Made by a program: the position numbers and the translations under genes. The notes below the pieces were generated by a model. The model did not search any database. It worked only from the letters and a program-made list of their open reading frames with translations, and was not told the origin of the DNA. A stretch of DNA of 63,766 nucleotides from contig NZ_MUBA01000065.1 in NCBI RefSeq assembly GCF_002154575.1, forward strand, positions 1 through 63,766. The letters run 5' to 3'. Positions 1 through 63,766 of this stretch are shown one piece after another (position 1 is the stretch's first letter; every line of letters begins with the position of its first letter). Source of the stretch: Streptomyces bobili. Its GTDB lineage: Bacteria; Actinomycetota; Actinomycetes; Streptomycetales; Streptomycetaceae.

Positions 1-274
1 GCCCTGGCCGACCTCGGCTTCGTCGGCCTGGACGGGCGACCCCGACGACAACCCGGTGATCATCACCGGCCGCAAGGCCACCCGGAACCACCAACTCACC
101 GACGCGGAGAAGGAGGCGAACCGCCTGCTCAGCCGCGAACGCGCCGCCGTCGAGCACGGCTTCGCGAACCTCAAATCCTGGCGCATCCTCACCAAGGTCC
201 GCATGAACACCCGGCACGCGACCACCCTCCTGCGGGCCCTCCTCGTCCTGGCGAACACCGAGGTCCACAGGTGA
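1..274 (+). pseudogene. IS5-family transposase, C-terminal fragment
   Basis: This is the C-terminal part of a DDE transposase of the IS5 family, cut by the window edge. The first 55 bases encode ALADLGFVGL and then lose frame through one extra G in the GACGGGCGAC stretch near 33-38. The remaining codons (56-274) carry ITGRKATRNHQLTDAEKE, the catalytic Glu context ERAAVEHGFANLKSWR and the usual tail. A homologous middle fragment lies at 10180-10473 and an N-terminal fragment at 11440-11756, so pieces of one IS type are scattered here. The frameshift makes it non-functional even if the missing 5' part lies outside the window. Confidence 0.8.
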
Positions 275-372
275 CGGACGACCTCCCCGAGACGATCACG
301 CCCCGACCGGCATGAGTACATCACTCCCGCCCACACCAGCCCCGTGACCTGCGCAATCAGGTTGAAAACTTC

Positions 373-762
373 TCATTGCGAAACGTCGTGACCCGGCACC
401 TCGAGCAGATCGAATCCGGAAATGAACATGACCGCTGTGTCGATCAGGTCGCCGTCGAAATGGAGTACGTCCCAGCCGGTGACGTCCTCCGGCCGGATTT
501 CGGTGGGTTGGTTCCACTGGTACATGGCGTAGTCGTGGTGATGCTGGATCGGGCCGGTGACCGAGAATTCGAGCCCGGAGAAGTGTTCCTGTAGTCGCCC
601 GATGCGTACGTTGAGCGCTTCCCTGCCGTGCACGATCCCGTCGGGTTCGACGACGGTGACATTTTCGGTGTAGACCCGGGCGATCTGCTCGCCCCGTTCG
701 CGTGGATCGGAGACCGCCCACACATGCAGATGTGCCTCAACCAGCTTCGTGATGTCGCGCAT
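373..762 (-). CDS. SnoaL-like / NTF2-fold small protein
   Basis: A 129-residue protein of the SnoaL/NTF2-like cone fold. It shows the N-terminal helix (ITKLVEAHLHVWA), the VYTENVTVVEPDGIVHGREAL strand-helix segment and C-terminal strands with DVLHFDGDLIDTAVMF. Family members are small cyclases, isomerases or ligand binders; the substrate cannot be read from sequence. I place the start at the ATG at 762 because GGAGGAG lies 7 bases upstream; an ATG 15 bases earlier would put that ribosome site inside the gene. It stands alone, transcribed away from the catabolic operon, so a link to that pathway is only inferred. Confidence 0.7.
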   Translation of the reverse strand: MRDITKLVEAHLHVWAVSDPRERGEQIARVYTENVTVVEPDGIVHGREALNVRIGRLQEHFSGLEFSVTGPIQHHHDYAMYQWNQPTEIRPEDVTGWDVLHFDGDLIDTAVMFISGFDLLEVPGHDVSQ

Positions 763-1097
763 TGTGTTCTCCTCCATACGTATTCGACGGTGCCTTCACC
801 GGTTTGCCCGGCAGGCCCAGCCGACGGATTCTTGGTACAAGGGCCGGTTCCCGGCAGCCGGGCTTTTGTCAGCTCGGGCACCGCTGAACAAACAACCCCG
901 CCCCGACCGGGCCTGGGCATGTGTCAACCTCTCGATCGAGCGGACTGCATGCCGCCATCCGGCTTCGCATTGGCCCCGTACAGGAGTAACCCGCACCCCG
1001 AGGGTTGCCGCACTCGGCCCATCAATGGAGGGCGAGCGGGTGGCGGAACGAACCCACCCCGATAGGTCGTTGACGCGCCAACCATGTTCGGTGCTCG
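763..1097. other. Intergenic stretch, no gene seen
   Basis: No frame here has convincing codon structure or a recognisable domain on either strand. It separates the SnoaL-like gene from the enoyl-CoA hydratase stump and probably holds the promoter of the former. I see no strong palindrome. Confidence 0.5.
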
Positions 1098-1208
1098 GTG
1101 CTCGATCGCGGGGGCGTTGAGCCGTTCGGGTCGGGACAGCAGCACCTGCAGTACGGCATCCTCGCGGGTGATGCGGATACCGCCGGTTATCTTCATCTCG
1201 TCACTCAT
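1098..1208 (-). pseudogene. Enoyl-CoA hydratase N-terminal stump
   Basis: From an ATG at 1208 the reading MSDEMKITGGIRITREDAV continues into LQVLLSRPERLNA, the beta-strand and N-A pocket motif that opens enoyl-CoA hydratase/isomerase proteins. Similarity ends after about 33 residues and the frame runs into unrelated sequence, so the gene has lost nearly all of its crotonase domain. It sits 70 bases downstream of the monooxygenase and was probably the last gene of the catabolic operon, where a hydratase would act on ring-cleavage products. The remaining peptide cannot be active. Confidence 0.6.
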
Positions 1209-1278
1209 ACGGATCCGCTTCTGCCTGGGACGTGTGTCGGCTCTACCCTGGACGGGAGCGGCCCAGCCGGACGCCATG

Positions 1279-3105
1279 TCACGTCGCTTCAGCCGGCCGC
1301 CCCAGGATGTAGCGCAACGCCCTCTCCAGGACCGGCCCGGGATCCGGATGCCCGGTCATGCTGCGCCATCCGACGTGCTGGTCGGGACGGACCAGTACCG
1401 CGCCGTCGGGGCCGACTTCACGTTGCGCCTGCCAGCCGGCGGTCGTGTCGGTCCACCTGGTGTCGTCGGCACTGTCCACGCTGCCGATGCGCAGGACATC
1501 GAGCGGGACGCCGAGGCGGTCGGCGCAGTCGGACGCGGCCTGGGCCCACGCGGCCCCTCCCGGATCGGAGGCGTCGACGATCAGGACGAACCGGCCGCGC
1601 CCGGTGAGGTCGTAGACCGACCGCTGCCGGCCGCCACGGCTCAGCCAGGCGTGCGGGACGCGGTGTCCCGGCCGGGTCTGGGGGTGGAAGTCCACTACCG
1701 GATCGGCATAGACGTGTGAGGCCGTGCCGTCGTGCACGACGGCTGACGAGGTGTACGTGTAGCCGATCTCGATGTTGTGGGCGCCCACTTCGTGGCGCTC
1801 GTGGGCTATGGCGGCCGCGACCCGCTCACGCAGCGCGGCCGTGTCCCGCGTACCGGAGAACAGTTCGGTGAACCGGGCCCAGGCCTGATCCGGGGACATC
1901 TGGGGTGTCAGCCCGATGGCCGCGTCGATGTTGCGGTGGGTGAAGGCCGCCGTGGTGGCCTGCTCGATGTTGCGGCGGCCCACCGGGCGGCGTTCCTCCT
2001 GGTAGGTGTCGAGCAGTGATGCGTCGGCGTGGCCGGAGAGGACTGCGTGCAGCTTCCACGCCAGGTTGTGGGCGTCCTGGACGGCCGAGTTGAGGCCCAG
2101 GGCGGTGGTCGGGAAGTGCCGGTGCGCCGCGTCCCCGGCCACGAACACCCGCCCCACCCGGTAGCGGTCGGCCAGTGACGCCTCCTGCCGCCAGTGCGAG
2201 GTGTGATGGATCGTCAGGGGGAGATCGGGAACGCCGAGTGAGCGCCGGATCAGGTCCGGCATGAAGTCGTCCTCGTACTGGGCGGCGGATCCGGGCGGCA
2301 CCAGGGCGTGGAAGGCCCACTCCTCGGAGTGCTGGTCCCAGTGTTGCGGTCCCATCTTGACCAGGACGCCGCTGCCCAGCGAGCCGCTGCCGTCCGGGTT
2401 GACGAAGAAGTGGATGACGACGCTCGGGTCGTCGATGTACGCCGACAGGTCCGCGCTGATGTGCGCGCTGACCATGTCCACCACGTCTTTCAGCCCGCCG
2501 AACTGGATGCCCACGGCAGGCCCGACGGTGTGTCCGGCGTCCGCGCCGACGAGGTAGCGCGCGCGGACTGTGTGGCGTGTGCCGTCCTGTCGGCATACGA
2601 CGGTGGCGGTCACAGCTTCGGTGTCCTGGGTGAAGTCGACGACCTCGTGCTGGAACAGGACGCGGTCCGGCGCGAGTGCCTCCGCGTGCTGGCGCAGCAA
2701 GGGTTCGAGCCGCAGCTGCGGGAGGTTCGTCGAGACGCAGGGGCTGGCCTGTTCGTAGGCAGCCACAGCAGCCCCGCCGCCCCAGCTGTCCACACGGCCG
2801 ATGAGTCTGCCGTGTTCGGGGCGGGGGCCGGTCAGCGAGGTCGACCAGGCGACGGTGGACATGTTGTCGCGCGGACAGCCCTGCTTGTAGACGTCGTCGG
2901 CTACTCCCAGCTCGCGGAAGATCTCCATGGTCCGCTGGTTGAGGATGTGCGCCTTCGGCAGCTGGGAGCAGTTGGCGTGGCGCTCCACCAGCAGGCTCCG
3001 GACGCCGAGCCTGGACAGGAGGATCGAAGAGGTCAGTCCGGCGGCGCCGCCGCCGACGATGAGAACGTCCACCTCGTCGGGCAGACGGGGACTGGCAACG
3101 GTCAT
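1279..3105 (-). CDS. FAD-dependent aromatic monooxygenase (PheA/TfdB type)
   Basis: A 608-residue class A flavoprotein hydroxylase. The N-terminal Rossmann motif GGGAAG is at residues 18-23, followed by the ribose-binding VER. The second FAD motif VFVAGDAAHRHFPTTALGLN lies at about residue 300, and a thioredoxin-like C-terminal domain ends the protein, as in phenol and 3-(3-hydroxyphenyl)propionate hydroxylases. It should hydroxylate a phenolic ring with NAD(P)H and O2. GAGGAG lies 9 bases before the ATG. It is 11 bases downstream of the extradiol dioxygenase, so hydroxylation and ring cleavage are probably expressed together. The exact substrate is not readable; similar enzymes also tailor polyketides. 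Confidence 0.88.
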   Translation of the reverse strand: MTVASPRLPDEVDVLIVGGGAAGLTSSILLSRLGVRSLLVERHANCSQLPKAHILNQRTMEIFRELGVADDVYKQGCPRDNMSTVAWSTSLTGPRPEHGRLIGRVDSWGGGAAVAAYEQASPCVSTNLPQLRLEPLLRQHAEALAPDRVLFQHEVVDFTQDTEAVTATVVCRQDGTRHTVRARYLVGADAGHTVGPAVGIQFGGLKDVVDMVSAHISADLSAYIDDPSVVIHFFVNPDGSGSLGSGVLVKMGPQHWDQHSEEWAFHALVPPGSAAQYEDDFMPDLIRRSLGVPDLPLTIHHTSHWRQEASLADRYRVGRVFVAGDAAHRHFPTTALGLNSAVQDAHNLAWKLHAVLSGHADASLLDTYQEERRPVGRRNIEQATTAAFTHRNIDAAIGLTPQMSPDQAWARFTELFSGTRDTAALRERVAAAIAHERHEVGAHNIEIGYTYTSSAVVHDGTASHVYADPVVDFHPQTRPGHRVPHAWLSRGGRQRSVYDLTGRGRFVLIVDASDPGGAAWAQAASDCADRLGVPLDVLRIGSVDSADDTRWTDTTAGWQAQREVGPDGAVLVRPDQHVGWRSMTGHPDPGPVLERALRYILGRPAEAT

Positions 3106-3116
3106 GGCGATTCTCC

Positions 3117-4040
3117 TCAGCGCGCGGCGTGGGTGCCGGTCATCAGGGCGGCGAGGTCCTCCGGCTGGAGGAACGAAGGCGGGGGTGGCGGTCCCCAGCT
3201 GTAGAGGCCCTTGATTCCTTCGAACATCCCCGGCTTCCAGACCTGGTCGTCGAGGACGCAGTCGAGGTCGCTGTAGTACTCGGAGAAGTTGCCGGCCGGG
3301 TCTTTGAGGTACCAGAAGAAGTTCGATCCGACGTGATGACGGCCCAAGCCCCAGATGTGCCGTTCGGGATGGTCTTCCAGCATGGCCGTGGCTCCGCGGC
3401 CCACCTCGTCGACGTCGTCGACCTGCCACGAGGTGTGGTGCAGGAAGTTCAGCGGGGACTGCTGGACGAGGAAGTTGTGGTGGTCGGTCGAACAGCGCAT
3501 AAAGGCGGCGAGGCCCTTGGCCTCGTCGGTGACCTTGAAGCCGAGTCCCTCGGTGAAGAACCGCTGGGTGGCCTCCTTGTCCACGGAACCGACCACGATG
3601 TGCCCGAGCTTGCGGGGCCGGACCGGTCCCTCCCGCAGGATGCCGGGGGCCCGGGTGTCGGGGCGTTCCACGCGACCGGGCCCGTTGTACGGGGTCGGAG
3701 GCTGTACCGGCTGGACGAGCCGCGGCATGACCCGCAGGGTGACGTCGAAGCCGCTGATGGGCTCCCGTACCGAGAGTGCGTCCGCGCTCTTGGATACCGC
3801 CAGGTCGAGCTTGGTCAGGGACTCCGCCGTGCGGCCGAGGTCGTCCTCGTCGTCGATGCCGACTTCGATGGCGAGGAGTTGGCGGGTGGGTGCGTGGCGC
3901 AGGATGAGCTGTTCACCGCCGTCCTGGGTGGCGAACCGGCCGGGTGCGGTCTCGGTGAGACCGAATTCCGCGTAGTAGGCGGTGGTTTCGGCGACGTTGG
4001 GCACCCCGATGGTGACCGACGCCATACGGTGAAGGGCCAT
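3117..4040 (-). CDS. Type I extradiol (catechol 2,3-) dioxygenase
   Basis: A 307-residue two-domain vicinal oxygen chelate protein. The C-terminal half keeps the Fe(II) ligands: His147 in KLGHIVV, His201 or His202 in LHHTSW and Glu254 in FSEYYSD. The N-terminal VOC half lacks a full metal site, as usual in catechol 2,3-dioxygenases. It would open a catechol ring by meta-cleavage. GAGGA lies 7 bases before the ATG at 4040, which also gives the normal family length. Gene order places it between the FAH hydrolase and the monooxygenase, matching a hydroxylate, cleave, hydrolyse sequence. The ring substrate is not determined. Confidence 0.88.
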   Translation of the reverse strand: MALHRMASVTIGVPNVAETTAYYAEFGLTETAPGRFATQDGGEQLILRHAPTRQLLAIEVGIDDEDDLGRTAESLTKLDLAVSKSADALSVREPISGFDVTLRVMPRLVQPVQPPTPYNGPGRVERPDTRAPGILREGPVRPRKLGHIVVGSVDKEATQRFFTEGLGFKVTDEAKGLAAFMRCSTDHHNFLVQQSPLNFLHHTSWQVDDVDEVGRGATAMLEDHPERHIWGLGRHHVGSNFFWYLKDPAGNFSEYYSDLDCVLDDQVWKPGMFEGIKGLYSWGPPPPPSFLQPEDLAALMTGTHAAR

Positions 4041-4111
4041 GTTCTGTTCCTCGTGGACTCGTCGTTGAGCTGAGAGGTGAGGCTGAGTGGGTGGTGACCC
4101 GGGGGTGTGGG

Positions 4112-4963
4112 TCAGCCGGCGCAGTGCTGGCGGATCTCTCCGATCCCCTCGACGCGGCTGACGACGACGTCTGCGGGTGACAGGAACCGGCGAGGGGTGC
4201 GCGCTCCGCCGACGCCGGCGGGCGTACCGGTGAAGATCAGGTCCCCGGGGAGCAGCGGGCACACCGCCGACAGCCGGGCGATCAACTCGGGGACGGGGAA
4301 GACCATCTGCGAGGTACGGGCCTTCTGGACCTGCTCACCGTTGATCGTGCAGCTGAGCTCCAGGTCGTCCGGGTCGTCGAACTCGTCCGGCGTGACCAGC
4401 CACGGACCGGTGGGGCCGAATCCGGGGAAGGACTTGCCCAGCGAGAACTGCGGAGCCGGGCCCGCGAGCTGTACGTCCCGCTCGGAGAAGTCCTGCCCGA
4501 CGGTCAGCCCGGCGACGTACTCCCAGGCGTGCTCCTGCGTGACGTGGTGCGCACGCCGGCCGATGACCACGACGAGTTCCGCCTCCCAGTCCACCACCCT
4601 GCTCGGGAGCCGGAGTTCCCCGTACGGGCCGGTGACGCAGCTGGGGAACTTGGTGAACGTCGGCGGCGCCTCGGGCAGTGCCAGCCCCGCTTCCTTGGCG
4701 TGATCGGTGTAGTTCAGGCCGATCGCGAAGACCTGGCGGGGCGTCGGAGCGGGAGGCCCGAGCGCGTCCGCAGTGATGGCGGAATCGGCCGGCCCGCCTG
4801 TCATGGGGATGGCACCGGCAGCCCAGTCGCGGAACTCCTCCCATCGGTCGTAGACGGCTTGAGGGTCGGACGAGAACCTGTCGGCGCTGAGTCGGGCGAC
4901 GTCCACGCCGCTTCCCTCGGCGGTGAGGACGGTGAGGCGGTCCGCCACGGTCGCAATGCGCAT
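4112..4963 (-). CDS. Fumarylacetoacetate hydrolase family protein
   Basis: A 283-residue FAH-fold enzyme. The core signature FAIGLNYTDHAKEAG is followed by PTFTKFPSCVTGP, the metal-ligand region DWEAELVVVIGR, VAGLTVGQDFSERD and the C-terminal GDLIFTGTPAGVG. Relatives hydrolyse or decarboxylate 2-hydroxy-dienoates and acylpyruvates made after meta-cleavage. GAGGAG lies about 5 bases before the ATG. It is the first gene of the minus-strand catabolic operon and diverges from the GntR regulator across about 120 bases. Confidence 0.87.
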   Translation of the reverse strand: MRIATVADRLTVLTAEGSGVDVARLSADRFSSDPQAVYDRWEEFRDWAAGAIPMTGGPADSAITADALGPPAPTPRQVFAIGLNYTDHAKEAGLALPEAPPTFTKFPSCVTGPYGELRLPSRVVDWEAELVVVIGRRAHHVTQEHAWEYVAGLTVGQDFSERDVQLAGPAPQFSLGKSFPGFGPTGPWLVTPDEFDDPDDLELSCTINGEQVQKARTSQMVFPVPELIARLSAVCPLLPGDLIFTGTPAGVGGARTPRRFLSPADVVVSRVEGIGEIRQHCAG

Positions 4964-5050
4964 GTTCGCTCCTCAAGCCGCATCGGCGGTGCTGTGTCTG
5001 TCATCAACATCCGCCAACAGCTTCGGCATGTCAATGCGTTTTCGAAATCC

Positions 5051-5074
5051 ATCAGCCATTCCGATATTGCTGAT
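5051..5074. promoter_or_regulatory. Inverted repeat between catabolic operon and GntR gene
   Basis: ATCAGC and GCTGAT form arms separated by 12 bases in the divergent intergenic region, just before the GntR start. Position and symmetry fit an operator for the adjacent GntR regulator controlling both directions. The assignment is inference. Confidence 0.4.
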
Positions 5075-5085
5075 TCTCTGCTTTA

Positions 5086-5811
5086 ATGCGGAGCATGCTG
5101 AGTCACGCACCGTCGCAGGCCGGCCGTTCCGGGGCACCGACGCGAGCGGAGAAGGTCTACGCCGAGCTCCGTAGCGACATCCTCAACGGGCGCCTGGGTC
5201 CTGGGGAGCGACTCCCGTTCGCCCAGCTCGGCGAGCGGTACCAGGCGAGCACGGGTGTACTCCGGGAAGTCCTTCCACGGCTGGTCGAACAGGGCCTGGT
5301 GGTGTCCGAGCGGCAGTTCGGGTTCTGTGTCATCCCGGTGTCCGAGGAAGACCTGTGTCACCTCACCGAGGTCAGAATCACCATCGAGTCCCAGGCTCTC
5401 CAGCAGTCCGTCGAGCAGGGCGACCTGGCGTGGCAGTCACGCCTCGTAGCCGTCCACCACATCCTGGCGGCCACACCGACGACCGACCCGACGGGTGCCA
5501 TCAACGAGGAGTGGCTGGAGGTGCACGCCCAGTTCCACTCGACGCTCAACGAAGGGTGTCCGAACGGACGGCTGCGCGGGCTCGCCGACTCCCTGCGTGC
5601 CGTCGCCGAGGTCTACCGCTGCTGGTCGTGTACCTCTGCCGAAGGCGACGGCCGGGACATCGTGGGCGAACACCGCCGCATCCTCGACGCCGCCCTCGCC
5701 CACGACGCCGATCGCGCCGTCGCGGAACTCACCGCGCACATCCGCCGTACGACGGACGCGCTCCTGGCGGCCCGTGGGGCAAGCAGTCCGGACAGTGAGC
5801 ACGACTTGTAG
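5086..5811 (+). CDS. GntR-family transcriptional regulator (FCD-like)
   Basis: A 241-residue regulator. The N-terminal winged helix (about residues 20-85) reads KVYAELRSDILNGRLGPGE, then LGERYQASTGVLREVLPRL and a wing ending in VSERQFGFCVIPVSEED. The all-helical C-terminal domain (about 90-235) resembles FCD effector domains, with FHSTLNEGCPNGRL and EHRRILDAALAHDADRA. It diverges from the aromatic operon and lies 25 bases before the acetoacetyl-CoA synthetase, so it probably controls one or both in response to a pathway acid. An in-frame ATG at 5095 is an alternative start; neither has a strong ribosome site. Confidence 0.85.
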   Translation: MRSMLSHAPSQAGRSGAPTRAEKVYAELRSDILNGRLGPGERLPFAQLGERYQASTGVLREVLPRLVEQGLVVSERQFGFCVIPVSEEDLCHLTEVRITIESQALQQSVEQGDLAWQSRLVAVHHILAATPTTDPTGAINEEWLEVHAQFHSTLNEGCPNGRLRGLADSLRAVAEVYRCWSCTSAEGDGRDIVGEHRRILDAALAHDADRAVAELTAHIRRTTDALLAARGASSPDSEHDL

Positions 5812-5836
5812 AGCAGTAAGAGGAGAGTGACGGCAG

Positions 5837-7846
5837 ATGCCCGCGCAGGATCTCCTGTGGGAGCCGAGCGACGACGTCGTCGCCGCGTCCAATCTGACGG
5901 CGTTCGCGCGGTGGCTGCGTACCCATCGTGGCATTCAGGTGGACGGCTACCAGCAGTTGTGGCGTTGGTCGGTCGACGACCTGGAGGGGTTTTGGGGCGC
6001 GCTCTGGGAGTACTTCGACATCCAGGCCTCGGCACCACCGCAGGCCGTGCTCGCCGACCGGGCGATGCCCGGTGCCACCTGGTTTCCCGGCGCCCGGCTC
6101 AACTACGTCGAACACGTCTTCCGGGCAGCTGACCCCGAACGCCCCGCCATCGTCGCCATCGACGAGGACGACCGCCGGACCGAGTGGTCATGGGCCGAGC
6201 TGCGGCAGCGGACGGCGGGATTCGCGGCGCACCTGCGCAGGCTCGGTGTCCAGCCCGGCGACCGGGTCGTCGGCTACCTCCCGAACGTCCCGCACGCCGT
6301 CGTCGCCTTCCTCGCAACGGCGAGCATCGGCGCCGTCTGGTCCTCCTGCGGCCAGGACTTCGCCCCGGCGAGCGCGGTCGACCGCTTCGCCCAGCTCGAA
6401 CCCGTCGTACTGATCACCGCGAACGGATACGTGTACGGCGGCCGGCGGCAGGACCGCCGAACCGCCGTCGACGATCTCCGGCGAGGGCTGCCGACACTGC
6501 GCGGGACGGTGCTCGTCGACAGCCTCGGGCTGCCGCACGATCCCGCTGACGGCACCGTCGGCTGGGAGGAAGCCACCGGCGGCGAAGCCGAACTGGTCTG
6601 CGAACCGGTGGGCTTCGACCACCCGCTCTGGGTGCTGTTCTCCTCCGGCACCACCGGTATCCCCAAAGGGATCGTCCACGGCCACGGCGGCATCCTGCTG
6701 GAACACCTCAAGTACACCGTCCTGCACCTGGACCTGGGGCCCGATGACCGGTTCCTCTGGTACACGACCACCACCTGGATGGTGTGGAACGTCCTGGTGG
6801 CCGGCCTGCTCTCCGGCGCCACGATCGTGCTCTACGACGGCAGCCCGGCCCACCCGGACACCGACAGGCTCTGGCAGGTGGCCGACGCCTGCGAGGTGTC
6901 GGTCCTGGGCATGAGTGCGGGATACCTGACGACCTGCGAGAAGAACGGTGTTCGGCCGGCGCGCGACTACCGGCTCACCGCTCTGCGATCGGTGAACTCG
7001 ACCGGCTCGCCGTTGCCGGAGTCGGGCTACCGGTGGGTGTACGACAATGTCAGCTCCGTCGTCCCGGTGGTGTCCGCGAGCGGTGGCACCGACATGTGCT
7101 CGGCGTTCGTGGGCGGCGCCCCCTGGCTCCCCGTCCATGCGGGCGAGATCCCGGCACCCTGTCTCGGCGCCGCCGTGGCAGCCTGGGACGAGGCCGGACA
7201 TCCGGTGGTGGACCAGGTCGGAGAGCTGGTGATCACTGAACCCATGCCCTCCATGCCTCTCCGCTTCTGGAACGACTCCGGCGGAACCCGCTACCGCGAC
7301 GCCTACTTCGGCGCCTACCCAGGGGTCTGGCGCCACGGCGACTGGATCACCGTCACTTCTCGTGGCGGCGTCGTCGTACACGGGCGTTCCGACGCGACCC
7401 TGAACCGTATGGGCGTCCGACTCGGCAGCGCCGAGATCTACCAGGCGGTCGAGTCACTGCCCGAGATCCAGGACTCGCTCGTCGTCGGAGTCGAGGAACC
7501 CGACGGCGGCTACTGGATGCCCATGTTCGTGGCCCTCGCACCGGAGGCGCGCCTCGACGACGACCTGCGCGCGCGGATCAGGGACGTCATCCGGAAACAG
7601 GCATCGCCCCGCCACGTACCGGACGAGATCGTCCAGGTGCCGGCTATTCCGCACACCCTCACCGGCAAACGCCTGGAAGTGCCCATCAAGAAGATCCTGC
7701 TCGGCACACCAAGAGGATCAGCGGTCAACACGGGCAGCATCGACCGGCCCGAACTCCTCGACGTCTACGCCGAGTTGTCCGTCGAACGCACCAGACAGAG
7801 GAGGATCGGCAATGGAGCTGACCCCGGCGACCACGCCGGCCGATGA
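5837..7846 (+). CDS. acsA: Acetoacetyl-CoA synthetase
   Basis: A 669-residue AMP-forming ligase of the acetoacetate-CoA ligase subfamily. The N-terminal ACAS domain carries LWRWSVDDLEGFWGALWEYF. The adenylation motif is LFSSGTTGIPKGIVHGHGG, and later motifs are GGTDMCSAF and HGRSDATLNRMGVRLGSAE. The C-terminal catalytic lysine lies in HTLTGKRLEVP. It converts acetoacetate, ATP and CoA to acetoacetyl-CoA, which could feed ring-degradation products into central metabolism. AGGAG precedes the ATG by about 11 bases. The 3' end overlaps the next start at 7812, suggesting translational coupling. Confidence 0.92.
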   Translation: MPAQDLLWEPSDDVVAASNLTAFARWLRTHRGIQVDGYQQLWRWSVDDLEGFWGALWEYFDIQASAPPQAVLADRAMPGATWFPGARLNYVEHVFRAADPERPAIVAIDEDDRRTEWSWAELRQRTAGFAAHLRRLGVQPGDRVVGYLPNVPHAVVAFLATASIGAVWSSCGQDFAPASAVDRFAQLEPVVLITANGYVYGGRRQDRRTAVDDLRRGLPTLRGTVLVDSLGLPHDPADGTVGWEEATGGEAELVCEPVGFDHPLWVLFSSGTTGIPKGIVHGHGGILLEHLKYTVLHLDLGPDDRFLWYTTTTWMVWNVLVAGLLSGATIVLYDGSPAHPDTDRLWQVADACEVSVLGMSAGYLTTCEKNGVRPARDYRLTALRSVNSTGSPLPESGYRWVYDNVSSVVPVVSASGGTDMCSAFVGGAPWLPVHAGEIPAPCLGAAVAAWDEAGHPVVDQVGELVITEPMPSMPLRFWNDSGGTRYRDAYFGAYPGVWRHGDWITVTSRGGVVVHGRSDATLNRMGVRLGSAEIYQAVESLPEIQDSLVVGVEEPDGGYWMPMFVALAPEARLDDDLRARIRDVIRKQASPRHVPDEIVQVPAIPHTLTGKRLEVPIKKILLGTPRGSAVNTGSIDRPELLDVYAELSVERTRQRRIGNGADPGDHAGR

Positions 7847-8257
7847 ACAGCGCAAGGCGCTCGCCCTGGCCTTCCTGCAGGCCTTCGAGGACGGCGGCAC
7901 CACGAGCAGCGGCGGCAGTGTCCTCGATCTGTTCGCCGATGACGCCCAGGTCTGCTTTCCCAAATGGGGCGCGGCCCACGGCAGGGCGGAGATCGCCGAC
8001 GTACTGGTGGACGTGGGCCCGACCATCCACTCGATCAGCCATGACCTGGCAGACATCAACTGGGTTGGGACCGGTGGCGATGTCCTGGTGGCAGAAGGCA
8101 CCAGCCACGGTGTCCATCGCGACGGGTCCTGGGGTCGGGCTCGCCGGAGCGGGGCGGCGGACGCTGGTGCGACGTGTTCCAGATCCATGACGGCCACATC
8201 CACCGCCTCTTCGTCCACCTGGACCCGGACCACGCGGGCAAGGACACCGCCCGTTAG
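7812..8257 (+). pseudogene. SnoaL-like protein, frameshifted
   Basis: A SnoaL/NTF2-like gene begins at the ATG at 7812 (AGGAGG upstream, inside the acetoacetyl-CoA synthetase 3' end). It reads well through LFADDAQVCFPKWGAAHGRAE and VLVAEGTSHGVHRDGSWG. Near 8130-8145 the frame is lost. The expected end, GRWCDVFQIHDGHIHRLFVHL then DPDHAGKDTAR and TAG at 8257, is in another frame, consistent with one missing base. Joined, it would be about 148 residues, normal for the family. A sequencing error is possible; otherwise it is a recent pseudogene. Confidence 0.65.
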
Positions 8258-8584
8258 CCGTGGCTCGAGTAGGGGGTGCGACGGAGCAAGCCGCGTTTGG
8301 CCATGCGGCGGAGGTGGTGGGACATGCGGCTGCGTTCCCCGTCCACCGCTTGGACCGGCTCCTGGAAGTGCTGCCGCCCATGGGGCGCACCGGTGAGGGC
8401 CACGAGGACGACGTAGTCGGCGATGGACCAGGTTCCCCGTGGCCTGCAGCCTGCATGCCGGCCTGCTGGGAAGTTTTCGATGTACGTCGACGAAGGCGCG
8501 CCAGGCGCGCTGTTCCGACGGGCTGAGCCAGCACGTTCCTCTTCCATGCGAACTCAATCTGGCCAGTAGTTGACGCATCAACAA
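8254..8584 (-). pseudogene. MarR-family regulator remnant
   Basis: The minus strand holds two out-of-frame halves of a MarR N-terminal region. WLSPSEQRAWRAFVDVHRKL (upstream) is in one frame. SIADYVVLVALTGAPHGR and VQAVDGERSRMSHHLRRMA, the helix-turn-helix, are in another. The protein then stops after KRGLLRR, before the wing, so more than half is missing. It diverges from the isochorismatase gene at 8661, the usual arrangement for a MarR repressor and its target, so that gene may now be deregulated. Confidence 0.65.
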
Positions 8585-8660
8585 TGATGCGTAATAGTTG
8601 AAACATCAACGGAACGCGGCACAACAAGTACCTCGCGTTCCACACACTGGAGGAGATCCC

Positions 8661-9332
8661 ATGAGCGAGTTCCCTAAGACCGGCCTGGGCGCCCTGCTGA
8701 CCCCCGAGGAGAGCGTCCTGGTGCTGATCGACCACCAGCCGTTCCAGTTCGCCAACCTGCACAGCCACGAGCCGACGATGATCGTCAACAACGTCGTCGG
8801 GCTGGCCAAGACTGCCAAGGCGTACGGCGTCCCGACGATCCTGACCACGGTCATGGAGGAGCGCGGCGGCCTCATCATCCAGGGCCTCCAGGACGTCTTC
8901 CCCGACCAGAAGCCGATCAACAGGACGACCCTCAACAGCTGGGAGGACCAGCGCGTGGTGGACGCCGTCAAGGCGACCGGGCGCAAGAAGCTGATCATCG
9001 CCGGCCTGTACACCGAGATCTGCGTGGCCTTCCCCGCCCTGCAGGCTGCCGGCGAGGGCTTCGACGTCTACGTCGTCACCGACGCCTCCGGAGGCGTGTC
9101 GGCCGAGGCCCACGACATGGCCGTACGCCGCATGGTCCAGGCAGGCATCACCCCGATCACGTGGATGGCCGTCCTCGCCGAGCTGCAGCGCGACTGGGCC
9201 CGCACGGACATCGTCGCGCCCGAGGACCTGGCGGAGCTCATGGGCTACTCCGGCGGCTCCGGTGTGGCGTTCGCCTGGGAGATGCAGCTCCTCAACACCC
9301 CCGTCCCCAACGAGACCACCCCCGGGATGTAA
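8661..9332 (+). CDS. Isochorismatase-family (YcaC-like) hydrolase
   Basis: A 223-residue cysteine hydrolase of the isochorismatase superfamily. Catalytic Asp24 lies in LVLIDHQPFQ and Cys121 in GLYTEICVAF; a cis-peptide region and VTDASGGVSAEAHDMAVRRM follow. Length and the C-terminal YSGGSGVAFAWEMQLL resemble YcaC-type enzymes of unknown substrate. GGAGGAG lies 5-6 bases before the ATG at 8661. A MarR remnant diverges from it and a strong hairpin follows the stop, so it is probably monocistronic. Confidence 0.88.
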   Translation: MSEFPKTGLGALLTPEESVLVLIDHQPFQFANLHSHEPTMIVNNVVGLAKTAKAYGVPTILTTVMEERGGLIIQGLQDVFPDQKPINRTTLNSWEDQRVVDAVKATGRKKLIIAGLYTEICVAFPALQAAGEGFDVYVVTDASGGVSAEAHDMAVRRMVQAGITPITWMAVLAELQRDWARTDIVAPEDLAELMGYSGGSGVAFAWEMQLLNTPVPNETTPGM

Positions 9333-9352
9333 GGGGCTGGCCGGACCGACAC

Positions 9353-9386
9353 CACGGGGCGGCACCAGCGCCGGTGCCGCCCCGTG
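9353..9386 (+). terminator. Hairpin terminator after isochorismatase
   Basis: CACGGGGCGGCACC and GGTGCCGCCCCGTG form a perfect 14-base-pair stem with a 6-base loop, 21 bases after the stop codon. There is no T tract, as is common for Streptomyces terminators. Confidence 0.75.
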
Positions 9387-9534
9387 CTCCGGCGCCGAGA
9401 CCTTCGCACATCCCTCCCGGCGCGGCTCCGTCGATGGCGCGGTGCCAGGGGCCATCGACCGGAGTGAGGCACCCCTGTTCCACAGGGCACCGGACCACAC
9501 CTGTTCAGTCCATCGATCCAGAAGGCTGCCGCCA

Positions 9535-10175
9535 TGAAACCGCGCCCACCCTGCCTCCTGTTGTCCCTCTGGTCCCTCCCAAGCTGATCGCGACGGACCT
9601 TGGCGGCACGCTGCTGCGCAGCGACGGAACGCTGTCGGACCGTACCCGGGCCGCCCTGACGGCAGCCGAGCAGGCCGAAATCCGCGTGGTACTGGTCACG
9701 GGCCGCCCGCCGCGCTCCGTACCGGAGTTGCCGGCCACCATCGGACCGCATTTCGTCATCGCCGCCAACGGCGCGGCCGTCCACGCCCCTTACGGAACCC
9801 TGGCGCACGTGTCCCCGATCCGGCCCCTGGCGGCCACCCTCCTCATCACCCGCGTGCGCAGGCCCTGCCCGGCGCCGCCTTCGCCGTCGAGCACGACGGG
9901 GACTTCGGCCACGAACCGGCTACCCGACCTGGTCGTTCGGTGGGAGGCCGCCGAACCGGTCGGCACCGCCGGGGAACTCCTCACCCGTATCCCGGGCAGG
10001 CCGGTGCTGAAGATCCTCGGCTACCACCCGGCTCTCCCCCTCGACGACTTCTACTAGCGAGCTCGGCGCACCGCGGGCAGCAGTGCCGAGACCACCTACT
10101 CCACCGGACTGTCGCTGGTGGAGTTCAGCGCACCCGGCGTCACCAAGGCCACCACCCTGCACGGCACCCTCGTGC
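9535..10175 (+). pseudogene. Cof-type HAD phosphatase, multiply frameshifted
   Basis: Pieces of a HAD-superfamily (Cof-type) phosphatase in changing frames: LIATDLGGTLLRSDGTLSD (motif I, with the second Asp replaced by Gly), VVLVTGRPPRSV, FVIAANGAAVHAPYG, a segment GAAFAVEHDGDFGHEPA in a second frame, then PDLVVRWEAAEPVGTAGELL, a TAG at 10055-10057, and finally TGLSLVEFSAPGVTKATTL. At least three frame changes and an internal stop are needed, and the gene ends where the IS5 fragment begins. The ATG at 9535 is out of frame with motif I. It is clearly dead; the IS5 insertion may have removed its end. Confidence 0.7.
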
Positions 10176-10179
10176 GCAC

Positions 10180-10473
10180 TCGCCGTCGCGCCGGGGCGGT
10201 CAACCGGAAGAACTTCTCCGGCAAGCACAAAGCCCATGGCCCGCTTTCTCGCGCTGACCGATGAGAAGGGCAACCTGGTCCGGATCTCCGCGGCCAAGCC
10301 CGGCCGGTCCGGCGAGATCACTGTGGCCCGCCACAACAAGATCACCGGCCATCTGCGCGAGGCCGGGCTCGGGGCCCTGGCCGACCTCGGCTTCGTCGGC
10401 CTGCACGACGATCCCGATGACCCGGTGATCATCACTGGCCGCCAGGCCACCCGCAACCATCGCTTCACCGGCG
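10180..10473 (+). pseudogene. IS5-family transposase, middle fragment
   Basis: The reading VNRKNFSGKHKAHGPL shifts frame into FLALTDEKGNLVRISAAKPG and continues to LGALADLGFVGLHDDPDDP and ITGRQATRNHRFT, the central part of an IS5-type DDE transposase. It lacks both ends and abuts the HAD pseudogene. The segment overlaps in content with the C-terminal fragment at 1-274 but is a separate, diverged copy. Confidence 0.75.
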
Positions 10474-10476
10474 TGA

Positions 10477-10748
10477 TCAGGCCTTGGCGCCGCCCAGCAT
10501 GGCCGGCGCCTGGTCGCAGGCGCCGTTGGCCTCGGCGGTTCTCTCCTTCGCCGCAGGGGCCGGGCGCGCCCGGCAGTCTCGACTATGAGGGTGCATCGGC
10601 GGGGGCGGGAGAGGAGCACAGATCCATGGACCGACGATCCTCCCCCAGCCGGCCACCACGAAGATCGTGTACAAGCAGGAGCTGCGGACCCCAAGGGGGT
10701 AGCCGCGAAGACACAAGACGACTTTCCGGTGACTATGGACGCCGCGCT
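10477..10748. other. Relic promoter region resembling 60930-61045
   Basis: There is no gene. About 100 bases at 10541-10650 resemble the region upstream of the SDR gene at 60178-60927. Both have CTCCTTCG, then a GGCCGG...GCCCGG inverted repeat, CAGTCTCGAC, GGGGCGGGAGAGGA, TCCA and a purine-rich GATC block, with similar spacing. Here no SDR gene is attached, so it is probably a promoter left behind after deletion. Confidence 0.45.
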
Positions 10749-11375
10749 CTAGGCAGAGGGGCGGGTGACCACGTTGATGTTGAACGTGTGGGCCCCCAGA
10801 CCACTCGCGATGCCCATGAAGAGCAAGGCGAAGTGCTCCTGGCCGCGTGCGGTGGTGATGTCGCCCATGTCCAGCTGGGACGACGAGGGCCAGCCGAGGT
10901 CGGTGAGCAGTCGGCTGGTGGTCCGTTTGGCTTCGGCATCGTTGCCGGAGAGGAAGACGGTGCTCGGGCCGTCCAGACCGTCCGGGGCGATCATCACGGT
11001 GGAGTCCATGGTGCACAGAGTCTTGACGACGGGGGTCAGGGGGAAGGCTTCCTGAATCTGTTCGCCGAGGCTGCTGTTGGGATGCGAGAGTTCGGTGAAG
11101 TCGTCGGAGAGGCCGACCCCGACATCGATCAGCAGGATGCCGGCCAGCGCCGGCGCCCCGACGGAGTGCAGCAGTCCTACAGAGACATTCCCCGGGGTGG
11201 CGTTGACGAGTACCTCGGCGTGGACGGCTGTTTCATTCAGGCTCCCCACTGGGAAACCGAGGTCTGTTCGTTCCTTGGGCTGACGGGAACCGAGGAGCAC
11301 GTCGTGTCCTGCGGCACTCCAGCCGTGGGCCAGTGCTCGGGCAACGTTGCCGGTGCCAAGTAGTCCTAAGCGCAT
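10749..11375 (-). CDS. NAD(P)-binding F420-dependent oxidoreductase family protein
   Basis: A 208-residue protein with an N-terminal Rossmann fold (LGLLGTGNVARALAHGW) and LLGSRQ, the NADP-phosphate-binding turn typical of F420H2:NADP oxidoreductase relatives. VLVNATPGNVS follows, with a substrate-domain segment ending in MDSTVMIAPDGLDGPSTVF. It probably transfers hydride between NADP and a cofactor or small substrate; many short relatives are uncharacterised. The ATG at 11375 begins directly with the nucleotide-binding strand, so the start is reliable. No partner gene lies nearby, since both flanks are IS debris. Confidence 0.75.
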   Translation of the reverse strand: MRLGLLGTGNVARALAHGWSAAGHDVLLGSRQPKERTDLGFPVGSLNETAVHAEVLVNATPGNVSVGLLHSVGAPALAGILLIDVGVGLSDDFTELSHPNSSLGEQIQEAFPLTPVVKTLCTMDSTVMIAPDGLDGPSTVFLSGNDAEAKRTTSRLLTDLGWPSSSQLDMGDITTARGQEHFALLFMGIASGLGAHTFNINVVTRPSA

Positions 11376-11439
11376 GGTGGGACGCTAACCGTTGTCCGGG
11401 GCGCGGCGGATCGGACTTCGGGCCCGGGTGGACCGGCAC

Positions 11440-11756
11440 CAAAGACGTAGGCCTGGAACCGTTCTTGCCTCCGGAGCAAAGGCTGGGCGCGCATGTCCAG
11501 CCGCGGCGGCAGCTGACTGACGGCATACGGTTCCCGGTCCGGACCGGTGTTCCGTGACATGACGTACCCGTCGAGTACGGGCTCTGGGCCCGGATCCACG
11601 ACTTGTTTCCGCCGGTGGCAGCGGGATGGCACCTGGCACCGGATCCTCATCCCGCTCCAGTCCCTGGCCGATGCGAAGGGCGCGATCGGCTGGGACCTGA
11701 ACGTCGACTCCACCGCGCCCAAGGCGTCTGTTCCCCTTACCCGCCTCCGCACCTGA
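11440..11756 (+). pseudogene. IS5-family transposase, N-terminal fragment
   Basis: LEPFLPPEQRLGAHVQPRRQ and LTDGIRFPVRTGVP match the start of IS5-type transposases. After a stop the reading resumes in another frame with CFRRWQRDGTWHRILIPLQS and LADAKGAIGWDLNVDSTAP. The catalytic first Asp region (DLNVDST) survives but the gene ends soon after. With 1-274 and 10180-10473, the three fragments cover most of one transposase type. Confidence 0.7.
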
Positions 11757-11772
11757 CCGGCAGACTGCGCTC

Positions 11773-12156
11773 ATGCAACTGCCCGCCGAAGCCGTCACCG
11801 CCACCGTGCTGATCGAGGTTGTACGGATCTCCGCCCTTCCCACCAGGCGGGACGTCCCGTACCCCGGCACGGCGGTTGCCCACTGGGCCGGGAGCGAGGC
11901 CGACGCCGCCCTGGCCTTGATCGAGAGCCTGCCCGGCAGTGAACAGCACCGCTGCGGCTTCTCGCCGGGCTGGAGCGTCCGGGCCTACGACGACTCTCTC
12001 GATCTGGCGCTGTTCGAGGCAGCGTTCTGCTTCACCTGCCACGAGGTCCGCATGCAGGGAGCGGCGGTGCCGCCCGCTCTGGCCACGCAGTTCTTCGACC
12101 CGGTGGCCCTGCCGGCACAAACCCTGCTGTCCCTCTTCCGTAGGGAAACTCCGTAG
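11773..12156 (+). CDS. Hypothetical protein, 127 aa
   Basis: I do not recognise this protein. It begins MQLPAEAVTATVLIEVVRIS and contains ADAALALIESLPGSEQHRCG and an AAFCFTCHEVRM segment, with no signal peptide and no clear membrane segment. Codon bias is consistent with coding. The ribosome site is weak, and the gene lies between an IS5 fragment and a TIGR02391 fragment, so it may be a small live gene or another relic. The FSPGWSVRAYDDSLDLALFE stretch looks like a compact alpha/beta domain. Confidence 0.45.
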   Translation: MQLPAEAVTATVLIEVVRISALPTRRDVPYPGTAVAHWAGSEADAALALIESLPGSEQHRCGFSPGWSVRAYDDSLDLALFEAAFCFTCHEVRMQGAAVPPALATQFFDPVALPAQTLLSLFRRETP

Positions 12157-12204
12157 CCGACGTCCGTCAGCAAGTCCGGCCGCTCCCTCGGCCTTCCCGT
12201 CGCC

Positions 12205-12418
12205 GAGAACGCTTCGCCGTGCCACCCCACGGGGGCCCGAGCTGGATGAGCACAAGGGGCTGGCGAACCCGGTCAAGGGCTTGTTCAGCATGTACCGCAA
12301 CCCGGCCGCGCATGAACCGCGGCTTCACTGCACGGTCGCCAACGAGGAGTTGCTGGAACTGCTGACCACGCTGTGGATGGTGCACCGACGGCTCGACAGC
12401 GCGCACGTGACGTGCTGA
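12205..12418 (+). pseudogene. TIGR02391 (Ymh) family C-terminal fragment
   Basis: The reading HKGLANPVKGLFSMYRNPAA, then HEPRLHCTVANEELLELLTT and LWMVHRRLDSAH, is the conserved C-terminal part of TIGR02391/Ymh-family proteins. This family often accompanies mobile elements and nucleotide-binding partners. The upstream part of the gene is missing and the frame opens without a plausible start, so this is a fragment. Confidence 0.6.
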
Positions 12419-12631
12419 ACACATTCGTGGAGCCGTCAGGTGATGGGAGGCAAGCCACGTTCAGCCCGCCGTTGAAGGCGGACGTTCCGGGGAAAGAACG
12501 GACCTCGATGCCGACAGGCCCAGACAGTCGCGCAGGGCCCCCGCTGGTCCGGTCGGCGGCCGGGAATCCGGGAGTGTGGCTGCATCTCTCGTGGACGGGA
12601 TACCGGTCGATGCCGGAGGGGTCGCGCAGCC

Positions 12632-14752
12632 TCAAGCCGTTCGCGGGGCAGGGGCCCTCGGGGCTGGAGGATCGAGCCGTGCGATGAGGGTACGGCAGAC
12701 CCGCTGGACTTCCTCGTCGTGGTCGATGCTCTGGAACCTGCCGCCGCGTCGGGGCTGGGCCAGTTGCTCGCGGAGCAGGGGCAGGGCCGGTGCCGCGAGT
12801 GGACCCATGCGGTCCAGACAGGCCACAACGTGATTGGCCGTCGCCGAGTTCTCGGCCATGGCCTGCAGCTGGGCGTTCAGGACGGCCGGTGCCTCGGCCT
12901 CGCCGCCGACCTCCCAGAGCGCGGCTGCGCAGTGCACCCGGACCCATTCGTATGCGTGCGTCAGGAGGTTACGCAGTCGCGGCAGTGCGATGGAGGCGGG
13001 CGGGCCGATCTCGCCGAGCAGATCAGCCGCATCACTGATCCGGAAGGTGATGCGGTCGTCGAGGAGGTGGAGGAGGAGGGGTAGGACCTCGGCCAGGTCG
13101 CCGTCGACGGCCCACAGCGCGGCTACAGCGGCAGGACGGACGTGCGCGTCGATGGCGGTGGTCAGCGACCGGATCGTGTCCCTTGCGCCGGTTGCCGCCG
13201 GGCCGAACGCACCCAGTGCCTTCAGGGCTGATCGCGTGACGCTGTGCTGTTCATGACGCACCGCGGCGCCGAGCGTAGCCACCACCACGGGAACCGCGGC
13301 CGGGTCACCGAGCGCAGTCAGGGCGGCAAGAATCGCGTTGGCGCTCATCTCGTTCCACTGCTGGGAGAGATCAATGCGGCGCAAATGGTCGCAGAGCCGG
13401 GGCACCAACTGGTCGGCCGCCTGCGGCAGATGCCCTGCGACCTGGATCGCACGCCAGGCGTCGACGTCGTCGTCCAGCGCGGCCAGCAGACTCGGCAGCG
13501 CGCGTACGTCGCCGAGGCGCGCCAAGGCCTTCACGGCCTCCTGGTGGCTTCTGCACAGCAGCGCCTCGGGGGCCGCCCATACGTGGGGGCCGTGCGCCGC
13601 TCGTTGGGCGTCGATGTGCGCGGCGAGTGCCTCCCGGGCCGGGGCGGCGATCGGGTGGCAGGACTCCAGAACAGCTGCGGTCTCGGCGGCAACCTCCTGG
13701 TCGGCTGTGGTGAGCTGGTCGGCGAGCAGCAGGAGGAGCCGGGTGTGGTCCCCGCGCCAGGTGCGTATCAGTTCCCCGCTCATCCGGACCGCGTCCAGGC
13801 GCGAGCCGGGGTCGGGGCTGCTCAGCTGCTCGGCCAGCAGCGCAGTGCGCTCGGGCACCCGGGCGCCCAGGACTTCGTGGAACGTCCGCAGCAGGGCCGT
13901 GGTCGGTGCGTGCACGCGCGTATGCCGGTCGAGTTCTTCGAAGGCGGCGACGGTCTGGGGCGCAACTGTGTCCGTGGGTGCCGCCGGGCGGCTGGGGGCC
14001 GGTGCGACGGGCCGCACGGGTAGGGTGCGGGCACTCTGGCGCAGCAGGCCGACGGCAGCCGGCACGGCATCCTCGCCGATCTCCGGGACGCAGCGGGCCC
14101 GCTGGACCAGGGCCGCGAGCCGGATCGCCGGGCCCTGAGCCTGGTCGGCGGCGAGCCCGGCGAGCCAGCCCGTCACCGGTTGCGTGGCCGCCGGGAGGCG
14201 CAGTGCCAGGGTGGCCGCCGCCTCCACGATCCGCAGCCGCGCCGCGATACCTTCCTCGGCGGCCAGCCGCTCGCGCAGCACCGCGGCGGCTCGGCAGGCG
14301 TCATCGAGGAAGAGCCCGAGCCCGGGAATCGCGGCCAGGCGCACGTCCAGGTCGGGATCGAAGGCGAGTTCGGCGAACTGCCCACCCCGCTCGCGCAGAA
14401 AGGCGACGGCCTGCGCGCAGCCCATCGGCGGGTAGTACTCGATCTCGGTGCCGTCGTCCTCGAAGCCCACCTCCAAGGCCTCCCGGCCAATGCTGACCAG
14501 CAGCGCGACGACAGCGGCCCGCTCAGGCGTGGCGCCGTCGGCGGCCAACTCGAACAGGAAGGGCACGCTGGCCGCCGTCGCCGGGTACACGCTGCCCTGG
14601 TGGTGAACCGCGCCGTAGAAGCGGTCGAGGGCCGTGTGGCGTTCCTCGGTGTCCGGGGAACGCAGCGCCCACAGCAGCGCCGGCACCTCCTCGGCCGAAC
14701 CGTACGCGTGCTCCATCGAAGCCCAGTCGATGCCATGAAGTCCGTCAAACAT
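12632..14752 (-). CDS. HEAT-repeat protein
   Basis: A protein of about 706 residues made of HEAT/PBS-lyase-type helical repeats, for example DLDVRLAAIPGLG, SRLDAVRMSGELI, LARLGDVRALPSLLAAL and IALPRLRNLLTHAYEWVRVH. Such solenoids act as protein-binding scaffolds. I start at the ATG at 14752 (MFDGLHGIDWASMEHAYGSA) because this opening, with its YGSAEEVPALLWALRS segment, matches the beginning I know from similar Streptomyces proteins; an ATG 15 bases upstream is an alternative. No transmembrane segment or enzyme motif is visible. Function unknown. Confidence 0.75.
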   Translation of the reverse strand: MFDGLHGIDWASMEHAYGSAEEVPALLWALRSPDTEERHTALDRFYGAVHHQGSVYPATAASVPFLFELAADGATPERAAVVALLVSIGREALEVGFEDDGTEIEYYPPMGCAQAVAFLRERGGQFAELAFDPDLDVRLAAIPGLGLFLDDACRAAAVLRERLAAEEGIAARLRIVEAAATLALRLPAATQPVTGWLAGLAADQAQGPAIRLAALVQRARCVPEIGEDAVPAAVGLLRQSARTLPVRPVAPAPSRPAAPTDTVAPQTVAAFEELDRHTRVHAPTTALLRTFHEVLGARVPERTALLAEQLSSPDPGSRLDAVRMSGELIRTWRGDHTRLLLLLADQLTTADQEVAAETAAVLESCHPIAAPAREALAAHIDAQRAAHGPHVWAAPEALLCRSHQEAVKALARLGDVRALPSLLAALDDDVDAWRAIQVAGHLPQAADQLVPRLCDHLRRIDLSQQWNEMSANAILAALTALGDPAAVPVVVATLGAAVRHEQHSVTRSALKALGAFGPAATGARDTIRSLTTAIDAHVRPAAVAALWAVDGDLAEVLPLLLHLLDDRITFRISDAADLLGEIGPPASIALPRLRNLLTHAYEWVRVHCAAALWEVGGEAEAPAVLNAQLQAMAENSATANHVVACLDRMGPLAAPALPLLREQLAQPRRGGRFQSIDHDEEVQRVCRTLIARLDPPAPRAPAPRTA

Positions 14753-15005
14753 GATCCACACCATGCCAGGTAGCACTGACAACAAGACCCACTCGGGGAC
14801 GGACCGTACGACACCCTCGGCATGGACAACGATCAACGGGTCCGCGCGGACGGTGACTGTCGCCGCGGCCTGGCTTGAAGGGCCCGCGAGCCATGCGGCG
14901 CGGTGGACGATGGCGGGGCGCAGACGTTCTGAGCGTCGTGCGAGCGGCGCATGTTTCACCGCTGTTGGGCGCGCTCGGTCATCTGCCAGTGCGCGATGAC
15001 TATGT

Positions 15006-15227
15006 TCAGGTCACCGCGTCGCCATCTGACTGCTTCTTCTTGGCGCGCCTCTCACGCCGTGCGCGGATGCCCTCCAGCTTCAGGGTGAGCAGAAGGCCAA
15101 CGATCGAGAGGGTGTCAGCGGCAAGTGAGACTGCCTCATGCGTAGGAACGCCTTGCGTCAGGCCGCTCCGACTGGCGACCACTGGGGGCAACAGTGCAGG
15201 GCAGTTGGGTTGTCCGGACCTCCCCAA
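15006..15227 (-). CDS. Possible small membrane-associated protein
   Basis: A short frame encoding up to 73 residues. The C-terminal part looks gene-like: HEAVSLAADTLSIVGLLLTL, then a very basic tail LEGIRARRERRAKKKQSDGD, i.e. one hydrophobic helix followed by positive charge. The N-terminal residues look like non-coding translation, so the real start may lie further in. It sits upstream of and divergent from the broken HTH gene at 15295. Function unknown. Confidence 0.35.
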   Translation of the reverse strand: MGRSGQPNCPALLPPVVASRSGLTQGVPTHEAVSLAADTLSIVGLLLTLKLEGIRARRERRAKKKQSDGDAVT

Positions 15228-15294
15228 CCGAACATCGCAGGTAAGTTCAGGATGGCAGGAAGGTTGTCCGGGACGCCGGATGAATCAGCGGAGG

Positions 15295-15862
15295 ATGAGT
15301 TTCTTGGCGCCACCTCAAAAGAAGGGCGGCCGACCGTGGAGGCCGGTCGTGGCGCCCAAATCGGTACGCGGAAAAGTTGACCGTGTTCCTGCGGGAGCAG
15401 GTCGAGCGCAGCGGCATGACGCTCAAGGCCTTGGAGCCGCTGGTGAACATGCCAAGTTCGCAGATCAGTGTGTATCTCAGCGGCAGGATCCCTGGTTCCA
15501 GCTTCGTCATTGCCCTCGTGAACGCCACCGTGCCGGCCGATCTTCGTGAGCCTCACCTAAACCGGGCGCTCGATTTGCGACACAAGGCCATTAATCCGCC
15601 GCGGATTCCGGAACAGGCTCGAGGGCCTGTGATGACGTCATCAGCCGAGCTGGCTGCTATCCGCACTCAGCAGGTCGATGCCCTTGAACGGCTAACTCGG
15701 TCACTCGAGCCTGCCAAAGGTCACTTCACTTCGGCGCCCCGTCTGCCTGCGGGCTACAGGTCGAGGACGGCGCGCAGCGCCTGGTCCACGCGGGCCATCG
15801 CCGCGGGGTCGACCTCGCCGAGGAGTTTCCCGCCGTCGAAGCGGGCGGCCCTGAGCTGCTGA
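15295..15862 (+). pseudogene. Truncated, frameshifted helix-turn-helix protein
   Basis: An N-terminal HTH region typical of a Streptomyces family: SWRHLKRRAADRGGRSWRPN, then EKLTVFLREQVERSGMTLKA and MPSSQISVYLSGRIP. The first residues need a one-base correction: ATG AGT T TC TTG at 15295 becomes M-S-S-W-R if one T is removed, otherwise the only in-frame start is the TTG at 15377. The helical part ELAAIRTQQVDALERLTRSL follows, then similarity stops near 15740 and the frame runs over the toxin gene to 15862. The long C-terminal domain is missing. Confidence 0.55.
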
Positions 15863-16050
15863 AGGTTGACGGCGACCGCGGTGCACGCGAGCGGGTCGCC
15901 GATCACGACGGACATGGCGGTGTCGGGATAGCGGCCGGAGGGATGCAGCACGATCGCGAGCACCGCCCCATGAGCCTCCTCCAGGCCGGTCAGGGAGACG
16001 ACCAGGACGCTGCGGCCATCGGACAGAGTCCAGATCTCACCCCGCCTCAC
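15754..16050 (-). CDS. Type II toxin, PemK/MazF-like
   Basis: A 98-residue protein opening with MRRGEIWTL, the hallmark of PemK/MazF endoribonuclease toxins. Beta-strands RSVLVVSLTG and VLAIVLHPSG and a C-terminal helix with MARVDQALRAVLDL follow. The loop before VLVVSLTG is short (SDGRS). The usual catalytic Arg and Thr positions are not obvious, so activity is uncertain. Its ATG overlaps the stop of the antitoxin gene by four bases, the normal antitoxin-first, translationally coupled arrangement. It would cleave mRNA when the antitoxin is degraded. Confidence 0.75.
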   Translation of the reverse strand: MRRGEIWTLSDGRSVLVVSLTGLEEAHGAVLAIVLHPSGRYPDTAMSVVIGDPLACTAVAVNLQQLRAARFDGGKLLGEVDPAAMARVDQALRAVLDL

Positions 16051-16244
16051 AGGGCGTCGCCCTCGCCCGCCAGGTCGTCACCGAGGCCGAGCGCGGCGAG
16101 CTGCTGCGCGGCGTCGAGAGTCGCGGCACGACGGGCCGCGCGCACCACGTAGGCGTTCACGCTCAGGCCAGCCTCCAAGGCAGCCGCCTTGATCGAGGGA
16201 GCCAGCTCATCGGGGATGCGCAGAGTCATGGTGGTAACAGACAT
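16047..16244 (-). CDS. Type II antitoxin, ribbon-helix-helix
   Basis: A 65-residue protein with the ribbon TMTLRIPDEL followed by two helices (PSIKAAALEAGLSVNAYVVR), matching RHH DNA-binding antitoxins. The C-terminal acidic tail (LGLGDDLAGEGDAL) would contact the toxin. The ATG at 16244 has no ribosome site. A -10-like TAGTCT ends six bases before it, so the mRNA may be leaderless. A perfect inverted repeat overlaps the promoter and is the likely autoregulatory operator. A start at the internal ATG 15 bases downstream is possible. Confidence 0.75.
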   Translation of the reverse strand: MSVTTMTLRIPDELAPSIKAAALEAGLSVNAYVVRAARRAATLDAAQQLAALGLGDDLAGEGDAL

Positions 16245-16257
16245 GAATACAGACTAG

Positions 16258-16274
16258 CCACCGATTCACGGTGG
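16258..16274. promoter_or_regulatory. Toxin-antitoxin operator palindrome
   Basis: CCACCGATTCACGGTGG is a perfect inverted repeat (6-base arms, 5-base centre). It ends directly against TAGTCT, the -10-like element of the antitoxin gene. Position and symmetry fit binding by the RHH antitoxin dimer. Confidence 0.6.
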
Positions 16275-16459
16275 CGTAAGTCGGTTGCAAGAATCGCACT
16301 GAGGTTGATCGGTCGCTGGGTCCGCGCTCGCAATCATCAAGGCCGATCAGGAGATGGCAACAACCCCGTACGCCCTCAATCACGGGGAGATTGTGGTCGA
16401 CGTCACTCGCGGTTCCCTGCAGTGGGGACACACCCATGCGAAGACGATCACTAGCACAG

Positions 16460-16493
16460 GCGGCCTTCCGGGAGGTTCGTCCTGGAAGGCCGC
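16460..16493. terminator. Perfect hairpin in the 16275-16583 intergenic stretch
   Basis: GCGGCCTTCC and GGAAGGCCGC form a 10-base-pair stem with a 14-base loop. The surrounding 16275-16583 stretch holds no gene I can support. The hairpin may be a second terminator for the tectonin gene. Confidence 0.5.
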
Positions 16494-16583
16494 TGGTCTG
16501 CGTCGTTCGTCGACGCCCTGGCGCTGATGGCACCCGCACGGTCTGCCGCTGAGGACACGACTGGGCCTGATGGGAGGAAAACC

Positions 16584-16620
16584 GTGGGGCCCTCGCCTGC
16601 ACAGCAGTCGGGGGCCCCAC
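16584..16620 (-). terminator. Terminator of the tectonin gene
   Basis: GTGGGGCCC and GGGCCCCAC form a 9-base-pair GC stem, 18 bases beyond the tectonin stop codon on the minus strand. The position supports a factor-independent-like terminator without a T tract. Confidence 0.65.
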
Positions 16621-16638
16621 GTCACGTTGCCGACTCGG

Positions 16639-17372
16639 TCAGTCCTGTCGGTCGCCGGTGTAGCGGTAGATGTTGCCGGCCACGTTGACACCCCAGACGG
16701 TGCCGTCGGCCGCTGCCCCGATGTCGGTGAGACTGCCGGTGATCTGGTTCCAGGGGCTGGAGGTGCGCTCGTCGTAGCCGGAGAAGCTGAAGATACTGCC
16801 TCCCGAGTTGACGCCCCACACGTTCGTCCGTGATCCGGCTGCGATGCGGGTCAGGTTGCCGGAGATCTCGGACCAGTGGTTCTTGTCGTTCTGGTCGCCG
16901 GCGTAACGGTAGATCTTGCCCGCTGCGTTGACGCCCCAGACGGTGCCGTCGGCCGCTGCCCCGATGTCGGAGAGGCTGCCCGGGATCTTGACCCAGGGGC
17001 TCGGGGTGAGGAAGTCGAAGCCGGCGAACTTGTAGATGTCCCCCGAGGCGTTGACGCCCCACACGTTCGTGCGCGACCCGACCGCGATGCGGGTCAGGTT
17101 GCCGGGGATCTGGACCCACTGGTCGGCGCTCTCCTCCTGGTCGCCGGCGTAGCGGTAGATGTTCCCCGCCGCGTTGACGCCCCAGACGGTGCCGTCGGCG
17201 CCGGCCCCATGTCGGAGAGGCTGCCGGGGATCTGGATCCACGGGCTGGAGGCGAGGTCGTCGTAGCCGGAGAACTTGTAGATGTTGCCGGCGGCGTTGAC
17301 GCCCCACACGTTCGTCCGGGACCCAGCAGCGATCGCTATGAGGTTCCCGCGGATCTGCTTCCGCTCGGGCAT
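16639..17372 (-). pseudogene. Tectonin-type beta-propeller, one frameshift
   Basis: The sequence encodes about six tectonin (TECPR) repeats alternating two forms: GSRTNVWGVNAAGNIYKFSG and ADGTVWGVNAAGNIYRYAGD. The first repeats, from MPERKQIRGNLIAIAAGSRT, are in one frame and the rest in another. The break is at about 17208-17214, where one base is missing from CCGGCCCCATGTCGG compared with the sister repeats (CTGCCCCGATGTCGG). Corrected, it would be about 244 residues and would form a lectin-like six-bladed propeller. There is no signal peptide. The single fault could be a sequencing error, because the repeats are otherwise intact. Confidence 0.7.
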
Positions 17373-17489
17373 TTCTGGCTACCTTCCATCGAGGAGCAGT
17401 GACACCCACAGTGTCGCCTTGACAACGGAACGTCACATGCGGGTCGAGTGGCACGACAGACCTGAAATCGATGTTTCGCCCCCGGCCGG

Positions 17490-17940
17490 CCCGACCCCTC
17501 GATGGCCATCTTGCTTGCCTTGTAGACGGCCGAGAGCAGCATGTGGTCCAGCACCACGCTGGAGGTCACGTTGACCACCACGCCGGAGCCGCGCTCGCGG
17601 AACTGGGGCAGCACGCCTGCGTCGTCGCCATCACGCCGAACGTGTTGGTTTCGAAGACTTCCCGCACTCGGGCCATGGGGGTGCCCTCGAACACGCTGAT
17701 CGATGAGACGCCCGCGTTGTCGACCAGGACGTCGATGGGCCCGGCCGCCTCGAACGCGGCGGTGATGGTCTGGGGCTTGGTCACGTCGAGCTCGACGACG
17801 CGGAGCCGGTCCGACTCGGGCAGGACGCCCGCACTCGCTGTGCGCATCGTGGCGATGACGTTCCACCCCTGCGAGTGGAAGTACAGGGCGGTCTCCCGTC
17901 CGTATCCGGATGAGGCACCAGTGATCAGAACTGTCTTCAT
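17490..17940 (-). pseudogene. Short-chain dehydrogenase, truncated and frameshifted
   Basis: From the ATG at 17940, MKTVLITGASSGYGRETALY carries the NAD(P) motif TGASSGYG and VDNAGVSSISVFEGTPMARV. Near 17620 the frame shifts, and LPQFRERGSGVVVNVTSSVV then AVYKASKMAIEG (the YxxxK region) is in a second frame. Similarity ends at about 17490, losing the C-terminal third. It lies just downstream of the truncated IS1380 copy, whose insertion or deletion probably accompanied the damage. Confidence 0.7.
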
Positions 17941-18082
17941 GCGGTGATCCTTGGGATGTAGTGGGATCCGCGGAAGGACAGGCATTTCCCTGCCCCGCGG
18001 AAGAACCAGCAATCCCACTGAATCGCTCTGACCTGCGGGAATAGTAGAACTATCCTCGCTTCGTCTTGCACGATCCTCCCTC

Positions 18083-19311
18083 GTGCGCAGGCCGGTGTCG
18101 CGGGCGGCGCGGATGCGGTCCTCGGCGCGGGCGCGCTGGCGGTGCCGCAGCTCCAGGGCGGCGATCGGGACGGTGGTGGTGCTGGTGGCGAAGCAGGTCA
18201 GCCGCATCCCGTCGACGTCGGTGAAGCGCAACTGCGCTCCGGGGTGCGGGCGTTCTTTGCGCACGATCAGCCGCATACCTCTCGGCCAGCCCTTGAGGAC
18301 GTCGCCGCCGAACTCGGCGACCCAGGCGCCGTCGCGGACCTGGCCGTCCGGTTCGACGGCGGGCGTCCAAGCCGAGGCCGGCACCAGCAGCACGGCCTGG
18401 TGGATTGCCTCCGTGATGGTCATCCCGATCGAATAGGACAGCCACCGGCCGCGCGCTGTCGGCCAGTTGAGGAAATCATGGGTGCCGCCGCCGGAGTCGG
18501 TGCGGATGAGGGTCCGCCGACCGCGCCGGTGCTTCTTCGGCAGCTGGGCCAGTGCCAGCCGGGCGGCGGCGATGTGGTCGGCGGCGGTGTTGCTGCCCGC
18601 GCTTCCCGGTCGCAGCAGGCCGACGACCGGCTCTCCGGACCCTTCACGGCCGTGGTCGACGAAAGCGAACAGCGGATGGTGGCCGAACGTCCGCTTCCAG
18701 GTCGCGGCGGCGCCCTGCTTCTCGGAGTGGGCCAGGACCAGGACGCCGTCGATGTCCACGACCACGTGGCCGTCCGCGTCCGGTGCGTCCTGGCCGGCCA
18801 ACCGCCAGACCCGCTCGCGGACTTCGGCCCGTGCCCGCCGGATCGCCGCAGTGCCCTGGGGGCCGGCTGCGGCAAGAGCGTCGACCAGTCGGGAGACCGT
18901 CGGATCCGAGGCCACCGGTCCGAACACGCCGGGCTCCGATCGCAGCAGGCCGATGTCCGCCAGGCAGTCACCGCCCAGCGCCACGGCGAGCGCGAGGTCC
19001 AGCAGGATCTTGCCCGGGTCGTGCACCGCGCTGGGCTTGCGCCACGGCGCGAGCGCCGCCGACAGCCCGGCGGCCAGGCCCGTGCGGCGCGCTGTTTCCA
19101 CCAGCAGGACCCCGCCGGCCTGGGAGACCACCCCGCTGCCGCCACCCGACACCCGCACACGCGGGTACGACCCGATACGCTTGCTCACCTGGAAAGTGCC
19201 TCCGACGGGCGCGAGAAGAAGGGCTAGACAGTCCTCATTCTCGCAGGTCAGAGGCACTTTTTGCTTTGTCGATCACCCTGCCGGACAGCCCGCTTTCGTG
19301 AAAGCGCGAGG
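18083..19311 (-). mobile_element. IS1380-family element, copy 1 (3'-truncated)
   Basis: A minus-strand transposase begins near 19257 with the KRIGSYPRVRVSGG region. It includes VVVDIDGVLVLAHSEKQGA (first catalytic Asp), TFGHHPLFAFVDHG, TLIRTDSGGGTHDFLNW and WVAEFGGDVLKGW. It is in one frame until DTGLR near 18083, where similarity to copy 2 stops; about 110-130 C-terminal residues and that element end are lost. The other end is at 19311, with the terminal sequence TGAAAGCGCGAGG shared with copy 2. The frame then runs on into the SDR pseudogene. It cannot transpose by itself. Confidence 0.8.
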
Positions 19312-19369
19312 CTAGCCCGTCGCAGCCAGCAGCCCTGGGCGGCTGAACACTTTGCAGCCGGCGCCGGAC

Positions 19370-21637
19370 TCAGCTGGAGGTTAGGGTCAGTCTGCACCAA
19401 CCGCAGCCGACCGCGTTGTCCGATCCCCAGGCCAGGAGGGTGACCGACTGGTCGTCCTGGACGGTCGCCGGTGCGGTGTAGACGGCCGTGGTGGTGCCTT
19501 CGCTGAAGGCGACCGTGCCCATGCCGGTGGGGTAGACGCACCAGGTGAAGCGGTCGAGATCGTCGGAGGCCGCGGTGAGGGTCACGGTGTCGCCGGCGCT
19601 CACCGTCGTACTTGACGCCGTGACCGTGACGGTCGTCGTGGTGGCGAGCTGCACGGTCGCCGCCACGCCGGACGGGCCGGTGCTGATGGTCACCGTCTGG
19701 GACTGCGTCACGGAATCCGGCGCGGTGTAGATCCACCGGCCGGTGCCCCAGCCCTGCTCCAGGGTGCCCACGCCCGACGGGGAGAGCGTGCAGACCGCGC
19801 CATCCACCGGATTGCCGTCGGAGTCCACGACCACGAAGTCGTAGCCCTGTCCGGCGGTGAGGGTCAGCGCCGTCGGCGTGACGATCCGGTCTGATGAGGG
19901 CGGCGCCGGGGCCAGCAGCACCATGGCGCGCCCCACCCGAGAGCCGTCCGCCTGGTCGATCGCGGTCACGATCACCACGCCGGGCTGCTGCACGCTGTCG
20001 GGTGCCTGGTACAAGCCGGTCGGGTCGATCGCGCCGAGCGGTGGCTGGACCTCCCAGTCGACCGCAGTGGTCGATCCGGCGACGGTGGCGCCGAACTGCT
20101 GCTGCCCGGTCGGGGTGAGGGTGACGGTGGGCGGGCTGACGGTGAGGACGGACTCCACCTGGCCGGTCAGGGTCAGGTCACCGGGGACGGCCACGGCCGT
20201 GAGCTGCAGGGCCTGCTCGGAGGGGAAGAGCAGGTTCTGCAGGGCGAAGGTGCCGACGTCGGGCAGGGTCACCTGCTGGAGGACGGACTGCAGGGCCGAC
20301 CCCAGGGAACTCTGGATGTCGTCGGGCAGGAAGTCCGTGGTGCCGCTCCAGAAGCTGCTCCACCCGCTTCCCGTGTTGTCCGGCGTCAGCGTGCACTTGG
20401 TCTGCCCGACGAAGCTCACGATGCCGGTGGTGGGGTCGGCATTCGCTGTGTATGACGTCGTGACCGTCCCGTCGAGGTTGCAGTGGTTGACCGAGAATCC
20501 GGGCACGATCTTGCCGACCTCTTCGGCCGGGTCCCCGTTCGGCGGGGCCGGGGGGTTCAGGGCCATGGAGAAGTACTGCTCGAACGAGCAGGTGAAGGTC
20601 GACACGAGATCGGTGCCGTCGCTGACCAGGGTGAAGGTTGCCGGCTGAAGGGTGACGTCGTCGTAGTCGGCGCTGTCGTTCGATGTGTAGGGGATGTCGG
20701 GCTGGCCGGGCCAGGGATTCGGGAAGCCGCCCAGGTCCAGGGTGCCTCCCGAGCCGTTGATCCGGTAGCTGCCGTCGCTCTGCTGCTCGGCGGTGAACGT
20801 CGTGCCGATGTTCTTGAATTCCTGGGTGAGGGTGGGGGCGATCAACGAGGTGAACAGGAGGTCTCCGGACACCAGTAGCGCAGCGGTGTCGCCCTCGGGA
20901 AGGGGGTAGGTGGACAGGGGGCCGACGGTTCCGCCGCTGCCAGTGGTCCTGATGAGCAGCAGGACGGCGCCGTCGCCGGGCAGGTCGGGGTTCTGCTGGA
21001 CGACGAAGTCGAACTCGGACGGTGCCAGGCAGCCGGACAGCCCGTCCGGGCCCTTCTGGATCTCGCCGAGGGGGTAGCTGGTGCTCTGGGTCCTGAAGTA
21101 GGTCTGCAGGGCGGTACTCATCTCGGTGAGCACTTCGGATTCGGGATCGATCCCACCGATGACGGGCTGGAAGGCGGCCGCGCCGAGGTCGATCCCCACT
21201 CGGCCGAGCGAGTCGTCGACGGTGCCCTGCATGCCGGTGAGCGTGACGGGGCCGTTCAGCCACGAGGATCTCGGTTCGAGCGGCAGGACGTTGCGCACCA
21301 CTCCTGCGGCGGGGTCGACGCGCAGGACCCTGCCCGTCACCAGGAACATCGACAACTCGCACTGCGGCTCGTCGCCGTCGTCGGAGAAGGAGAAGTCCGG
21401 CGGCCCAAGGACGGTGTCGACGACCATGAGGTCGTCGCCGTCGGGGAACGCCACCCGGATCGGGCGTACGGGGCTCGTCGGCCCCTCCGCGAGGTACTGC
21501 TGACGGAACACGGCCGAGATCTGCACCGCGTTCATGGCGCACACCGCGTCCCAGCCCAGCAGATCGGGTTGCCCGCCGTCGCCCCGCGGGCCGGGTTGCC
21601 GCGGCCGTGCAGCTTTCCGCTTCGCCGTCTGAGTCAT
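19370..21637 (-). CDS. Large protein with three C-terminal Ig-like repeats, partner gene 2
   Basis: A 755-residue protein I cannot assign to a named family. Residues 1-35 are basic and low-complexity (MTQTAKRKAARPRQPGPRGD). About 36-490 form a unique beta-rich domain with AMNAVQISAVFRQQYLAEGP and repeated acidic and tryptophan-containing turns. Residues 494-755 form three Ig-like (Big-type) repeats, each with an aromatic-x-AP motif: GLYQAPDSV, WIYTAPDSV, AVYTAPATV. There is no signal peptide or membrane segment. The ATG at 21637 overlaps the upstream stop by four bases, so it is translationally coupled to the 1146-residue protein. The pair is flanked by IS1380 copies. It may be a secreted or surface-binding partner exported by an unknown route. 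Confidence 0.75.
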   Translation of the reverse strand: MTQTAKRKAARPRQPGPRGDGGQPDLLGWDAVCAMNAVQISAVFRQQYLAEGPTSPVRPIRVAFPDGDDLMVVDTVLGPPDFSFSDDGDEPQCELSMFLVTGRVLRVDPAAGVVRNVLPLEPRSSWLNGPVTLTGMQGTVDDSLGRVGIDLGAAAFQPVIGGIDPESEVLTEMSTALQTYFRTQSTSYPLGEIQKGPDGLSGCLAPSEFDFVVQQNPDLPGDGAVLLLIRTTGSGGTVGPLSTYPLPEGDTAALLVSGDLLFTSLIAPTLTQEFKNIGTTFTAEQQSDGSYRINGSGGTLDLGGFPNPWPGQPDIPYTSNDSADYDDVTLQPATFTLVSDGTDLVSTFTCSFEQYFSMALNPPAPPNGDPAEEVGKIVPGFSVNHCNLDGTVTTSYTANADPTTGIVSFVGQTKCTLTPDNTGSGWSSFWSGTTDFLPDDIQSSLGSALQSVLQQVTLPDVGTFALQNLLFPSEQALQLTAVAVPGDLTLTGQVESVLTVSPPTVTLTPTGQQQFGATVAGSTTAVDWEVQPPLGAIDPTGLYQAPDSVQQPGVVIVTAIDQADGSRVGRAMVLLAPAPPSSDRIVTPTALTLTAGQGYDFVVVDSDGNPVDGAVCTLSPSGVGTLEQGWGTGRWIYTAPDSVTQSQTVTISTGPSGVAATVQLATTTTVTVTASSTTVSAGDTVTLTAASDDLDRFTWCVYPTGMGTVAFSEGTTTAVYTAPATVQDDQSVTLLAWGSDNAVGCGWCRLTLTSS

Positions 21638-24600
21638 GGTCCCGTCGCTTCCAGGAGCTCTAGTGATCCGCCGCCCACGTATCCCACGTAGTCGATGAGG
21701 CATTTCGCGGTCACGCAGTACGGTCCGATCGCACTGTTGCGAATGGCGCTGAAATTCAGGAACGAGAAGATGCCGGGCAACGGCAGGAGGTCCACGATGG
21801 CGATCTGCTCGCTGTCGAGGTCGTCCTCGAGGATCTGGTACGCGCCGACGCACAGCCGCCCGAGGCCGACCAGGGTCATCACGACCGCACCGATGTCCCT
21901 GGCGTTGGGCCCGACCTCTTTCTGGAGCAGCTGGATCGTGGCCATGGGCACCGCCCGCATGACGAGGACCAGCGCGACGAGTGCGATCGCCCCGCCTTCC
22001 AACATCTGGGTGAACGGCAGCCCGTTGAACAGTGCCCAGATCGCGCCGGCCCAGGTCATCCTGATCAGGCCGAGCCACCAGGGGGTGTCGGGTCCCAGCA
22101 GATCGGCCACCAGGGACGGGAGGAAGAAGAGGGCCTGGAGGATTCCCCCGGCGATCTGGTAGCTCTGGGGCACGGTGCCGGCGAGGATGCCGTCCGGGGA
22201 GAAGGTGCCGCTCGGGAAGGGTTCGGTGTCCACGCCCTCGATCAGCTTGTACAGCACGGTCGTGGGGAACGCCGCGAGCAGCGCGGTCAGCGCCCCGACG
22301 GTCAGCTGCCCGTCCTCGGGGTACCCGGCGGCCTTGGCCATCCACTGCCACAGCGTGTTGAGCGGGCCCCAGCGCAGCTCCTGGGAGAGCAAATCGCTCA
22401 GCCCGTCCATCGCGGCGTCGCAGAGGCCGGCGAATGCGTCCGCCGTCGCGTCGGCGAGGTCCAGCCCGGTGAAGGCGAGTCCCTCGACCGCGGCCAGCAG
22501 GTCGCCGATCCCTTGGCCGGCGAACTGCTCCGGATGCTCGATCAGGGTCTCCAGCGCGCCAGCGAGGTCCGCCATCGCGCCGGTGAAGTCACCCTGAGCG
22601 TCCGACAGTTGCGTTGCGAAGGCTTGCCACGGGCCCTGCGCGGGCTGATAGGCGGCCACGCCGGGGTCATCAGGGGCCTGGGCCCCGACCTTGTCCTGGA
22701 GCCAGTTGTGATGGACGTTCTGGGAGAAGTCGGCCGGTGTGGCTCCGCCCGCGACGACGGTGGTGGTGCTCGGGGGCGGCTGCTGGTAGGCAGGGAGTTG
22801 GCCGTACGGCGTCTGGCCCGCGGCGCCCTTGGCGGCGCCGAACGCCTGCGCGACCGCCTCCTTCTGTTCGGCGAACCATGTGTCGGCGGCGCTCTGGTAG
22901 TGCGCCGTGAACTGCTTCACCAGGGACGGTATCTGACTCATGGCGCTCTCGATCGCCAGCTTGCTGCGCCAGATGGCACCGAAGTCGAACAGTGCCCGGA
23001 GCCACTTGACCACCTTGTCGATCTCGGCCTCCACCCAGGCGAACACGCCGGATATGAAGTGCGCGGCCTGTTCCAGCCCGGCCACCGCCAGGGTGATGCC
23101 CGCGGCGATCTCTTCGCCTATCTGCAGGGTGAACCGGGCGACCTGGTCGATGGCGCTCACCACGACGTCGGCGATCTTGATCAGGCCGTTCTTGATGCCC
23201 TCCCAGACGTCTCCGGTCCACCGTTCGATGTCGTTCCAGAAACTGCCTGGCCTGCCGCCCTCCTCGGCCAGTGCCCGGGCGAGTTCCTCCGGGGTGTGCA
23301 GCATGGTGAATCGGGGCCCCGCGTCCCCGCCGCCCGGGCTTGTGGTCTGCAGCCGGTATCCCGCCACCCCGGAGGGCGTGGTGCCCAGACCGCTCATGGC
23401 GGTGTTCCGGATGGCCGCCGCCGCGGCCCCGGCTGTGCTGCCAGTGGCGCCCGGCGCCAGTTGCGCACCGTCGACCTGCGCCGCCGCCAGCGTGGCCCCG
23501 TCGGCGTCGAACTGCGGGAGCGGCCCGCCGGGATTCGTCGGATTGAGCGTGCCCTGCCCGGACAGATAGGTCAGCACTCCCGAGCCGGGCTGCACGACGG
23601 CCGCCTCGGCGAGTCCCTCGGCGGCCAGCGACAACCTGGGGGCGGCCAGTCCTGCCGTGGTGAGCATGGCGAGGGTGACCTTGCCCAGTGCGTCGGTGGT
23701 CAGGTCCACCGGGTCACTGCCCACGGTCACGGTGACGCCCCCACAGGACAGCTCGCACGCCGAACTGCCCTGCGCCGCCGCGAGGGTCACCGGGTACTGC
23801 GGCACCGGCGCGCCGTTGGCGTCCATGACGGTGACCTCGGTGCGGTAGCGGGTGACCTCGTAGGCGTTCGGGGACGAGGTCAGCACCGTGCCGCTGCGCC
23901 ACATCTGGGTCTGCGGATCCTGCATGTGCAGCCGCAGCGACCCGACGGCCGCGTCGATGGCGAACAGGCTCGGTGCGTCGGCGGGACTGCCCGAACTGGC
24001 CACGCCGGCTATCCCGTTGTCCAAGGGGATGGGCGGCGACCAGTTGGGCGTGCCGTCGTCGTTCCACGGTACCTCCGGGTCCTGGTGGAGTACCCAGAGG
24101 TTGAGCGAGGTGTCCTGCACGTAGATGTGCAGCGTGCCGTCGGTGGAGACGTGCCCGACGGCCGAGGCGGTGGACAGGGCGGGTCCGGCGAGCGGCTGCA
24201 CCACGGTGACGGACGGGGACTGGGCCCACAGGTTCAGGGTGTCGTCGGTGTCGACGAGGGCGAAGACGGCGGTGTTGACCGCGGCGCTCCAGAAGCCGAC
24301 CACGACCTGCTTCAGCGTGCCCTGGTACTCCGGCAGCGAGGACTGGCGGGCCTCGGGGTCTCCCAGCACGCCGACCACCAGCATGGGTTCGCCACCGAGG
24401 TCGGCGACCAGGGTCCAGCTGGACTCGTCGCTCAGGACGAGCTGGAAGTCCCCGGCCAGGCTGCTGGGAAGGGTGCACACGGTCGTGGTGAACGTGCCGC
24501 CGGGCGTGGGCTGGTAGCAGGTGGCCAGGTTGCCGTCCGGGTCTGCCCCGTACAGCACGAGACGGCCAGCAGGCGTGTAGGCGGTGTGCAGGTTGGACAC

Positions 24601-25074
24601 CGACGAACCGCCGACCGGTTGCGGATCGCTCCAGGTGAGGCCGTCCGACTGCAGTCGGCTGGTGTGGAGCGTGGCGCCGTCGGAGAGAAATCCGAAGACC
24701 GCGGCCTGCGGGCTGTCCGGGTAGGCGACCCCGGCGGCGACCTCGGCCGCTTCGAGCCCGCCGAACGGTGTCCGCATCGTCCAGCCGGTGTCCGTCGAAG
24801 GGTCGCCGGCGATGTGCGCGAACTGCGGTGTCTGCGAGTCCTGGACGGCGACGACGGCCAGTGCCTCGGTCCGGTTGTTGCCCAGTACGCCACTGCCTAT
24901 GGGATTGACGAAGACCCCCACCGGAGATGCGCTGGTGGTGTCGACCGGGATCGTGTCCGCGGTGACCAGATCGTGGCTGAGCACCTGCGAGATGTTCACC
25001 TGTAACGGCGTCGCCGGCGCTCCGGCGGCTCTCTGTAGAGTGTTGCGTTCGGGTGCCGTGGTGGTCGTGACCAT
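21634..25074 (-). CDS. Giant propeller/helical protein with membrane segments, partner gene 1
   Basis: A 1146-residue protein without a signal peptide; I do not recognise the family. Roughly residues 40-420 resemble a beta-propeller with lectin- or sialidase-like blades (SLNLWVLHQDPEVPW, TLNLWAQSPSVTVV). About 430-510 is Ig-like. About 520-620 is linker. About 625-760 is strongly amphipathic helix (ERWTGDVWEGIKNGLIKIAD, WVEAEIDKVVKWLRALFDFG). Residues 970-1110 hold about five hydrophobic segments (GGILQALFFLPSLVADLLG; GGAIALVALVLVMRA). The layout, a binding domain followed by amphipathic and hydrophobic helices, could suit a membrane-inserting effector, but this is speculative. The ATG at 25074 has GAGGAG close upstream. 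It is the first gene of a two-gene operon. Confidence 0.75.
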   Translation of the reverse strand: MVTTTTAPERNTLQRAAGAPATPLQVNISQVLSHDLVTADTIPVDTTSASPVGVFVNPIGSGVLGNNRTEALAVVAVQDSQTPQFAHIAGDPSTDTGWTMRTPFGGLEAAEVAAGVAYPDSPQAAVFGFLSDGATLHTSRLQSDGLTWSDPQPVGGSSVSNLHTAYTPAGRLVLYGADPDGNLATCYQPTPGGTFTTTVCTLPSSLAGDFQLVLSDESSWTLVADLGGEPMLVVGVLGDPEARQSSLPEYQGTLKQVVVGFWSAAVNTAVFALVDTDDTLNLWAQSPSVTVVQPLAGPALSTASAVGHVSTDGTLHIYVQDTSLNLWVLHQDPEVPWNDDGTPNWSPPIPLDNGIAGVASSGSPADAPSLFAIDAAVGSLRLHMQDPQTQMWRSGTVLTSSPNAYEVTRYRTEVTVMDANGAPVPQYPVTLAAAQGSSACELSCGGVTVTVGSDPVDLTTDALGKVTLAMLTTAGLAAPRLSLAAEGLAEAAVVQPGSGVLTYLSGQGTLNPTNPGGPLPQFDADGATLAAAQVDGAQLAPGATGSTAGAAAAAIRNTAMSGLGTTPSGVAGYRLQTTSPGGGDAGPRFTMLHTPEELARALAEEGGRPGSFWNDIERWTGDVWEGIKNGLIKIADVVVSAIDQVARFTLQIGEEIAAGITLAVAGLEQAAHFISGVFAWVEAEIDKVVKWLRALFDFGAIWRSKLAIESAMSQIPSLVKQFTAHYQSAADTWFAEQKEAVAQAFGAAKGAAGQTPYGQLPAYQQPPPSTTTVVAGGATPADFSQNVHHNWLQDKVGAQAPDDPGVAAYQPAQGPWQAFATQLSDAQGDFTGAMADLAGALETLIEHPEQFAGQGIGDLLAAVEGLAFTGLDLADATADAFAGLCDAAMDGLSDLLSQELRWGPLNTLWQWMAKAAGYPEDGQLTVGALTALLAAFPTTVLYKLIEGVDTEPFPSGTFSPDGILAGTVPQSYQIAGGILQALFFLPSLVADLLGPDTPWWLGLIRMTWAGAIWALFNGLPFTQMLEGGAIALVALVLVMRAVPMATIQLLQKEVGPNARDIGAVVMTLVGLGRLCVGAYQILEDDLDSEQIAIVDLLPLPGIFSFLNFSAIRNSAIGPYCVTAKCLIDYVGYVGGGSLELLEATGP

Positions 25075-25387
25075 GGCTCCTCACATTCACCGGATCATCG
25101 GAGCGTGTCAGGATGCGGCCCTTCGTCCGGCAGGCGAGGCGATCCCACGCTTGGTCCTCACCGGTTTCCCACCGGATTACGGGATGGAATCGCCTACCCG
25201 ATAGGCGCCCGCGACTCGGGCTCAGCAGTGGCATGCTCCGCGGTTCACCGTCGGCACGGTTCTGCTGCATCGTTGCTGTCGGTGCACAGATCTACGGGGG
25301 GCCTACTCACTGTGGTATCGCAGAGCCGCTGTGTTCGCAAACGCTGAGCCGCGGCATCGCGGTCCGGTGACGGGATTCGGGCGTTAG
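25075..25387. other. Upstream region of the two-gene module
   Basis: No gene is supported here. It must contain the promoter for the minus-strand pair at 25074-19370 and ends at the terminal CCTCG of IS1380 copy 2. I see no clear -10/-35 pair or operator. Confidence 0.45.
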
Positions 25388-27042
25388 CCTCGATCTTTCG
25401 TGGCGGTCCGTCGGTTCCGGCGGGCCGTTTCGGCTTGTGCGGGTGATGTGGGCAGGCTGGTGGCCCGGCTTCGCGTCGGGTGTGCGCCGGGTTCCACGGC
25501 TCCGGGAGTGAAGCTTACTCGTCGGGACAGGCCGTCGCTGCTGGTCAGCCGGGGTTCGGCAGGGCTTGCAGGCGGTCGAACGCGGCCGTGATCACGTCGG
25601 TCAGGGCCAGTGGAGGGCGAGCCGGAGGTAGCGGCGGCGTCCGGTGGTGACGAGCTGGGCGGCCGCGGAGAGCAACCGCAGCCGCAGGCGCTTTGGGCTC
25701 CCAGCGGCGGGCCAGCCCGGTGAGGGCCAGCATGGGCATCCAGGCCAGCAGGTCGAGCGCGAGCTGGACGATCTCCAGCCAGACCTGGTTCTGCGCGGCC
25801 TGGTGCAGGGGGAGGTTGCGCAGGCCGGTGCCGCGGGCGGCGCGGATGCGGTCCTCCGCCCGGGCGCGCCGGCGGTGCCGCAGCTCCAACTGGGCGATCG
25901 GGGTGCCGGTGGTGTTGGTGGCCAAGCAGGTCAGCCGCATCCCGTCGGCGTCCGTGAAGCGCAACTGGGCGCCGGGGTGCGGCCGTTCCTTGCGGACGAT
26001 CAGCCGCATCCCCTTCGGCCAGCCCTCCAGGACGTCACCGGAGAGTTCGGCAACCCAGGCGCCGTCGCGGACCTCGCCGTCCGGTTCGATGGCGGGGGTC
26101 CAGGTCGAGGCCGGGATCAGGAGCACGGCCTAGTGAATCGCGTCGGTGATGGTCATCCCGACCGAGTAGGACAGCCATCGGCCGCGTGCGGTGATCCAGG
26201 TGAGGAACTTGTGGGTGCCCCCGCCGGAGTCGGTGCGGATCAGCGTGCGCCGTCCGCGCCGGTACTTCCTCGGAAGCTGGTCCAGCGCCAGGCGGGCGGC
26301 CTCGACGTGGTCGGCGGCGGTGTTGCTGCCCGCGTTCCCCGGCCGCAGCAGGCCGGCGACCGGTTCCCCGGAGCCCTCTCGGCCGTGGTCGACGAACGCG
26401 AACAGCGGGTGGTGACCGAAGGTCTTCTTCCAGGTCTTGGTGGCGTGCTCCTTCTCGGAGTGCGCCAGGACCAGCACGCCGTCGATGTCCACGATCACCT
26501 CGTCGCCCGCGTCGGGGCGCCGCGGTGCCGGCCAACCGCCAGACCCGCTCGCGGACTTCGGCCCGTACGCGCCGGATCGCCGCGAGCGCCCGCGGCCCGG
26601 TGGTGGCCAGGGTGTCGACCAGGCGGGAGACGGTCGGGTCGGAGGCCACCGGCCCGAACACGGCGGGCTCGGCCGAAGCATCGCGACATCGGCCAGGCAG
26701 CCCCCGCCCAGGGCCACGGCGAGTGCGACATCCAGCAGGATCTTGCCCGGATCGTGGACCGCCCTGGGCTTGCGCCACGGCGCGAGCGCGTCGGACATCG
26801 CGGCGTCGAGTCCTGACCTGCGGGCCGTCTCCACCAGCAACACCCCGCCGGCCTGGGAAACCACCCCGCAACGCCACCCGAGACCCGGACACGCGGGTAC
26901 AACCCGCTACGTTGACTCACCTGGGAAGTGCCTCCGACAGTGGCAGGAACAAGGACCTCGACAATCCTCATTCTTGCTGGTCAGAAGCACTTTCTGCTTT
27001 CCTGACCACCCGTCGGACAGCCCGCCTCATGAAAGCGCGAGG
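25388..27042 (-). mobile_element. IS1380-family element, copy 2 (full length, inactivated)
   Basis: Both ends are visible. CCTCGATCTTTCGTG at 25388 mirrors the far end CATGAAAGCGCGAGG at 27028-27042, with TTAG and TTAA flanking, close to a 4-base target duplication. The transposase (about 26937-25545, minus) keeps VIVDIDGVLVLAHSEKEHA, TLIRTDSGGGTHKFLTW and the C-terminal NQVWLEIVQLALDLLAWMPM missing from copy 1. It is broken by an in-frame TAG at 26130-26132 (Q to stop after MTITDAIH) and by frame changes near 26518, 26680 and 26870. It lies in the same orientation as copy 1 across the two-gene cargo. Confidence 0.8.
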
Positions 27043-27787
27043 TTAAGAGCGTGTGGATGGCTTGTACGACGGTGCTGATACGCCGGGTTGAACATCGGGC
27101 TCGCCGTAACAGTCGCCAGGACTTCGGCTGTGCGAAGGCGCGTTCGCCGGGAGCCCGCAGCCGGGCGTGGTCGCGGTTGAACTGCTGGTAGTGCTCGGGC
27201 TGTTCGTGGTGGTGGTAGTAGGGGGTACGGACGGTGGCGCCGGCACCCTGGTAGGCCCGGTCGGCGAGCACGAGGATCTGCCGGGTCAGGCACGCTTGGA
27301 GGATGCCGTGGGCGCGGGCCGCGGTGAGGTCGTGGGTCCGTCCCGGTGTCGCGCGTGAGAACCACAGTGGTGTGCCGTCCGGGGCTGCGATGACCTGTAC
27401 GTTCATGCCGTGCTGCTTGTGTTTCTGCGAGTAGTACGGCTCGTCCGCCTTGATGCGGTCGGTCGGGATGAGCGTCCCGTCGACGATGACGAAGTCCCCC
27501 TCGCCCAGGCCCACCAGGGCCTCGTGCAGGCCCGGCGCCCAGGCGGCCAGGACTTCGAGCGTCTCGTCGACGTAGCGCCATGCCGTCGCCTCCGACACCC
27601 CGAACCCGGCGCCGACCTGTGCGAACGTCTCGTTCTTCCGCAAGTGAGCCAATGTGAGCAGGGCTTGCTTGAAGCAGCTCAACTTCCGCCACGGCGAGCG
27701 AAGTTCACGCCTTCGGGTGTAGATGAGCCAGGAGACATGCTCGACCAGCTCGTGCGGGCCGTCGAGCGTGGAAGGATACGGAACCAA
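27043..27787 (-). mobile_element. IS5-family transposase interrupted at its 3' end by IS1380
   Basis: A transposase of the HTH plus DDE_4 type starts at TTG 27787 (MVPYPSTLDGPHELVEHVSW). It has the HTH region ETFAQVGAGFGVSEATAWRY and an intact DDE set: VDGTLIPTDRI (Asp), LADRAYQGAG (Asp), APGERAFAQPKSWRLLRR (Glu). The final residues LLTS then run into the terminal repeat of IS1380 copy 2, so the true C-terminus was displaced by that insertion at TTAA. It may have been functional before the insertion. Confidence 0.75.
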
Positions 27788-28019
27788 CGAAGCCCCCGGC
27801 CGTCGGCGTGTTGAGTGAGATCACCACACCAACGACGAGGGGCTTCGCCACGTCACCCCACCTGACCAGCTTGTTTCACTCCTCAGACCCAGGATGAAAG
27901 AGGTTTACTGAGCTTCTTCGAGTTGGCCACCGATCGGGTGATGGGCCGTGAAGCGCGAGCGAGCCCCGGGCCGTTGATCGAGATGTCTGACGTCTCCATC
28001 ACGATGCTCGGGGGCCTCG
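27788..28019. other. Junction between two opposed IS5 elements
   Basis: This stretch contains the two 5' ends of the divergently oriented IS5 elements. Both transposase genes are preceded by a similar GGGGGC(T/C)TCGTTGGT block in which TTG is the start codon. No other gene is seen. Confidence 0.45.
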
Positions 28020-28694
28020 TTGGTCGTCCATCGTGCCGCACTCGACCTTCCGCATGCCCTCGTGGGGTGCGTCACCATGCCGACGCCGATCATCACTCGT
28101 GAGGGCGACCGACGCCGCAAGCTCCGCCCGTCCCAGCGCGCGATGGTGGCACTGGTGTATCTGCGCGAACACGCCACTCTCGCGAGGATCGCCGCTGGAT
28201 TCGGGATCAGCGAGTCCACTGCCCACGCCTGCACCAGCGCGGTCGTCGACCTGCTCGCCGAACGTGCACCGGGCCTGTTGAAGACGCTGTGCGAGCACGA
28301 ACCCGACTTCGTCGTGCTCAACGGCACCCTCGCCGACTGCGACCGGGTCGGCGACGGCCGGGCCGACCACTCCCCCAAACACGGGCGCCAAGGTGTGAAC
28401 GTGCAGGTGGTCACGGACCCTGGCGGCCGACTGCTGTGGCTCTCGCCCGCCCTGCCGGGCCGTACCCATGACCTGACCGCCGCCCGCACCCACCGGATCA
28501 TCCGGATCTGTGAGCGCCAGGGCGTTCCCCTCATGGCGGATCTCGCCTACCAAGGCCGTGGCCCCTGGCTGACCACGGGCATCAAACCCAGGCCCCTGCA
28601 GGAACTCACCCCCACCGAGAAGACCGTCAACCGGGCCCTCGCCGCGGCACGGGCACCGGTTGAACGAGTCGTCGTCCCCTTGAGGGCAAGGTGA
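28020..28694 (+). pseudogene. IS5-family transposase, truncated, catalytic Asp lost
   Basis: From TTG 28020 the protein reads [20 protein letters not shown] with HTH region [17 protein letters not shown]. The first catalytic Asp is replaced by Asn in [17 protein letters not shown], where relatives have DGTL. The second Asp survives in [11 protein letters not shown] and the Glu in APVER. The gene ends after [11 protein letters not shown], about 35 residues short, directly before the redox operon. It is therefore inactive on two counts. Confidence 0.75.
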
Positions 28695-28710
28695 CGCGGT
28701 GGTGAGCGCG

Positions 28711-29253
28711 TCAGGCGGCGTAGGAGGCAAGCAGTTCGTTGTACTGCTTGGCGGCTGTGGCCAGGTCCTCGTCGGAGAGGCCGAAGGCAGTGCCGTACAC
28801 CTTGACCATCGGCTGCTGCACGTCGAACTGGCACAGCCGCAGGGTCGCGTGCCAGTTGCTGAGGAGGGTCTCGATCGTGGCCTTGTTCGCGCCTTCGGGG
28901 GTGTAGTGCTCCCCGGGGACGCCGGTGGTGACGGCGACGACGGCCTTCTTGCCGGCCAGTTGCGAGGGAGAGCCGTCCATGGTGAAGGCCCAGCCGAGGG
29001 TGAAAACCTTGTCCTGCCACTGCTTGAACAGCGGGGTGGTGTTGTACCAGAACACCGGGTGCTGGAAGACGATCACATCGTGGTCGGCCAGCAGCGCCTG
29101 CTCTGCGGCGACGTCGATCCGGAAGTCGGGGTAGGTGGTATAGAGGTCGTGCACGGTGACGTGGGCCAGATCGCGGACGGCGTCCACGAGCGCCGCGTTG
29201 GCCTTCGACCGGGACAGGTCGGGGTGGCCTACGACAAGAAGAACCTTGGGCAT
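28711..29253 (-). CDS. NAD(P)H-dependent FMN quinone reductase (flavodoxin-2 fold)
   Basis: A 180-residue protein of the NQO1/KefF/MdaB type. It has the phosphate-binding opening KVLLVVGHPDLSRSKANAAL, HDVIVFQHPVFWYNTTPLFK, VFTLGWAFTMDGSPSQLAGK and VAVTTGVPGEHYTPEG. It reduces quinones or similar electrophiles by two electrons with NAD(P)H. The ATG at 29253 starts exactly at the first beta-strand. It is the last gene in the minus-strand redox cluster (28711-32559), facing the broken IS5. Confidence 0.87.
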   Translation of the reverse strand: MPKVLLVVGHPDLSRSKANAALVDAVRDLAHVTVHDLYTTYPDFRIDVAAEQALLADHDVIVFQHPVFWYNTTPLFKQWQDKVFTLGWAFTMDGSPSQLAGKKAVVAVTTGVPGEHYTPEGANKATIETLLSNWHATLRLCQFDVQQPMVKVYGTAFGLSDEDLATAAKQYNELLASYAA

Positions 29254-29288
29254 GATGAGAAACCTTTTCAGTGATAAGGGATCAGTGA

Positions 29289-30269
<981 letters not shown>

Positions 30270-30453
30270 CAGGTACTCCTTGTCGTGGCGGCCGTCAGGC
30301 CCGGTGGGCGGTCGCGATGAATGCGGTGCGCCACCGGTCGGCACGCATGGGACTGTGGGTTGTGTGTTGCTCAGGGCGCAGGGTTGACGTATGCCCGACC
30401 GGTGTGCCGGTGACAGGCGGTGAGGATCCGTGGGCTGAGTCGGCTGGGCCGGG

Positions 30454-30936
30454 TCAGTGCTCCTTGACCGCCGGCTCCAGAACGAAGACCGGGATCTCTC
30501 GGTCCGTGTTCCTCTGGTATTCGGCATAGGGCGGGAACACCTTGACGGCTCGGGCCCACCACACGGCCTTCTCGTCCCCGGCCACCTCGCGTGCCAGCAT
30601 GTCCTGGCGAGCCGGGCCGTCCTGGAGCTCGACGCGGGGGTCTGCCACCGCGTTGTGGTACCAGACCGGGTCCTTGGGGGCTCCTCCGGCGGAGGCGACC
30701 ACGGCGTAGTTGCCGTCGTGCTCCACCCGGATGAGCGGGGACTTGCGGATCTTGCCGCTCTTCGCGCCCAGCGTGGTCAGGATGACGACGGGGACGTCCT
30801 CCAGTTCCTCGTCTTCTTCCCGTGTCACCAGGACACCCAGCGTCGTTCCTTGCGTACCGCCGGAGCTTTCGTACAGCTCGACCTGGTCACCCACGAACCG
30901 CGCCGTGCTCGGCTCGTACTCGCCTTTCAGAGGCAT
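30454..30936 (-). CDS. F420-type nitroreductase family protein (Ddn-like)
   Basis: A 160-residue split-barrel protein of the deazaflavin-dependent nitroreductase family. The family motifs are [49 protein letters not shown] and [20 protein letters not shown]. It is expected to use F420H2 to reduce a small substrate. GAGAGGG lies 6 bases before the ATG at 30936. It follows the SDR gene by 10 bases and is part of the same operon. Confidence 0.88.
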
Positions 30937-30946
30937 GGTGTCCCTC

Positions 30947-31792
30947 TCAGACGGTGGTGTCGTCGTGGGCGAGGCTGTCGCCCAGTTCTCGAGAGGCTTC
31001 GGCCTGGGCGAGCAGTTCCTTCGCCTTGGCCTCGGCGGCCTCGATTGCATCCGTGCCGGCGACAAAACGCTGCAACGGCTTGTCCTGGTCGGCGATGGTG
31101 AGCAGGGCGCGGGCGAGCTTGGCGGGGTCGCCGGGCTGCTTGCCGTTCATGCCCTTCATGCCCTCGATCCGCGGGGCGGTGCGCGGGGCGTAGTCGTCGA
31201 TCGACAGCTCGGGCCAGTTGGTGGAGCCGTCCACGAGGAGTTCGGTGCGGAAGTAGCCGGGCTCCACGATGGTGGTGTGGATGCCGTACGGCTCGACGTC
31301 GTAGCGCAGGGACTCCATCCAGCCCTCTTCCGCGAACTTGGAGGCGGCGTAGGCGGAGGTGAACTCCATGCCGACCAGGCCTGCGGTCGAGGTGATGGTG
31401 ATGACGTGCCCGGCGCGCTGCCTGCGCATGATCGGCAGGACGGCGCGGGTGACGTTCATCGGGCCGAAGAGGTTGGTCTCGAACTGCCGGCGCATCTGCG
31501 CGGGCGAGATCTCCTCGAAGTAGCCGGTGAACAGGTTCCCGGCGTTGTTGATCAGGACGTCGATGCGGCCGAAGCGGTCGACGGCGGCCAGCGCAGCGCC
31601 CTCGGCATCATCCGGGCTCGTGACGTCCAGCTTGGTGACCAGCAGGTTGACCTGCGGCCCGCCCAGACTCTTCTCGACCTCCTCGGGGCGGCGGCCGGTG
31701 GCGACGACCTGGTGACCGGCGGCCAAGGCCTCGCGGGCGATGTCCGTGCCCAGCCCGCGTCCGGCACCGGTGACGAGAATGACCTTGCTCAT
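30947..31792 (-). CDS. Short-chain dehydrogenase/reductase
   Basis: A 281-residue classical SDR. It has TGAGRGLG (NADP site), [11 protein letters not shown], catalytic Ser in [10 protein letters not shown] and YAASK (Tyr and Lys). The longer C-terminal tail ([20 protein letters not shown]) is typical of this subfamily. The ATG at 31792 is preceded by AAAGGAAA; an ATG 33 bases upstream is less likely. It leads into the F420 nitroreductase gene. The substrate is not readable. Confidence 0.9.
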
Positions 31793-31986
31793 AAGAGATT
31801 TCCTTTCAGGCGCCGTATCCGGCATCTGGTGTGTGCGATGGTGATACGTCGTGCCTTCCCGTCGGCCGACCGGGTGAGGAACGGCCGAGCTGGCCGGACG
31901 GGCCGGACTGCGTCAGCCTTGTTCGGTGGGCATGATCCGCAGCTCGGCCATGGAGGCGTGGCGGGGCCGCGTACCGCGCTGCGCTG

Positions 31987-32559
31987 CTATGCGGCGGGGA
32001 CGGCGCCCATCTGCCGAAGGATGCCGAGCATGTCGAGCTGGGCACGCTCCTCGACGATCTTGCCGTGGGAGAGGCGGTAGAACGCCATGCTCTCCGAGCG
32101 GATCGCCCTGCCCGTGGCCTCGACTCCGGCGAAGGGCCCCTCGTGGGTGCCCGTCATGGTGTAGCGGACGGCCACGGTGTCACCCTCGGCCCGCATGTCC
32201 TGCACCGTCCACTTCAGGTCGGGGAACGCCCGCAGGTTGGCCGCGACGATGCCGAGATAGGTGTCCCGGCCCTGCCACGTCTGGCCACCGGAGTGCACGA
32301 CGATGTCCGGGCTGACGAACTCGCTCGCCAGGGCGGGGTTGCGACCGGGCAGATACTCACTGGTGTAGCGCTCCATGACGCGCTTGTTCACCTGAGCGGT
32401 GCCGTGGTTCCAGGAGACGGATTCCGCCGTGGCGCGAGACGGCGACCCGGAACCGGTGTTGCCGTCGGCCGTATCGGCCGCGGCTCCTGTTCCGAAGGCC
32501 GCGAGGCTCAGCGCTCCCAGCGTGGTGACTACGAGGGCCGGCCTCGTGTATCGACGCAT
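31987..32559 (-). CDS. Secreted SnoaL-like ester cyclase family protein
   Basis: A 190-residue protein with a signal peptide (MRRYTRPALVVTTLGALSLA, cleavage near AAA/DT). A SnoaL-like domain follows: VMERYTSEYLPGRNPALASE, DIVVHSGGQTWQGRDTYLGI, AFPDLKWTVQDMRAEGDTVA. AAGGA lies 5-6 bases before the ATG at 32559. It is the first gene of the minus-strand cluster and diverges from the XRE regulator. Export is unusual for this family, and the substrate is unknown. Confidence 0.8.
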   Translation of the reverse strand: MRRYTRPALVVTTLGALSLAAFGTGAAADTADGNTGSGSPSRATAESVSWNHGTAQVNKRVMERYTSEYLPGRNPALASEFVSPDIVVHSGGQTWQGRDTYLGIVAANLRAFPDLKWTVQDMRAEGDTVAVRYTMTGTHEGPFAGVEATGRAIRSESMAFYRLSHGKIVEERAQLDMLGILRQMGAVPAA

Positions 32560-32702
32560 GATCGTCCTTATGACTCCGGTGATCACGGCGCCGGCGGCGC
32601 CGCGAAGGGTCTGGACACAGGCGGCACAAGCACCGCCGTATCCGGGCCGTTCACGCCGTCGTGGGACGGCGCACCACCAACAAAACCGCTTGTCACGGGA
32701 GT

Positions 32703-32744
32703 GTGGGAGTCCCTGATGAGGGGGTCACTGACAGGGACCCCCAC
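32703..32744. promoter_or_regulatory. Long inverted repeat upstream of XRE gene
   Basis: GTGGGAGTCCCTG and CAGGGACCCCCAC are 13-base arms with one mismatch, 16 bases apart. They sit in the divergent promoter region between the SnoaL-led redox operon and the XRE gene. This is the probable operator of that regulator. Confidence 0.5.
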
Positions 32745-32774
32745 GCGTGAGGAAGCGCTCGTAGAGTGGAGCAC

Positions 32775-33716
32775 ATGCCAGGAATAAACGCCCCTTTTGG
32801 CCCTGATCGGGACATTCGTGATGATTTCCGCGCGCAGATCCGGGAATTCCTCGGCACCCGACGGGCCAGGGTCACCCCCGAGCAGGCAGGACTGCCCCTG
32901 TACGGCGGAGAGCGCCGACGGGTCACCGGGCTGCGCCGCGAGGAGGTCGCCCTCCTCGCGGGCATCTCCAGCGAGTACTACACCCGGCTGGAGCGCGGCA
33001 ACGCCACCGGCGTCTCCGAGAGCGTCATCGACGGCATCGCGCAAGCTCTGCAGCTCGACGAAGCCGAACGAATCCACCTGAACGACCTCCTGCACGGCGC
33101 CGGCACCACCCGCCCGCCCCGCCGTCGGCCTGCCCAGCAGCGCATCCGGCCCGCGGTACAGCGCGTCCTCGACTCCATGACCGGCACACCCGCCTTCATC
33201 CTCAACGGACGCGGGGACATCCTGGCCGCCAACCACCTCGGACGCGCCCTGTTCACCCCGGTCTACGCCGACCCGGCGCGGCCTCCCAACAACGCCCGGT
33301 TCATCTTCCTCAACGCGCACGCGACCGAGTTCTTCCGCGACTGGGACCAGGTCGCAGGCGACGCCGTCGCCATGCTGCGCGCCGAGGCCGGCCGCGATCT
33401 CTACGACCGGCGGCTGACGGACCTGATCGGCGAACTGTCCACCCGCAGCGAGGAATTCCGCCACCGCTGGGCCGCCCACAACGTCCGGATGCACACCACC
33501 GGCGTGAAGCTTCTGCACCACCCGGTCGTCGGCGACCTCGACCTACCGTTCGAGACCTTTCCGGTGGGCGGTGCCCCCAGCCAGTTCCTTCTCACCTACA
33601 CCGCCGAGCCCTCATCACCCTCGCAGGACGCCCTCAACCTGCTGGACAGCTGGGCCGCGACCAGCGACGAGATCGAACGGTCCACGCCGGCCGACGATTC
33701 CGAGCCGGCCGACTGA
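32775..33716 (+). CDS. XRE-family regulator with MmyB-like ligand domain
   Basis: A 313-residue regulator. The N-terminal HTH (about residues 10-85) has the family signature YGGERRRVTGLRREEVALLA and GISSEYYTRLERGNATGVSE. The C-terminal MmyB-type PAS-like domain includes PAFILNGRGDILAANHLGRA and FRHRWAAHNVRMHTTGVKLL. These regulators often control a neighbouring SDR or reductase. I choose the ATG at 32775. TAGAGT at 32762-32767 ends seven bases before it, suggesting a leaderless mRNA; a GTG at 32766 is an alternative. Confidence 0.88.
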   Translation: MPGINAPFGPDRDIRDDFRAQIREFLGTRRARVTPEQAGLPLYGGERRRVTGLRREEVALLAGISSEYYTRLERGNATGVSESVIDGIAQALQLDEAERIHLNDLLHGAGTTRPPRRRPAQQRIRPAVQRVLDSMTGTPAFILNGRGDILAANHLGRALFTPVYADPARPPNNARFIFLNAHATEFFRDWDQVAGDAVAMLRAEAGRDLYDRRLTDLIGELSTRSEEFRHRWAAHNVRMHTTGVKLLHHPVVGDLDLPFETFPVGGAPSQFLLTYTAEPSSPSQDALNLLDSWAATSDEIERSTPADDSEPAD

Positions 33717-33728
33717 TCGAGCGATCAG
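33713..33728 (+). terminator. Short palindrome over the XRE stop codon
   Basis: CTGATCGAGCGATCAG has 7-base perfect arms and spans the TGA of the XRE gene. It could act as a weak terminator. Confidence 0.35.
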
Positions 33729-33916
33729 TAGAACTGCAGGGTCCGTAGTGATCGGGGCGACTGCTTCTTGCGCGGACGCGGCAGGCCCTGAGTTAGCGGC
33801 AAACCGGCAGGCTGCCCTTGGTTGAGACTGAGGAGCGCGCCACCGACGACTTGGAGGGCATCACCGGTGCGTCCGTCGGCCGGCGATCCGCCTGTTCGGC
33901 GACGACGTCTTTCCGA

Positions 33917-34096
33917 GTGAACCGACCGCTGCTGTTCCTCGACGTGGACGGGCCACTCAACCCTTACGCGGCCAAGCCGGAGAGGCGTCCCGACGGCTAC
34001 ACCACACTCAGAGTTCCCCGCAGCGACGCCCACGAGGACGACAGGGGCCTCTCGTCCCGACGGCGGCCCCTGCGTGTCTGGCTCAACCCGGACTGA
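33917..34096 (+). pseudogene. HAD-like hydrolase N-terminal fragment
   Basis: A GTG at 33917 opens NRPLLFLDVDGPLNPYAAKP, HAD motif I of a common Streptomyces hydrolase family. GYTTLRVPRS follows, and after an apparent deletion PLRVWLNPD and a stop. All later HAD motifs are missing. The preceding bases have no coding similarity. It is a dead stump. Confidence 0.6.
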
Positions 34097-34347
34097 GTTT
34101 CCGGTGTCGCGACGGCTGGCACGGCGCCTCGACGCGTTGTCAGACCACCGAGGTAGGCCCGGTAGGAGACGTGGCCCTCCGCCTTTCGAGGCACCGCACG
34201 GGCCGCCTGCCGGGCGGCCTCCTTATGGTTGGTGACCTTCGGACCCCCACCCGGGCTCACACTCGCCGCCCCGCCCTCTCGGCCGGAAGTGACGGAGTAG
34301 ACGTTTAATCGGATGTGCGTGCGGCGCGGGGTTGCTAGGTTCACTGT

Positions 34348-35079
34348 GTGCCGAAGTTGAATCAGATCATCGCAGTCGAAAAGGGCGTCAAGTCCAAGGC
34401 TCTTCAGGAGCTCACCCAGGCTCACCAGGACGTGCAGAAGCCCGCTCTGCTGGCCGGCATCTCCCGGACTTATCAGCCCAAGGACGAGGAGGGCGAGCAG
34501 TTGCCGCCCGAGTCCACGCGGGTGCAGATCAAGGCCGAGGACGCTCTGCGGGCGACCGCCGGGACGCTGACGCGGCTCTTCGACGTGACCGCGACGAAGG
34601 ACTGGGCGAACCGGTCCGCGGTCGCGGACGTGGTGGTCGACGGTGCGGTGCTGCTGCCCCAGGTGCCCGTCCCGTACCTGTTGTTCCTGGAGAAGCAACT
34701 CACCGACCTGCACACGTTCGTGCGCAAGCTGCCAGTGCTCGACGCCTCGGAGTCGTGGAACCTGGACCCCTCGACGGACTCGTGGAAGACGGACCCGGTG
34801 CGGACCATCCGCACGAAGAAGGTTCCGCGCAACCACGTGAAGGCTGAGGCCACGGAGAAGCACCCGGCGCAGGTCGAGGTGTACTACGAGGACGTCCCGG
34901 TCGGCTACTGGACCACGGTGAAGTTCTCCGGCGCGCTGCCGGCCCGGCGGGTCAACGAGCTCCTCGACCGCGTCGAAAAGCTCCAGCAGTCCGTCAAGTT
35001 CGCTCGCGAGGAGGCGAACAACACAGAGGTCACCGACCAGCGGGTCGGCGACGCGGTATTCGGCTACCTCTTCCGGTAG
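34348..35079 (+). CDS. Conserved actinobacterial protein of unknown function (DUF7873-like)
   Basis: A 243-residue cytoplasmic protein that I recall only as an uncharacterised conserved family, annotated as DUF7873 if memory is right. Features are LNQIIAVEKGVKSKALQELT, LAGISRTYQPKDEEGEQLPP, FLEKQLTDLHTFVRKLPVLD, DPVRTIRTKKVPRNHVKAEA and a C-terminal coiled-coil-like helix (VNELLDRVEKLQQSVKFARE). There is no enzyme motif. The start is GTG 34348. TAGGTT at 34336-34341 ends six bases before it, so the mRNA is probably leaderless. A hairpin and two permuted tRNA-like sequences follow immediately, and one terminator closes the unit, so protein and RNAs may work together. Confidence 0.75.
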   Translation: MPKLNQIIAVEKGVKSKALQELTQAHQDVQKPALLAGISRTYQPKDEEGEQLPPESTRVQIKAEDALRATAGTLTRLFDVTATKDWANRSAVADVVVDGAVLLPQVPVPYLLFLEKQLTDLHTFVRKLPVLDASESWNLDPSTDSWKTDPVRTIRTKKVPRNHVKAEATEKHPAQVEVYYEDVPVGYWTTVKFSGALPARRVNELLDRVEKLQQSVKFAREEANNTEVTDQRVGDAVFGYLFR

Positions 35080-35090
35080 CCCCACACACG

Positions 35091-35111
35091 CCCTCCGTCG
35101 CGAGCGGAGGG
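35091..35111 (+). terminator. Hairpin between the DUF gene and the tRNA-like pair
   Basis: CCCTCCG and CGGAGGG form a 7-base-pair stem with a TCGCGAG loop, starting 11 bases after the stop codon. It could attenuate transcription, or serve as a processing site separating the mRNA from the RNA part. Confidence 0.5.
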
Positions 35112-35154
35112 TGCGCGATGAGCGCAAGCTGAAACTGATGTTGAAGCTGATGAA

Positions 35155-35231
35155 GGGGTGTCAGTTGGGGGTTCGAATCCCTCTCCCCGCACCACGTGCG
35201 GGGGTGGCCCAAGCCTGGCAGAGGCGGCCCC
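35155..35231 (+). tRNA. Circularly permuted tRNA-like gene X (3' half before 5' half)
   Basis: Read in permuted order, this is a full cloverleaf. The 3' half comes first: anticodon-stem strand GGGGT (35155-35159), variable GTCAGTT, T stem GGGGG, T loop TTCGAAT, CCCTC, acceptor strand TCCCCGC (35184-35190), discriminator A and CCA (35192-35194). After a 3-base spacer CGT comes the 5' half: acceptor GCGGGGG (35198-35204), T8, D stem GCC/GGC with GG and A21 in the loop, then anticodon strand GCCCC (35227-35231). All 20 stem pairs form, three as G-U. The anticodon loop is split between the two outer ends, GTGAAAC... and ...GATGAA. Joining could give GAG (Leu), GAA (Phe) or GTG (His). In linear RNA the acceptor end is a small closed loop. 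Confidence 0.6.
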
Positions 35232-35304
35232 GTGAAACTCAGATTCTCGCTCCAGTCTCCGTATTCGCCGCCGAACACCGGATCGACCGAGCGTGGGCGA
35301 ACAT

Positions 35305-35374
35305 CGACGGATGGGGGTTCAAGTCCCCTCGGCGCCTCTTTCGTGGCGCTGTAGTTCAAAGGCAGAACACGTCG
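35305..35374 (+). tRNA. Circularly permuted tRNA-like gene Y (3' half before 5' half)
   Basis: The permuted layout of the upstream copy is repeated. 3' half: anticodon strand CGACG (35305-35309), variable GAT, T arm GGGGG TTCAAGT CCCCT, acceptor strand CGGCGCC (35330-35336), discriminator T, then CTT rather than CCA. 5' half: acceptor GGCGCTG (35345-35351), T8 A9, D arm GTTC AAAGGCA GAAC, A26, anticodon strand CGTCG (35370-35374). All 21 stem pairs form, two as G-U, and the anticodon stem is fully Watson-Crick. The split loop (ATCTCA... and ...ACAT) joins most simply as ATCTCAT, anticodon CTC. The D arm and U73 look glycine-like, which conflicts with a Glu anticodon. No continuous tRNA reading fits. 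Confidence 0.6.
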
Positions 35375-35433
35375 ATCTCAATATGACCCGCGGCTCTTAA
35401 ACGCCGCCGGTGTGCGCAAATGGGTGGCAAGCT

Positions 35434-35466
35434 GGAGCCCGGGAGCTGGACATGCTCCCGGGCTCC
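35434..35466 (+). terminator. Strong hairpin ending the tRNA-like transcription unit
   Basis: GGAGCCCGGGAGC and GCTCCCGGGCTCC form a perfect 13-base-pair stem with a 7-base loop (TGGACAT), 60 bases after the second permuted element. It is a clear terminator structure for the unit starting at 34348. Confidence 0.75.
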
Positions 35467-35699
35467 GTCACGTTCCGGCCCGCGGCTCGTGCTGTTACCG
35501 GGAAGGTTCACCGGGTTCAGTGGTCAGGCCCCCGCGGGTAGGGGTCTGCCACCCCCAGCGGAGGCTACCTCCGCTGCGGATTCGGGCACGTTCGCGTCGT
35601 TGGGCGGCCAGAACGTCGGGGTGGCGGGCGTTCTGGTTGCGCCGTCCGACAGCCGCCCTGCTGCCACTTCGTTGGCGGGAAAGGCCAGTCCCTCAACCG

Positions 35700-35867
35700 T
35701 GCAGATGGCCCGCCTTCGCCGCGCGTGTGAAGTTCGTCCTCAGACGGCCGGAGAGGTGGGCACCTACACCGCCGGGGCAGCTCGCGCCGGTGGCCACGGG
35801 TACTCGGACGCGGCGGGCGGACGCCATCAGAGAGAAGGTCATCGCCCTCGCCTGCACACCCGACTGA
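35700..35867 (+). pseudogene. C-terminal remnant of an unknown gene
   Basis: One frame ends convincingly with FAARVKFVLRRPERWAPTPP, ATGTRTRRADAIREKVIALA and CTPD, then TGA at 35865-35867, and is followed 29 bases later by a strong terminator. The upstream part (35467-35699) has no coherent frame, so I see only a gene end. I do not recognise the family. Confidence 0.35.
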
Positions 35868-35896
35868 TCCTCACGCCTTCTTGCGCCGCACCATGT

Positions 35897-35924
35897 GCCC
35901 CATCGAGCCTTGCCTCGATGGGGC
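35897..35924 (+). terminator. Perfect 11-base-pair hairpin
   Basis: GCCCCATCGAG and CTCGATGGGGC with loop CCTTGC. It follows the gene remnant ending at 35867 and fits a terminator. Confidence 0.65.
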
Positions 35925-36370
35925 AGCCGGCGTGGAATTGCATGAATAAAAGGCGGCAACGACAGACCGAACACGTCGGAAGTATTTCCTCTTTCTTGCG
36001 CCCCGTGATCACGGTGAGCCTCTTCCATCCTTGGTCCGAGATAGGTGGTGCAGGCAGATGATGAACTCGACAAAGCCCGTGATGCGGGTGCGCAGCGCCC
36101 CTTTTCCCTGGCCTCGCCCATGGACTTCAGAGTCATCGTGGGCATCGGACTTTGTCATCCGTGCAGGGAGCTTGGTCTGCAGTGCACCGCCTCCAGGTGG
36201 CGCCGCATCCGGTGAGGTCCCTGTGTGCGCCCGTGGAAGCCGTTGCGCAGTGAGCGGAAACCCCGCCAGACTGATGTCGGGAACCATCCATGTCGAGGGG
36301 GACTTGTGGGGGAACGGGCCGAGCTACTGCCAGGCCGGCTCTGCGACCGACGCAGACGAAGGTCTGCATC
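35925..36370. other. Intergenic stretch before the AraC gene
   Basis: I see no supported gene here. Base composition is somewhat less GC-rich near 35935-36010 (AATTGCATGAATAAAAG). It probably contains the promoter of the AraC-type regulator at 36371. Confidence 0.4.
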
Positions 36371-37339
36371 ATGAGCCCGGTCCTGGACACCGCGTTCATA
36401 CCGCCGCGCGATCGAGAGGAAGTGGTCCGCAACGCGGTGTGGAAATCGATGGTGGCGGTCGATATCGACCACCGTCCCGCGGCTGAGGACATATCCGTTC
36501 GCATCGGACTCGGCAGCGCGGGGCCCATCAGGATCTGTTCGGCGCAGGCGACTGCGGTCACCCTCCGTCGCACGGAGCGGCTCGCCCGGGAGGACGAGGA
36601 GCCGGCCGTCACCCTCGGAGTTCAGACGACGGGCAGCAGCGTGATGGTGCAGAACGGTCGCGAATGCCTGCTGCGGCCGGGGCAATTCGCCGTCTACGAA
36701 TCGATCGCTCCCTACACGCACCTCTTCGACGAGGGAGTCGACTACCGCTTCATCCGTTTCCCCCGCGCGGCACTCGCGCTCCCCGACCGGTTACTCCGCG
36801 ACATCACCGCGGTCCCGCTGGGATCCGACAACCCCGTTGCGCGCCTCGCCTTCACGTACTTCTCTCAACTGGCCGTCACCGACGAGTTGCACCAGGGTGT
36901 GTACCCCGACGCCATCGTGGAACCCAGCATCGAACTGCTCCGCGCCGCCCTCACGTCCCAGCACGGCAACTCCGGCCTGGCCAGAGCACCGTTGGAGGCG
37001 ACACTCAGCCTGCGGATCACTCATTACATCCGGGCACACCTGGCTGATCCCGATCTGACGGCGGCACGGATCGCCGCCGCGAACGACATCTCCGTACGGC
37101 ACCTCTACGTGGTGCTGTCCCGCTCGGGCATCAGTCTCGGCGACTGGATCCGTACACATCGCCTGGCCGAATGCAGGCGAGAGCTGGCCGGCCCGAACGG
37201 CCGGCTGCGGACCATCGCAGCGATAGGACGAAGGTGGGGCTTCGTGGACGCGACCCACTTCAGCAAAATGTTCAAGCAGGCATACGGGATCTCGCCTCGG
37301 GCCTGGCGCGAGGCGAACCACCCCCGCTCCTCCGCGTGA
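36371..37339 (+). CDS. AraC-family transcriptional regulator
   Basis: A 322-residue regulator with an N-terminal AraC-binding-like domain (about residues 20-195, with VTLRRTERLAREDEEPAVTL and GRECLLRPGQFAVYESIAPY). The C-terminal double helix-turn-helix (about 215-318) reads DLTAARIAAANDISVRHLYV and AIGRRWGFVDATHFSKMFKQ, ending AYGISPRAWRE. I start at ATG 36371 (MSPVLDTAF), where the family fold begins; a possible upstream start adds unrelated residues. The target is unknown. The next gene downstream is a glycoside hydrolase with its own promoter and LacI-type operator. Confidence 0.88.
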   Translation: MSPVLDTAFIPPRDREEVVRNAVWKSMVAVDIDHRPAAEDISVRIGLGSAGPIRICSAQATAVTLRRTERLAREDEEPAVTLGVQTTGSSVMVQNGRECLLRPGQFAVYESIAPYTHLFDEGVDYRFIRFPRAALALPDRLLRDITAVPLGSDNPVARLAFTYFSQLAVTDELHQGVYPDAIVEPSIELLRAALTSQHGNSGLARAPLEATLSLRITHYIRAHLADPDLTAARIAAANDISVRHLYVVLSRSGISLGDWIRTHRLAECRRELAGPNGRLRTIAAIGRRWGFVDATHFSKMFKQAYGISPRAWREANHPRSSA

Positions 37340-37630
37340 TGGTCCCCGCGCGGCCACGTTTCACGCGGCCGACCTTGGACGCTCGGGCCGGGGCTCGGCG
37401 CAGCGTCGTTCAGAGATCCTGTCCGGCCTGGTGCGGGGGCAGGTGACCTAAGTGGGCGAGAAGTTCATCGACAGGGACAGAACCGATGCAGGTACGACTC
37501 CCAGGTGATCACGAGCTGTCGAGCCCTTGATCACCGCAGGGGAAGTCCGCGCCTCCCGCGACCATCCGGCCCCCGTTGGACACGGAAGGGGTCACCAGCG
37601 CCGGGCGGGACACTCCGCCACCCCGTGCGG

Positions 37631-37672
37631 TTGACAGGGCATCACCTCCCTCCCATCATGGGAGCGCTCCCA
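37631..37672 (+). promoter_or_regulatory. Promoter with CebR-type LacI operator
   Basis: A consensus -35 TTGACA (37631-37636) is followed, at -10/start distance, by the perfect 14-base palindrome TGGGAGCGCTCCCA (37659-37672). This equals the known Streptomyces CebR box. It lies 150 bases before the glycosidase start and would block transcription until an oligosaccharide inducer is present. Confidence 0.7.
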
Positions 37673-37822
37673 CAGGCCGCCCATCCTGGCGGCCTGAGAT
37701 CCGGCACCGCGCCGACACCCGCACGCCCGTCCGTCCGGTCACCCGCACGCCCGTCCGTCCGGTCGTACGGCCCGGCGCCGCCCGGTCCGCCCGTGCCGCC
37801 GGACACCCGAGGGAGGACCCCC

Positions 37823-39952
37823 ATGGCCTTGCTCCACAGACCCGGTAGACCGGCCCCCACCGGCCGCCCCCGTCGACTCGCCCGCACCACGGCCGCCCTG
37901 GCCGCCACGCTCGCCCTGCTGCCCCCACTCGTCGCCGCCGGTGGCGCGTCCGCGCAGGAGGTGCCCGCCGCGGACGTCGACGTACACGTCAACACGCAGG
38001 CGGCGCTCGGCCGGTTGTCCGACACCGCCCGTGGTGTCAACGCCGCCGTCTGGGACTCGCACATGAACGACCCCGAGGTCGCCGCCCTCATGAAGACGGC
38101 CGACGTCGGGGCGATGCGCTATCCGGGCGGCTCGTACGCCGACATCTACCACTGGGAGACGCACACCGCGCCCGGCGGATACGTCGCCCCCGGCACCGGC
38201 TTCGACGCCTTCATGGGCACCGTCCGCGCCACCGGGGCGCAGCCGATCCTGATCGCCAACTACGGCTCGGGCACGCCCGAGGAGGCGGCCGGCTGGGTCC
38301 GGTACGCGAACGTCACCAAGGACTACGGCGCCAAGTACTGGGAGATCGGCAACGAGATCTACGGCAACGGCCACTACGGCAGCGGCTGGGAGCACGACGA
38401 TCACGCCGACAAGAGCCCGCGGGAGTACGCCCGCCAGGTCCGCGCCTACGCCGCCGCGATGAAGGCCGTCGACCCGACCGTCAAGATCGGCGCGGTCCTC
38501 ACGGCGCCGGGCAACTGGCCGGACGGCATCACCGGCGAGGGCGATCCGGGCGACTGGAACCACACGGTGCTGTCCCAGGTCACCGACGTCATCGACTTCG
38601 TGACCGTCCACTGGTACGCGGGCGGCTCCGACACCAGCGCCGACACGGCCATGAGCCGCCTGACCCGGCTGCCCGGCGAACTGCGCGAGGTGCGTGCCCA
38701 GATCGACCGGTACGCCGGCGCCGACTCCCCGCGCATCGGCATCGCCCTCACCGAGGTCAACACCAACACCGGCGGCGCCCAGCTCACCGCCCGCCCCAAC
38801 GGCCTGTTCGCCGCCGACGCCTTCATGACGGCCCTGGAGAACGGCGTGTTCAACGTCGACTGGTGGAACACGCACAACGGCCCCGGCGCGATCACCACCG
38901 TCGACGGTGAGACCGACTACGGCGACATGGGCATGCTGGCCAGCGGTGCCTGCACCGGCGACGTCTGCCAGCCGGCGCCGAACACGCCGTTCCACCCCTA
39001 CTACGGCATGAAGATGACCGGCGAACTGGGCACCGCCGGGGACACCATGGTCGCCGCCGCGTCCTCCGCGCAGGACCTCTCCGCACACGCCGTACACCGT
39101 CGCGACGGGCGGCTGAGCGTCCTGCTCATCAACAAGAACCCGGACGCCGCACGGACCGTGGACCTCGCCTACGCGGGCTTCTCCCCGTCCGCCGCCGCAC
39201 CCGAGGTCAGCCGTTACGCCCGTGGTGACAGCGACATCACCGACGTGACCGACAGCGGGGCGTCCGCCTCCCGTGTGACCGTGCCGCCGTACGGGATGCT
39301 CACGGTCACCCTGACCCCGAAGTCCGGTACCGGGTCCGGTGCCTCGGCCGCCGGGACCCCGGGCACCCCGAGGCTGGAGGCGGTGACCGACACCACCGCG
39401 CGCCTGTCCTGGGCGGGCACGACCGGTGCCGCCCGCTACCTGGTCCAGGAGCGCGACGGCGCGCACACCTACCTCGTGGGCGAGACCACCGGCACGTCCG
39501 TGACCCTGAGGAACCTGCCGCCGGGCAGCACCCACACGGTCAACGTGCTCGCGTCCGACGCCGCGGGACGGCTCGCCGCCCCGTCCGATCCGCTGACGTT
39601 CACCACCGGCACGCCGGCGGACGCAGCCTGCACGGTGGACTACCACCGCGACACGAGCTGGGGCAACGGTTTCGTGGCCACGGTGAGCGTCCGGAACCTC
39701 TCGGACACCCCGATCACCGGGTGGACCGTGGACTGGGACTGGCCCACCGCCGGCCAGTCGGTGTCCTCCGGTTGGAACGCCACGTTCCACCAGAGCGGCC
39801 GCCATGTACGGGTGACCGCGCCCGAGAACGCCGGGCCGCTGGCCCCGGACGGCGCGTCGACGGCCTCGTTCGGCTTCGTCGGCGCCAACGACGGCCCCAA
39901 CCCCGACCCGACGGTCTTCCGTCTCAACGGCACCGTCTGCGCCGGGGGTTGA
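37823..39952 (+). CDS. Secreted clan GH-A arabinofuranosidase-like enzyme with Fn3 and CBM2
   Basis: A 709-residue secreted glycosidase. An N-terminal signal (RRLARTTAALAATLALLPPL, cleavage near ASA/QE) precedes a TIM-barrel domain with the acid/base Glu178 in YWEIGNEIYG and probable nucleophile Glu311 in GIALTEVNTN. These resemble GH51-type alpha-L-arabinofuranosidases. At about 515-600 lies a fibronectin type III domain (PRLEAVTDTTARLSWAGTTG), and at about 605-709 a CBM2 cellulose-binding module (SWGNGFVATVSVRNLSDTPI; ITGWTVDWDW). GGGAGG lies 7 bases before the ATG. A CebR-type operator upstream indicates induction by cello-oligosaccharides. The glycosidic bond specificity is not certain. 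Confidence 0.85.
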   Translation: MALLHRPGRPAPTGRPRRLARTTAALAATLALLPPLVAAGGASAQEVPAADVDVHVNTQAALGRLSDTARGVNAAVWDSHMNDPEVAALMKTADVGAMRYPGGSYADIYHWETHTAPGGYVAPGTGFDAFMGTVRATGAQPILIANYGSGTPEEAAGWVRYANVTKDYGAKYWEIGNEIYGNGHYGSGWEHDDHADKSPREYARQVRAYAAAMKAVDPTVKIGAVLTAPGNWPDGITGEGDPGDWNHTVLSQVTDVIDFVTVHWYAGGSDTSADTAMSRLTRLPGELREVRAQIDRYAGADSPRIGIALTEVNTNTGGAQLTARPNGLFAADAFMTALENGVFNVDWWNTHNGPGAITTVDGETDYGDMGMLASGACTGDVCQPAPNTPFHPYYGMKMTGELGTAGDTMVAAASSAQDLSAHAVHRRDGRLSVLLINKNPDAARTVDLAYAGFSPSAAAPEVSRYARGDSDITDVTDSGASASRVTVPPYGMLTVTLTPKSGTGSGASAAGTPGTPRLEAVTDTTARLSWAGTTGAARYLVQERDGAHTYLVGETTGTSVTLRNLPPGSTHTVNVLASDAAGRLAAPSDPLTFTTGTPADAACTVDYHRDTSWGNGFVATVSVRNLSDTPITGWTVDWDWPTAGQSVSSGWNATFHQSGRHVRVTAPENAGPLAPDGASTASFGFVGANDGPNPDPTVFRLNGTVCAGG

Positions 39953-39960
39953 GCCCCTGT

Positions 39961-40011
39961 CCGTCCGCCCGGGAGTGACAGCAGGACGGCCTGCTCCTCC
40001 CGGGCGGACGG
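39961..40011. terminator. Bidirectional terminator between convergent genes
   Basis: CCGTCCGCCCGGGAG (39961-39975) and CTCCCGGGCGGACGG (39997-40011) are perfect 15-base arms. They begin 9 bases after the glycosidase stop and lie 5 bases before the end of the minus-strand fragment. Confidence 0.75.
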
Positions 40012-40015
40012 CGGA

Positions 40016-40394
40016 TCAGCAGGTGAACGTGCCGCTGTACAAGGTGTGGCCGTAGGAGGAGCTTCCGGAGCCGAAGCCGTAGTTGCCGTCGTCGCTCCAC
40101 AGCGCTTCGCGGAAGCCGTTGACGCAGGTCGAGGCCGGGGCGAGCGCGAAGCCCTCCAGGTTGTCGGTCGGCATGACGGCCGGGTCGGTGCAGGTGACGT
40201 CGGGGACGATGGCACCGCTGGTGTTGATCTTCATGAGGGTGTGCGTCACGCCGCACGTGTTGTCGCAGGTCGCGATGATCCGCTGCGTTCCGGCGTCGAA
40301 CGTCACGTCCATCACGGAGACCTTGCCGGTCGCGACGGTGGCGAACCTACCGTCGGAGTTCAGGCCGTAGACCGCCGCCGCGCCACTCGTCAGA
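40016..40394 (-). pseudogene. C-terminal remnant of a secreted protein
   Basis: About 120 residues remain, with VYGLNSDGRFATVATGKVSV, TFDAGTQRIIATCDNTCGVT, NLEGFALAPASTCVNGFREA and ALWSDDGNYGFGSGSSSYGH to TFTC. The cysteines and repeated beta-turns suggest an exported propeller- or phytase-like protein. The upstream part is absent; the sequence abuts the end of the WGR gene at 40390, so a deletion joined the two. Confidence 0.6.
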
Positions 40395-41856
40395 CCAGAC
40401 GCCTGATCTCCCCGCGAACCCGGTAGAAGCCCCCCTCCGAGGAGTGCAACGCGTCCACCACGTAGCGTTCGCCCGGCTGGCGTATCGCCCGCGGGAACTG
40501 GACGTTCCAACTCGGCTCGTAGCCCTCGGAGACCACCCGCACCCGCACGCGGCCTCCTTGCTCGAAGCACTCCACGACGACTCCGCCGCCCGCCGAGGGA
40601 ACAGCGCTGACCGTAGCGACGGAGGCGGCCGTGGTCAACGGCGCGTACGTCGGCAGGGCCGCCGCCAACTTGATGTCCGCGGCAACCGGAACGGTGCCCG
40701 ACTGAGCGGCCTTGATCGCGGCCTCGCTCGCGTCGACGCAGGCGAGTGAACCGTCGGTGGAGACGAGGTACAGCCTGTCGTCGAGGTACTGCATGGAGAG
40801 CGCCGAGCCGCCCCCCGTACCCAGCTTCCACAGCCGGGTGCCGTCGGCGGTGAAGCAGTAGACGGAGGAGGCGGAGTCACCCGCGAAGACGTACCGCCCG
40901 CCGGGGGACGTGGCGCACGAGTACACCGCGGCGTCGCACCGGTAGGAAGCCTCGACGACCCCGGTGGACTTGGCGAGCCGCTGGACGACCTGCCGCGCCG
41001 TCCCGGCGTAGACCGCGTCCTCCTCCTGCCATCCGAAGAGCACGTCGCCGCTGGTCCGGGTGTGCCAGAGCTGACGGGCGCCGTCCGCCGCGTAGGCCGT
41101 CACACCGTCGCCATGCCCGTGGTAGACGGCGCGGCCGTCGGCCCGCACCATCCATCCGTGCTCCCCCGACGAGTTGCGCGACCACTGGAGCTCGTCCTCG
41201 TGGTCGATGACCGTCAGACCGCCACTGCGGTCGGAGACGTTCAGGACGCCCGCGTGGATGTCCAGCCAGAAGATGTCCACCTCGGAGGCGATGTCGTAGG
41301 CGGCGAACGGCACCTTCGCCGAGAGGTCGTACACCCGGCCGTCGTCACAGCCCGCGTAGATCCAGAAGTCGTCCGCCACCAGGCACTTCACACCGTCGGG
41401 CAGGGAGTAGTGGGCCAGCACCTCACCGTCGTGGCTCAGGTTGTAGACGTCGCCGTGCTGGTTGCCGACCCAGCAGCGGTCCTCGTCCACATGGATGCCG
41501 AACGCCGAGGCGCCCGTACGGAACCGCCACAGCACCGGGGCGGTCGCCCGCGCCGTGGACGGGGCGGACGTCACCTGGCGGCGCGTCACGGACCGGGCCG
41601 CTCGCTGCCCCCGAATGGCCGGCGCGTACCCCTTGCGCACCTTCTCGGTGATCTTCTTCGCCGCCGCGGCCTGCGCCTTCTCGACCGTCGGGAAGGAGGA
41701 GGTCTGACGCTGCCCGTCCACACCGATCCGTCCGTACCGCACGGAGACGCTGGTCCCCTCGACGGTCACCTCGTAGAACTTGTGGGCGCTGCCGTTCTCC
41801 TGAGACAGCTCCAGATACGTCGTGTTCCCCGACTGTCGTGCCTGCGCAGCGGACAC
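40390..41856 (-). CDS. WGR-domain protein with beta-propeller
   Basis: A 488-residue cytoplasmic protein. Residues about 5-85 are a WGR domain (TYLELSQENGSAHKFYEVTV; SVRYGRIGVDGQRQTSSFPT; KAQAAAAKKITEKVRKGY), a nucleic-acid- or PARP-associated module. About 110-400 form a WD/PQQ-like propeller (VLWRFRTGASAFGIHVDEDR; LFGWQEEDAVYAGTARQVVQ; LYLVSTDGSLACVDASEAAI). The C-terminal domain ends with FPRAIRQPGERYVVDALHSS. I start at GTG 41856 because GGGGAGGGG lies just upstream; the longer reading adds low-complexity residues. Role unknown. It neighbours a lipoprotein propeller. Confidence 0.8.
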   Translation of the reverse strand: MSAAQARQSGNTTYLELSQENGSAHKFYEVTVEGTSVSVRYGRIGVDGQRQTSSFPTVEKAQAAAAKKITEKVRKGYAPAIRGQRAARSVTRRQVTSAPSTARATAPVLWRFRTGASAFGIHVDEDRCWVGNQHGDVYNLSHDGEVLAHYSLPDGVKCLVADDFWIYAGCDDGRVYDLSAKVPFAAYDIASEVDIFWLDIHAGVLNVSDRSGGLTVIDHEDELQWSRNSSGEHGWMVRADGRAVYHGHGDGVTAYAADGARQLWHTRTSGDVLFGWQEEDAVYAGTARQVVQRLAKSTGVVEASYRCDAAVYSCATSPGGRYVFAGDSASSVYCFTADGTRLWKLGTGGGSALSMQYLDDRLYLVSTDGSLACVDASEAAIKAAQSGTVPVAADIKLAAALPTYAPLTTAASVATVSAVPSAGGGVVVECFEQGGRVRVRVVSEGYEPSWNVQFPRAIRQPGERYVVDALHSSEGGFYRVRGEIRRLV

Positions 41857-41976
41857 AGCGCACCCCTCCCCGAAAGACCCGGGCCGACCGGAACGGCCGA
41901 CCTCCATCGATTCCAAACTAATGGTCACCACTGACAACGCCCCCAGCCGGCGTGCCGCCCGCGCCACCGGTGAGTG

Positions 41977-43296
41977 TCAGACGGGCAGCGCGTGCAGCTT
42001 CGTGCCGTGCAGGGCGAACACGTGCTTGCCGTCCGTGGCCACCAACCAGGCGTGATAGTCACCGGACTTGTCGTTGAACGTCCAGCGCACGGCGCCGGTC
42101 TTCGGGTCGATGGCGATCACGCCACCCTGCTCGTCGAGGTCCGTGGCCGCGTACAGGAGACCGCCCGCCTTCACGTACTGCCGCGGCACCGTGAGCTTGG
42201 CGTCGGCGAGCGAATCCGACTGCCAGATCTTCTTGCCGGTATGAGGGTCGAGGGCCCGCAGCGTACGGTCGCTGTCGGCGATGTAGAGCACGTCGTCCAG
42301 GACGGCCGGTTCCTTGAAGGCGACGTAGCTCTCGGCCGTCTCCACCGACCACTTCGCCGAGCCGTCGGCCAGGCTGAAAGCCTGCAGCTTCGGCCCCTGC
42401 GGAACGATCACCAGGTCCTTGTACACGGCGAAGAAGCCGTAGTTGGTCTTGGTGGTCCGGTGGGTCCACACCTGCTTGCCGGTGGCGGTGTCGCGCACCG
42501 TGAGGTTCTTCTTGAAGTCGGTGTAGACGAGGTGGCGGCCCTCGACCTGGGCGTGGATGCCGTTCTCCTCGGTGCCGCGGTCGCGCTGTTCCTTCCACGC
42601 CAGACGGCCCGTGGTGCTGTTCAGCGCGGCGATCACATTGGTCTTGGACGAGCCGTCGGCCTCCAGGATCTCCGCGACGACGTACAACTGCTCGTCGTCC
42701 GCCGCGATCGGCCTCGGCTGCCGGTACTCCTTGCCGAGGTGGCTGCGCCAGGTCTCCTTGCCCGAGGCCGGGTCATAGCCGGCGACCGTGCCGTCGTAGC
42801 CGGCGCTGGCCAGGTACAGCGTGCCCTTTCCGAGCAGCATCGGTGCTCCGGGGACCGCGCCGTCCTTCAACGACCACTGTTCCTTGCCCGACGTCGCGTT
42901 CAGCGCGGCCAGTGGTTCCCCGCTGGCGATCACCACGCCGCCCGCGGCCACGAGTTCGTCGTTGTCGCCGTACGTCAGCGCGGATGTCGTCTTCGTCCAC
43001 AGCGGCTCGGGAGCCTGCCCGTCCTTGCCGGCACCGTCCTTGCCGGCACCGTCCTTGCCGGCACCGTCCTTTCCGGTGCCACCCGTGGTCGCCTTGTCGC
43101 CGCCGGATGCCCCGTCGCCGGAGCCCCCTGAGCCGCCGACCTCGGAGCCGTCCTCGCGGCAGCCTGCCGCGCCCACCGCCAGCGCCGCCAGCGTGAGACC
43201 GCCGCCGGCCAGCCGCAGTGCGCGCCGCCGAGAGAATCTGTCACCCGGCACGCTGTCTCGTCCCATGGCCATGTCGCCGTACCCCCGTGGGTTCAT
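41977..43296 (-). CDS. Tat-exported lipoprotein with PQQ-like beta-propeller
   Basis: A 439-residue protein. A twin-arginine signal (RFSRRRALRLAGGGLTLAAL) ends in lipobox VGAAGC. A low-complexity linker follows with four KDGAG or KDGQA units, then a PQQ_2-type propeller from about residue 95: LAALNATSGKEQWSLKDGAV, VAGYDPASGKETWRSHLGKE, LRALDPHTGKKIWQSDSLAD and VIAIDPKTGAVRWTFNDKSG. It should sit on the outer face of the membrane as a binding or assembly protein; no catalytic residues are seen. Starts at residues 9 or 11 of the longest reading are alternatives. Confidence 0.85.
   Translation of the reverse strand: MNPRGYGDMAMGRDSVPGDRFSRRRALRLAGGGLTLAALAVGAAGCREDGSEVGGSGGSGDGASGGDKATTGGTGKDGAGKDGAGKDGAGKDGQAPEPLWTKTTSALTYGDNDELVAAGGVVIASGEPLAALNATSGKEQWSLKDGAVPGAPMLLGKGTLYLASAGYDGTVAGYDPASGKETWRSHLGKEYRQPRPIAADDEQLYVVAEILEADGSSKTNVIAALNSTTGRLAWKEQRDRGTEENGIHAQVEGRHLVYTDFKKNLTVRDTATGKQVWTHRTTKTNYGFFAVYKDLVIVPQGPKLQAFSLADGSAKWSVETAESYVAFKEPAVLDDVLYIADSDRTLRALDPHTGKKIWQSDSLADAKLTVPRQYVKAGGLLYAATDLDEQGGVIAIDPKTGAVRWTFNDKSGDYHAWLVATDGKHVFALHGTKLHALPV
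43016..43078. repeat. 15-base tandem repeat inside the lipoprotein linker
   Basis: The unit GCACCGTCCTTGCCG, allowing a final T variant, is repeated about four times and encodes the KDGAG linker on the minus strand. It is likely to vary in copy number by slippage without breaking the frame. Confidence 0.7.
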
Positions 43297-43855
43297 CTGA
43301 ATTCATCTGGATTTCCGCATTCATCTGGATCCGTCGGATCACAAATGCGCGCGGGCCGATGCCACACAGACACCCACCCCCGCGACCAGGAACGTTAACC
43401 GCCGCCACACCCCCCACGCCGCGCCGCATTCCAACCGGGACAACTTCGTGAACCAATCGGGACGCCGCGCGGGACAGCCGCGGCCAGACCAAGAACGGTC
43501 GGCCCGGTCCGGCGATGGAGCTCTTCCCGGCCCTTGCCCCGGCCGTGGGCAGGCAGCACCGCGCGACCGCCGGTGACCTGCGGGCTGTCGAATCGGTCGA
43601 GCAGTTGACACGGCGTACGGTCCATGACCTGGCGGAGTCGTTGACGCGTGGCCGACACTGGCTGCGCAGCGACCGGCGCGTCCTGGAGCGGTATCGCTCG
43701 GTACGGGATGCCGTTGGCGCCGGCTACGTGCTGTGCGGGCGTTCGGCAGGAAACCTTGGGGGCAGGGCCGCTCTGGGAGTCCGGGGCGTTCGACGCGGCG
43801 AGTCACCGGCGCCCACCGCGACGCCGGCCCATCCGACCGCGGGGCCAGCGACGAC
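43297..43855. other. Degraded stretch upstream of the sortase-signal remnant
   Basis: No continuous gene is supported. The region contains the promoter of the lipoprotein gene at its left side. Plus-strand frames from about 43515 give scattered gene-like segments without a recognisable domain. It probably holds decayed sequence of the surface protein whose end lies at 43856-43980. Confidence 0.4.
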
Positions 43856-43980
43856 CTCGCCACCACCGGCGCAATCGTGCCACTCCCCCTCGGACTGGTC
43901 ACGGCAGCCCTGCCATCGGCGCAGGCATCATCTTCCTGCTCCGCCACAAGCGCACCTCACCACACCAAGCCCCACACACC
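43856..43980 (+). pseudogene. Remnant of a LAxTG sortase-anchored protein C-terminus
   Basis: LATTGAIVPLPLGLVTAAL is a class E-type sortase motif (LATTG) followed by the start of a hydrophobic segment. One missing G shifts the frame, and AIGAGIIFLLRHKRTSPHQA, the rest of the membrane anchor with its positively charged tail, is in another frame. The body of the surface protein is not recognisable upstream. It is a dead fragment. Confidence 0.5.
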
Positions 43981-44131
43981 ACGCGCTATCGCGACCCCCG
44001 CGCTACTTCGCCGGTCTCCGCTCAGGTGGGTCGTGTCGATGGGCGAGGCCTCCGTTGGCTGACGACGAGGACCGCGCACCGTGCACTACGTGGGCAACTC
44101 TGGCGTCGGTGTCTTGCCCAGCCTGCTGCGC

Positions 44132-44749
44132 TCAGGGGCGCGTTGCCGCGATGGTGCCGTTTGGCGCAGGCTGTGGCGGGCGCAGCCTGTCCAGCCAGGA
44201 GATCTGTTCGGCTGTGTTCGTCGCGATGTGGGTGGCCAGTTCCTTGGCCTGGCCGGCCTGGCCGTGGGTGCGTTCGCTGGCGCAGAGCATCCGGGAGTGG
44301 GTGAAGTGGGCATGCAGCGCGGCGGTGAGGATCCTGTCGAACGCCGGCCCTGTGGTGGCGGATGCCTTCTCGATGGTGGTGAGGCTGACCATGCCCGGCA
44401 TGTTGTGCCCCTCGTGAGGGCGGGTGTCGGGGACGCCTGAGAGTTGCAGCAAGGCGCGCAGGCGTCGCAGGTCTTCACGCAGTCTCGATCCGGTCTCGGT
44501 CACCAGGGCCGCCATGGCGGGGTCTGTCTTGCGTGAGGGAGCAAGGTCGGTCAGGAGCTGTGCGCGCTCGTTCATGGGGATCATCAACTGGATCCATGCG
44601 GTGTCGGTGGCGTTGAAGGCCGTCGTCTGTGACGCTCCGGCTGTCGGCGCTGTGCCGGCTGTCGGCTGCGTGGTGCAGCCGACAGCCAGCAGCGCGATGG
44701 TCATGGCGCATGCCGACCGCAGGGTCAGAAGGCGCCGGCGGAGTTGCAC
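44132..44749 (-). CDS. DUF305 family lipoprotein
   Basis: A 205-residue lipoprotein. From GTG 44749 the signal MQLRRRLLTLRSACAMTIAL ends in lipobox LAVGC. The DUF305 four-helix domain includes FNATDTAWIQLMIPMNERAQ, RLREDLRRLRALLQLSGVPD, HNMPGMVSLTTIEKASATTG and ALHAHFTHSRMLCASERTHG. Relatives bind metals through His and Met. AGAGGG lies just before the GTG, inside the end of the DUF1996 gene, which it overlaps by 25 bases, so the two are translationally linked. A start at ATG 44704 would lose the charged signal region. Confidence 0.8.
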   Translation of the reverse strand: MQLRRRLLTLRSACAMTIALLAVGCTTQPTAGTAPTAGASQTTAFNATDTAWIQLMIPMNERAQLLTDLAPSRKTDPAMAALVTETGSRLREDLRRLRALLQLSGVPDTRPHEGHNMPGMVSLTTIEKASATTGPAFDRILTAALHAHFTHSRMLCASERTHGQAGQAKELATHIATNTAEQISWLDRLRPPQPAPNGTIAATRP

Positions 44750-46095
44750 TTGGCCCTCTGGGTGATGCAGTCCTTCACACGCTGCCCGAGAGCGGCGTTG
44801 TCCCAGGCGTTGAAGAAGTCTCCGTGGATGGACGATGCCATGCCCGATGCCAGCCGGAAGCCTGCCTCGCTGCCGCTGGTGGGATAGCTGATGACGAAGG
44901 AGACGTTCGGGATGGCGACGGGGTAGGCGCCGCTGCACTTGCCGTCGTAGGTGAACGCGACGTGCGACTTGTGGTCGGGACTGTCCAGGTTCTTGCCGTC
45001 CCAGCAGTCGGGGAAGACGAGTTGGTGGGTGAGGTGGGCCTTCGGGGCGCAGACCGGCCAGTTGCCGTCGGTACTGCGGCCGATCTCGCCGCCCTCGCCG
45101 GCGCACCAGAACTGGCCGGGCGATCCCGCGGGTGTGGGCGTCTGTGCCTTGGCATCGCCCGCGATCATGCGGAATCCCTGGGGGAAGGGCACGGTCGCCG
45201 ACGGGTCGGGCAGCCGCGAACCGTAGTAGACGATCATTCCCTCGGCCTCGACGGCCTTGCCGCCTTCGTACAGGGTGGGGATCCAGTACGCCGAGAGATC
45301 GTTGGCCGGCGTGCAACTGGTGGGAGTGTTGGTCAGCAGTGACTCGGTCGTGGAGAACGCGTCGGTGCTCTTGTTGCCGAAGAAGCTGTGCATGTGGGAC
45401 GCGCCGGGCAGCCCTGGCAGGACGATGGGGTCGTCCGGCTTGGAGTGACTGTAGGAGCAGGTGGCGTTGAACTCCGGGACCCGGACCACGTCGGCGGGCA
45501 CTGTGGCCGGCGTCATCGCGCGGAACTGCGTCAGCTGAGCATTCCATTTGGCCTGGTCGACAGGGACCCATCCCGTCGCTGCGCCGTCCCCCTCGCCGAC
45601 GAAGGAGAACCAGTTGATGTTGACGAAGTCGTCGTTCGTCGCGCCGCGCAGCACGGCGAACACCGTCTGCGGTCCGGTGGGATGGGTGGCGATGTCGGTG
45701 GCCCGAGTGACCCAGTTCTGCCAGCCGCCGGTCGGTGAGGTCTGTACGACTGCGAGCAGCGGGCCGGTCAGGCCGGCGGTGCGCAACTCCACTGTGCCCG
45801 AGCCGGCCGCGGAAGCGATCCGGGCCGAGACGGTCAGGCGGCCGGTCGCGCCGAGGTCGACGTTGTCGAAGCGCATCCAGTCGCCGTTGGCGAGGAACGC
45901 CGCGTTCTGACCGCCGCCGGTGTCCGCGGTCGCCTCCAACGCGACGCCGGACTGGGCCGCGTAGGACTCGGCCTGGACGGTGACCGTGGCGGCACGCGCC
46001 TGCTGAGCCGAGACCGTCAAACTCAGGGCGGCTGCCAGCACGACCGCTAAGGCGCCCGTCAACAGCGTGTACATAGGGATGGGATATCTGCGCAT
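44725..46095 (-). CDS. Secreted DUF1996 protein with CBM6-like domain
   Basis: A 456-residue exported protein. The signal peptide is MRRYPIPMYTLLTGALAVVL to about ARA. Residues about 36-165 are a CBM6/CBM35-type beta-sandwich (TVQAESYAAQSGVALEATAD; AAFLANGDWMRFDNVDLGAT). About 195-445 are DUF1996, with VPEFNATCSYSHSKPDDPIV, ASHMHSFFGNKSTDAFSTTE and HLTHQLVFPDCWDGKNLDSP. DUF1996 proteins occur in fungi and bacteria next to cell-wall glycan enzymes; activity is unproven. AGGAAG lies 6 bases before the ATG. It follows the GH16 gene and precedes the DUF305 lipoprotein. Confidence 0.87.
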   Translation of the reverse strand: MRRYPIPMYTLLTGALAVVLAAALSLTVSAQQARAATVTVQAESYAAQSGVALEATADTGGGQNAAFLANGDWMRFDNVDLGATGRLTVSARIASAAGSGTVELRTAGLTGPLLAVVQTSPTGGWQNWVTRATDIATHPTGPQTVFAVLRGATNDDFVNINWFSFVGEGDGAATGWVPVDQAKWNAQLTQFRAMTPATVPADVVRVPEFNATCSYSHSKPDDPIVLPGLPGASHMHSFFGNKSTDAFSTTESLLTNTPTSCTPANDLSAYWIPTLYEGGKAVEAEGMIVYYGSRLPDPSATVPFPQGFRMIAGDAKAQTPTPAGSPGQFWCAGEGGEIGRSTDGNWPVCAPKAHLTHQLVFPDCWDGKNLDSPDHKSHVAFTYDGKCSGAYPVAIPNVSFVISYPTSGSEAGFRLASGMASSIHGDFFNAWDNAALGQRVKDCITQRAKCNSAGAF

Positions 46096-46235
46096 CTCAC
46101 TTCCTCACGAGCGTCGGATCAAGGGGAACGACTGGCTCCCTGTGAGCACAGCAGTGGGAAAGAACAGGATCAGGAACGTGCCCTGGCCGTGGGTCAGGTG
46201 CCGGGGCGGCACGGGAACTCCGCGGAGCCGGGCGG

Positions 46236-47960
46236 CTACTGGTAGACCCGCACGTAGTCGACGAGCATCCTGGAGGGGAAGGGTGTAGTGGCGTCTGTCG
46301 GGCCTGGCCAGTCCCCTCCTACCGCCAGGTTGAGGATCATGTAGTGCGGGTGGTCGAAGATCCACGGTCCGCGGGTTCGCTCCACCTCGTCCTTGTCGAG
46401 GGAGAACACGGTCCGGCCGTCCAGGCTGTAGGTGATGCCTTTGCTGTTCCAGTCGGCGGCCCAGGTGTGGAAGTCGTCGGAGAAGTCGGCGTTCCCGGGC
46501 AGCGTGTACGGCGAGCCGATCCCGCCCCCGCCGTTGTAGGCCGGCGCGTGGACGGTCGAGTAGGCGGTCTTCACGTCCTTGCCGAGGACTTCGACGATGT
46601 CGATCTCGCCGTTGTACGGCCAGGGCCGCCCTGTCAGGAAGTCGGCGCCCATCATCCAGAAGGCGGGCCACAGGCCGTTGCCCTTGGGCACTTTGATGCG
46701 TGCCTCGACCCGGCCGTAGGTGAACTGGAACGCGGCACCGGTGTTCATCCGCGCCGACGTGTACTGGCACGTGCCGCTGCCGCTCAGCGGATCGCGCGGG
46801 CACGACGATCCGGCGGTGGCCTCCCTGCGTGCTTCCATCACCAGGTGGCCGGCCCCGTCCAGGGCGGCGTTGCGGTGATCGGTGTAGTACTCCAGCTCGT
46901 TGTTGGGTCCCGTGCCCGGATCGGACCTCCACTTCGAGGCATCGGGCTTGGTGTTGGCGGCGCCGTCGAACTCGTCGCTCCACACCAGTCGCGGCGGGTT
47001 CGCGGGGTCGCTCGGCAGGGGCGGGGCCGGTATGGGATCACCGCCGGTTCCGTACACCTGGAACTCCCACAGCGAGTAGCCGTACGGAGTGGCGCGCTCG
47101 GTGCCGTACATGCGCACGTATCGGCCTTTGCCGGAGACGGTCAGCGTCTGCCTGAAGCCCGCGCCGGTCGTTGTCGAGTAGAGCGGTGTCCAGTCGACTC
47201 CGTTGGGCGAGACCTGGATCTGGAATGATTTCGCATAGGCAGGATCCCACTGCAGGACGACCTTGTTGATCTGCGCCGTCGCGCCGAGATCGACGGAGAT
47301 CCAGCCCGGATCGGCCCAACCCGTGGTCGAGCTCGTCGCCCAGCGCGAAGCCGGATCGCGGTCGAAAGCCCTGGCCGGCGTGCATTCCCAGCAGTTCTGG
47401 TCGCTCTGTGACGAAGAAGCCGCGCCCGTCCTGCCGTAGGAGAGCAGCCTGTCGGTGTCACCTCCCGGGTCGCCGGCGTCGGGAGTGCCGAACACCTGGA
47501 ACTCCCAGAGCGAGTACCCGTATGGAGTGGCACGCTGGGTGCCGTACAGCCGTACATAGCGGCCCGTTCCCGCGACAGCCAGGCTCTGGACGCCGCCTGT
47601 ACCGGCGGCCGTCTCGTGAACGACGGCCCACCTCTCGGCGTCGTTCGACACCTCGATCCTGAACGCCTTGCCGTACGCGGCTTCCCAGTTGAGTGCGACA
47701 CGGCTGACCTCGGCCGTGGCTCCGAGGTCGACCTGGATCCACTGCGGATCGGCGAACTCGCTGGACCACCGGGTCCCGGCGTCGCCGTCGACGGCGCTGC
47801 CGGCGCTGAAGACTCCCTCCGTGCTCGAGGCGACGGCGGTCTTCCCCTGGGAAAGCAACACCTCCGCTGCCTGAGCAGCGGGAACGGGCAGAGCCACGAA
47901 CGCGAGCGATGAGGCCGCGACAGCCAGAAGTAATCCAAAGCGACGCAACAGCGTTTGCAC
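46236..47960 (-). CDS. Secreted GH16 beta-glucanase with two F5/8-type C domains
   Basis: A 574-residue secreted enzyme. From GTG 47960 a signal peptide (LLRRFGLLLAVAASSLAFVA) leads into two discoidin/CBM32-like domains with repeated WEFQVFG/WEFQVYG ends (about residues 30-160 and 170-315). The C-terminal GH16 domain has NELEYYTDHRNAALDGAGHL, the catalytic GEIDIVEVLG (Glu-x-Asp-x-x-Glu) and FHTWAADWNSKGITYSLDGR. It probably hydrolyses beta-1,3-glucan. GAGGAG lies 6 bases upstream. A GAGGGAGCGCTCCCTC palindrome 28 bases before the start marks LacI-type control, and a LacI gene diverges from it. Confidence 0.9.
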   Translation of the reverse strand: MQTLLRRFGLLLAVAASSLAFVALPVPAAQAAEVLLSQGKTAVASSTEGVFSAGSAVDGDAGTRWSSEFADPQWIQVDLGATAEVSRVALNWEAAYGKAFRIEVSNDAERWAVVHETAAGTGGVQSLAVAGTGRYVRLYGTQRATPYGYSLWEFQVFGTPDAGDPGGDTDRLLSYGRTGAASSSQSDQNCWECTPARAFDRDPASRWATSSTTGWADPGWISVDLGATAQINKVVLQWDPAYAKSFQIQVSPNGVDWTPLYSTTTGAGFRQTLTVSGKGRYVRMYGTERATPYGYSLWEFQVYGTGGDPIPAPPLPSDPANPPRLVWSDEFDGAANTKPDASKWRSDPGTGPNNELEYYTDHRNAALDGAGHLVMEARREATAGSSCPRDPLSGSGTCQYTSARMNTGAAFQFTYGRVEARIKVPKGNGLWPAFWMMGADFLTGRPWPYNGEIDIVEVLGKDVKTAYSTVHAPAYNGGGGIGSPYTLPGNADFSDDFHTWAADWNSKGITYSLDGRTVFSLDKDEVERTRGPWIFDHPHYMILNLAVGGDWPGPTDATTPFPSRMLVDYVRVYQ

Positions 47961-47987
47961 GGGCGACTCCTCAGGTGGGGGCGAGGT

Positions 47988-48003
47988 GAGGGAGCGCTCC
48001 CTC
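47988..48003. promoter_or_regulatory. LacI-type operator upstream of GH16 gene
   Basis: GAGGGAGCGCTCCCTC is a perfect 16-base palindrome. Its core GGGAGCGCTCCC is identical to the operator at 37659-37672. It lies 28-43 bases before the GH16 start, where a repressor would block transcription. Confidence 0.7.
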
Positions 48004-48283
48004 AAAGGAGAATGGAGGGGTAGGTAAAAGCTGTCAAGACTCCTGCCACCTCGGAAAATCAGCTCTCAAAACGGTCCGTCATTCTCGGGGAGCGATTTCT
48101 CATCAGCCTCGTGACACGTGCACACCGCAGTGGTAGCGCAAACGCAGAAGGAGTCCCTGGCACCTCACGTCGCCCCGGCCTGCGGATACGCTGCTCGCAT
48201 CGTCACGCAGAGCCGGAGGTCGCCCTGATGAGAATCCCCTCCCCGAGCACGAACCCGGGCTGCCGCGCAGGGGATGGACAGGT

Positions 48284-49276
48284 ATGAAGCGCCCCACTCT
48301 CGAAGTGGTCGCCGCCCGGGCGGGCGTGTCGAAATCAAGCGTCTCCCGCGTCATCAACGGCGAGACGACAGTCGCCCCCCAGATCCGAGACGTCGTCATG
48401 CAAGCCGTACACGAACTGGGCTACGTCCCCAACGGGGCAGCACGCAACCTCGTCACCCGTCGCACGGACACCCTTGCCGTGGTCGTCTCCGACCCGCCCC
48501 AGGGAGTCGTCTCCGACGACCCCCTCTTCTCGGCCGTGGTCCGCGCCGTCAGCAGAGAGCTCGAGACCGCCGGAAAACGGCTCGTGCTCATGCTCGCCGA
48601 ATCGGACCAGAGCCGAACCAGAGTTGAGCAGTACATCGCCGGCGCACACGTGGACGGCGTGCTGCTCGTCGCCCTGCACGGCACGGACCCGCTGCCGGCC
48701 GCACTGGCCAGACAGGGCTTGCCGGTCGTCTCCTTCAACCGGACCTCCGCACAGGACGTCCCGTACGTCGCCCTGGACAATGCCGGCGGAGCAGCACTGG
48801 CCGTGCGCCACCTCCTGGAACGCGGCCGGCGCCGGATCGCCACCATCACCGGACCGCTCGAACTCCACGAGGCACGCGAGCGGCTCGACGGCTACCGCCA
48901 CACGCTGCGCGACACCGGCCGGCGCTCCATCGTGGCGCTGGGCGACTTCACCAGGGCCTCCGGCGCCGAAGCCATGCGCCAACTCCTGGAGGACGACCCC
49001 GACCTCGATGCCGTGTTCGCCGCCAACGACCTGATGGCGATCGGCGCCCTGCGCACACTCCACCAAGCAGGACGACGCGTCCCCGAAGACGTCGCCATCG
49101 TCGGCTTCGACGACATAGAAGCCGCCTCCTACACCACCCCGGCGCTCACCTCCGTCAGCAGCCCGATGGCCGACCAGGCAACCGCCGCCGTCCACCTGCT
49201 CCTCAGCCTCATCGACGGCGGCCCCACAGACCCGGTGATCATGCCGAACGAACTCGTGGTCCGCGAGTCAAGTTGA
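48284..49276 (+). CDS. LacI-family transcriptional regulator
   Basis: A 330-residue LacI-type repressor. The N-terminal HTH (TLEVVAARAGVSKSSVSRVI) and hinge helix ELGYVPNGAARNLVTRRTDT lead into a periplasmic-binding-like sugar domain with VVVSDPPQGVVSDDPLFSAV, GAHVDGVLLVALHGTDPLPA, AVFAANDLMAIGALRTLHQA and VAIVGFDDIEAASYTTPALT. It diverges from the GH16 operon and is the obvious candidate to bind GGGAGCGCTCCC there and upstream of the arabinofuranosidase-like gene. The HTH recognition helix (SVSRVI) fits CebR-like operators. The inducer is probably a gluco-oligosaccharide. Confidence 0.92.
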   Translation: MKRPTLEVVAARAGVSKSSVSRVINGETTVAPQIRDVVMQAVHELGYVPNGAARNLVTRRTDTLAVVVSDPPQGVVSDDPLFSAVVRAVSRELETAGKRLVLMLAESDQSRTRVEQYIAGAHVDGVLLVALHGTDPLPAALARQGLPVVSFNRTSAQDVPYVALDNAGGAALAVRHLLERGRRRIATITGPLELHEARERLDGYRHTLRDTGRRSIVALGDFTRASGAEAMRQLLEDDPDLDAVFAANDLMAIGALRTLHQAGRRVPEDVAIVGFDDIEAASYTTPALTSVSSPMADQATAAVHLLLSLIDGGPTDPVIMPNELVVRESS

Positions 49277-49604
49277 TCCACCGAGGCGAGACTGCACGTC
49301 ATCGCAGGCGGGGCCGTCCCGCAGGGACCGTCGACCACTGACCTCGCTTGTGTGTCCTACGTGTGGTGCTTGCAGCGAAGGTCCCGGCGCCCGGGTACCC
49401 GGGCGAACAACTTCCTGCAGCGGGGGCTACGGAAGGGTCGCTGAGCCGGGCGCCGATTCTGGCCAAGTTCGACAAAGTGTGAAGTTTGTGGTTGAGGTGT
49501 GTAGTTTCGAGCGGTCCGGGAGGCGTCGTTCGCCTGTGGCCAGATGCTCCAGATCCTGGCGGCCATGGCAGCGTCTCCCTCTTTCCTCGCAGACGGGAAT
49601 CGAC
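49277..49604. other. Intergenic stretch after LacI
   Basis: No gene is seen. A relatively AT-rich segment (about 49475-49515) stands out. The stretch lies between the LacI stop and the right end of the TnpB remnant. Confidence 0.4.
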
Positions 49605-49970
49605 TTGACTTCCTCCCCCTCCTGAAAGAGGGGGATTCCTACGGCTCGCGCTGTAGGGGTTTCTGCTTCGTCGCCGACTGCCCGCCCGGAGTTTCCGTTG
49701 AGGTCTTACACCAGCTCCACAGACAGACGCCGTCAGCCCGACGGCCAGGATGTTCTTCGCCGCGTTCACGTCCCGGTCATGGGTCGTCCCGCAGTCGCAC
49801 GTCCAGGTACGCACGTGCAGGGGCATCTTCTGCCGAAGCCTGCCGCAGGCGGAGCACAGTTTGGAGGAGGGGAACCACCGGTCGACCGCGATCACCTCAC
49901 GGCCGTACCACTGAGCCTTGTACTCCAGCATGCTCCGCAATTGCGACCAACGTAGTGCGCTCCGCGCAGG
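49605..49970 (-). mobile_element. IS200/IS605-type TnpB remnant with right-end hairpin
   Basis: The minus strand encodes only the C-terminal part of TnpB: SQLRSMLEYKAQWYGREVIA, then VDRWFPSSKLCSACGRLRQK, the zinc-ribbon partner TWTCDCGTTHDRDVNAAKNI (last RuvC Asp) and SVCGAGVRPQ. The first two RuvC acidic residues and about 270 N-terminal residues are gone. Downstream lies the typical right end with hairpin CCCCCTC/GAGGGGG (49615-49634), the region that normally forms the end of the guide (omega) RNA. No tnpA is present. It is an inactive relic. Confidence 0.75.
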
Positions 49971-50165
49971 CGGCCCGCTGCCGCGCCGGCTGCCAGTCGT
50001 GGTGAACACCGGAGGCCGGCCGCCGGGCGTGCCGTGACCGAGGGCGGACGGTCCCGGCACACACGGCTCCATGACTGTTCCGTCGGTCCAAGTGACCATG
50101 TCCGATTCCGCTGTTGGCGCGTATTCTGCGCGCGGCTCTATTGATCATTTGACCAGAGGGACAGC

Positions 50166-51020
50166 ATGGCTGCTCGTACCGAAGAGCGGGATGTGGTGGT
50201 CCGGTCGGTGTACTCCGCCGACGGCACCACGATCAGCTATCGCAGTGTCGGATCCGGCCCGGGGCTGGTCGTGGTGCCCGGCGCGTTCGCGCTCGCGGCG
50301 GACTTCGACGCTCTCTCCGCCGCGCTGGCAGACCGGTTCACGGTGCACACCATCGAGCGGCGCGGGCGCGGAGCCAGCGGCCCGCAAGGGGACACGTACG
50401 GTGCGGCGGCCGAGTGCGCGGACATCGAAGCCGTACGCGCGGCCACCGGTGCCCGCTTCGTGTTCGGCCACAGCTTCGGCGGCTTCCTCACCCTGGAGGC
50501 CGCGCTGGCCGGCTCCGCCTTCGAACGCATCGCCCTCTACGAGCCCGGCGTATCCATCGACGGCTCGATTCCCATCGGCTGGGCCGACCTGTGCCGACGC
50601 CAACTCGACGCCGGCAAGCCCGCCGAAGCGTTCTTGACGTTCGTCCAGGGCATCAACCCGGAGACCAGCGGCAAGGCCCCGCGCTGGCTGCTGCGCCTCA
50701 TCCTCCCGCTGGCCATCAAGAAGCCCGAGCGGCTGCAGAAGCACACCCTGCTGCCCGCCGCGATGCGCGAACACGCCGAGATCGCGGCCAGGGACAACAC
50801 CTTCCCCGAGTACGGCCGGCTCACGCAGCCGGTGCTGCTGATGGCGGGCAAGGAAGTCGAGAGCACCGGAGCCGGGCGTGCCGCCCCCCGCCTCCACGAC
50901 GTCCTGCCTGCCTCCGAACTGACCCTCTTCCCCAAGCTCGACCACTTCGGCCCCGAGAAGGACCCCGCCGGCATCGCCACAGCCCTGACGACGTTCTTCC
51001 TGAGCACCGGTTCTTCCTGA
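50166..51020 (+). CDS. Alpha/beta hydrolase
   Basis: A 284-residue alpha/beta-fold hydrolase. The oxyanion region is VVVPGAFALAADF and the nucleophile Ser103 lies in FVFGHSFGGFLTLE. The acid and base lie in VLLMAGKEVESTGAGRAAPR and FPKLDHFGPEKDP (catalytic His). It resembles small esterases and haloperoxidase-like enzymes of unspecified substrate. AGAGGGA lies about 5 bases before the ATG. It stands alone on the plus strand beside the TnpB remnant. Confidence 0.85.
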   Translation: MAARTEERDVVVRSVYSADGTTISYRSVGSGPGLVVVPGAFALAADFDALSAALADRFTVHTIERRGRGASGPQGDTYGAAAECADIEAVRAATGARFVFGHSFGGFLTLEAALAGSAFERIALYEPGVSIDGSIPIGWADLCRRQLDAGKPAEAFLTFVQGINPETSGKAPRWLLRLILPLAIKKPERLQKHTLLPAAMREHAEIAARDNTFPEYGRLTQPVLLMAGKEVESTGAGRAAPRLHDVLPASELTLFPKLDHFGPEKDPAGIATALTTFFLSTGSS

Positions 51021-51309
51021 ACACCGCCCAGCGGCCTCCCCGGCCGCGGAGCTGACGGACCAAAAGAACCGCTGGGACACCGCAGCCCGGAACTTGCCCA
51101 CGGCCTCCAGCCGCTCTGCCACCGCCGGACCGGCCAGGATCCACTACGAGATCTCCCTGCACGGGAGACCCCTGGCCCGTGTCCGGCCCCAGACCGCCGT
51201 CGCCCTCCGCCGGCCCCGGCGCGTTCGGCCACATCGTGACCGAGCCTTGCTCTGCGCCGTATGTCGTGGGCGGAGTGCCGGTACCCGATGGCGGCACTCC
51301 CCACGGATG

Positions 51310-52779
51310 TCAGGCGTCGGCGAGGAGCGGGTCGTACGGGGTGTTCGGGCGGCGGCCCGACATGAAGGAGAGGAAGTCGCCCACGAAGGCGCTGCGGCCG
51401 TAGGTGCCGTGGGTGGTGGTGAGGTCGCGTTGGAAGGCGGTGCGGAAGAGCGTCCTGTGCTCGTCCGCGTCGATGGTCCCGCTGCCGTCCTTGTCGGTGG
51501 CGTCGAAGAGCACCTCGGCAACGCGGATGAGCGCGGGACCGGCGAGGGTAGGGACGGCGGCAGCGTACTCGTCGGCGCTGACGCGGCCGTCGCCGTCCGT
51601 GTCGAGGGTGGCCTGGAGTTCGCGCCACCAGGCGGCGAAGGCGTCGTAGAGGCGGGTCTCCTCGGGTTCGTCCAGGTCGAGGCGGGTGGCCAGTTCGCGT
51701 GCCATGGCGGCGAGGTCGGGCCAGTCGAGGTGGCCGTCGCCGGTCTGGTCCAGCACCTGGCGGAAGAAATCCTCCGCCGAGCGCCGGCCCTCTCCCGTGC
51801 CCCGCGAGGTGGCCGGGACCGGGTCGGGAACGGTTCCGTCGCCCAGTGGTGTGAGGAGGCGGAGCAGGGCGGAGGCCCGCTTCATGCGGGCGCGCAGCGC
51901 GGCCACGGTCCGGGCGCGGGGGTCGTCGCTGTCGGGTGAGAGGGAGAGGGCCTCGATGATGGTTTCGGCGTTGATCCAGCCCTCGGGCAGGAATCGGGTG
52001 AGCCCTGCGGCCAGGTAGGCGCCCTGCATGAGGGTCGGGGCGCCAGGCATCTCGGGCAGGCCGGCCCTGCGCCGGTACGGCTCGGGAAGCGATGCGACGG
52101 TGATCGCCCCGAGAAGCGGACCGACGACGGCCCGGCCGGCGGCCCACAGTGTCGGCGCGCCGGCGAGCAGCGCGGGGGCGGGCAGGTGGTCGAAGAGCCG
52201 GTAGAGGATGACGCGGGCTGCCTCGGTGTTCTCCAGCTCGTCCTCGACGACCCTGTCGAAGTACCGCCAGAAGTCGTTCAGGTCTTCGGGGAGTCCTCCG
52301 GCGTCGCCGTCGAGCGCGGCGAGGAACACGCGGTACTCGGCGTACATGCGCTCCATGGTGTCCTGGTCGAGCGGCTGGCCACTCAGCCGGCACATGGTGA
52401 CGGCGCTCTCGAAGAGGGTGGCGACCACCCAGGCCCGGGCCCCGCGGTCCATGGCGTCGTAGGCGCGACCGCGGGAGTCGGAGCCGCTCATGCGGGCGTG
52501 CAGCCGGTTGAGCCGGGCGGCCTCCCGTTCGCGTACCGCCGGATCGGCGTCGAACATGCGCCGCATGCTGAGGAAGGTGTTGCGCAGCCGGCGCCAGGGG
52601 TGGGCGACGAAGGTGGAGTTGTCGACGAGTGCGGCACCGATCTGCGGGTGGGCGGCCTCCAGCACGGTGGCGCGGATCATGGCCAGCGCCCAGCGCGGGT
52701 CGTCGAAGAAGGCGCTGAACTGCGACTCCGTCCCTGACAGAGGTGTTTCGTCGGCCGCTGTGGTGGTTCCAGTCGTCAA
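51310..52779 (-). CDS. MpaB-family (DUF2236) oxygenase fused to EF-hand domain
   Basis: A 489-residue fusion. Residues about 20-320 are an oxygenase-MpaB/DUF2236 domain (WALAMIRATVLEAAHPQIGA; FVAHPWRRLRNTFLSMRRMF; AWVVATLFESAVTM). This family includes the rubber oxygenase Lcp, which cleaves cis-polyisoprene. Residues about 335-489 form a calerythrin-like calcium domain with loops DQTGDGHLDWPD (344-355), DTDGDGRVSADE (393-404) and DKDGSGTIDADE (429-440). The ATG overlaps the stop of the cis-prenyltransferase gene by four bases. Physical coupling suggests the oxygenase acts on that enzyme's polyprenyl product, perhaps under calcium control. That link is inference. Confidence 0.85.
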   Translation of the reverse strand: MTTGTTTAADETPLSGTESQFSAFFDDPRWALAMIRATVLEAAHPQIGAALVDNSTFVAHPWRRLRNTFLSMRRMFDADPAVREREAARLNRLHARMSGSDSRGRAYDAMDRGARAWVVATLFESAVTMCRLSGQPLDQDTMERMYAEYRVFLAALDGDAGGLPEDLNDFWRYFDRVVEDELENTEAARVILYRLFDHLPAPALLAGAPTLWAAGRAVVGPLLGAITVASLPEPYRRRAGLPEMPGAPTLMQGAYLAAGLTRFLPEGWINAETIIEALSLSPDSDDPRARTVAALRARMKRASALLRLLTPLGDGTVPDPVPATSRGTGEGRRSAEDFFRQVLDQTGDGHLDWPDLAAMARELATRLDLDEPEETRLYDAFAAWWRELQATLDTDGDGRVSADEYAAAVPTLAGPALIRVAEVLFDATDKDGSGTIDADEHRTLFRTAFQRDLTTTHGTYGRSAFVGDFLSFMSGRRPNTPYDPLLADA

Positions 52780-53591
52780 GACGGGTCTCCGTTCGTCTGG
52801 GGCGGCACGCCGCCGAAGCGGCGGTCACGGCGCCGGTAGGTGTGCAGGCAGGCGTGGAAGTCCGGGGCCCGGAAATCCGGCCAGAGTGCCTCGGGGAAGA
52901 CCCACTCGGCGTAGGCGACCTGCCAGAGCATGAAGTTCGAGATGCGCTGCTCGCCGGAGGTGCGGATGACGAGGTCCACGTCGGGGGTGTCGGGGAACGG
53001 CAGATGGTCCGCGAAGAGCCGCTCGGTCACCTCCTCGGCGGGTGTCCCGCTTCGGATCAGCGACCTGGCGGCCTCCACGATGTCCCGGCGTCCGCCGTGG
53101 TCGAAGGCGACGGTCAGCGTCATCGCCCGGCTGTCGGCGGTCAGCGTCGCCAGATCCGCGAAATCCTGAGCCAGTCCACGTGGGATGCGCGGGTCCGCGG
53201 CCCCGAGGAAGCGGCAGCGGATGCCGCGGGCGAGCAGCAGCGGCGCGTGCTTGCGCACAACCCGGCGGACCAGGCGCATCAGGTAGTCGACCTCGGAACC
53301 TGGACGGTTCCAGTTCTCGGTGGAGAAGGCGTACAGGCTGAGCCACTCGACGCCGGCCGACCTCGCGGCCTCGATGATGTCGATGACGGTGGTCTCCGCA
53401 GCCCGATGGCCCGCCGTCCGGGGAAGCGAACGCCGCTGAGCCCAACGGCCGTTGCCGTCCATCACGCAGGCCACATGCCGCGGCACCGCACGCACCGGCC
53501 CGTCGACCCGCCGCTGCTCGTCGCTGTCCTGTCGCCCACCCGGCCGGTCCCCCGTCGCCGCGCGTACGCGCTGGACACCCTGCTCCCTCAC
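52776..53591 (-). CDS. cis-Prenyltransferase (isoprenyl transferase, UppS-like)
   Basis: A 271-residue cis-prenyltransferase. The N-terminal 35 residues are extra and polar. The core has catalytic Asp45 in HVACVMDGNGRWAQ, LYAFSTENWNRPGSEVDYLM, AFDHGGRRDIVEAARSL and the C-terminal VDLVIRTSGEQRISNFMLWQ. It condenses isopentenyl diphosphate into cis-polyprenyl diphosphates. Because it is coupled to an MpaB-type oxygenase, it may serve a specialised pathway rather than cell-wall synthesis; the housekeeping enzyme would be elsewhere. The next in-frame Met (Met44) lies inside the catalytic motif, so an upstream start is required. Confidence 0.88.
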   Translation of the reverse strand: MREQGVQRVRAATGDRPGGRQDSDEQRRVDGPVRAVPRHVACVMDGNGRWAQRRSLPRTAGHRAAETTVIDIIEAARSAGVEWLSLYAFSTENWNRPGSEVDYLMRLVRRVVRKHAPLLLARGIRCRFLGAADPRIPRGLAQDFADLATLTADSRAMTLTVAFDHGGRRDIVEAARSLIRSGTPAEEVTERLFADHLPFPDTPDVDLVIRTSGEQRISNFMLWQVAYAEWVFPEALWPDFRAPDFHACLHTYRRRDRRFGGVPPQTNGDPS

Positions 53592-54213
53592 ACCCAGCCC
53601 CGTCTCACCTCAGCGGCACGGTCGCCCTACCGTGCTCGGTCACGCCCACCCCGTAGCGCCCATGCGCATGCCCCACCGGAGCGTCCCTGTCCAGGAGTCT
53701 GGCGGAACGGAAGGGTCCTGACCGGCCGAACGGGGGCCCGTCACCCGTGGCTCAGCCGTACGATTTCCTTCGGCATCGGCAGCCTTCTCCATGAACTGGC
53801 GTGACTTGTCCCCCGGCCTCGGCGTACCGCGACCTGTCGGGTGGTGCAACCGTCGGGGGTGTTCCCGGCGCCGTCGTATGCCGGATCGCGGTCCGGGGTA
53901 CGCAGCGTGGTGAACGCGTCCGTCGTGGAGCCCACGCGCAGACCGCCCGTCAGGCGGCCGGCGACGCGCGGATCGGAGCGCGACCGCGTCCCGCGGGCAG
54001 GGCGGCCTTCGAGGCGTCCCGGCCCGTGCCGGAAGACTCCGCGCGCCTCCGACCGGACGGCGCAGAAGATCCGCCGCAAGGAGCGGGGCTGTGGATACGC
54101 CGCAAGGATCAGGGTTGTGGATACGTCGCGAGGAGACCCCGGAAAGCTACCTCGCCGGGCTTCACCTGCGTGCCTCGTGATCTGGATCAAAAGAACTCAC
54201 CCGGCCCGCGGGC
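53592..54213. other. Intergenic stretch, no gene seen
   Basis: About 620 bases without a recognisable gene on either strand. A local direct repeat (GGCTGTGGATACGCCGCAAG and GGTTGTGGATACGTCGCGAG, near 54087-54135) stands out. It must contain the promoter for the cis-prenyltransferase operon. Confidence 0.45.
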
Positions 54214-54660
54214 TCAGGTGAGGGCGGTCGCCAGGCAGGCGAAGGCGGCGATGATGACGGCGACGCGGGCGTAGTGCCAGCGGTCCCAGCGCCTCGTCTG
54301 CTCCTTCCAGTCGGCCGGCCGGCTGCCGTCGGTCCACGTCTTGACCCGGTTGTTGATCGGGACGAGTACCAGGATCGACATGAGCACGCTGACGATCAGC
54401 AGCGCGGCGGCGGTCACGACGAGGCCGGTGCCACCGTCGTCCTGTCCGGCGACGGCCCAGACTCCGACGAGCACGAGCGAGCCGATGTACCAGAACGGCA
54501 TCACTGCGCCGCCCAGCCGGGCCCCGTGGACGCGGCCGCGCAGGCCGTTGTCGCCGGGGAGTGCGTTGAGGATCGGGTTGCTGAAGAAGGGGACGGAGAA
54601 CTCCACCCCCACCAGCACGCCGACGACCACGATGGTGACGACCTCGAGTGCGTTGAGCAT
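54214..54660 (-). CDS. DUF1772 (anthrone oxygenase-like) membrane protein
   Basis: A 148-residue four-helix membrane protein. Helices are VVTIVVVGVLVGVEFSVPFF, AVMPFWYIGSLVLVGVWAVA, GLVVTAAALLIVSVLMSILV and ARVAVIIAAFACLATALT. The family motif INNRVKTWT follows the third helix. DUF1772 proteins include small anthrone-oxygenase-like enzymes. GGAGGGG lies about 6 bases before the ATG. It diverges from a TetR gene, with a pair of matched operators between, and is probably repressed by it. Confidence 0.85.
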   Translation of the reverse strand: MLNALEVVTIVVVGVLVGVEFSVPFFSNPILNALPGDNGLRGRVHGARLGGAVMPFWYIGSLVLVGVWAVAGQDDGGTGLVVTAAALLIVSVLMSILVLVPINNRVKTWTDGSRPADWKEQTRRWDRWHYARVAVIIAAFACLATALT

Positions 54661-54678
54661 GATGACCCCTCCTGGGAT

Positions 54679-54742
54679 CTAGCACCGCTAGATGATGACG
54701 CGACGCTAGCACTGCTGTCGCTCGATTGTCTAGCGGTGCTAG
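54679..54742. promoter_or_regulatory. Paired TetR operators
   Basis: CTAGCACCGCTAG (54679-54691) and its exact reverse complement CTAGCGGTGCTAG (54730-54742) lie in the divergent region. Each is itself a CTAGC-N3-GCTAG palindrome, and a related half site GCTAGCACTGCTG is between. They overlap TAGGAT, the -10-like element of the TetR gene. Confidence 0.7.
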
Positions 54743-54751
54743 GATCAAACC

Positions 54752-55330
54752 ATGTCGGTACAGGAACGCAAGCAGCGCGAACGGGCCAGTCGCGAGCGCC
54801 TCATCGTGGCCACGGCCCGCGAACTCGCCGAGCAGCAGGGCTGGGACGCGGTCACCACCCGGCGGCTCGCCGAACGCATCGAATACAGCCAGCCCGTCCT
54901 CTACAGCCACTTCCGCGGCAAGCGCGAGATCATCGGCGCCGTCGCTCTGCAGGGTGCTACCGAGATGGCCGTGGCGATGCGGGCCGCGACCGCAGCCGCC
55001 GACGGCCCCCGCGCCCGGGTCACCGCGCTGGCCCGTGCCTACCTCGCCTTCGCCGAACGCCATCCGGCGGTCTACGACGCCCTGTTCCAACTCGACGGCG
55101 GCCTGGCGTACGCGCGGGAGGACACCCCCGAACCGTTGAAGGACGCCTTCGCCGCACTGCTGGAGTGCCTCAGCGAGGTCGCCGGGGACGGCGTGCGCCC
55201 GGAGCTGTTCACCGAGACGTTCTGGGCCTCCCTGCACGGACTGGCCACCCTGACCCGAGCGGGACGGCTCCCCCCGGAGGACACCGCGCGCAGGACGGAA
55301 CTGCTGGTGAACCGGCTCGCCATGCTCTGA
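54752..55330 (+). CDS. TetR-family repressor (regulates DUF1772 gene)
   Basis: A 192-residue TetR-type regulator. HTH: ERLIVATARELAEQQGWDAV and TTRRLAERIEYSQPVLYSHF with RGKREIIGAVAL. The C-terminal ligand domain has ALARAYLAFAERHPAVYDAL and TFWASLHGLATLTRAGRLPP, a WHG-like subfamily. TAGGAT ends six bases before the ATG at 54752, so the transcript is probably leaderless. It is divergent from the DUF1772 membrane protein with two operators between, giving a simple repressor-target pair. Confidence 0.9.
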   Translation: MSVQERKQRERASRERLIVATARELAEQQGWDAVTTRRLAERIEYSQPVLYSHFRGKREIIGAVALQGATEMAVAMRAATAAADGPRARVTALARAYLAFAERHPAVYDALFQLDGGLAYAREDTPEPLKDAFAALLECLSEVAGDGVRPELFTETFWASLHGLATLTRAGRLPPEDTARRTELLVNRLAML

Positions 55331-55506
55331 CGCACCGTCCCGGACAGCACACGGCCGGAGCCCTCAAGCCCCGCTGCCTGCCTGCGGCATCGCTTCCGGT
55401 CACTCGCGCCCCACCCTGCGCAGCCGCAGATCGCCGGCCCCGTACCTCAGACGGAGTACCCGGCCCGGAAGCTGCGATGCTCCTTGATCGCAACTCGATA
55501 CGCGCC

Positions 55507-56166
55507 CTAGCTCGGGCGGATCGCAGCCTCGATGTGGGCGAGTTGGGCGGCGAGGATCTCTTCGAACGCGGCGCGGCGATCCGTCCCGAGGGGACGGACG
55601 TCGCGGGCGAAGTGGGCCAGGGCCGGGAAGCGTTCGGGGTCGGCGCCCAGAACCGCCACGCGAAACAGCTCCATGCCCTGCTCGTGCTCTTCCGGGGTGA
55701 CCGTGCTGACCCCGGCCTCGGAGGCGATCAGCGCCGCGATGAGGACCGCGATCCGGTGGTAGCTCGCCGGGATCTCCTCGTCGGGCAGTCCCGATGCGCG
55801 CAGCGCCTGCAGCACCTCTTCCATGACCAGCCGGGAGCCGGTTCCGCTCGATGCGTAACGTCCCCAGACCGCGGCCAGTTGGGGCTGCTGCCCGAAGGCT
55901 TCTCTCGCGCGCAGGGCCAGGGACGTGATGCGCTGCTTCCAGTCGCCCTCGGGGCGGTAGCCGTCCATCGCGGCCAGGAGAATCCGGTCGGCGACCGCGC
56001 GCAGCAGTTCGGTCTTGCTGCGGAAGTGCCGGTAGAGGCTGGAGGAATCGGTCCCGAGGGCCGCAGCCAGCTTGCGCACGCTGAACGAATCCGCGTCGCT
56101 CGTGCGCAGCAGCTCCGCCGCCGCATCCAGGATCTCTTCGGTCGACCAACGCCTTCGGCCTGCCAT
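55507..56166 (-). CDS. TetR-family repressor (regulates serine hydrolase gene)
   Basis: A 219-residue TetR-type regulator. HTH: WSTEEILDAAAELLRTSDAD, FSVRKLAAALGTDSSSLYRH and FRSKTELLRAVADRIL. The C-terminal domain has LAAVWGRYASSGTGSRLVME and LIASEAGVSTVTPEEHEQGM. I choose the ATG at 56166, preceded by GAGAGGAG, because the upstream extension is unrelated. It diverges from the class C serine hydrolase gene, with a perfect 17-base palindrome between them. Confidence 0.9.
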   Translation of the reverse strand: MAGRRRWSTEEILDAAAELLRTSDADSFSVRKLAAALGTDSSSLYRHFRSKTELLRAVADRILLAAMDGYRPEGDWKQRITSLALRAREAFGQQPQLAAVWGRYASSGTGSRLVMEEVLQALRASGLPDEEIPASYHRIAVLIAALIASEAGVSTVTPEEHEQGMELFRVAVLGADPERFPALAHFARDVRPLGTDRRAAFEEILAAQLAHIEAAIRPS

Positions 56167-56210
56167 CTTGCTCCTCTCGCCGGACCTCATCCTACCTATG
56201 CACTTGGTGT

Positions 56211-56231
56211 TGCACGCACTGCGTGCATAAT
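56211..56231. promoter_or_regulatory. TetR operator overlapping -10 of the serine hydrolase promoter
   Basis: TGCACGCACTGCGTGCA (56211-56227) is a perfect palindrome with 8-base arms and overlaps CATAAT (56226-56231), a good -10 element. It fits repression by the divergent TetR protein. Confidence 0.6.
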
Positions 56232-56337
56232 GAGGACATGAGCGTGCCGGACGGACCGGCACGCCACTCGTGCCCCGTTGCCCGGGTCAGGCGGCTGCTG
56301 CGCAGCTCACCCCGGGGAACACGGAAGGACGCATGAC

Positions 56338-57456
56338 GTGAAGAACCCACTGGATTCCGCGGCGCTGAACGCCGCCATCGAGAACGTCCACCGCGCCGGG
56401 ATGCCGGGCCTGTTCGCCGAGGTGCGCGACGACGACGAGGTCTGGCGCGGTGCCGCCGGGGTCGCCGATGTCGCCACCGGCCGCCCCGTCACTGCTGACA
56501 TGCGACACCGCGTCGGCAGCATCACCAAGACCTTCACCGCCGCAGCGGTCCTGCAACAGGTCGAGAGCGGTCGGATCGGTCTCGACACATCGATCGGCCG
56601 GTACCTTCCGAAGCTGGTCCCTGGAGAGCGAGGTGATGCGATCACGGTCCGGATGCTGATCAACCACACCAGCGGCCTCGCCGAGTACCTCCCGTACGCC
56701 TACCCCTCGCTCAAGGCGTTCCCCGCCCTCGCGGACACCGGACCCCAGAGCCTGGACGACCACCGGCTCACACGGTTCGACCCCGCCGAACTGATCGAGA
56801 TGGGGGTCACCGCACCTGCCGTCGGCACTCCGGGCGGCACTCCGGGCGTGTACTCCAACACCAACTACCTCCTCCTCGTCCAACTCCTGCAAGAGGTGAC
56901 CGGCGATACGGCCGAGCGGTACATCACCCGCAACGTCATCGAGCGCGCCGGGCTCCAGCACACCGAACTCCCCGCCGGACCGCACGTCGACGGGCCGCAC
57001 TCGCAGCTCTACGAGGCGTGGTTCGGCATGATCGACCCGCCGCGCGACTACAGCGTCTACGACATGTCATGGGTGGGGCCGTCGGCCTCGCTGATATCAA
57101 CCGTCGCGGACCTCAACCGCTTCTACCACCTGCTGCTGGCCGGGGAGATCATCAGCCCGTCGTCGCTGGAGCAGATGCAACGCACCGTCCCGATCGTCTC
57201 CCAAGAGGGGCAGACGATCGACTACGGCCTCGGCCTGCACCCGCTGCGGGTTCCCGGGCAGGGCACCTTCTGGGGCCATGGCGGCACGGTCTGGGGTGGT
57301 GGAGCGCTGGCCATGACCCGCGCCGACGGCAAGCGGCAGCTGGCCGTCGCGGTGAACCTGCAGCGATGGAACAGACTCGACTCCTCCGGCAGGCCGCAGC
57401 CCCATCCCATCGACGACGCGCTTGCGGCTCTGTACCGCGTAGCCATGCACGACTGA
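56338..57456 (+). CDS. Class C beta-lactamase-like serine hydrolase
   Basis: A 372-residue serine hydrolase. The catalytic SxxK is Ser61-Lys64 (VGSITKTFTAAAVLQQ), the YxN motif is Tyr172-Asn174 (PGVYSNTNYLLLVQ) and the third motif is HGGTVWGG near the C-terminus. The lid region includes MLINHTSGLAEYLPY. No signal peptide is seen, so it is probably an intracellular esterase or peptidase rather than a resistance enzyme. The GTG at 56338 has GGAAGGA upstream at normal spacing. Control by the divergent TetR protein is likely. Confidence 0.88.
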   Translation: MKNPLDSAALNAAIENVHRAGMPGLFAEVRDDDEVWRGAAGVADVATGRPVTADMRHRVGSITKTFTAAAVLQQVESGRIGLDTSIGRYLPKLVPGERGDAITVRMLINHTSGLAEYLPYAYPSLKAFPALADTGPQSLDDHRLTRFDPAELIEMGVTAPAVGTPGGTPGVYSNTNYLLLVQLLQEVTGDTAERYITRNVIERAGLQHTELPAGPHVDGPHSQLYEAWFGMIDPPRDYSVYDMSWVGPSASLISTVADLNRFYHLLLAGEIISPSSLEQMQRTVPIVSQEGQTIDYGLGLHPLRVPGQGTFWGHGGTVWGGGALAMTRADGKRQLAVAVNLQRWNRLDSSGRPQPHPIDDALAALYRVAMHD

Positions 57457-57582
57457 CTGAGCCGGGGAGCACCCGGGCCCGACTGATGGGCGAGCACCGA
57501 TACCGGGGGAACGCGATGCGCGTGTGCAACTCCCCGCTCGTACGGAGGCAGACTTCACAAGCCGGCTATTGTGCCTGCCGGT

Positions 57583-58134
57583 TCAGAAGCGGGAGCGGAA
57601 CTCTCGGTCGATGATCGCGTGCACGACGGAGTCCCTCCACTTCCCCGCCTTCAGCACGTGCTCACGAATCGTGCCTTCCTCCACCATGCCAACGGCGCTC
57701 ATGGTCTTGGCGGATGCTTCGTTGAGGGGGGAACGGGCACCCCAAATGCGGTGCAGCCGTAGGTCGTTGAAGCCGAAATCAAGGAGCAGCCGCACCGTCT
57801 CTACGCCGCAGCCCCGCCCCCATACGTCCGGGTGCAGCGCGAAGCCCAGGGTGGCTCCGCGCTCCTGGTGAGGATCGAGGGCCAGGCGGCCGGATCCGAT
57901 CAGCTCGGCCCTTTCTGTCTCGACAATGGCAAGCGCATACTCCGTACGAGGCGTTGCCGTGGCCGCCGTGACGGACCGAGCTACGACCTGTTCCACCTGT
58001 TCGCGGTTTCGCGGTTCGAACGAGAGGTGCTCGGTGGCTACGGGGCTGCCGTAGATGGCGAGCAGCGCCTCCACGTCCGCGATGGCGAGTTCTCGCAGGC
58101 CGAGACGTGCGCTGGAACGCGTGACGGGGTGCAT
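57583..58134 (-). CDS. GNAT-family N-acetyltransferase
   Basis: A 183-residue RimJ/RimL-like acetyltransferase. It has LRELAIADVEALLAIYGSPV, ALAIVETERAELIGSGRLAL, the acetyl-CoA loop HPDVWGRGCGVETVRLLLDF, GARSPLNEASAKTMSAVGMV and a C-terminal VVHAIIDREF. The ATG at 58134 opens directly with the first fold elements; the longer reading is low-complexity. The substrate may be a protein N-terminus or small amine. No operon partner. Confidence 0.87.
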   Translation of the reverse strand: MHPVTRSSARLGLRELAIADVEALLAIYGSPVATEHLSFEPRNREQVEQVVARSVTAATATPRTEYALAIVETERAELIGSGRLALDPHQERGATLGFALHPDVWGRGCGVETVRLLLDFGFNDLRLHRIWGARSPLNEASAKTMSAVGMVEEGTIREHVLKAGKWRDSVVHAIIDREFRSRF

Positions 58135-58404
58135 GCGTCGGACTGTACCCGCGTGGCGATGCGGGTCGGCTGGTCGGGAACGCTTCGATCTCCGCGCGGA
58201 GTTCGCGCGTGGCAGCCGCTGAGCCGCTGAGGCAGGCAGAGGCAAGCGCCGCAGCATGGGCGAGCGCGACTTCATCGCGCTGGTCGACGGCGTCCACCGG
58301 CGACGCAATCTTCGGCCTCGACGACACGATCATCACCGTGCGCAGCCCGATCCGACGGTCCTGGACGCCTCACCGATGGGACGAACGCACCCGAACTGCC
58401 GCCC

Positions 58405-58872
58405 ATGACCACACACCGGTCCACTCCAACCCGATCCAACGACATGTTCGGCGCGGTCAGCAGGCCGCGTACCAACCAGCCCGGCCCTCGCTGGATGACC
58501 TCCTTCAGCCAGAAGGTGGCCACCGCCTACTTCGACACACTCCTCGTCGACAAGAACCCCGACGCGGTCAGGTACCTGACGCCGGAGTACTACCAGCACA
58601 ACCCGGCCATCCCCAACGGCTCGGCCGGCCTGCGCGAGCAGTTCACCAACTTCTTCCAGCAGTTCCCGAATCTGATCGTGGAACGCAAGCGCGTCATCGC
58701 CCAAGGCGACCTCGTGGCGATCCACGCTCACTACCGCCTCAACCCCGAGGACCGCGGCCAAGCCGTCGTGGACATCTGCCGGGTCGGCAAGCACGGCAAG
58801 ATCCTCGAACACTGGGACTCCGTCCAGGACGTGCCGTCGACCCCTCCCCTCAACGACAACACCCTGTTCTGA
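58405..58872 (+). CDS. SnoaL-like NTF2-fold protein
   Basis: A protein of up to 155 residues. The fold is clear from about residue 33: FSQKVATAYFDTLLVDKNPD, YLTPEYYQHNPAIPNGSAGL, FTNFFQQFPNLIVERKRVIA and VVDICRVGKHGKILEHWDSV. The N-terminal 30 residues are extra and polar, so an internal start (MTSFSQKV, ATG 58495) is possible. Family members are cyclases or binding proteins; several SnoaL-like genes occur in this window. It lies near the MmyB-type XRE regulator at 59032. Confidence 0.8.
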   Translation: MTTHRSTPTRSNDMFGAVSRPRTNQPGPRWMTSFSQKVATAYFDTLLVDKNPDAVRYLTPEYYQHNPAIPNGSAGLREQFTNFFQQFPNLIVERKRVIAQGDLVAIHAHYRLNPEDRGQAVVDICRVGKHGKILEHWDSVQDVPSTPPLNDNTLF

Positions 58873-59031
58873 GCCCACCCGCCAGGAACAATCTGTACGG
58901 CGAGCAGTTGACTGGACCTTCCCGGTATCGGCGCTATCGGGTACGGCGGCGATACAGCTCGGGGCCGCAGACGCGAGCACCCAATTGATGGCGCTGGACA
59001 CCGAGTGAAGGGCCCTCGCACGCGAGGCTCT

Positions 59032-59871
59032 TCACGGGGTGAGCTGTTGTTGTCCTATGACCGAGAGCAGTTCGAGTTTGCTGTGGCTCTCCGTGCCGGG
59101 GCGAGTGGTCAGGACCACCAGGGTCTGGGCGCGGTTCTCGGTGTACAGGAGCTGGGCGTCGACGTCGATGCGGCCGAGTTCCGGATGGAGAAGGGTCTTG
59201 CAGTCGTCGTAGAGTTGCGCGACCTCCTGCAGTTCCCACATGCGGACGAACTCGGGGCTGTGTTCCTGGAGTTCGGCGAGGATCCGGGCGGCTCGGGGAG
59301 TGTCGCTGCCGGCTGTGAGCGCGGCCCGCAGGCGCGCCGCATGGGCACGGCCGTGGTGTTCGTGAACCTCATCGGGATACACCAGCCGCTCGGCGGGATC
59401 CATGAACCAACGGTAGTAACCGCTACTGGCCAGACCTGTATGGCGGGCCTGGTCGCCGAGCAGCGCGACGGCCAGCGGGTTCATCGCGAGGGTGTCGAGC
59501 AGGTCGGTCTGCACCAGGGCCGGTGAGTCGTCCAGGCGGTCCAGGACCCGCATCAGCGTCGGGCTGACATGCTCGGAGCGGTGGAAGCGGGCCGGGGCGT
59601 TGTGGCCGATGAGGACGAAGAGGTGGTCGCGTTCGTCCAGGGTCAGCCGCAGTGCCCGTGCCAGAGCCGTGGTGATCTGTACGGAGGGCTGCGGAGCACG
59701 CTGCTGTTCCAGCCGGGCGTAGTAGTCGGTGGACATGCCGGCGAGCTGCGCGACCTCCTCGCGGCGCAGCCCCTGCGTACGCCTGCGCGGCCCCTCGACC
59801 AGCCCGACATCGCGGGGGCGCAGCGTCTCACGCCGGCGACGCAAGAATTCCGCCAGTTCCCTCTTGTCCAT
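59032..59871 (-). CDS. XRE-family regulator with MmyB-like ligand domain
   Basis: A 279-residue regulator. HTH: DKRELAEFLRRRRETLRPRD, RRRTQGLRREEVAQLAGMST and YYARLEQQRAPQPSVQITTA. The MmyB-type domain has DLLDTLAMNPLAVALLGDQA, YYRWFMDPAERLVYPDEVHE and TRPGTESHSKLELLSVIGQQ. I choose the ATG at 59871 (an ATG nine bases earlier is possible); the longer reading crosses a heptamer repeat. Such regulators usually control a neighbouring SDR gene, here 60178-60927, upstream on the same strand. Confidence 0.88.
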   Translation of the reverse strand: MDKRELAEFLRRRRETLRPRDVGLVEGPRRRTQGLRREEVAQLAGMSTDYYARLEQQRAPQPSVQITTALARALRLTLDERDHLFVLIGHNAPARFHRSEHVSPTLMRVLDRLDDSPALVQTDLLDTLAMNPLAVALLGDQARHTGLASSGYYRWFMDPAERLVYPDEVHEHHGRAHAARLRAALTAGSDTPRAARILAELQEHSPEFVRMWELQEVAQLYDDCKTLLHPELGRIDVDAQLLYTENRAQTLVVLTTRPGTESHSKLELLSVIGQQQLTP

Positions 59872-60053
59872 GTGCCCCATCCTCGTCCCATCCCGGCCGT
59901 CTAACCAGAGACCGCCGATCCATGGCTGAGCGGTCCTCTGCCGACCGCGCGAAGCCGCCCGCACGGTCGACGGCGTTCGCAGGTGGGCGGCGCGATCGAG
60001 GGTCGCGTGAGGTGCGGGATCCCCTGGGACATGCGACGGGCGCTCGCACGCCC

Positions 60054-60101
60054 GTCGACACTCGACACTCGACACTCGACACTCGACACTCGACACTCGA
60101 C
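60054..60101. repeat. Tandem 7-base repeat (ACTCGAC)n
   Basis: Six perfect ACTCGAC units plus a partial unit (GTCGAC) run head to tail between the SDR gene and the XRE regulator. The unit length breaks any reading frame, so it is non-coding. It could be a slippage-prone spacer or a multi-site binding region in front of the XRE gene. Confidence 0.85.
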
Positions 60102-60177
60102 GGAACTGTTCGCCTCACGTCGGACGACCGGGGCGGAAACTGAAGGCGCTTTCCGAACGTCGGTCGTCACGGCTCGG

Positions 60178-60927
60178 TCAGCTGCTGCTGATCATGGCGA
60201 GGACGTCGTCGTAGGTGCCGGTGGCCACCGCGTCGCGGATGAACCTGGCGTGCTCGACAACGATCTCCTTCGCGTCGGGCTTCTCGCGCAGCAGGTCGAG
60301 GGTTTGGGTGAGGAAGTCGTCCAACGGCATGGCGTGGTCGTTGTCCTGCTGGCCCAGCAGGGTCGTGCGCACGCCCGGCGGGACCATCTCGATCACCTGG
60401 ACGCCGGCGTCGGCACCGGCGAGCTGGATGCGCAGGCTCTCGGAGAAGGAGTGCAGCGCGGCCTTGGTCGCGCTGTAGGTCGGGGTGCTCGGGTACGGGA
60501 CGAAGGCCAGCGCGGAGCTGACGTTCATGACGACCGCGTCGTCCTTGCCCGCGATCAGGGGCAGGAAGGCGTACGTCATCCGGATTGTGCCGAGCAGATT
60601 GACCGTGACGTGATCCTCGGCGACCGGGAGGTCGGCCGGGTCGAGGAGGTTCTCCCGCAGCATGATGCCGGCGTTGTTGACCAGGACGTTCAGCCCCGGG
60701 TGGCTCGCTGCCACGGTCTCGCGGGCCCGGGCGATCGAGTCTGGGTCCGCGACGTCGAGGACGAGCGCGTCGATGCCCGGGTGCTCGGTGGTGATCTCGT
60801 CGAGGAGGTCCTTGCGCCGGCCGGCGACGATCACCTTGTTGCCGGCCTCGTGCAGGCGCAGGGCCAGCCCGAGCCCGATGCCGGAGGTGCCACCGGTGAT
60901 CAGGATCGTGTTACCGGTCATCTTCAT
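60178..60927 (-). CDS. Short-chain dehydrogenase (DltE-like)
   Basis: A 249-residue SDR. It has ILITGGTSGIGLGLALRLHE (NADP site), DALVLDVADPDS, VLVNNAGIMLRENLLDP, catalytic Ser in VMNVSSALAFVPYPS and YSATK (Tyr and Lys). The C-terminal part is typical of DltE-like oxidoreductases. GGAGCGAGA lies upstream of the ATG at 60927. The promoter region is duplicated in relic form at 10541-10650. It is probably regulated by the XRE gene downstream. Confidence 0.9.
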   Translation of the reverse strand: MKMTGNTILITGGTSGIGLGLALRLHEAGNKVIVAGRRKDLLDEITTEHPGIDALVLDVADPDSIARARETVAASHPGLNVLVNNAGIMLRENLLDPADLPVAEDHVTVNLLGTIRMTYAFLPLIAGKDDAVVMNVSSALAFVPYPSTPTYSATKAALHSFSESLRIQLAGADAGVQVIEMVPPGVRTTLLGQQDNDHAMPLDDFLTQTLDLLREKPDAKEIVVEHARFIRDAVATGTYDDVLAMISSS

Positions 60928-61262
60928 GGGGGTCTCGCTCCTTCGGTACGGCGGGCCGGTGAGTGCCCGGCCCGCAGTCTCGACCGTAGGGGCGTCCGCG
61001 CAGGGGCGGGAGAGGAAGGTTCATCCAGGGATCGGCGGTCCCTGCCTCGGTCGTCGGTGGCGTTGCCCGGCCCGGAGGCGGGCGCGGCGAGGAGGCCGGA
61101 CACGAATGTCGCGGCGTGGGGCCAGCTGACGGCGTGCAGACCGGCGGGCAGGCGGGACGCCGAGTCCGCGGAACCTGCTGAAGTCCTCGGATCGTCGTCA
61201 CGGAGTGACGGTTCATGATCCCTGCGGTACGCCGGTCCGGTCGTAGGCGCTGCCCGCAGGTG
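60928..61262. promoter_or_regulatory. SDR promoter region
   Basis: No gene is present. Between about 60935 and 61045 are an inverted GGCCGG/GCCCGG block, CAGTCTCGAC and GGGGCGGGAGAGGA, matched by the relic at 10541-10650 and therefore probably a conserved regulatory module. A small palindrome CGTCACGGAGTGACG lies at 61196-61210. Confidence 0.5.
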
Positions 61263-61703
61263 TCAGTGCAGTTCCTCGGCCAGTCCGACGATGATGCCCT
61301 CCGGACCGCGGACGTAGCAGAGCAGATAGCTGTCCTCGAACCGGGCGATCTCGCCGACGAGTTCGCCGCCGAAAGGGCGCAGGCGGGCCACGGTGTCCTC
61401 AAGGTCGTCGACGGCGAACATGACGCGGTGCGTGCCCACGATGTTGTGCGGCGGGTTGCGCGGCCCGGCGCTGATCGCCGCGGGGCTGCGGTACTTCGCC
61501 AGCTCGAGCCGGCTGTGACCGTCCGGGGTCCGGACCATCGCGATGTCACAGCGGACGCCGTCGAGTCCGGTGCACTGGTCGGCGACGGGTCCCTCGACCT
61601 GCGCCCTGCCCTCCAGCTCCATACCGAGTTCCACGAAGAACGCGATGGCGGCATCCATGTCCTCGACGACGATGCCGACGTTGTCCATCCGCTGAATCGC
61701 CAT
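61263..61703 (-). CDS. VOC-family (glyoxalase-like) protein
   Basis: A 146-residue vicinal oxygen chelate protein. It has MDNVGIVVEDMDAAIAFFVE, LELAKYRSPAAISAGPRNPP, IVGTHRVMFAVDDLEDTVAR and the C-terminal YVRGPEGIIVGLAEEL. The first metal-ligand position is Asn (MDNVGIV) where many have His. It may be a small-molecule lyase or binding protein. GAGGAG precedes the ATG at 61703. Confidence 0.85.
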   Translation of the reverse strand: MAIQRMDNVGIVVEDMDAAIAFFVELGMELEGRAQVEGPVADQCTGLDGVRCDIAMVRTPDGHSRLELAKYRSPAAISAGPRNPPHNIVGTHRVMFAVDDLEDTVARLRPFGGELVGEIARFEDSYLLCYVRGPEGIIVGLAEELH

Positions 61704-61883
61704 GGTGGCCTCTCCTCCTCGCTGGTGCGGCCGGTGGTGGCCGCCGATGCCCCTGGGACGAAGCCGGCGGCACGTTCTCGACATCCTCAGCCCGCCGAAC
61801 TTCGAAAAGTCTGCATCACGCCGGCACCGCTACAGCGGACCGGCGAGCCAGGCGCCATCTGTCGCTCCGGTAGCCCGCCCGGT

Positions 61884-62870
61884 TCAGTCCTGGATGGTGT
61901 GGAGCCAGTCGGTCAGCAGGCGGTTGACCTCGTCGGGGCGCTCCTGCTGGATCCAGTGGCCGCAGCCGTCCAGGAGGTGGGAGGCGGACAGGGCGGGGAG
62001 AGTGGTGGGGTAGGCGTCGATGGCGTCGGACATCCAGGTGGTGGAGGCGTCCAGGGCGCCGCCGATGAACAGGGACGGCTGCTTGATCGGGGCTCCGCGG
62101 TGGCGGGCGAGGTCCTCCCAGTCACGGTCCATGTTGCGGTAACGGTTGAGTGCGCCGGTCAGCCCGGTGCGCTCGAACTCCCCGGCGTAGACGTCGAGGT
62201 CGTCCTCGCTCAGCCAGGCCGGGAGAACCCGCGTGGGGAACCGGTCGCGAAGTCGGCCGCCGCGGGCGACGAAGTGTGGATCGGGCTCGCCCTCGGCCGG
62301 CATGGTGTCGGCGGACAGGGCCGCGTAGAAGCCCGCGAGCCAGCCGCGGACATCTGGTTCGATCTCTGCCTCGGCGCGGCCGGGCTGCTGGAAGTAGGAG
62401 ACGTAGAACTCCTGCTCGGGGCCGCCGATCTGGCCGAAGACGTCAGTGGGGCGGGGACCGCCGGGCGGTGCGTACGGGACGCTCAGCAGGGCGACGGCGC
62501 GGAAGACCTCGGGGTGAAGCAGGGCGGAGGCGGTGGCGATGTTGGAGCCCCAGTCGTGGCCGACGACCACCGCGTTCTCCTCGCCGAGGGCACGCACGAC
62601 GGCGACGTTGTCCGCCACCAGGTCGAGCATCCTGTACGCGTCGGTCGCGGCGGGCTTGGACGAGCGGCCGTAGCCGCGCACGTCGATCGCCACCGCCCGG
62701 TAGCCGGCCGCGGCGAGGGCCGGGAGCTGGCGGCGCCAGGAGTACCAGGACTCGGGGAAGCCGTGCACGAGCAGGACCAGCGGGCCGGTGCCCTGCTCGA
62801 CCAGGTGCAGGCGACCGGCCGGGACGTCGACGGTGCGGTGGAGGAGTTCGGCGGACGGCTCGGACTGCAT
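61884..62870 (-). CDS. Epoxide hydrolase-type alpha/beta hydrolase
   Basis: A 328-residue alpha/beta hydrolase of the epoxide hydrolase class. The oxyanion motif is VHGFPESWYSWRRQ and the nucleophile Asp lies in VVVGHDWGSNIA. The cap domain includes QEFYVSYFQQPGRAEAEIEP with candidate lid tyrosines, and the catalytic His lies in LDGCGHWIQQERPDEVN. It should open epoxides to diols. It diverges from the XRE-cupin regulator, with TTGCCACTCTGGCAA between them, so it is the likely target of that regulator. Confidence 0.88.
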   Translation of the reverse strand: MQSEPSAELLHRTVDVPAGRLHLVEQGTGPLVLLVHGFPESWYSWRRQLPALAAAGYRAVAIDVRGYGRSSKPAATDAYRMLDLVADNVAVVRALGEENAVVVGHDWGSNIATASALLHPEVFRAVALLSVPYAPPGGPRPTDVFGQIGGPEQEFYVSYFQQPGRAEAEIEPDVRGWLAGFYAALSADTMPAEGEPDPHFVARGGRLRDRFPTRVLPAWLSEDDLDVYAGEFERTGLTGALNRYRNMDRDWEDLARHRGAPIKQPSLFIGGALDASTTWMSDAIDAYPTTLPALSASHLLDGCGHWIQQERPDEVNRLLTDWLHTIQD

Positions 62871-62948
62871 GGGCTTTCACCTCGGTGCGCGGGCGGACGC
62901 GGGTACCCATCGATCATCCGGCGCAGCGGTCACCGGACGCTATTACCG

Positions 62949-62963
62949 TTGCCACTCTGGCAA
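62949..62963. promoter_or_regulatory. Operator palindrome between hydrolase and XRE-cupin genes
   Basis: TTGCCACTCTGGCAA is a perfect inverted repeat (6-base arms, 3-base centre) in the divergent promoter region, 46 bases before the XRE-cupin start. Confidence 0.55.
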
Positions 62964-63008
62964 ACTTGCAGGCCAGGGCGATGGATCCACACGTTCGGGA
63001 GGTACGGG

Positions 63009-63614
63009 GTGGTGGCAGGCGACGACGTGGCCGAGGCGCTGGCGGCGATGGGGCCCCGGCTGCGGACCGCTCGCGAGCGCAACGGCGCCACGCTCACCGG
63101 CGTCAGCTGTGCGACCGGTATCTCGCCGAGCACGCTGTCGCGCATCGAGACGGGCCGGCGCAAGCCCACCCTGGAGGTGGTGCTGCGGCTGGCGAAGGAG
63201 TACGGCGTCTCCCTGGATGAACTGGCCGGCACCACGCCCGCACCCGCACCCGCACCCGCTGCGGAACCCCGCACCTCGGCGCCGCTGAGTTTCGGCGACG
63301 ACAAGGCCGTGCTCCCACTCACCCGCTACGTCGGTGGCCTGCACGCCCACAAGCACGTCCTGCCCGCCGCGGCGGAGCCGCCTGTGCGGCCCCGGCAGGT
63401 CTCCCACGACGGCTATGAATGGCTGTGCGTCCTGTACGGGCGGCTGTGGCTCGCGCTCGGTGACCAGGACCTCGTCCTGAGGGCCGGGGACACCGCCGAG
63501 TTCGACACGCGCACCGCCCACGGAGTCACGAACGCCCGGTCCGACGGACCGGTCGAGTACCTGATCATGTTCGGGCCGCAGGGAGAGCGCCTACGGCCAC
63601 GTACCCCTCGATGA
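63009..63614 (+). CDS. XRE-cupin transcriptional regulator
   Basis: A 201-residue regulator. HTH (about residues 12-70): RLRTARERNGATLTGVSCAT and GISPSTLSRIETGRRKPTLE. A PAPAPAPAAEP linker follows, then a cupin domain (about 100-195) with HAHKHVLPA, EWLCVLYGRLWLALGDQDLV and RAGDTAEFDTRTAHGVTNAR. GGGAGG lies 6 bases before the GTG at 63009; a second GTG follows directly. It diverges from the epoxide hydrolase gene and probably controls it. Confidence 0.88.
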   Translation: MVAGDDVAEALAAMGPRLRTARERNGATLTGVSCATGISPSTLSRIETGRRKPTLEVVLRLAKEYGVSLDELAGTTPAPAPAPAAEPRTSAPLSFGDDKAVLPLTRYVGGLHAHKHVLPAAAEPPVRPRQVSHDGYEWLCVLYGRLWLALGDQDLVLRAGDTAEFDTRTAHGVTNARSDGPVEYLIMFGPQGERLRPRTPR

Positions 63615-63766
63615 GCTGACCGCGGGAGCCGTCCGCCGCATCGCTCCCAGGGCCGGCCCTGGGACACAGCCGTAGAAGTCCGGAACCCGCTCCGTCGGGA
63701 CAGCGAAACCCCGAGTACGCCCGCCCCCGCCCTGCTCGCGTGGGCCGGCCGGGTCCTCGGCGCCCG

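Follow-up and report, generated by a model that had tools for sequence, protein, structure and literature searches.

A predicted RNA with two permuted tRNA-like arms behind DUF7873 genes of actinobacteria and phages

The DUF7873 gene and two permuted tRNA-like folds

The window analyzed here is a 63,766-nucleotide stretch of Streptomyces bobili DNA (assembly GCF_002154575.1, contig NZ_MUBA01000065.1). On its forward strand, a gene with a GTG start (34348–35079) encodes a 243-residue protein that belongs to DUF7873 (PF25283), matching the family with an E value of 1.4e-120 and 402 bits against a Pfam gathering score of 27. A confident structure model of this protein (pLDDT 93.3) yielded no match in the PDB at E 0.001, and no PHROG was found for it. 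At least 7560 relatives are present in public data, the best 7998 candidates having been scored. Behind the gene, on the same strand, lies a predicted noncoding RNA of ~375 nt (35091–35466), the ends of which are placed by structure. It contains two sites, X and Y, at which the 3′ half of a tRNA-like fold precedes the matching 5′ half.

The window was searched with a permuted-tRNA scanner, whose pattern comprises a 3′ half, a linker and a 5′ half, with a TTCRA T-loop and four stems that are all required. The scanner returned X at 35155–35231 (score 38.6) and Y at 35305–35374 (score 39.6), reproducing to the base the two folds of the original prediction; both scores lie above the highest value among 40 dinucleotide shuffles of the window (34.8). 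A third match, at 59052–59132, is weaker (33.2), and no further ones were listed on either strand. X reads in the order anticodon-stem strand GGGGT, T arm GGGGG-TTCGAAT-CCCTC, acceptor strand TCCCCGC, A-CCA, CGT, acceptor strand GCGGGGG, D arm and anticodon-stem strand GCCCC. Y reads CGACG, T arm GGGGG-TTCAAGT-CCCCT, acceptor strand CGGCGCC, the cap TCTTTCGT, acceptor strand GGCGCTG, D arm GTTC/GAAC and anticodon-stem strand CGTCG. Both sites have the inverted halves and closable tRNA stems by which permuted tRNA genes are recognized. Two further expectations were borne out, namely that neither site can be read as a linear tRNA and that no group I intron is involved: ARAGORN found no tRNA at X or Y, the sole one in the window being a tRNA-Ser at 17716, and neither group I nor group II families were listed for 35060–35560 at E values up to 10. 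No Rfam 15 family reached its gathering score on the RNA that holds X and Y.

Compensatory evolution and two-arm architecture

It had been proposed that genuine stems could be recognized by compensatory changes in related loci. Such changes are present in Streptomyces, where the acceptor and anticodon stems of both X and Y pair and covary. For Y, 80 distinct Streptomyces sequences, aligned by sequence alone, showed the T, acceptor and D stems paired in 99.4–99.5% of cells, changes on both sides in 15 of 21 pairs, and a covariation score of 0.446, compared with at most 0.140 when the partner strand was slid. The Y anticodon stem was paired in 60.8% of cells in this alignment because two subgroups differ by one variable-region base; counted by subgroup, the values are 99.1% (n = 44) and 98.9% (n = 36), a count that leans towards pairing because the scanner itself defined the subgroups. 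For X, the score in a sequence-only alignment of 49 sequences was 0.257 versus at most 0.122 when slid, and further pair types were no more frequent than in column shuffles, which take no account of relatedness among sequences (314 of 500 shuffles were as high). The D stem of X is invariant and hence uninformative on covariation; the compensatory changes of X lie in its acceptor, T and anticodon stems.

X and Y are two arms of one conserved, structured, predicted RNA. A consensus fold of 43 sequences less than 90% alike contains stems A and B, both irregular and both ending in a tRNA-like arm, plus a 3′ hairpin. Of the cells in this fold, 91.5% are paired, compared with 34.7–42.5% in slid versions, and both partners vary in 79 of its 107 pairs; these core counts lean towards the fold because it was derived from the same alignment. 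The original description of two tandem genes is too narrow: there are two folds, but not two separate genes, as both lie within one larger RNA with a constant neighbor gene.

In the window, the RNA opens with a variable 5′ hairpin (CCCTCCG/CGGAGGG, 35091–35111), which was assigned by eye, the alignment-based helix being offset here, and a small conserved hairpin of the form GCGC-loop-GCGC (35113–35125; 93.8% paired, n = 43). Stem A (35128–35262), in which 35128–35150 pairs with 35239–35262, bears arm X; its two helices are 93.3% and 86.0% paired (n = 43) against 25–39% when slid by one, with few compensatory cells (5 and 8). Arm Y is borne by stem B (35267–35428, with 35267–35298 pairing to 35386–35428), whose three helices are 94.2%, 95.3% and 86.7% paired and contain 19, 23 and 50 compensatory cells, respectively. 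The 3′ hairpin (35434–35466) is an inverted repeat with a 13-bp stem and a loop containing GGACAT; it resembles a terminator, without a T run here. Relatives have loops of the GGAYAY type, and a hairpin around a GGATAY-like loop occurs in 99 of 117 loci. A search for a promoter-like site for the RNA found none.

The anticodon stems of X and Y continue into conserved core helices, and there is no anticodon loop. This arrangement supports one of the two fates originally envisaged, that of a stable mimic of a tRNA, open at the anticodon. The two arms differ in their constancy. Y was scored in all 92 scanner-positive Streptomyces loci, whereas a tRNA-like X is present in 63 and absent in 29 of them, and X is therefore optional. 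Among the 31 Streptomyces loci with a single hit, X is replaced in 26 by a stretch of 39–63 nt that lacks a T-loop and folds as hairpins; of the other five, L092 has only 17 nt at this place, and L052 and L100 hold an X that the scanner overlooked. Two Streptomyces loci (L093 and L095) carry a different structured insert of ~150 nt in place of arm X.

Tandem tRNA genes likewise read as a 3′ half followed by a 5′ half, and on that ground X and Y might be the debris of a tandem tRNA array. The compensatory changes in the stems refute this explanation, and conservation and covariation across genera, a shared core and the absence of an intact flanking tRNA at the window's locus also speak against it; we assign it practically no chance.

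Linkage to DUF7873 in actinobacteria and phages

A DUF7873 match is present in 94 of 199 Streptomyces genomes, and the 3′ flank of the match is scanner-positive in 92 of these 94 (61 with two folds and 31 with one), compared with 2 of 1880 shuffled flanks. Positive 3′ flanks were also obtained for 25 of 28 loci comprising 27 viral ones and one from Nonomuraea (shuffled flanks, 2/560), for 78 of 80 GTDB genome loci (7/1600) and for 8 of 9 further viral loci (0/180), counts that are not independent because some GTDB loci repeat genomes of the 199-genome set (e.g., L233 and L237) and because L110/L111 and L112/L124 are near-duplicates. In the 80 GTDB and 9 further viral loci, control flanks were positive once upstream (1/89) and never on the opposite strand (0/89).

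We then searched with R1, a covariance model for arm Y that was built from 80 Streptomyces sequences only. R1 matched at 68.8 bits or more in 93 of the 199 Streptomyces genomes, always on the DUF7873 contig and on the same strand, and the next best match scored 50.2 bits. In all 93 genomes the Y arm begins 32–359 nt behind the match to the DUF7873 gene. Most of these genomes, like arm Y of the window (105.8 bits), contributed to the training set, and the informative results are the absence of R1 matches of this strength from the other genomes and the presence of matches in new loci. The sole genome with a DUF7873 match and without a high R1 score, G066, has a match that spans 27 residues (E 7.9e-4). 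Outside the training set, all 55 actinobacterial loci scanned with R1 were positive directly behind DUF7873, at 56.1–101 bits; 54 of these are from other genera (e.g., Nonomuraea, Streptosporangium, Actinomadura, Nocardia, Embleya and Actinacidiphila) and one is from Streptomyces (L227). This run covered 61 of the 89 loci, the others being 25 Streptomyces loci plus L253, L254 and L256.

The scanner-negative loci are L101 and L102 of Streptomyces, the phage loci L132, L113 and L121, and L206, L212 and L257. At L101, R1 finds the RNA at 88.5 bits (genome G184); the scanner missed it because a partial DUF7873 match made the searched flank start too late. L102 is a 27-residue DUF7873 match without the RNA, X and Y of L113 are recognizable by eye, and L206, L212 and L257 are R1-positive. 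L259 is positive with the scanner only.

The pair of gene and RNA is present in phages of unrelated hosts. A DUF7873 relative is encoded in 69 of 50,697 phage records, including Arthrobacter phage Racecar, Gordonia phage Phendrix, Rhodococcus phage NiceHouse, Pseudanabaena phage Pam2, Klebsiella phage KpLz-2_45, Rhizobium phage RHph_TM30 and Vibrio phage D505, and IMG/VR adds 18 and 9 loci. With R1, the RNA was located behind the gene in 23 of the 27 viral loci and also at the Nonomuraea locus; L133 and L135 were missed, L121 reached 18.3 bits only, and in L132 the match was placed ~2.1 kb behind the gene. The phage stems diverge from those of Streptomyces yet still close, as in the Y acceptors TCTGCCT/AGGCAGA of a Klebsiella phage and CTCGCCC/GGGCGAG of a cyanophage. 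Ordinary tRNA genes are present in the fetched flanks of 16 of 36 viral loci (96 tRNAs in total, with a maximum of 20 in Phendrix) and absent from 20; among the 80 genome loci, 7 have such genes. At gathering scores, the Rfam matches in eight phage loci were tRNA models and one tmRNA, none of them on the two-armed RNA. The tmRNA-like gene of Phendrix (L128, MN096369.1, 1072–1600; RF00023, 89 bits, above the gathering score of 47) sits within the phage's tRNA array and is absent from the annotation of the record.

Two further loci bear on the distribution of the gene. Nonomuraea turkmeniaca carries two copies of DUF7873 and the RNA on different contigs (L196 and L207). On the 160-kb Streptomyces flavofungini plasmid NZ_CP128847.1 (L136), a DUF7873 gene 99.2% identical to that of the window adjoins IS630 and IS5 transposases, which suggests that the gene is mobile.

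The constant placement of the RNA behind the gene on the same strand, within 32–359 nt in Streptomyces, and its 3′ hairpin are also what a cis-acting 3′ untranslated region of the DUF7873 mRNA would display. The protein would then bind its own message, and the folds would only stabilize that message or mark it for processing. However, two full tRNA elbows kept by compensation across phages and many genera exceed the needs of a stabilizer, and another gene separates DUF7873 from the best match of the model (31.6 bits) in Microcoleus phage My-WqHQDG. We consider a 3′ untranslated region improbable.

Relation to known RNAs and a putative function

Known permuted tRNA genes are described as being spliced at bulge–helix–bulge motifs, in algae via a circle, and the archaeon Thermofilum pendens as having two permuted tRNA genes that both encode CCA (PMC3978253). 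X and Y resemble the algal and T. pendens genes in placing the 3′ half before the 5′ half. They differ in that their anticodon stems belong to a larger fold and that a search of the window's genome (completeness 96.5%) for PF01974, the family of the tRNA-splicing endonuclease, gave no match, whereas the known genes give mature spliced tRNAs. The same search in 14 control genomes gave four matches, all archaeal. The other fate originally envisaged, circularization and rejoining in the anticodon loop, is not supported, given the anticodon stems that run into core helices, the loss of X in 29 of 92 loci, X linkers of only 4 bases in 8 of 77 cases, the lack of an endonuclease match and the lack of listed matches to group I or II intron families. 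Based on the core-joined anticodon stems, the loss of X and the missing endonuclease match, we regard X and Y as mimics and not as tRNA genes awaiting circularization. RtcB is represented in the window's genome by two pieces near contig starts (C372:65–817 and C555:55–309), unlinked to the X/Y locus; the split is probably an assembly break.

Of 165 distinct arms, 31, X of the window among them, continue from the 3′ acceptor strand into a base plus CCA, where chance would give ~1 in 64; this excess does not amount to a P value because the arms are related. The motif occurs in 16 of 49 X arms of Streptomyces and 4 of 15 others, and in 3 of 80 Y arms of Streptomyces and 8 of 21 others. RNase P recognizes an acceptor plus a T arm. 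X and Y could be genuine circularly permuted genes for tRNAs, or tmRNA-like acceptor domains in permuted form, from which RNase P and 3′ trimming would excise the linker, leaving a 5′ end and a CCA end and hence chargeable arms. Most arms lack CCA, above all Y of Streptomyces, and the 4-base linkers, the dispensable X, the absent anticodon loop and the missing PF01974 match all argue against this proposal. The tmRNA models likewise fall far short at X and Y, with 10.5 bits for the permuted model RF04321 and 7.7 and 6.4 bits for RF00023 against a cut-off of 47. Two-piece tmRNA (RF04321) has an acceptor domain that is permuted and whose linker can be removed. The RNA described here shares such a domain, but it has two of them with canonical D arms, and no conserved tag reading frame, as in tmRNA, was seen by eye in the loci read. 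We give chargeable permuted tRNA or tmRNA domains little credence, and take the encoded CCA to be a remnant from ancestral tRNA genes or a sign of occasional processing. A related and similarly speculative idea is that of a machine that phages carry and many actinobacteria have kept: in it, DUF7873 would simultaneously display two arms, CCA-opened in many cases, that could be charged or clamped like tRNAs; if that were true, it would be the first case of a bacterial RNA that combines two permuted tRNA domains. The large ornate RNAs GOLLD and ROOL, which are linked to phages and tRNA clusters, are comparable in being large, structured and phage-linked, but the window's RNA differs from them in having no Rfam match at gathering score.

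The closest resemblance is to YrlA (RF02553), a Y RNA whose Rfam alignment starts in a basal stem, passes through the T arm, acceptor hairpin and D arm, and closes with the other strand of that stem, the same order as in each arm. The YrlA model aligns over its full length at both sites, with 24.7 bits at Y (35291–35396) and 23.3 bits at X (35143–35249), far below the gathering score of 69. Unlike YrlA, the RNA has two modules within ~375 nt and other basal stems, and its neighbor is DUF7873 in place of Rsr/TROVE. With the same module order, the full-length subthreshold alignments and a TROVE match in the window's genome, on another contig than the X/Y locus, X and Y might be an ordinary bacterial Y RNA of two YrlA modules, bound by an Rsr/TROVE protein encoded elsewhere. 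However, DUF7873 and TROVE occur independently among the 199 genomes (49 with both, 45 with DUF7873 only, 46 with TROVE only and 59 with neither; Fisher p = 0.26), DUF7873 is the constant neighbor, and the best YrlA matches in many Streptomyces genomes lie ~1 kb from a TROVE gene. None of the YrlA matches listed (down to ~40 bits) fell at a DUF7873 locus. We therefore judge an ordinary Y RNA unlikely, and do not class the RNA as one because the neighboring protein differs and the module is doubled.

Several observations concern the YrlA-like RNAs themselves. The gathering score was exceeded in none of the 199 Streptomyces genomes, and the TROVE-linked candidates also stay below it (best 60.8). 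The tRNA-like part of R1 matches sites 1.1–1.2 kb from TROVE genes at 45–50 bits (e.g., in G033, G077, G051 and G141), where YrlA-like RNAs are to be expected. The window's genome has a separate YrlA-like match (C251, 12153–12257, 40.5 bits) ~0.9 kb from a TROVE match (13140–13322), a pairing also seen in other Streptomyces, with two in a row in G039 (C16:71531 and 71764). At G106:C1:141430–141698 and similar places, the YrlA model matches at ~41 bits with a spacing of 78 nt, as tandem tRNA genes would give; such genes probably lead to false calls of Y RNAs in actinobacteria.

The basal stem of YrlA is reported to hold Rsr and the tRNA-like module to bind PNPase, and competitive inhibition of an anticodon nuclease is suggested as a role (PMC8394870, PMC7790460); two other papers mention Y RNAs for phages also (PMC7765460, PMC12282133). 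The arms resemble the YrlA module and may act in a similar way, any identity as a Y RNA being putative. Based on these comparisons and on the structural data above, we propose as the probable explanation that a single RNA with two tRNA-shaped arms on a folded core works together with DUF7873. The RNA would be transcribed, probably jointly with the DUF7873 gene, and the protein likely binds the core, replacing Rsr. Shaped like the acceptor stem and elbow of a tRNA but open at the anticodon, the arms would serve as a docking site for an enzyme that recognizes tRNAs. The likeliest job is that of a tether, in which the arms would recruit a host enzyme that binds tRNA elbows; by analogy with YrlA, PNPase is the first candidate. 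As the arms have no anticodon loop, we favor the tethering of an enzyme that binds the elbow or acceptor and consider a decoy for an anticodon nuclease less likely. During infection by phages that carry it, the particle may divert the host's processing of RNA or tRNA.

A literature search, which had few subscription papers and preprints within its reach, found no paper on DUF7873 or on a two-armed RNA of this kind. The locus brings to light a structured RNA family that is missing from Rfam 15 and stands beside a protein of unknown function common to bacteria and phages, and it reads best as a new, two-armed, Y-RNA-like ribonucleoprotein that phages and bacteria share. If this reading is true, the principle of Y RNAs, in which a handle carries a tRNA mimic, extends beyond Ro60/Rsr, and DUF7873 with its RNA would offer a defined RNA–protein pair for testing why phages and bacteria make tRNA mimics.
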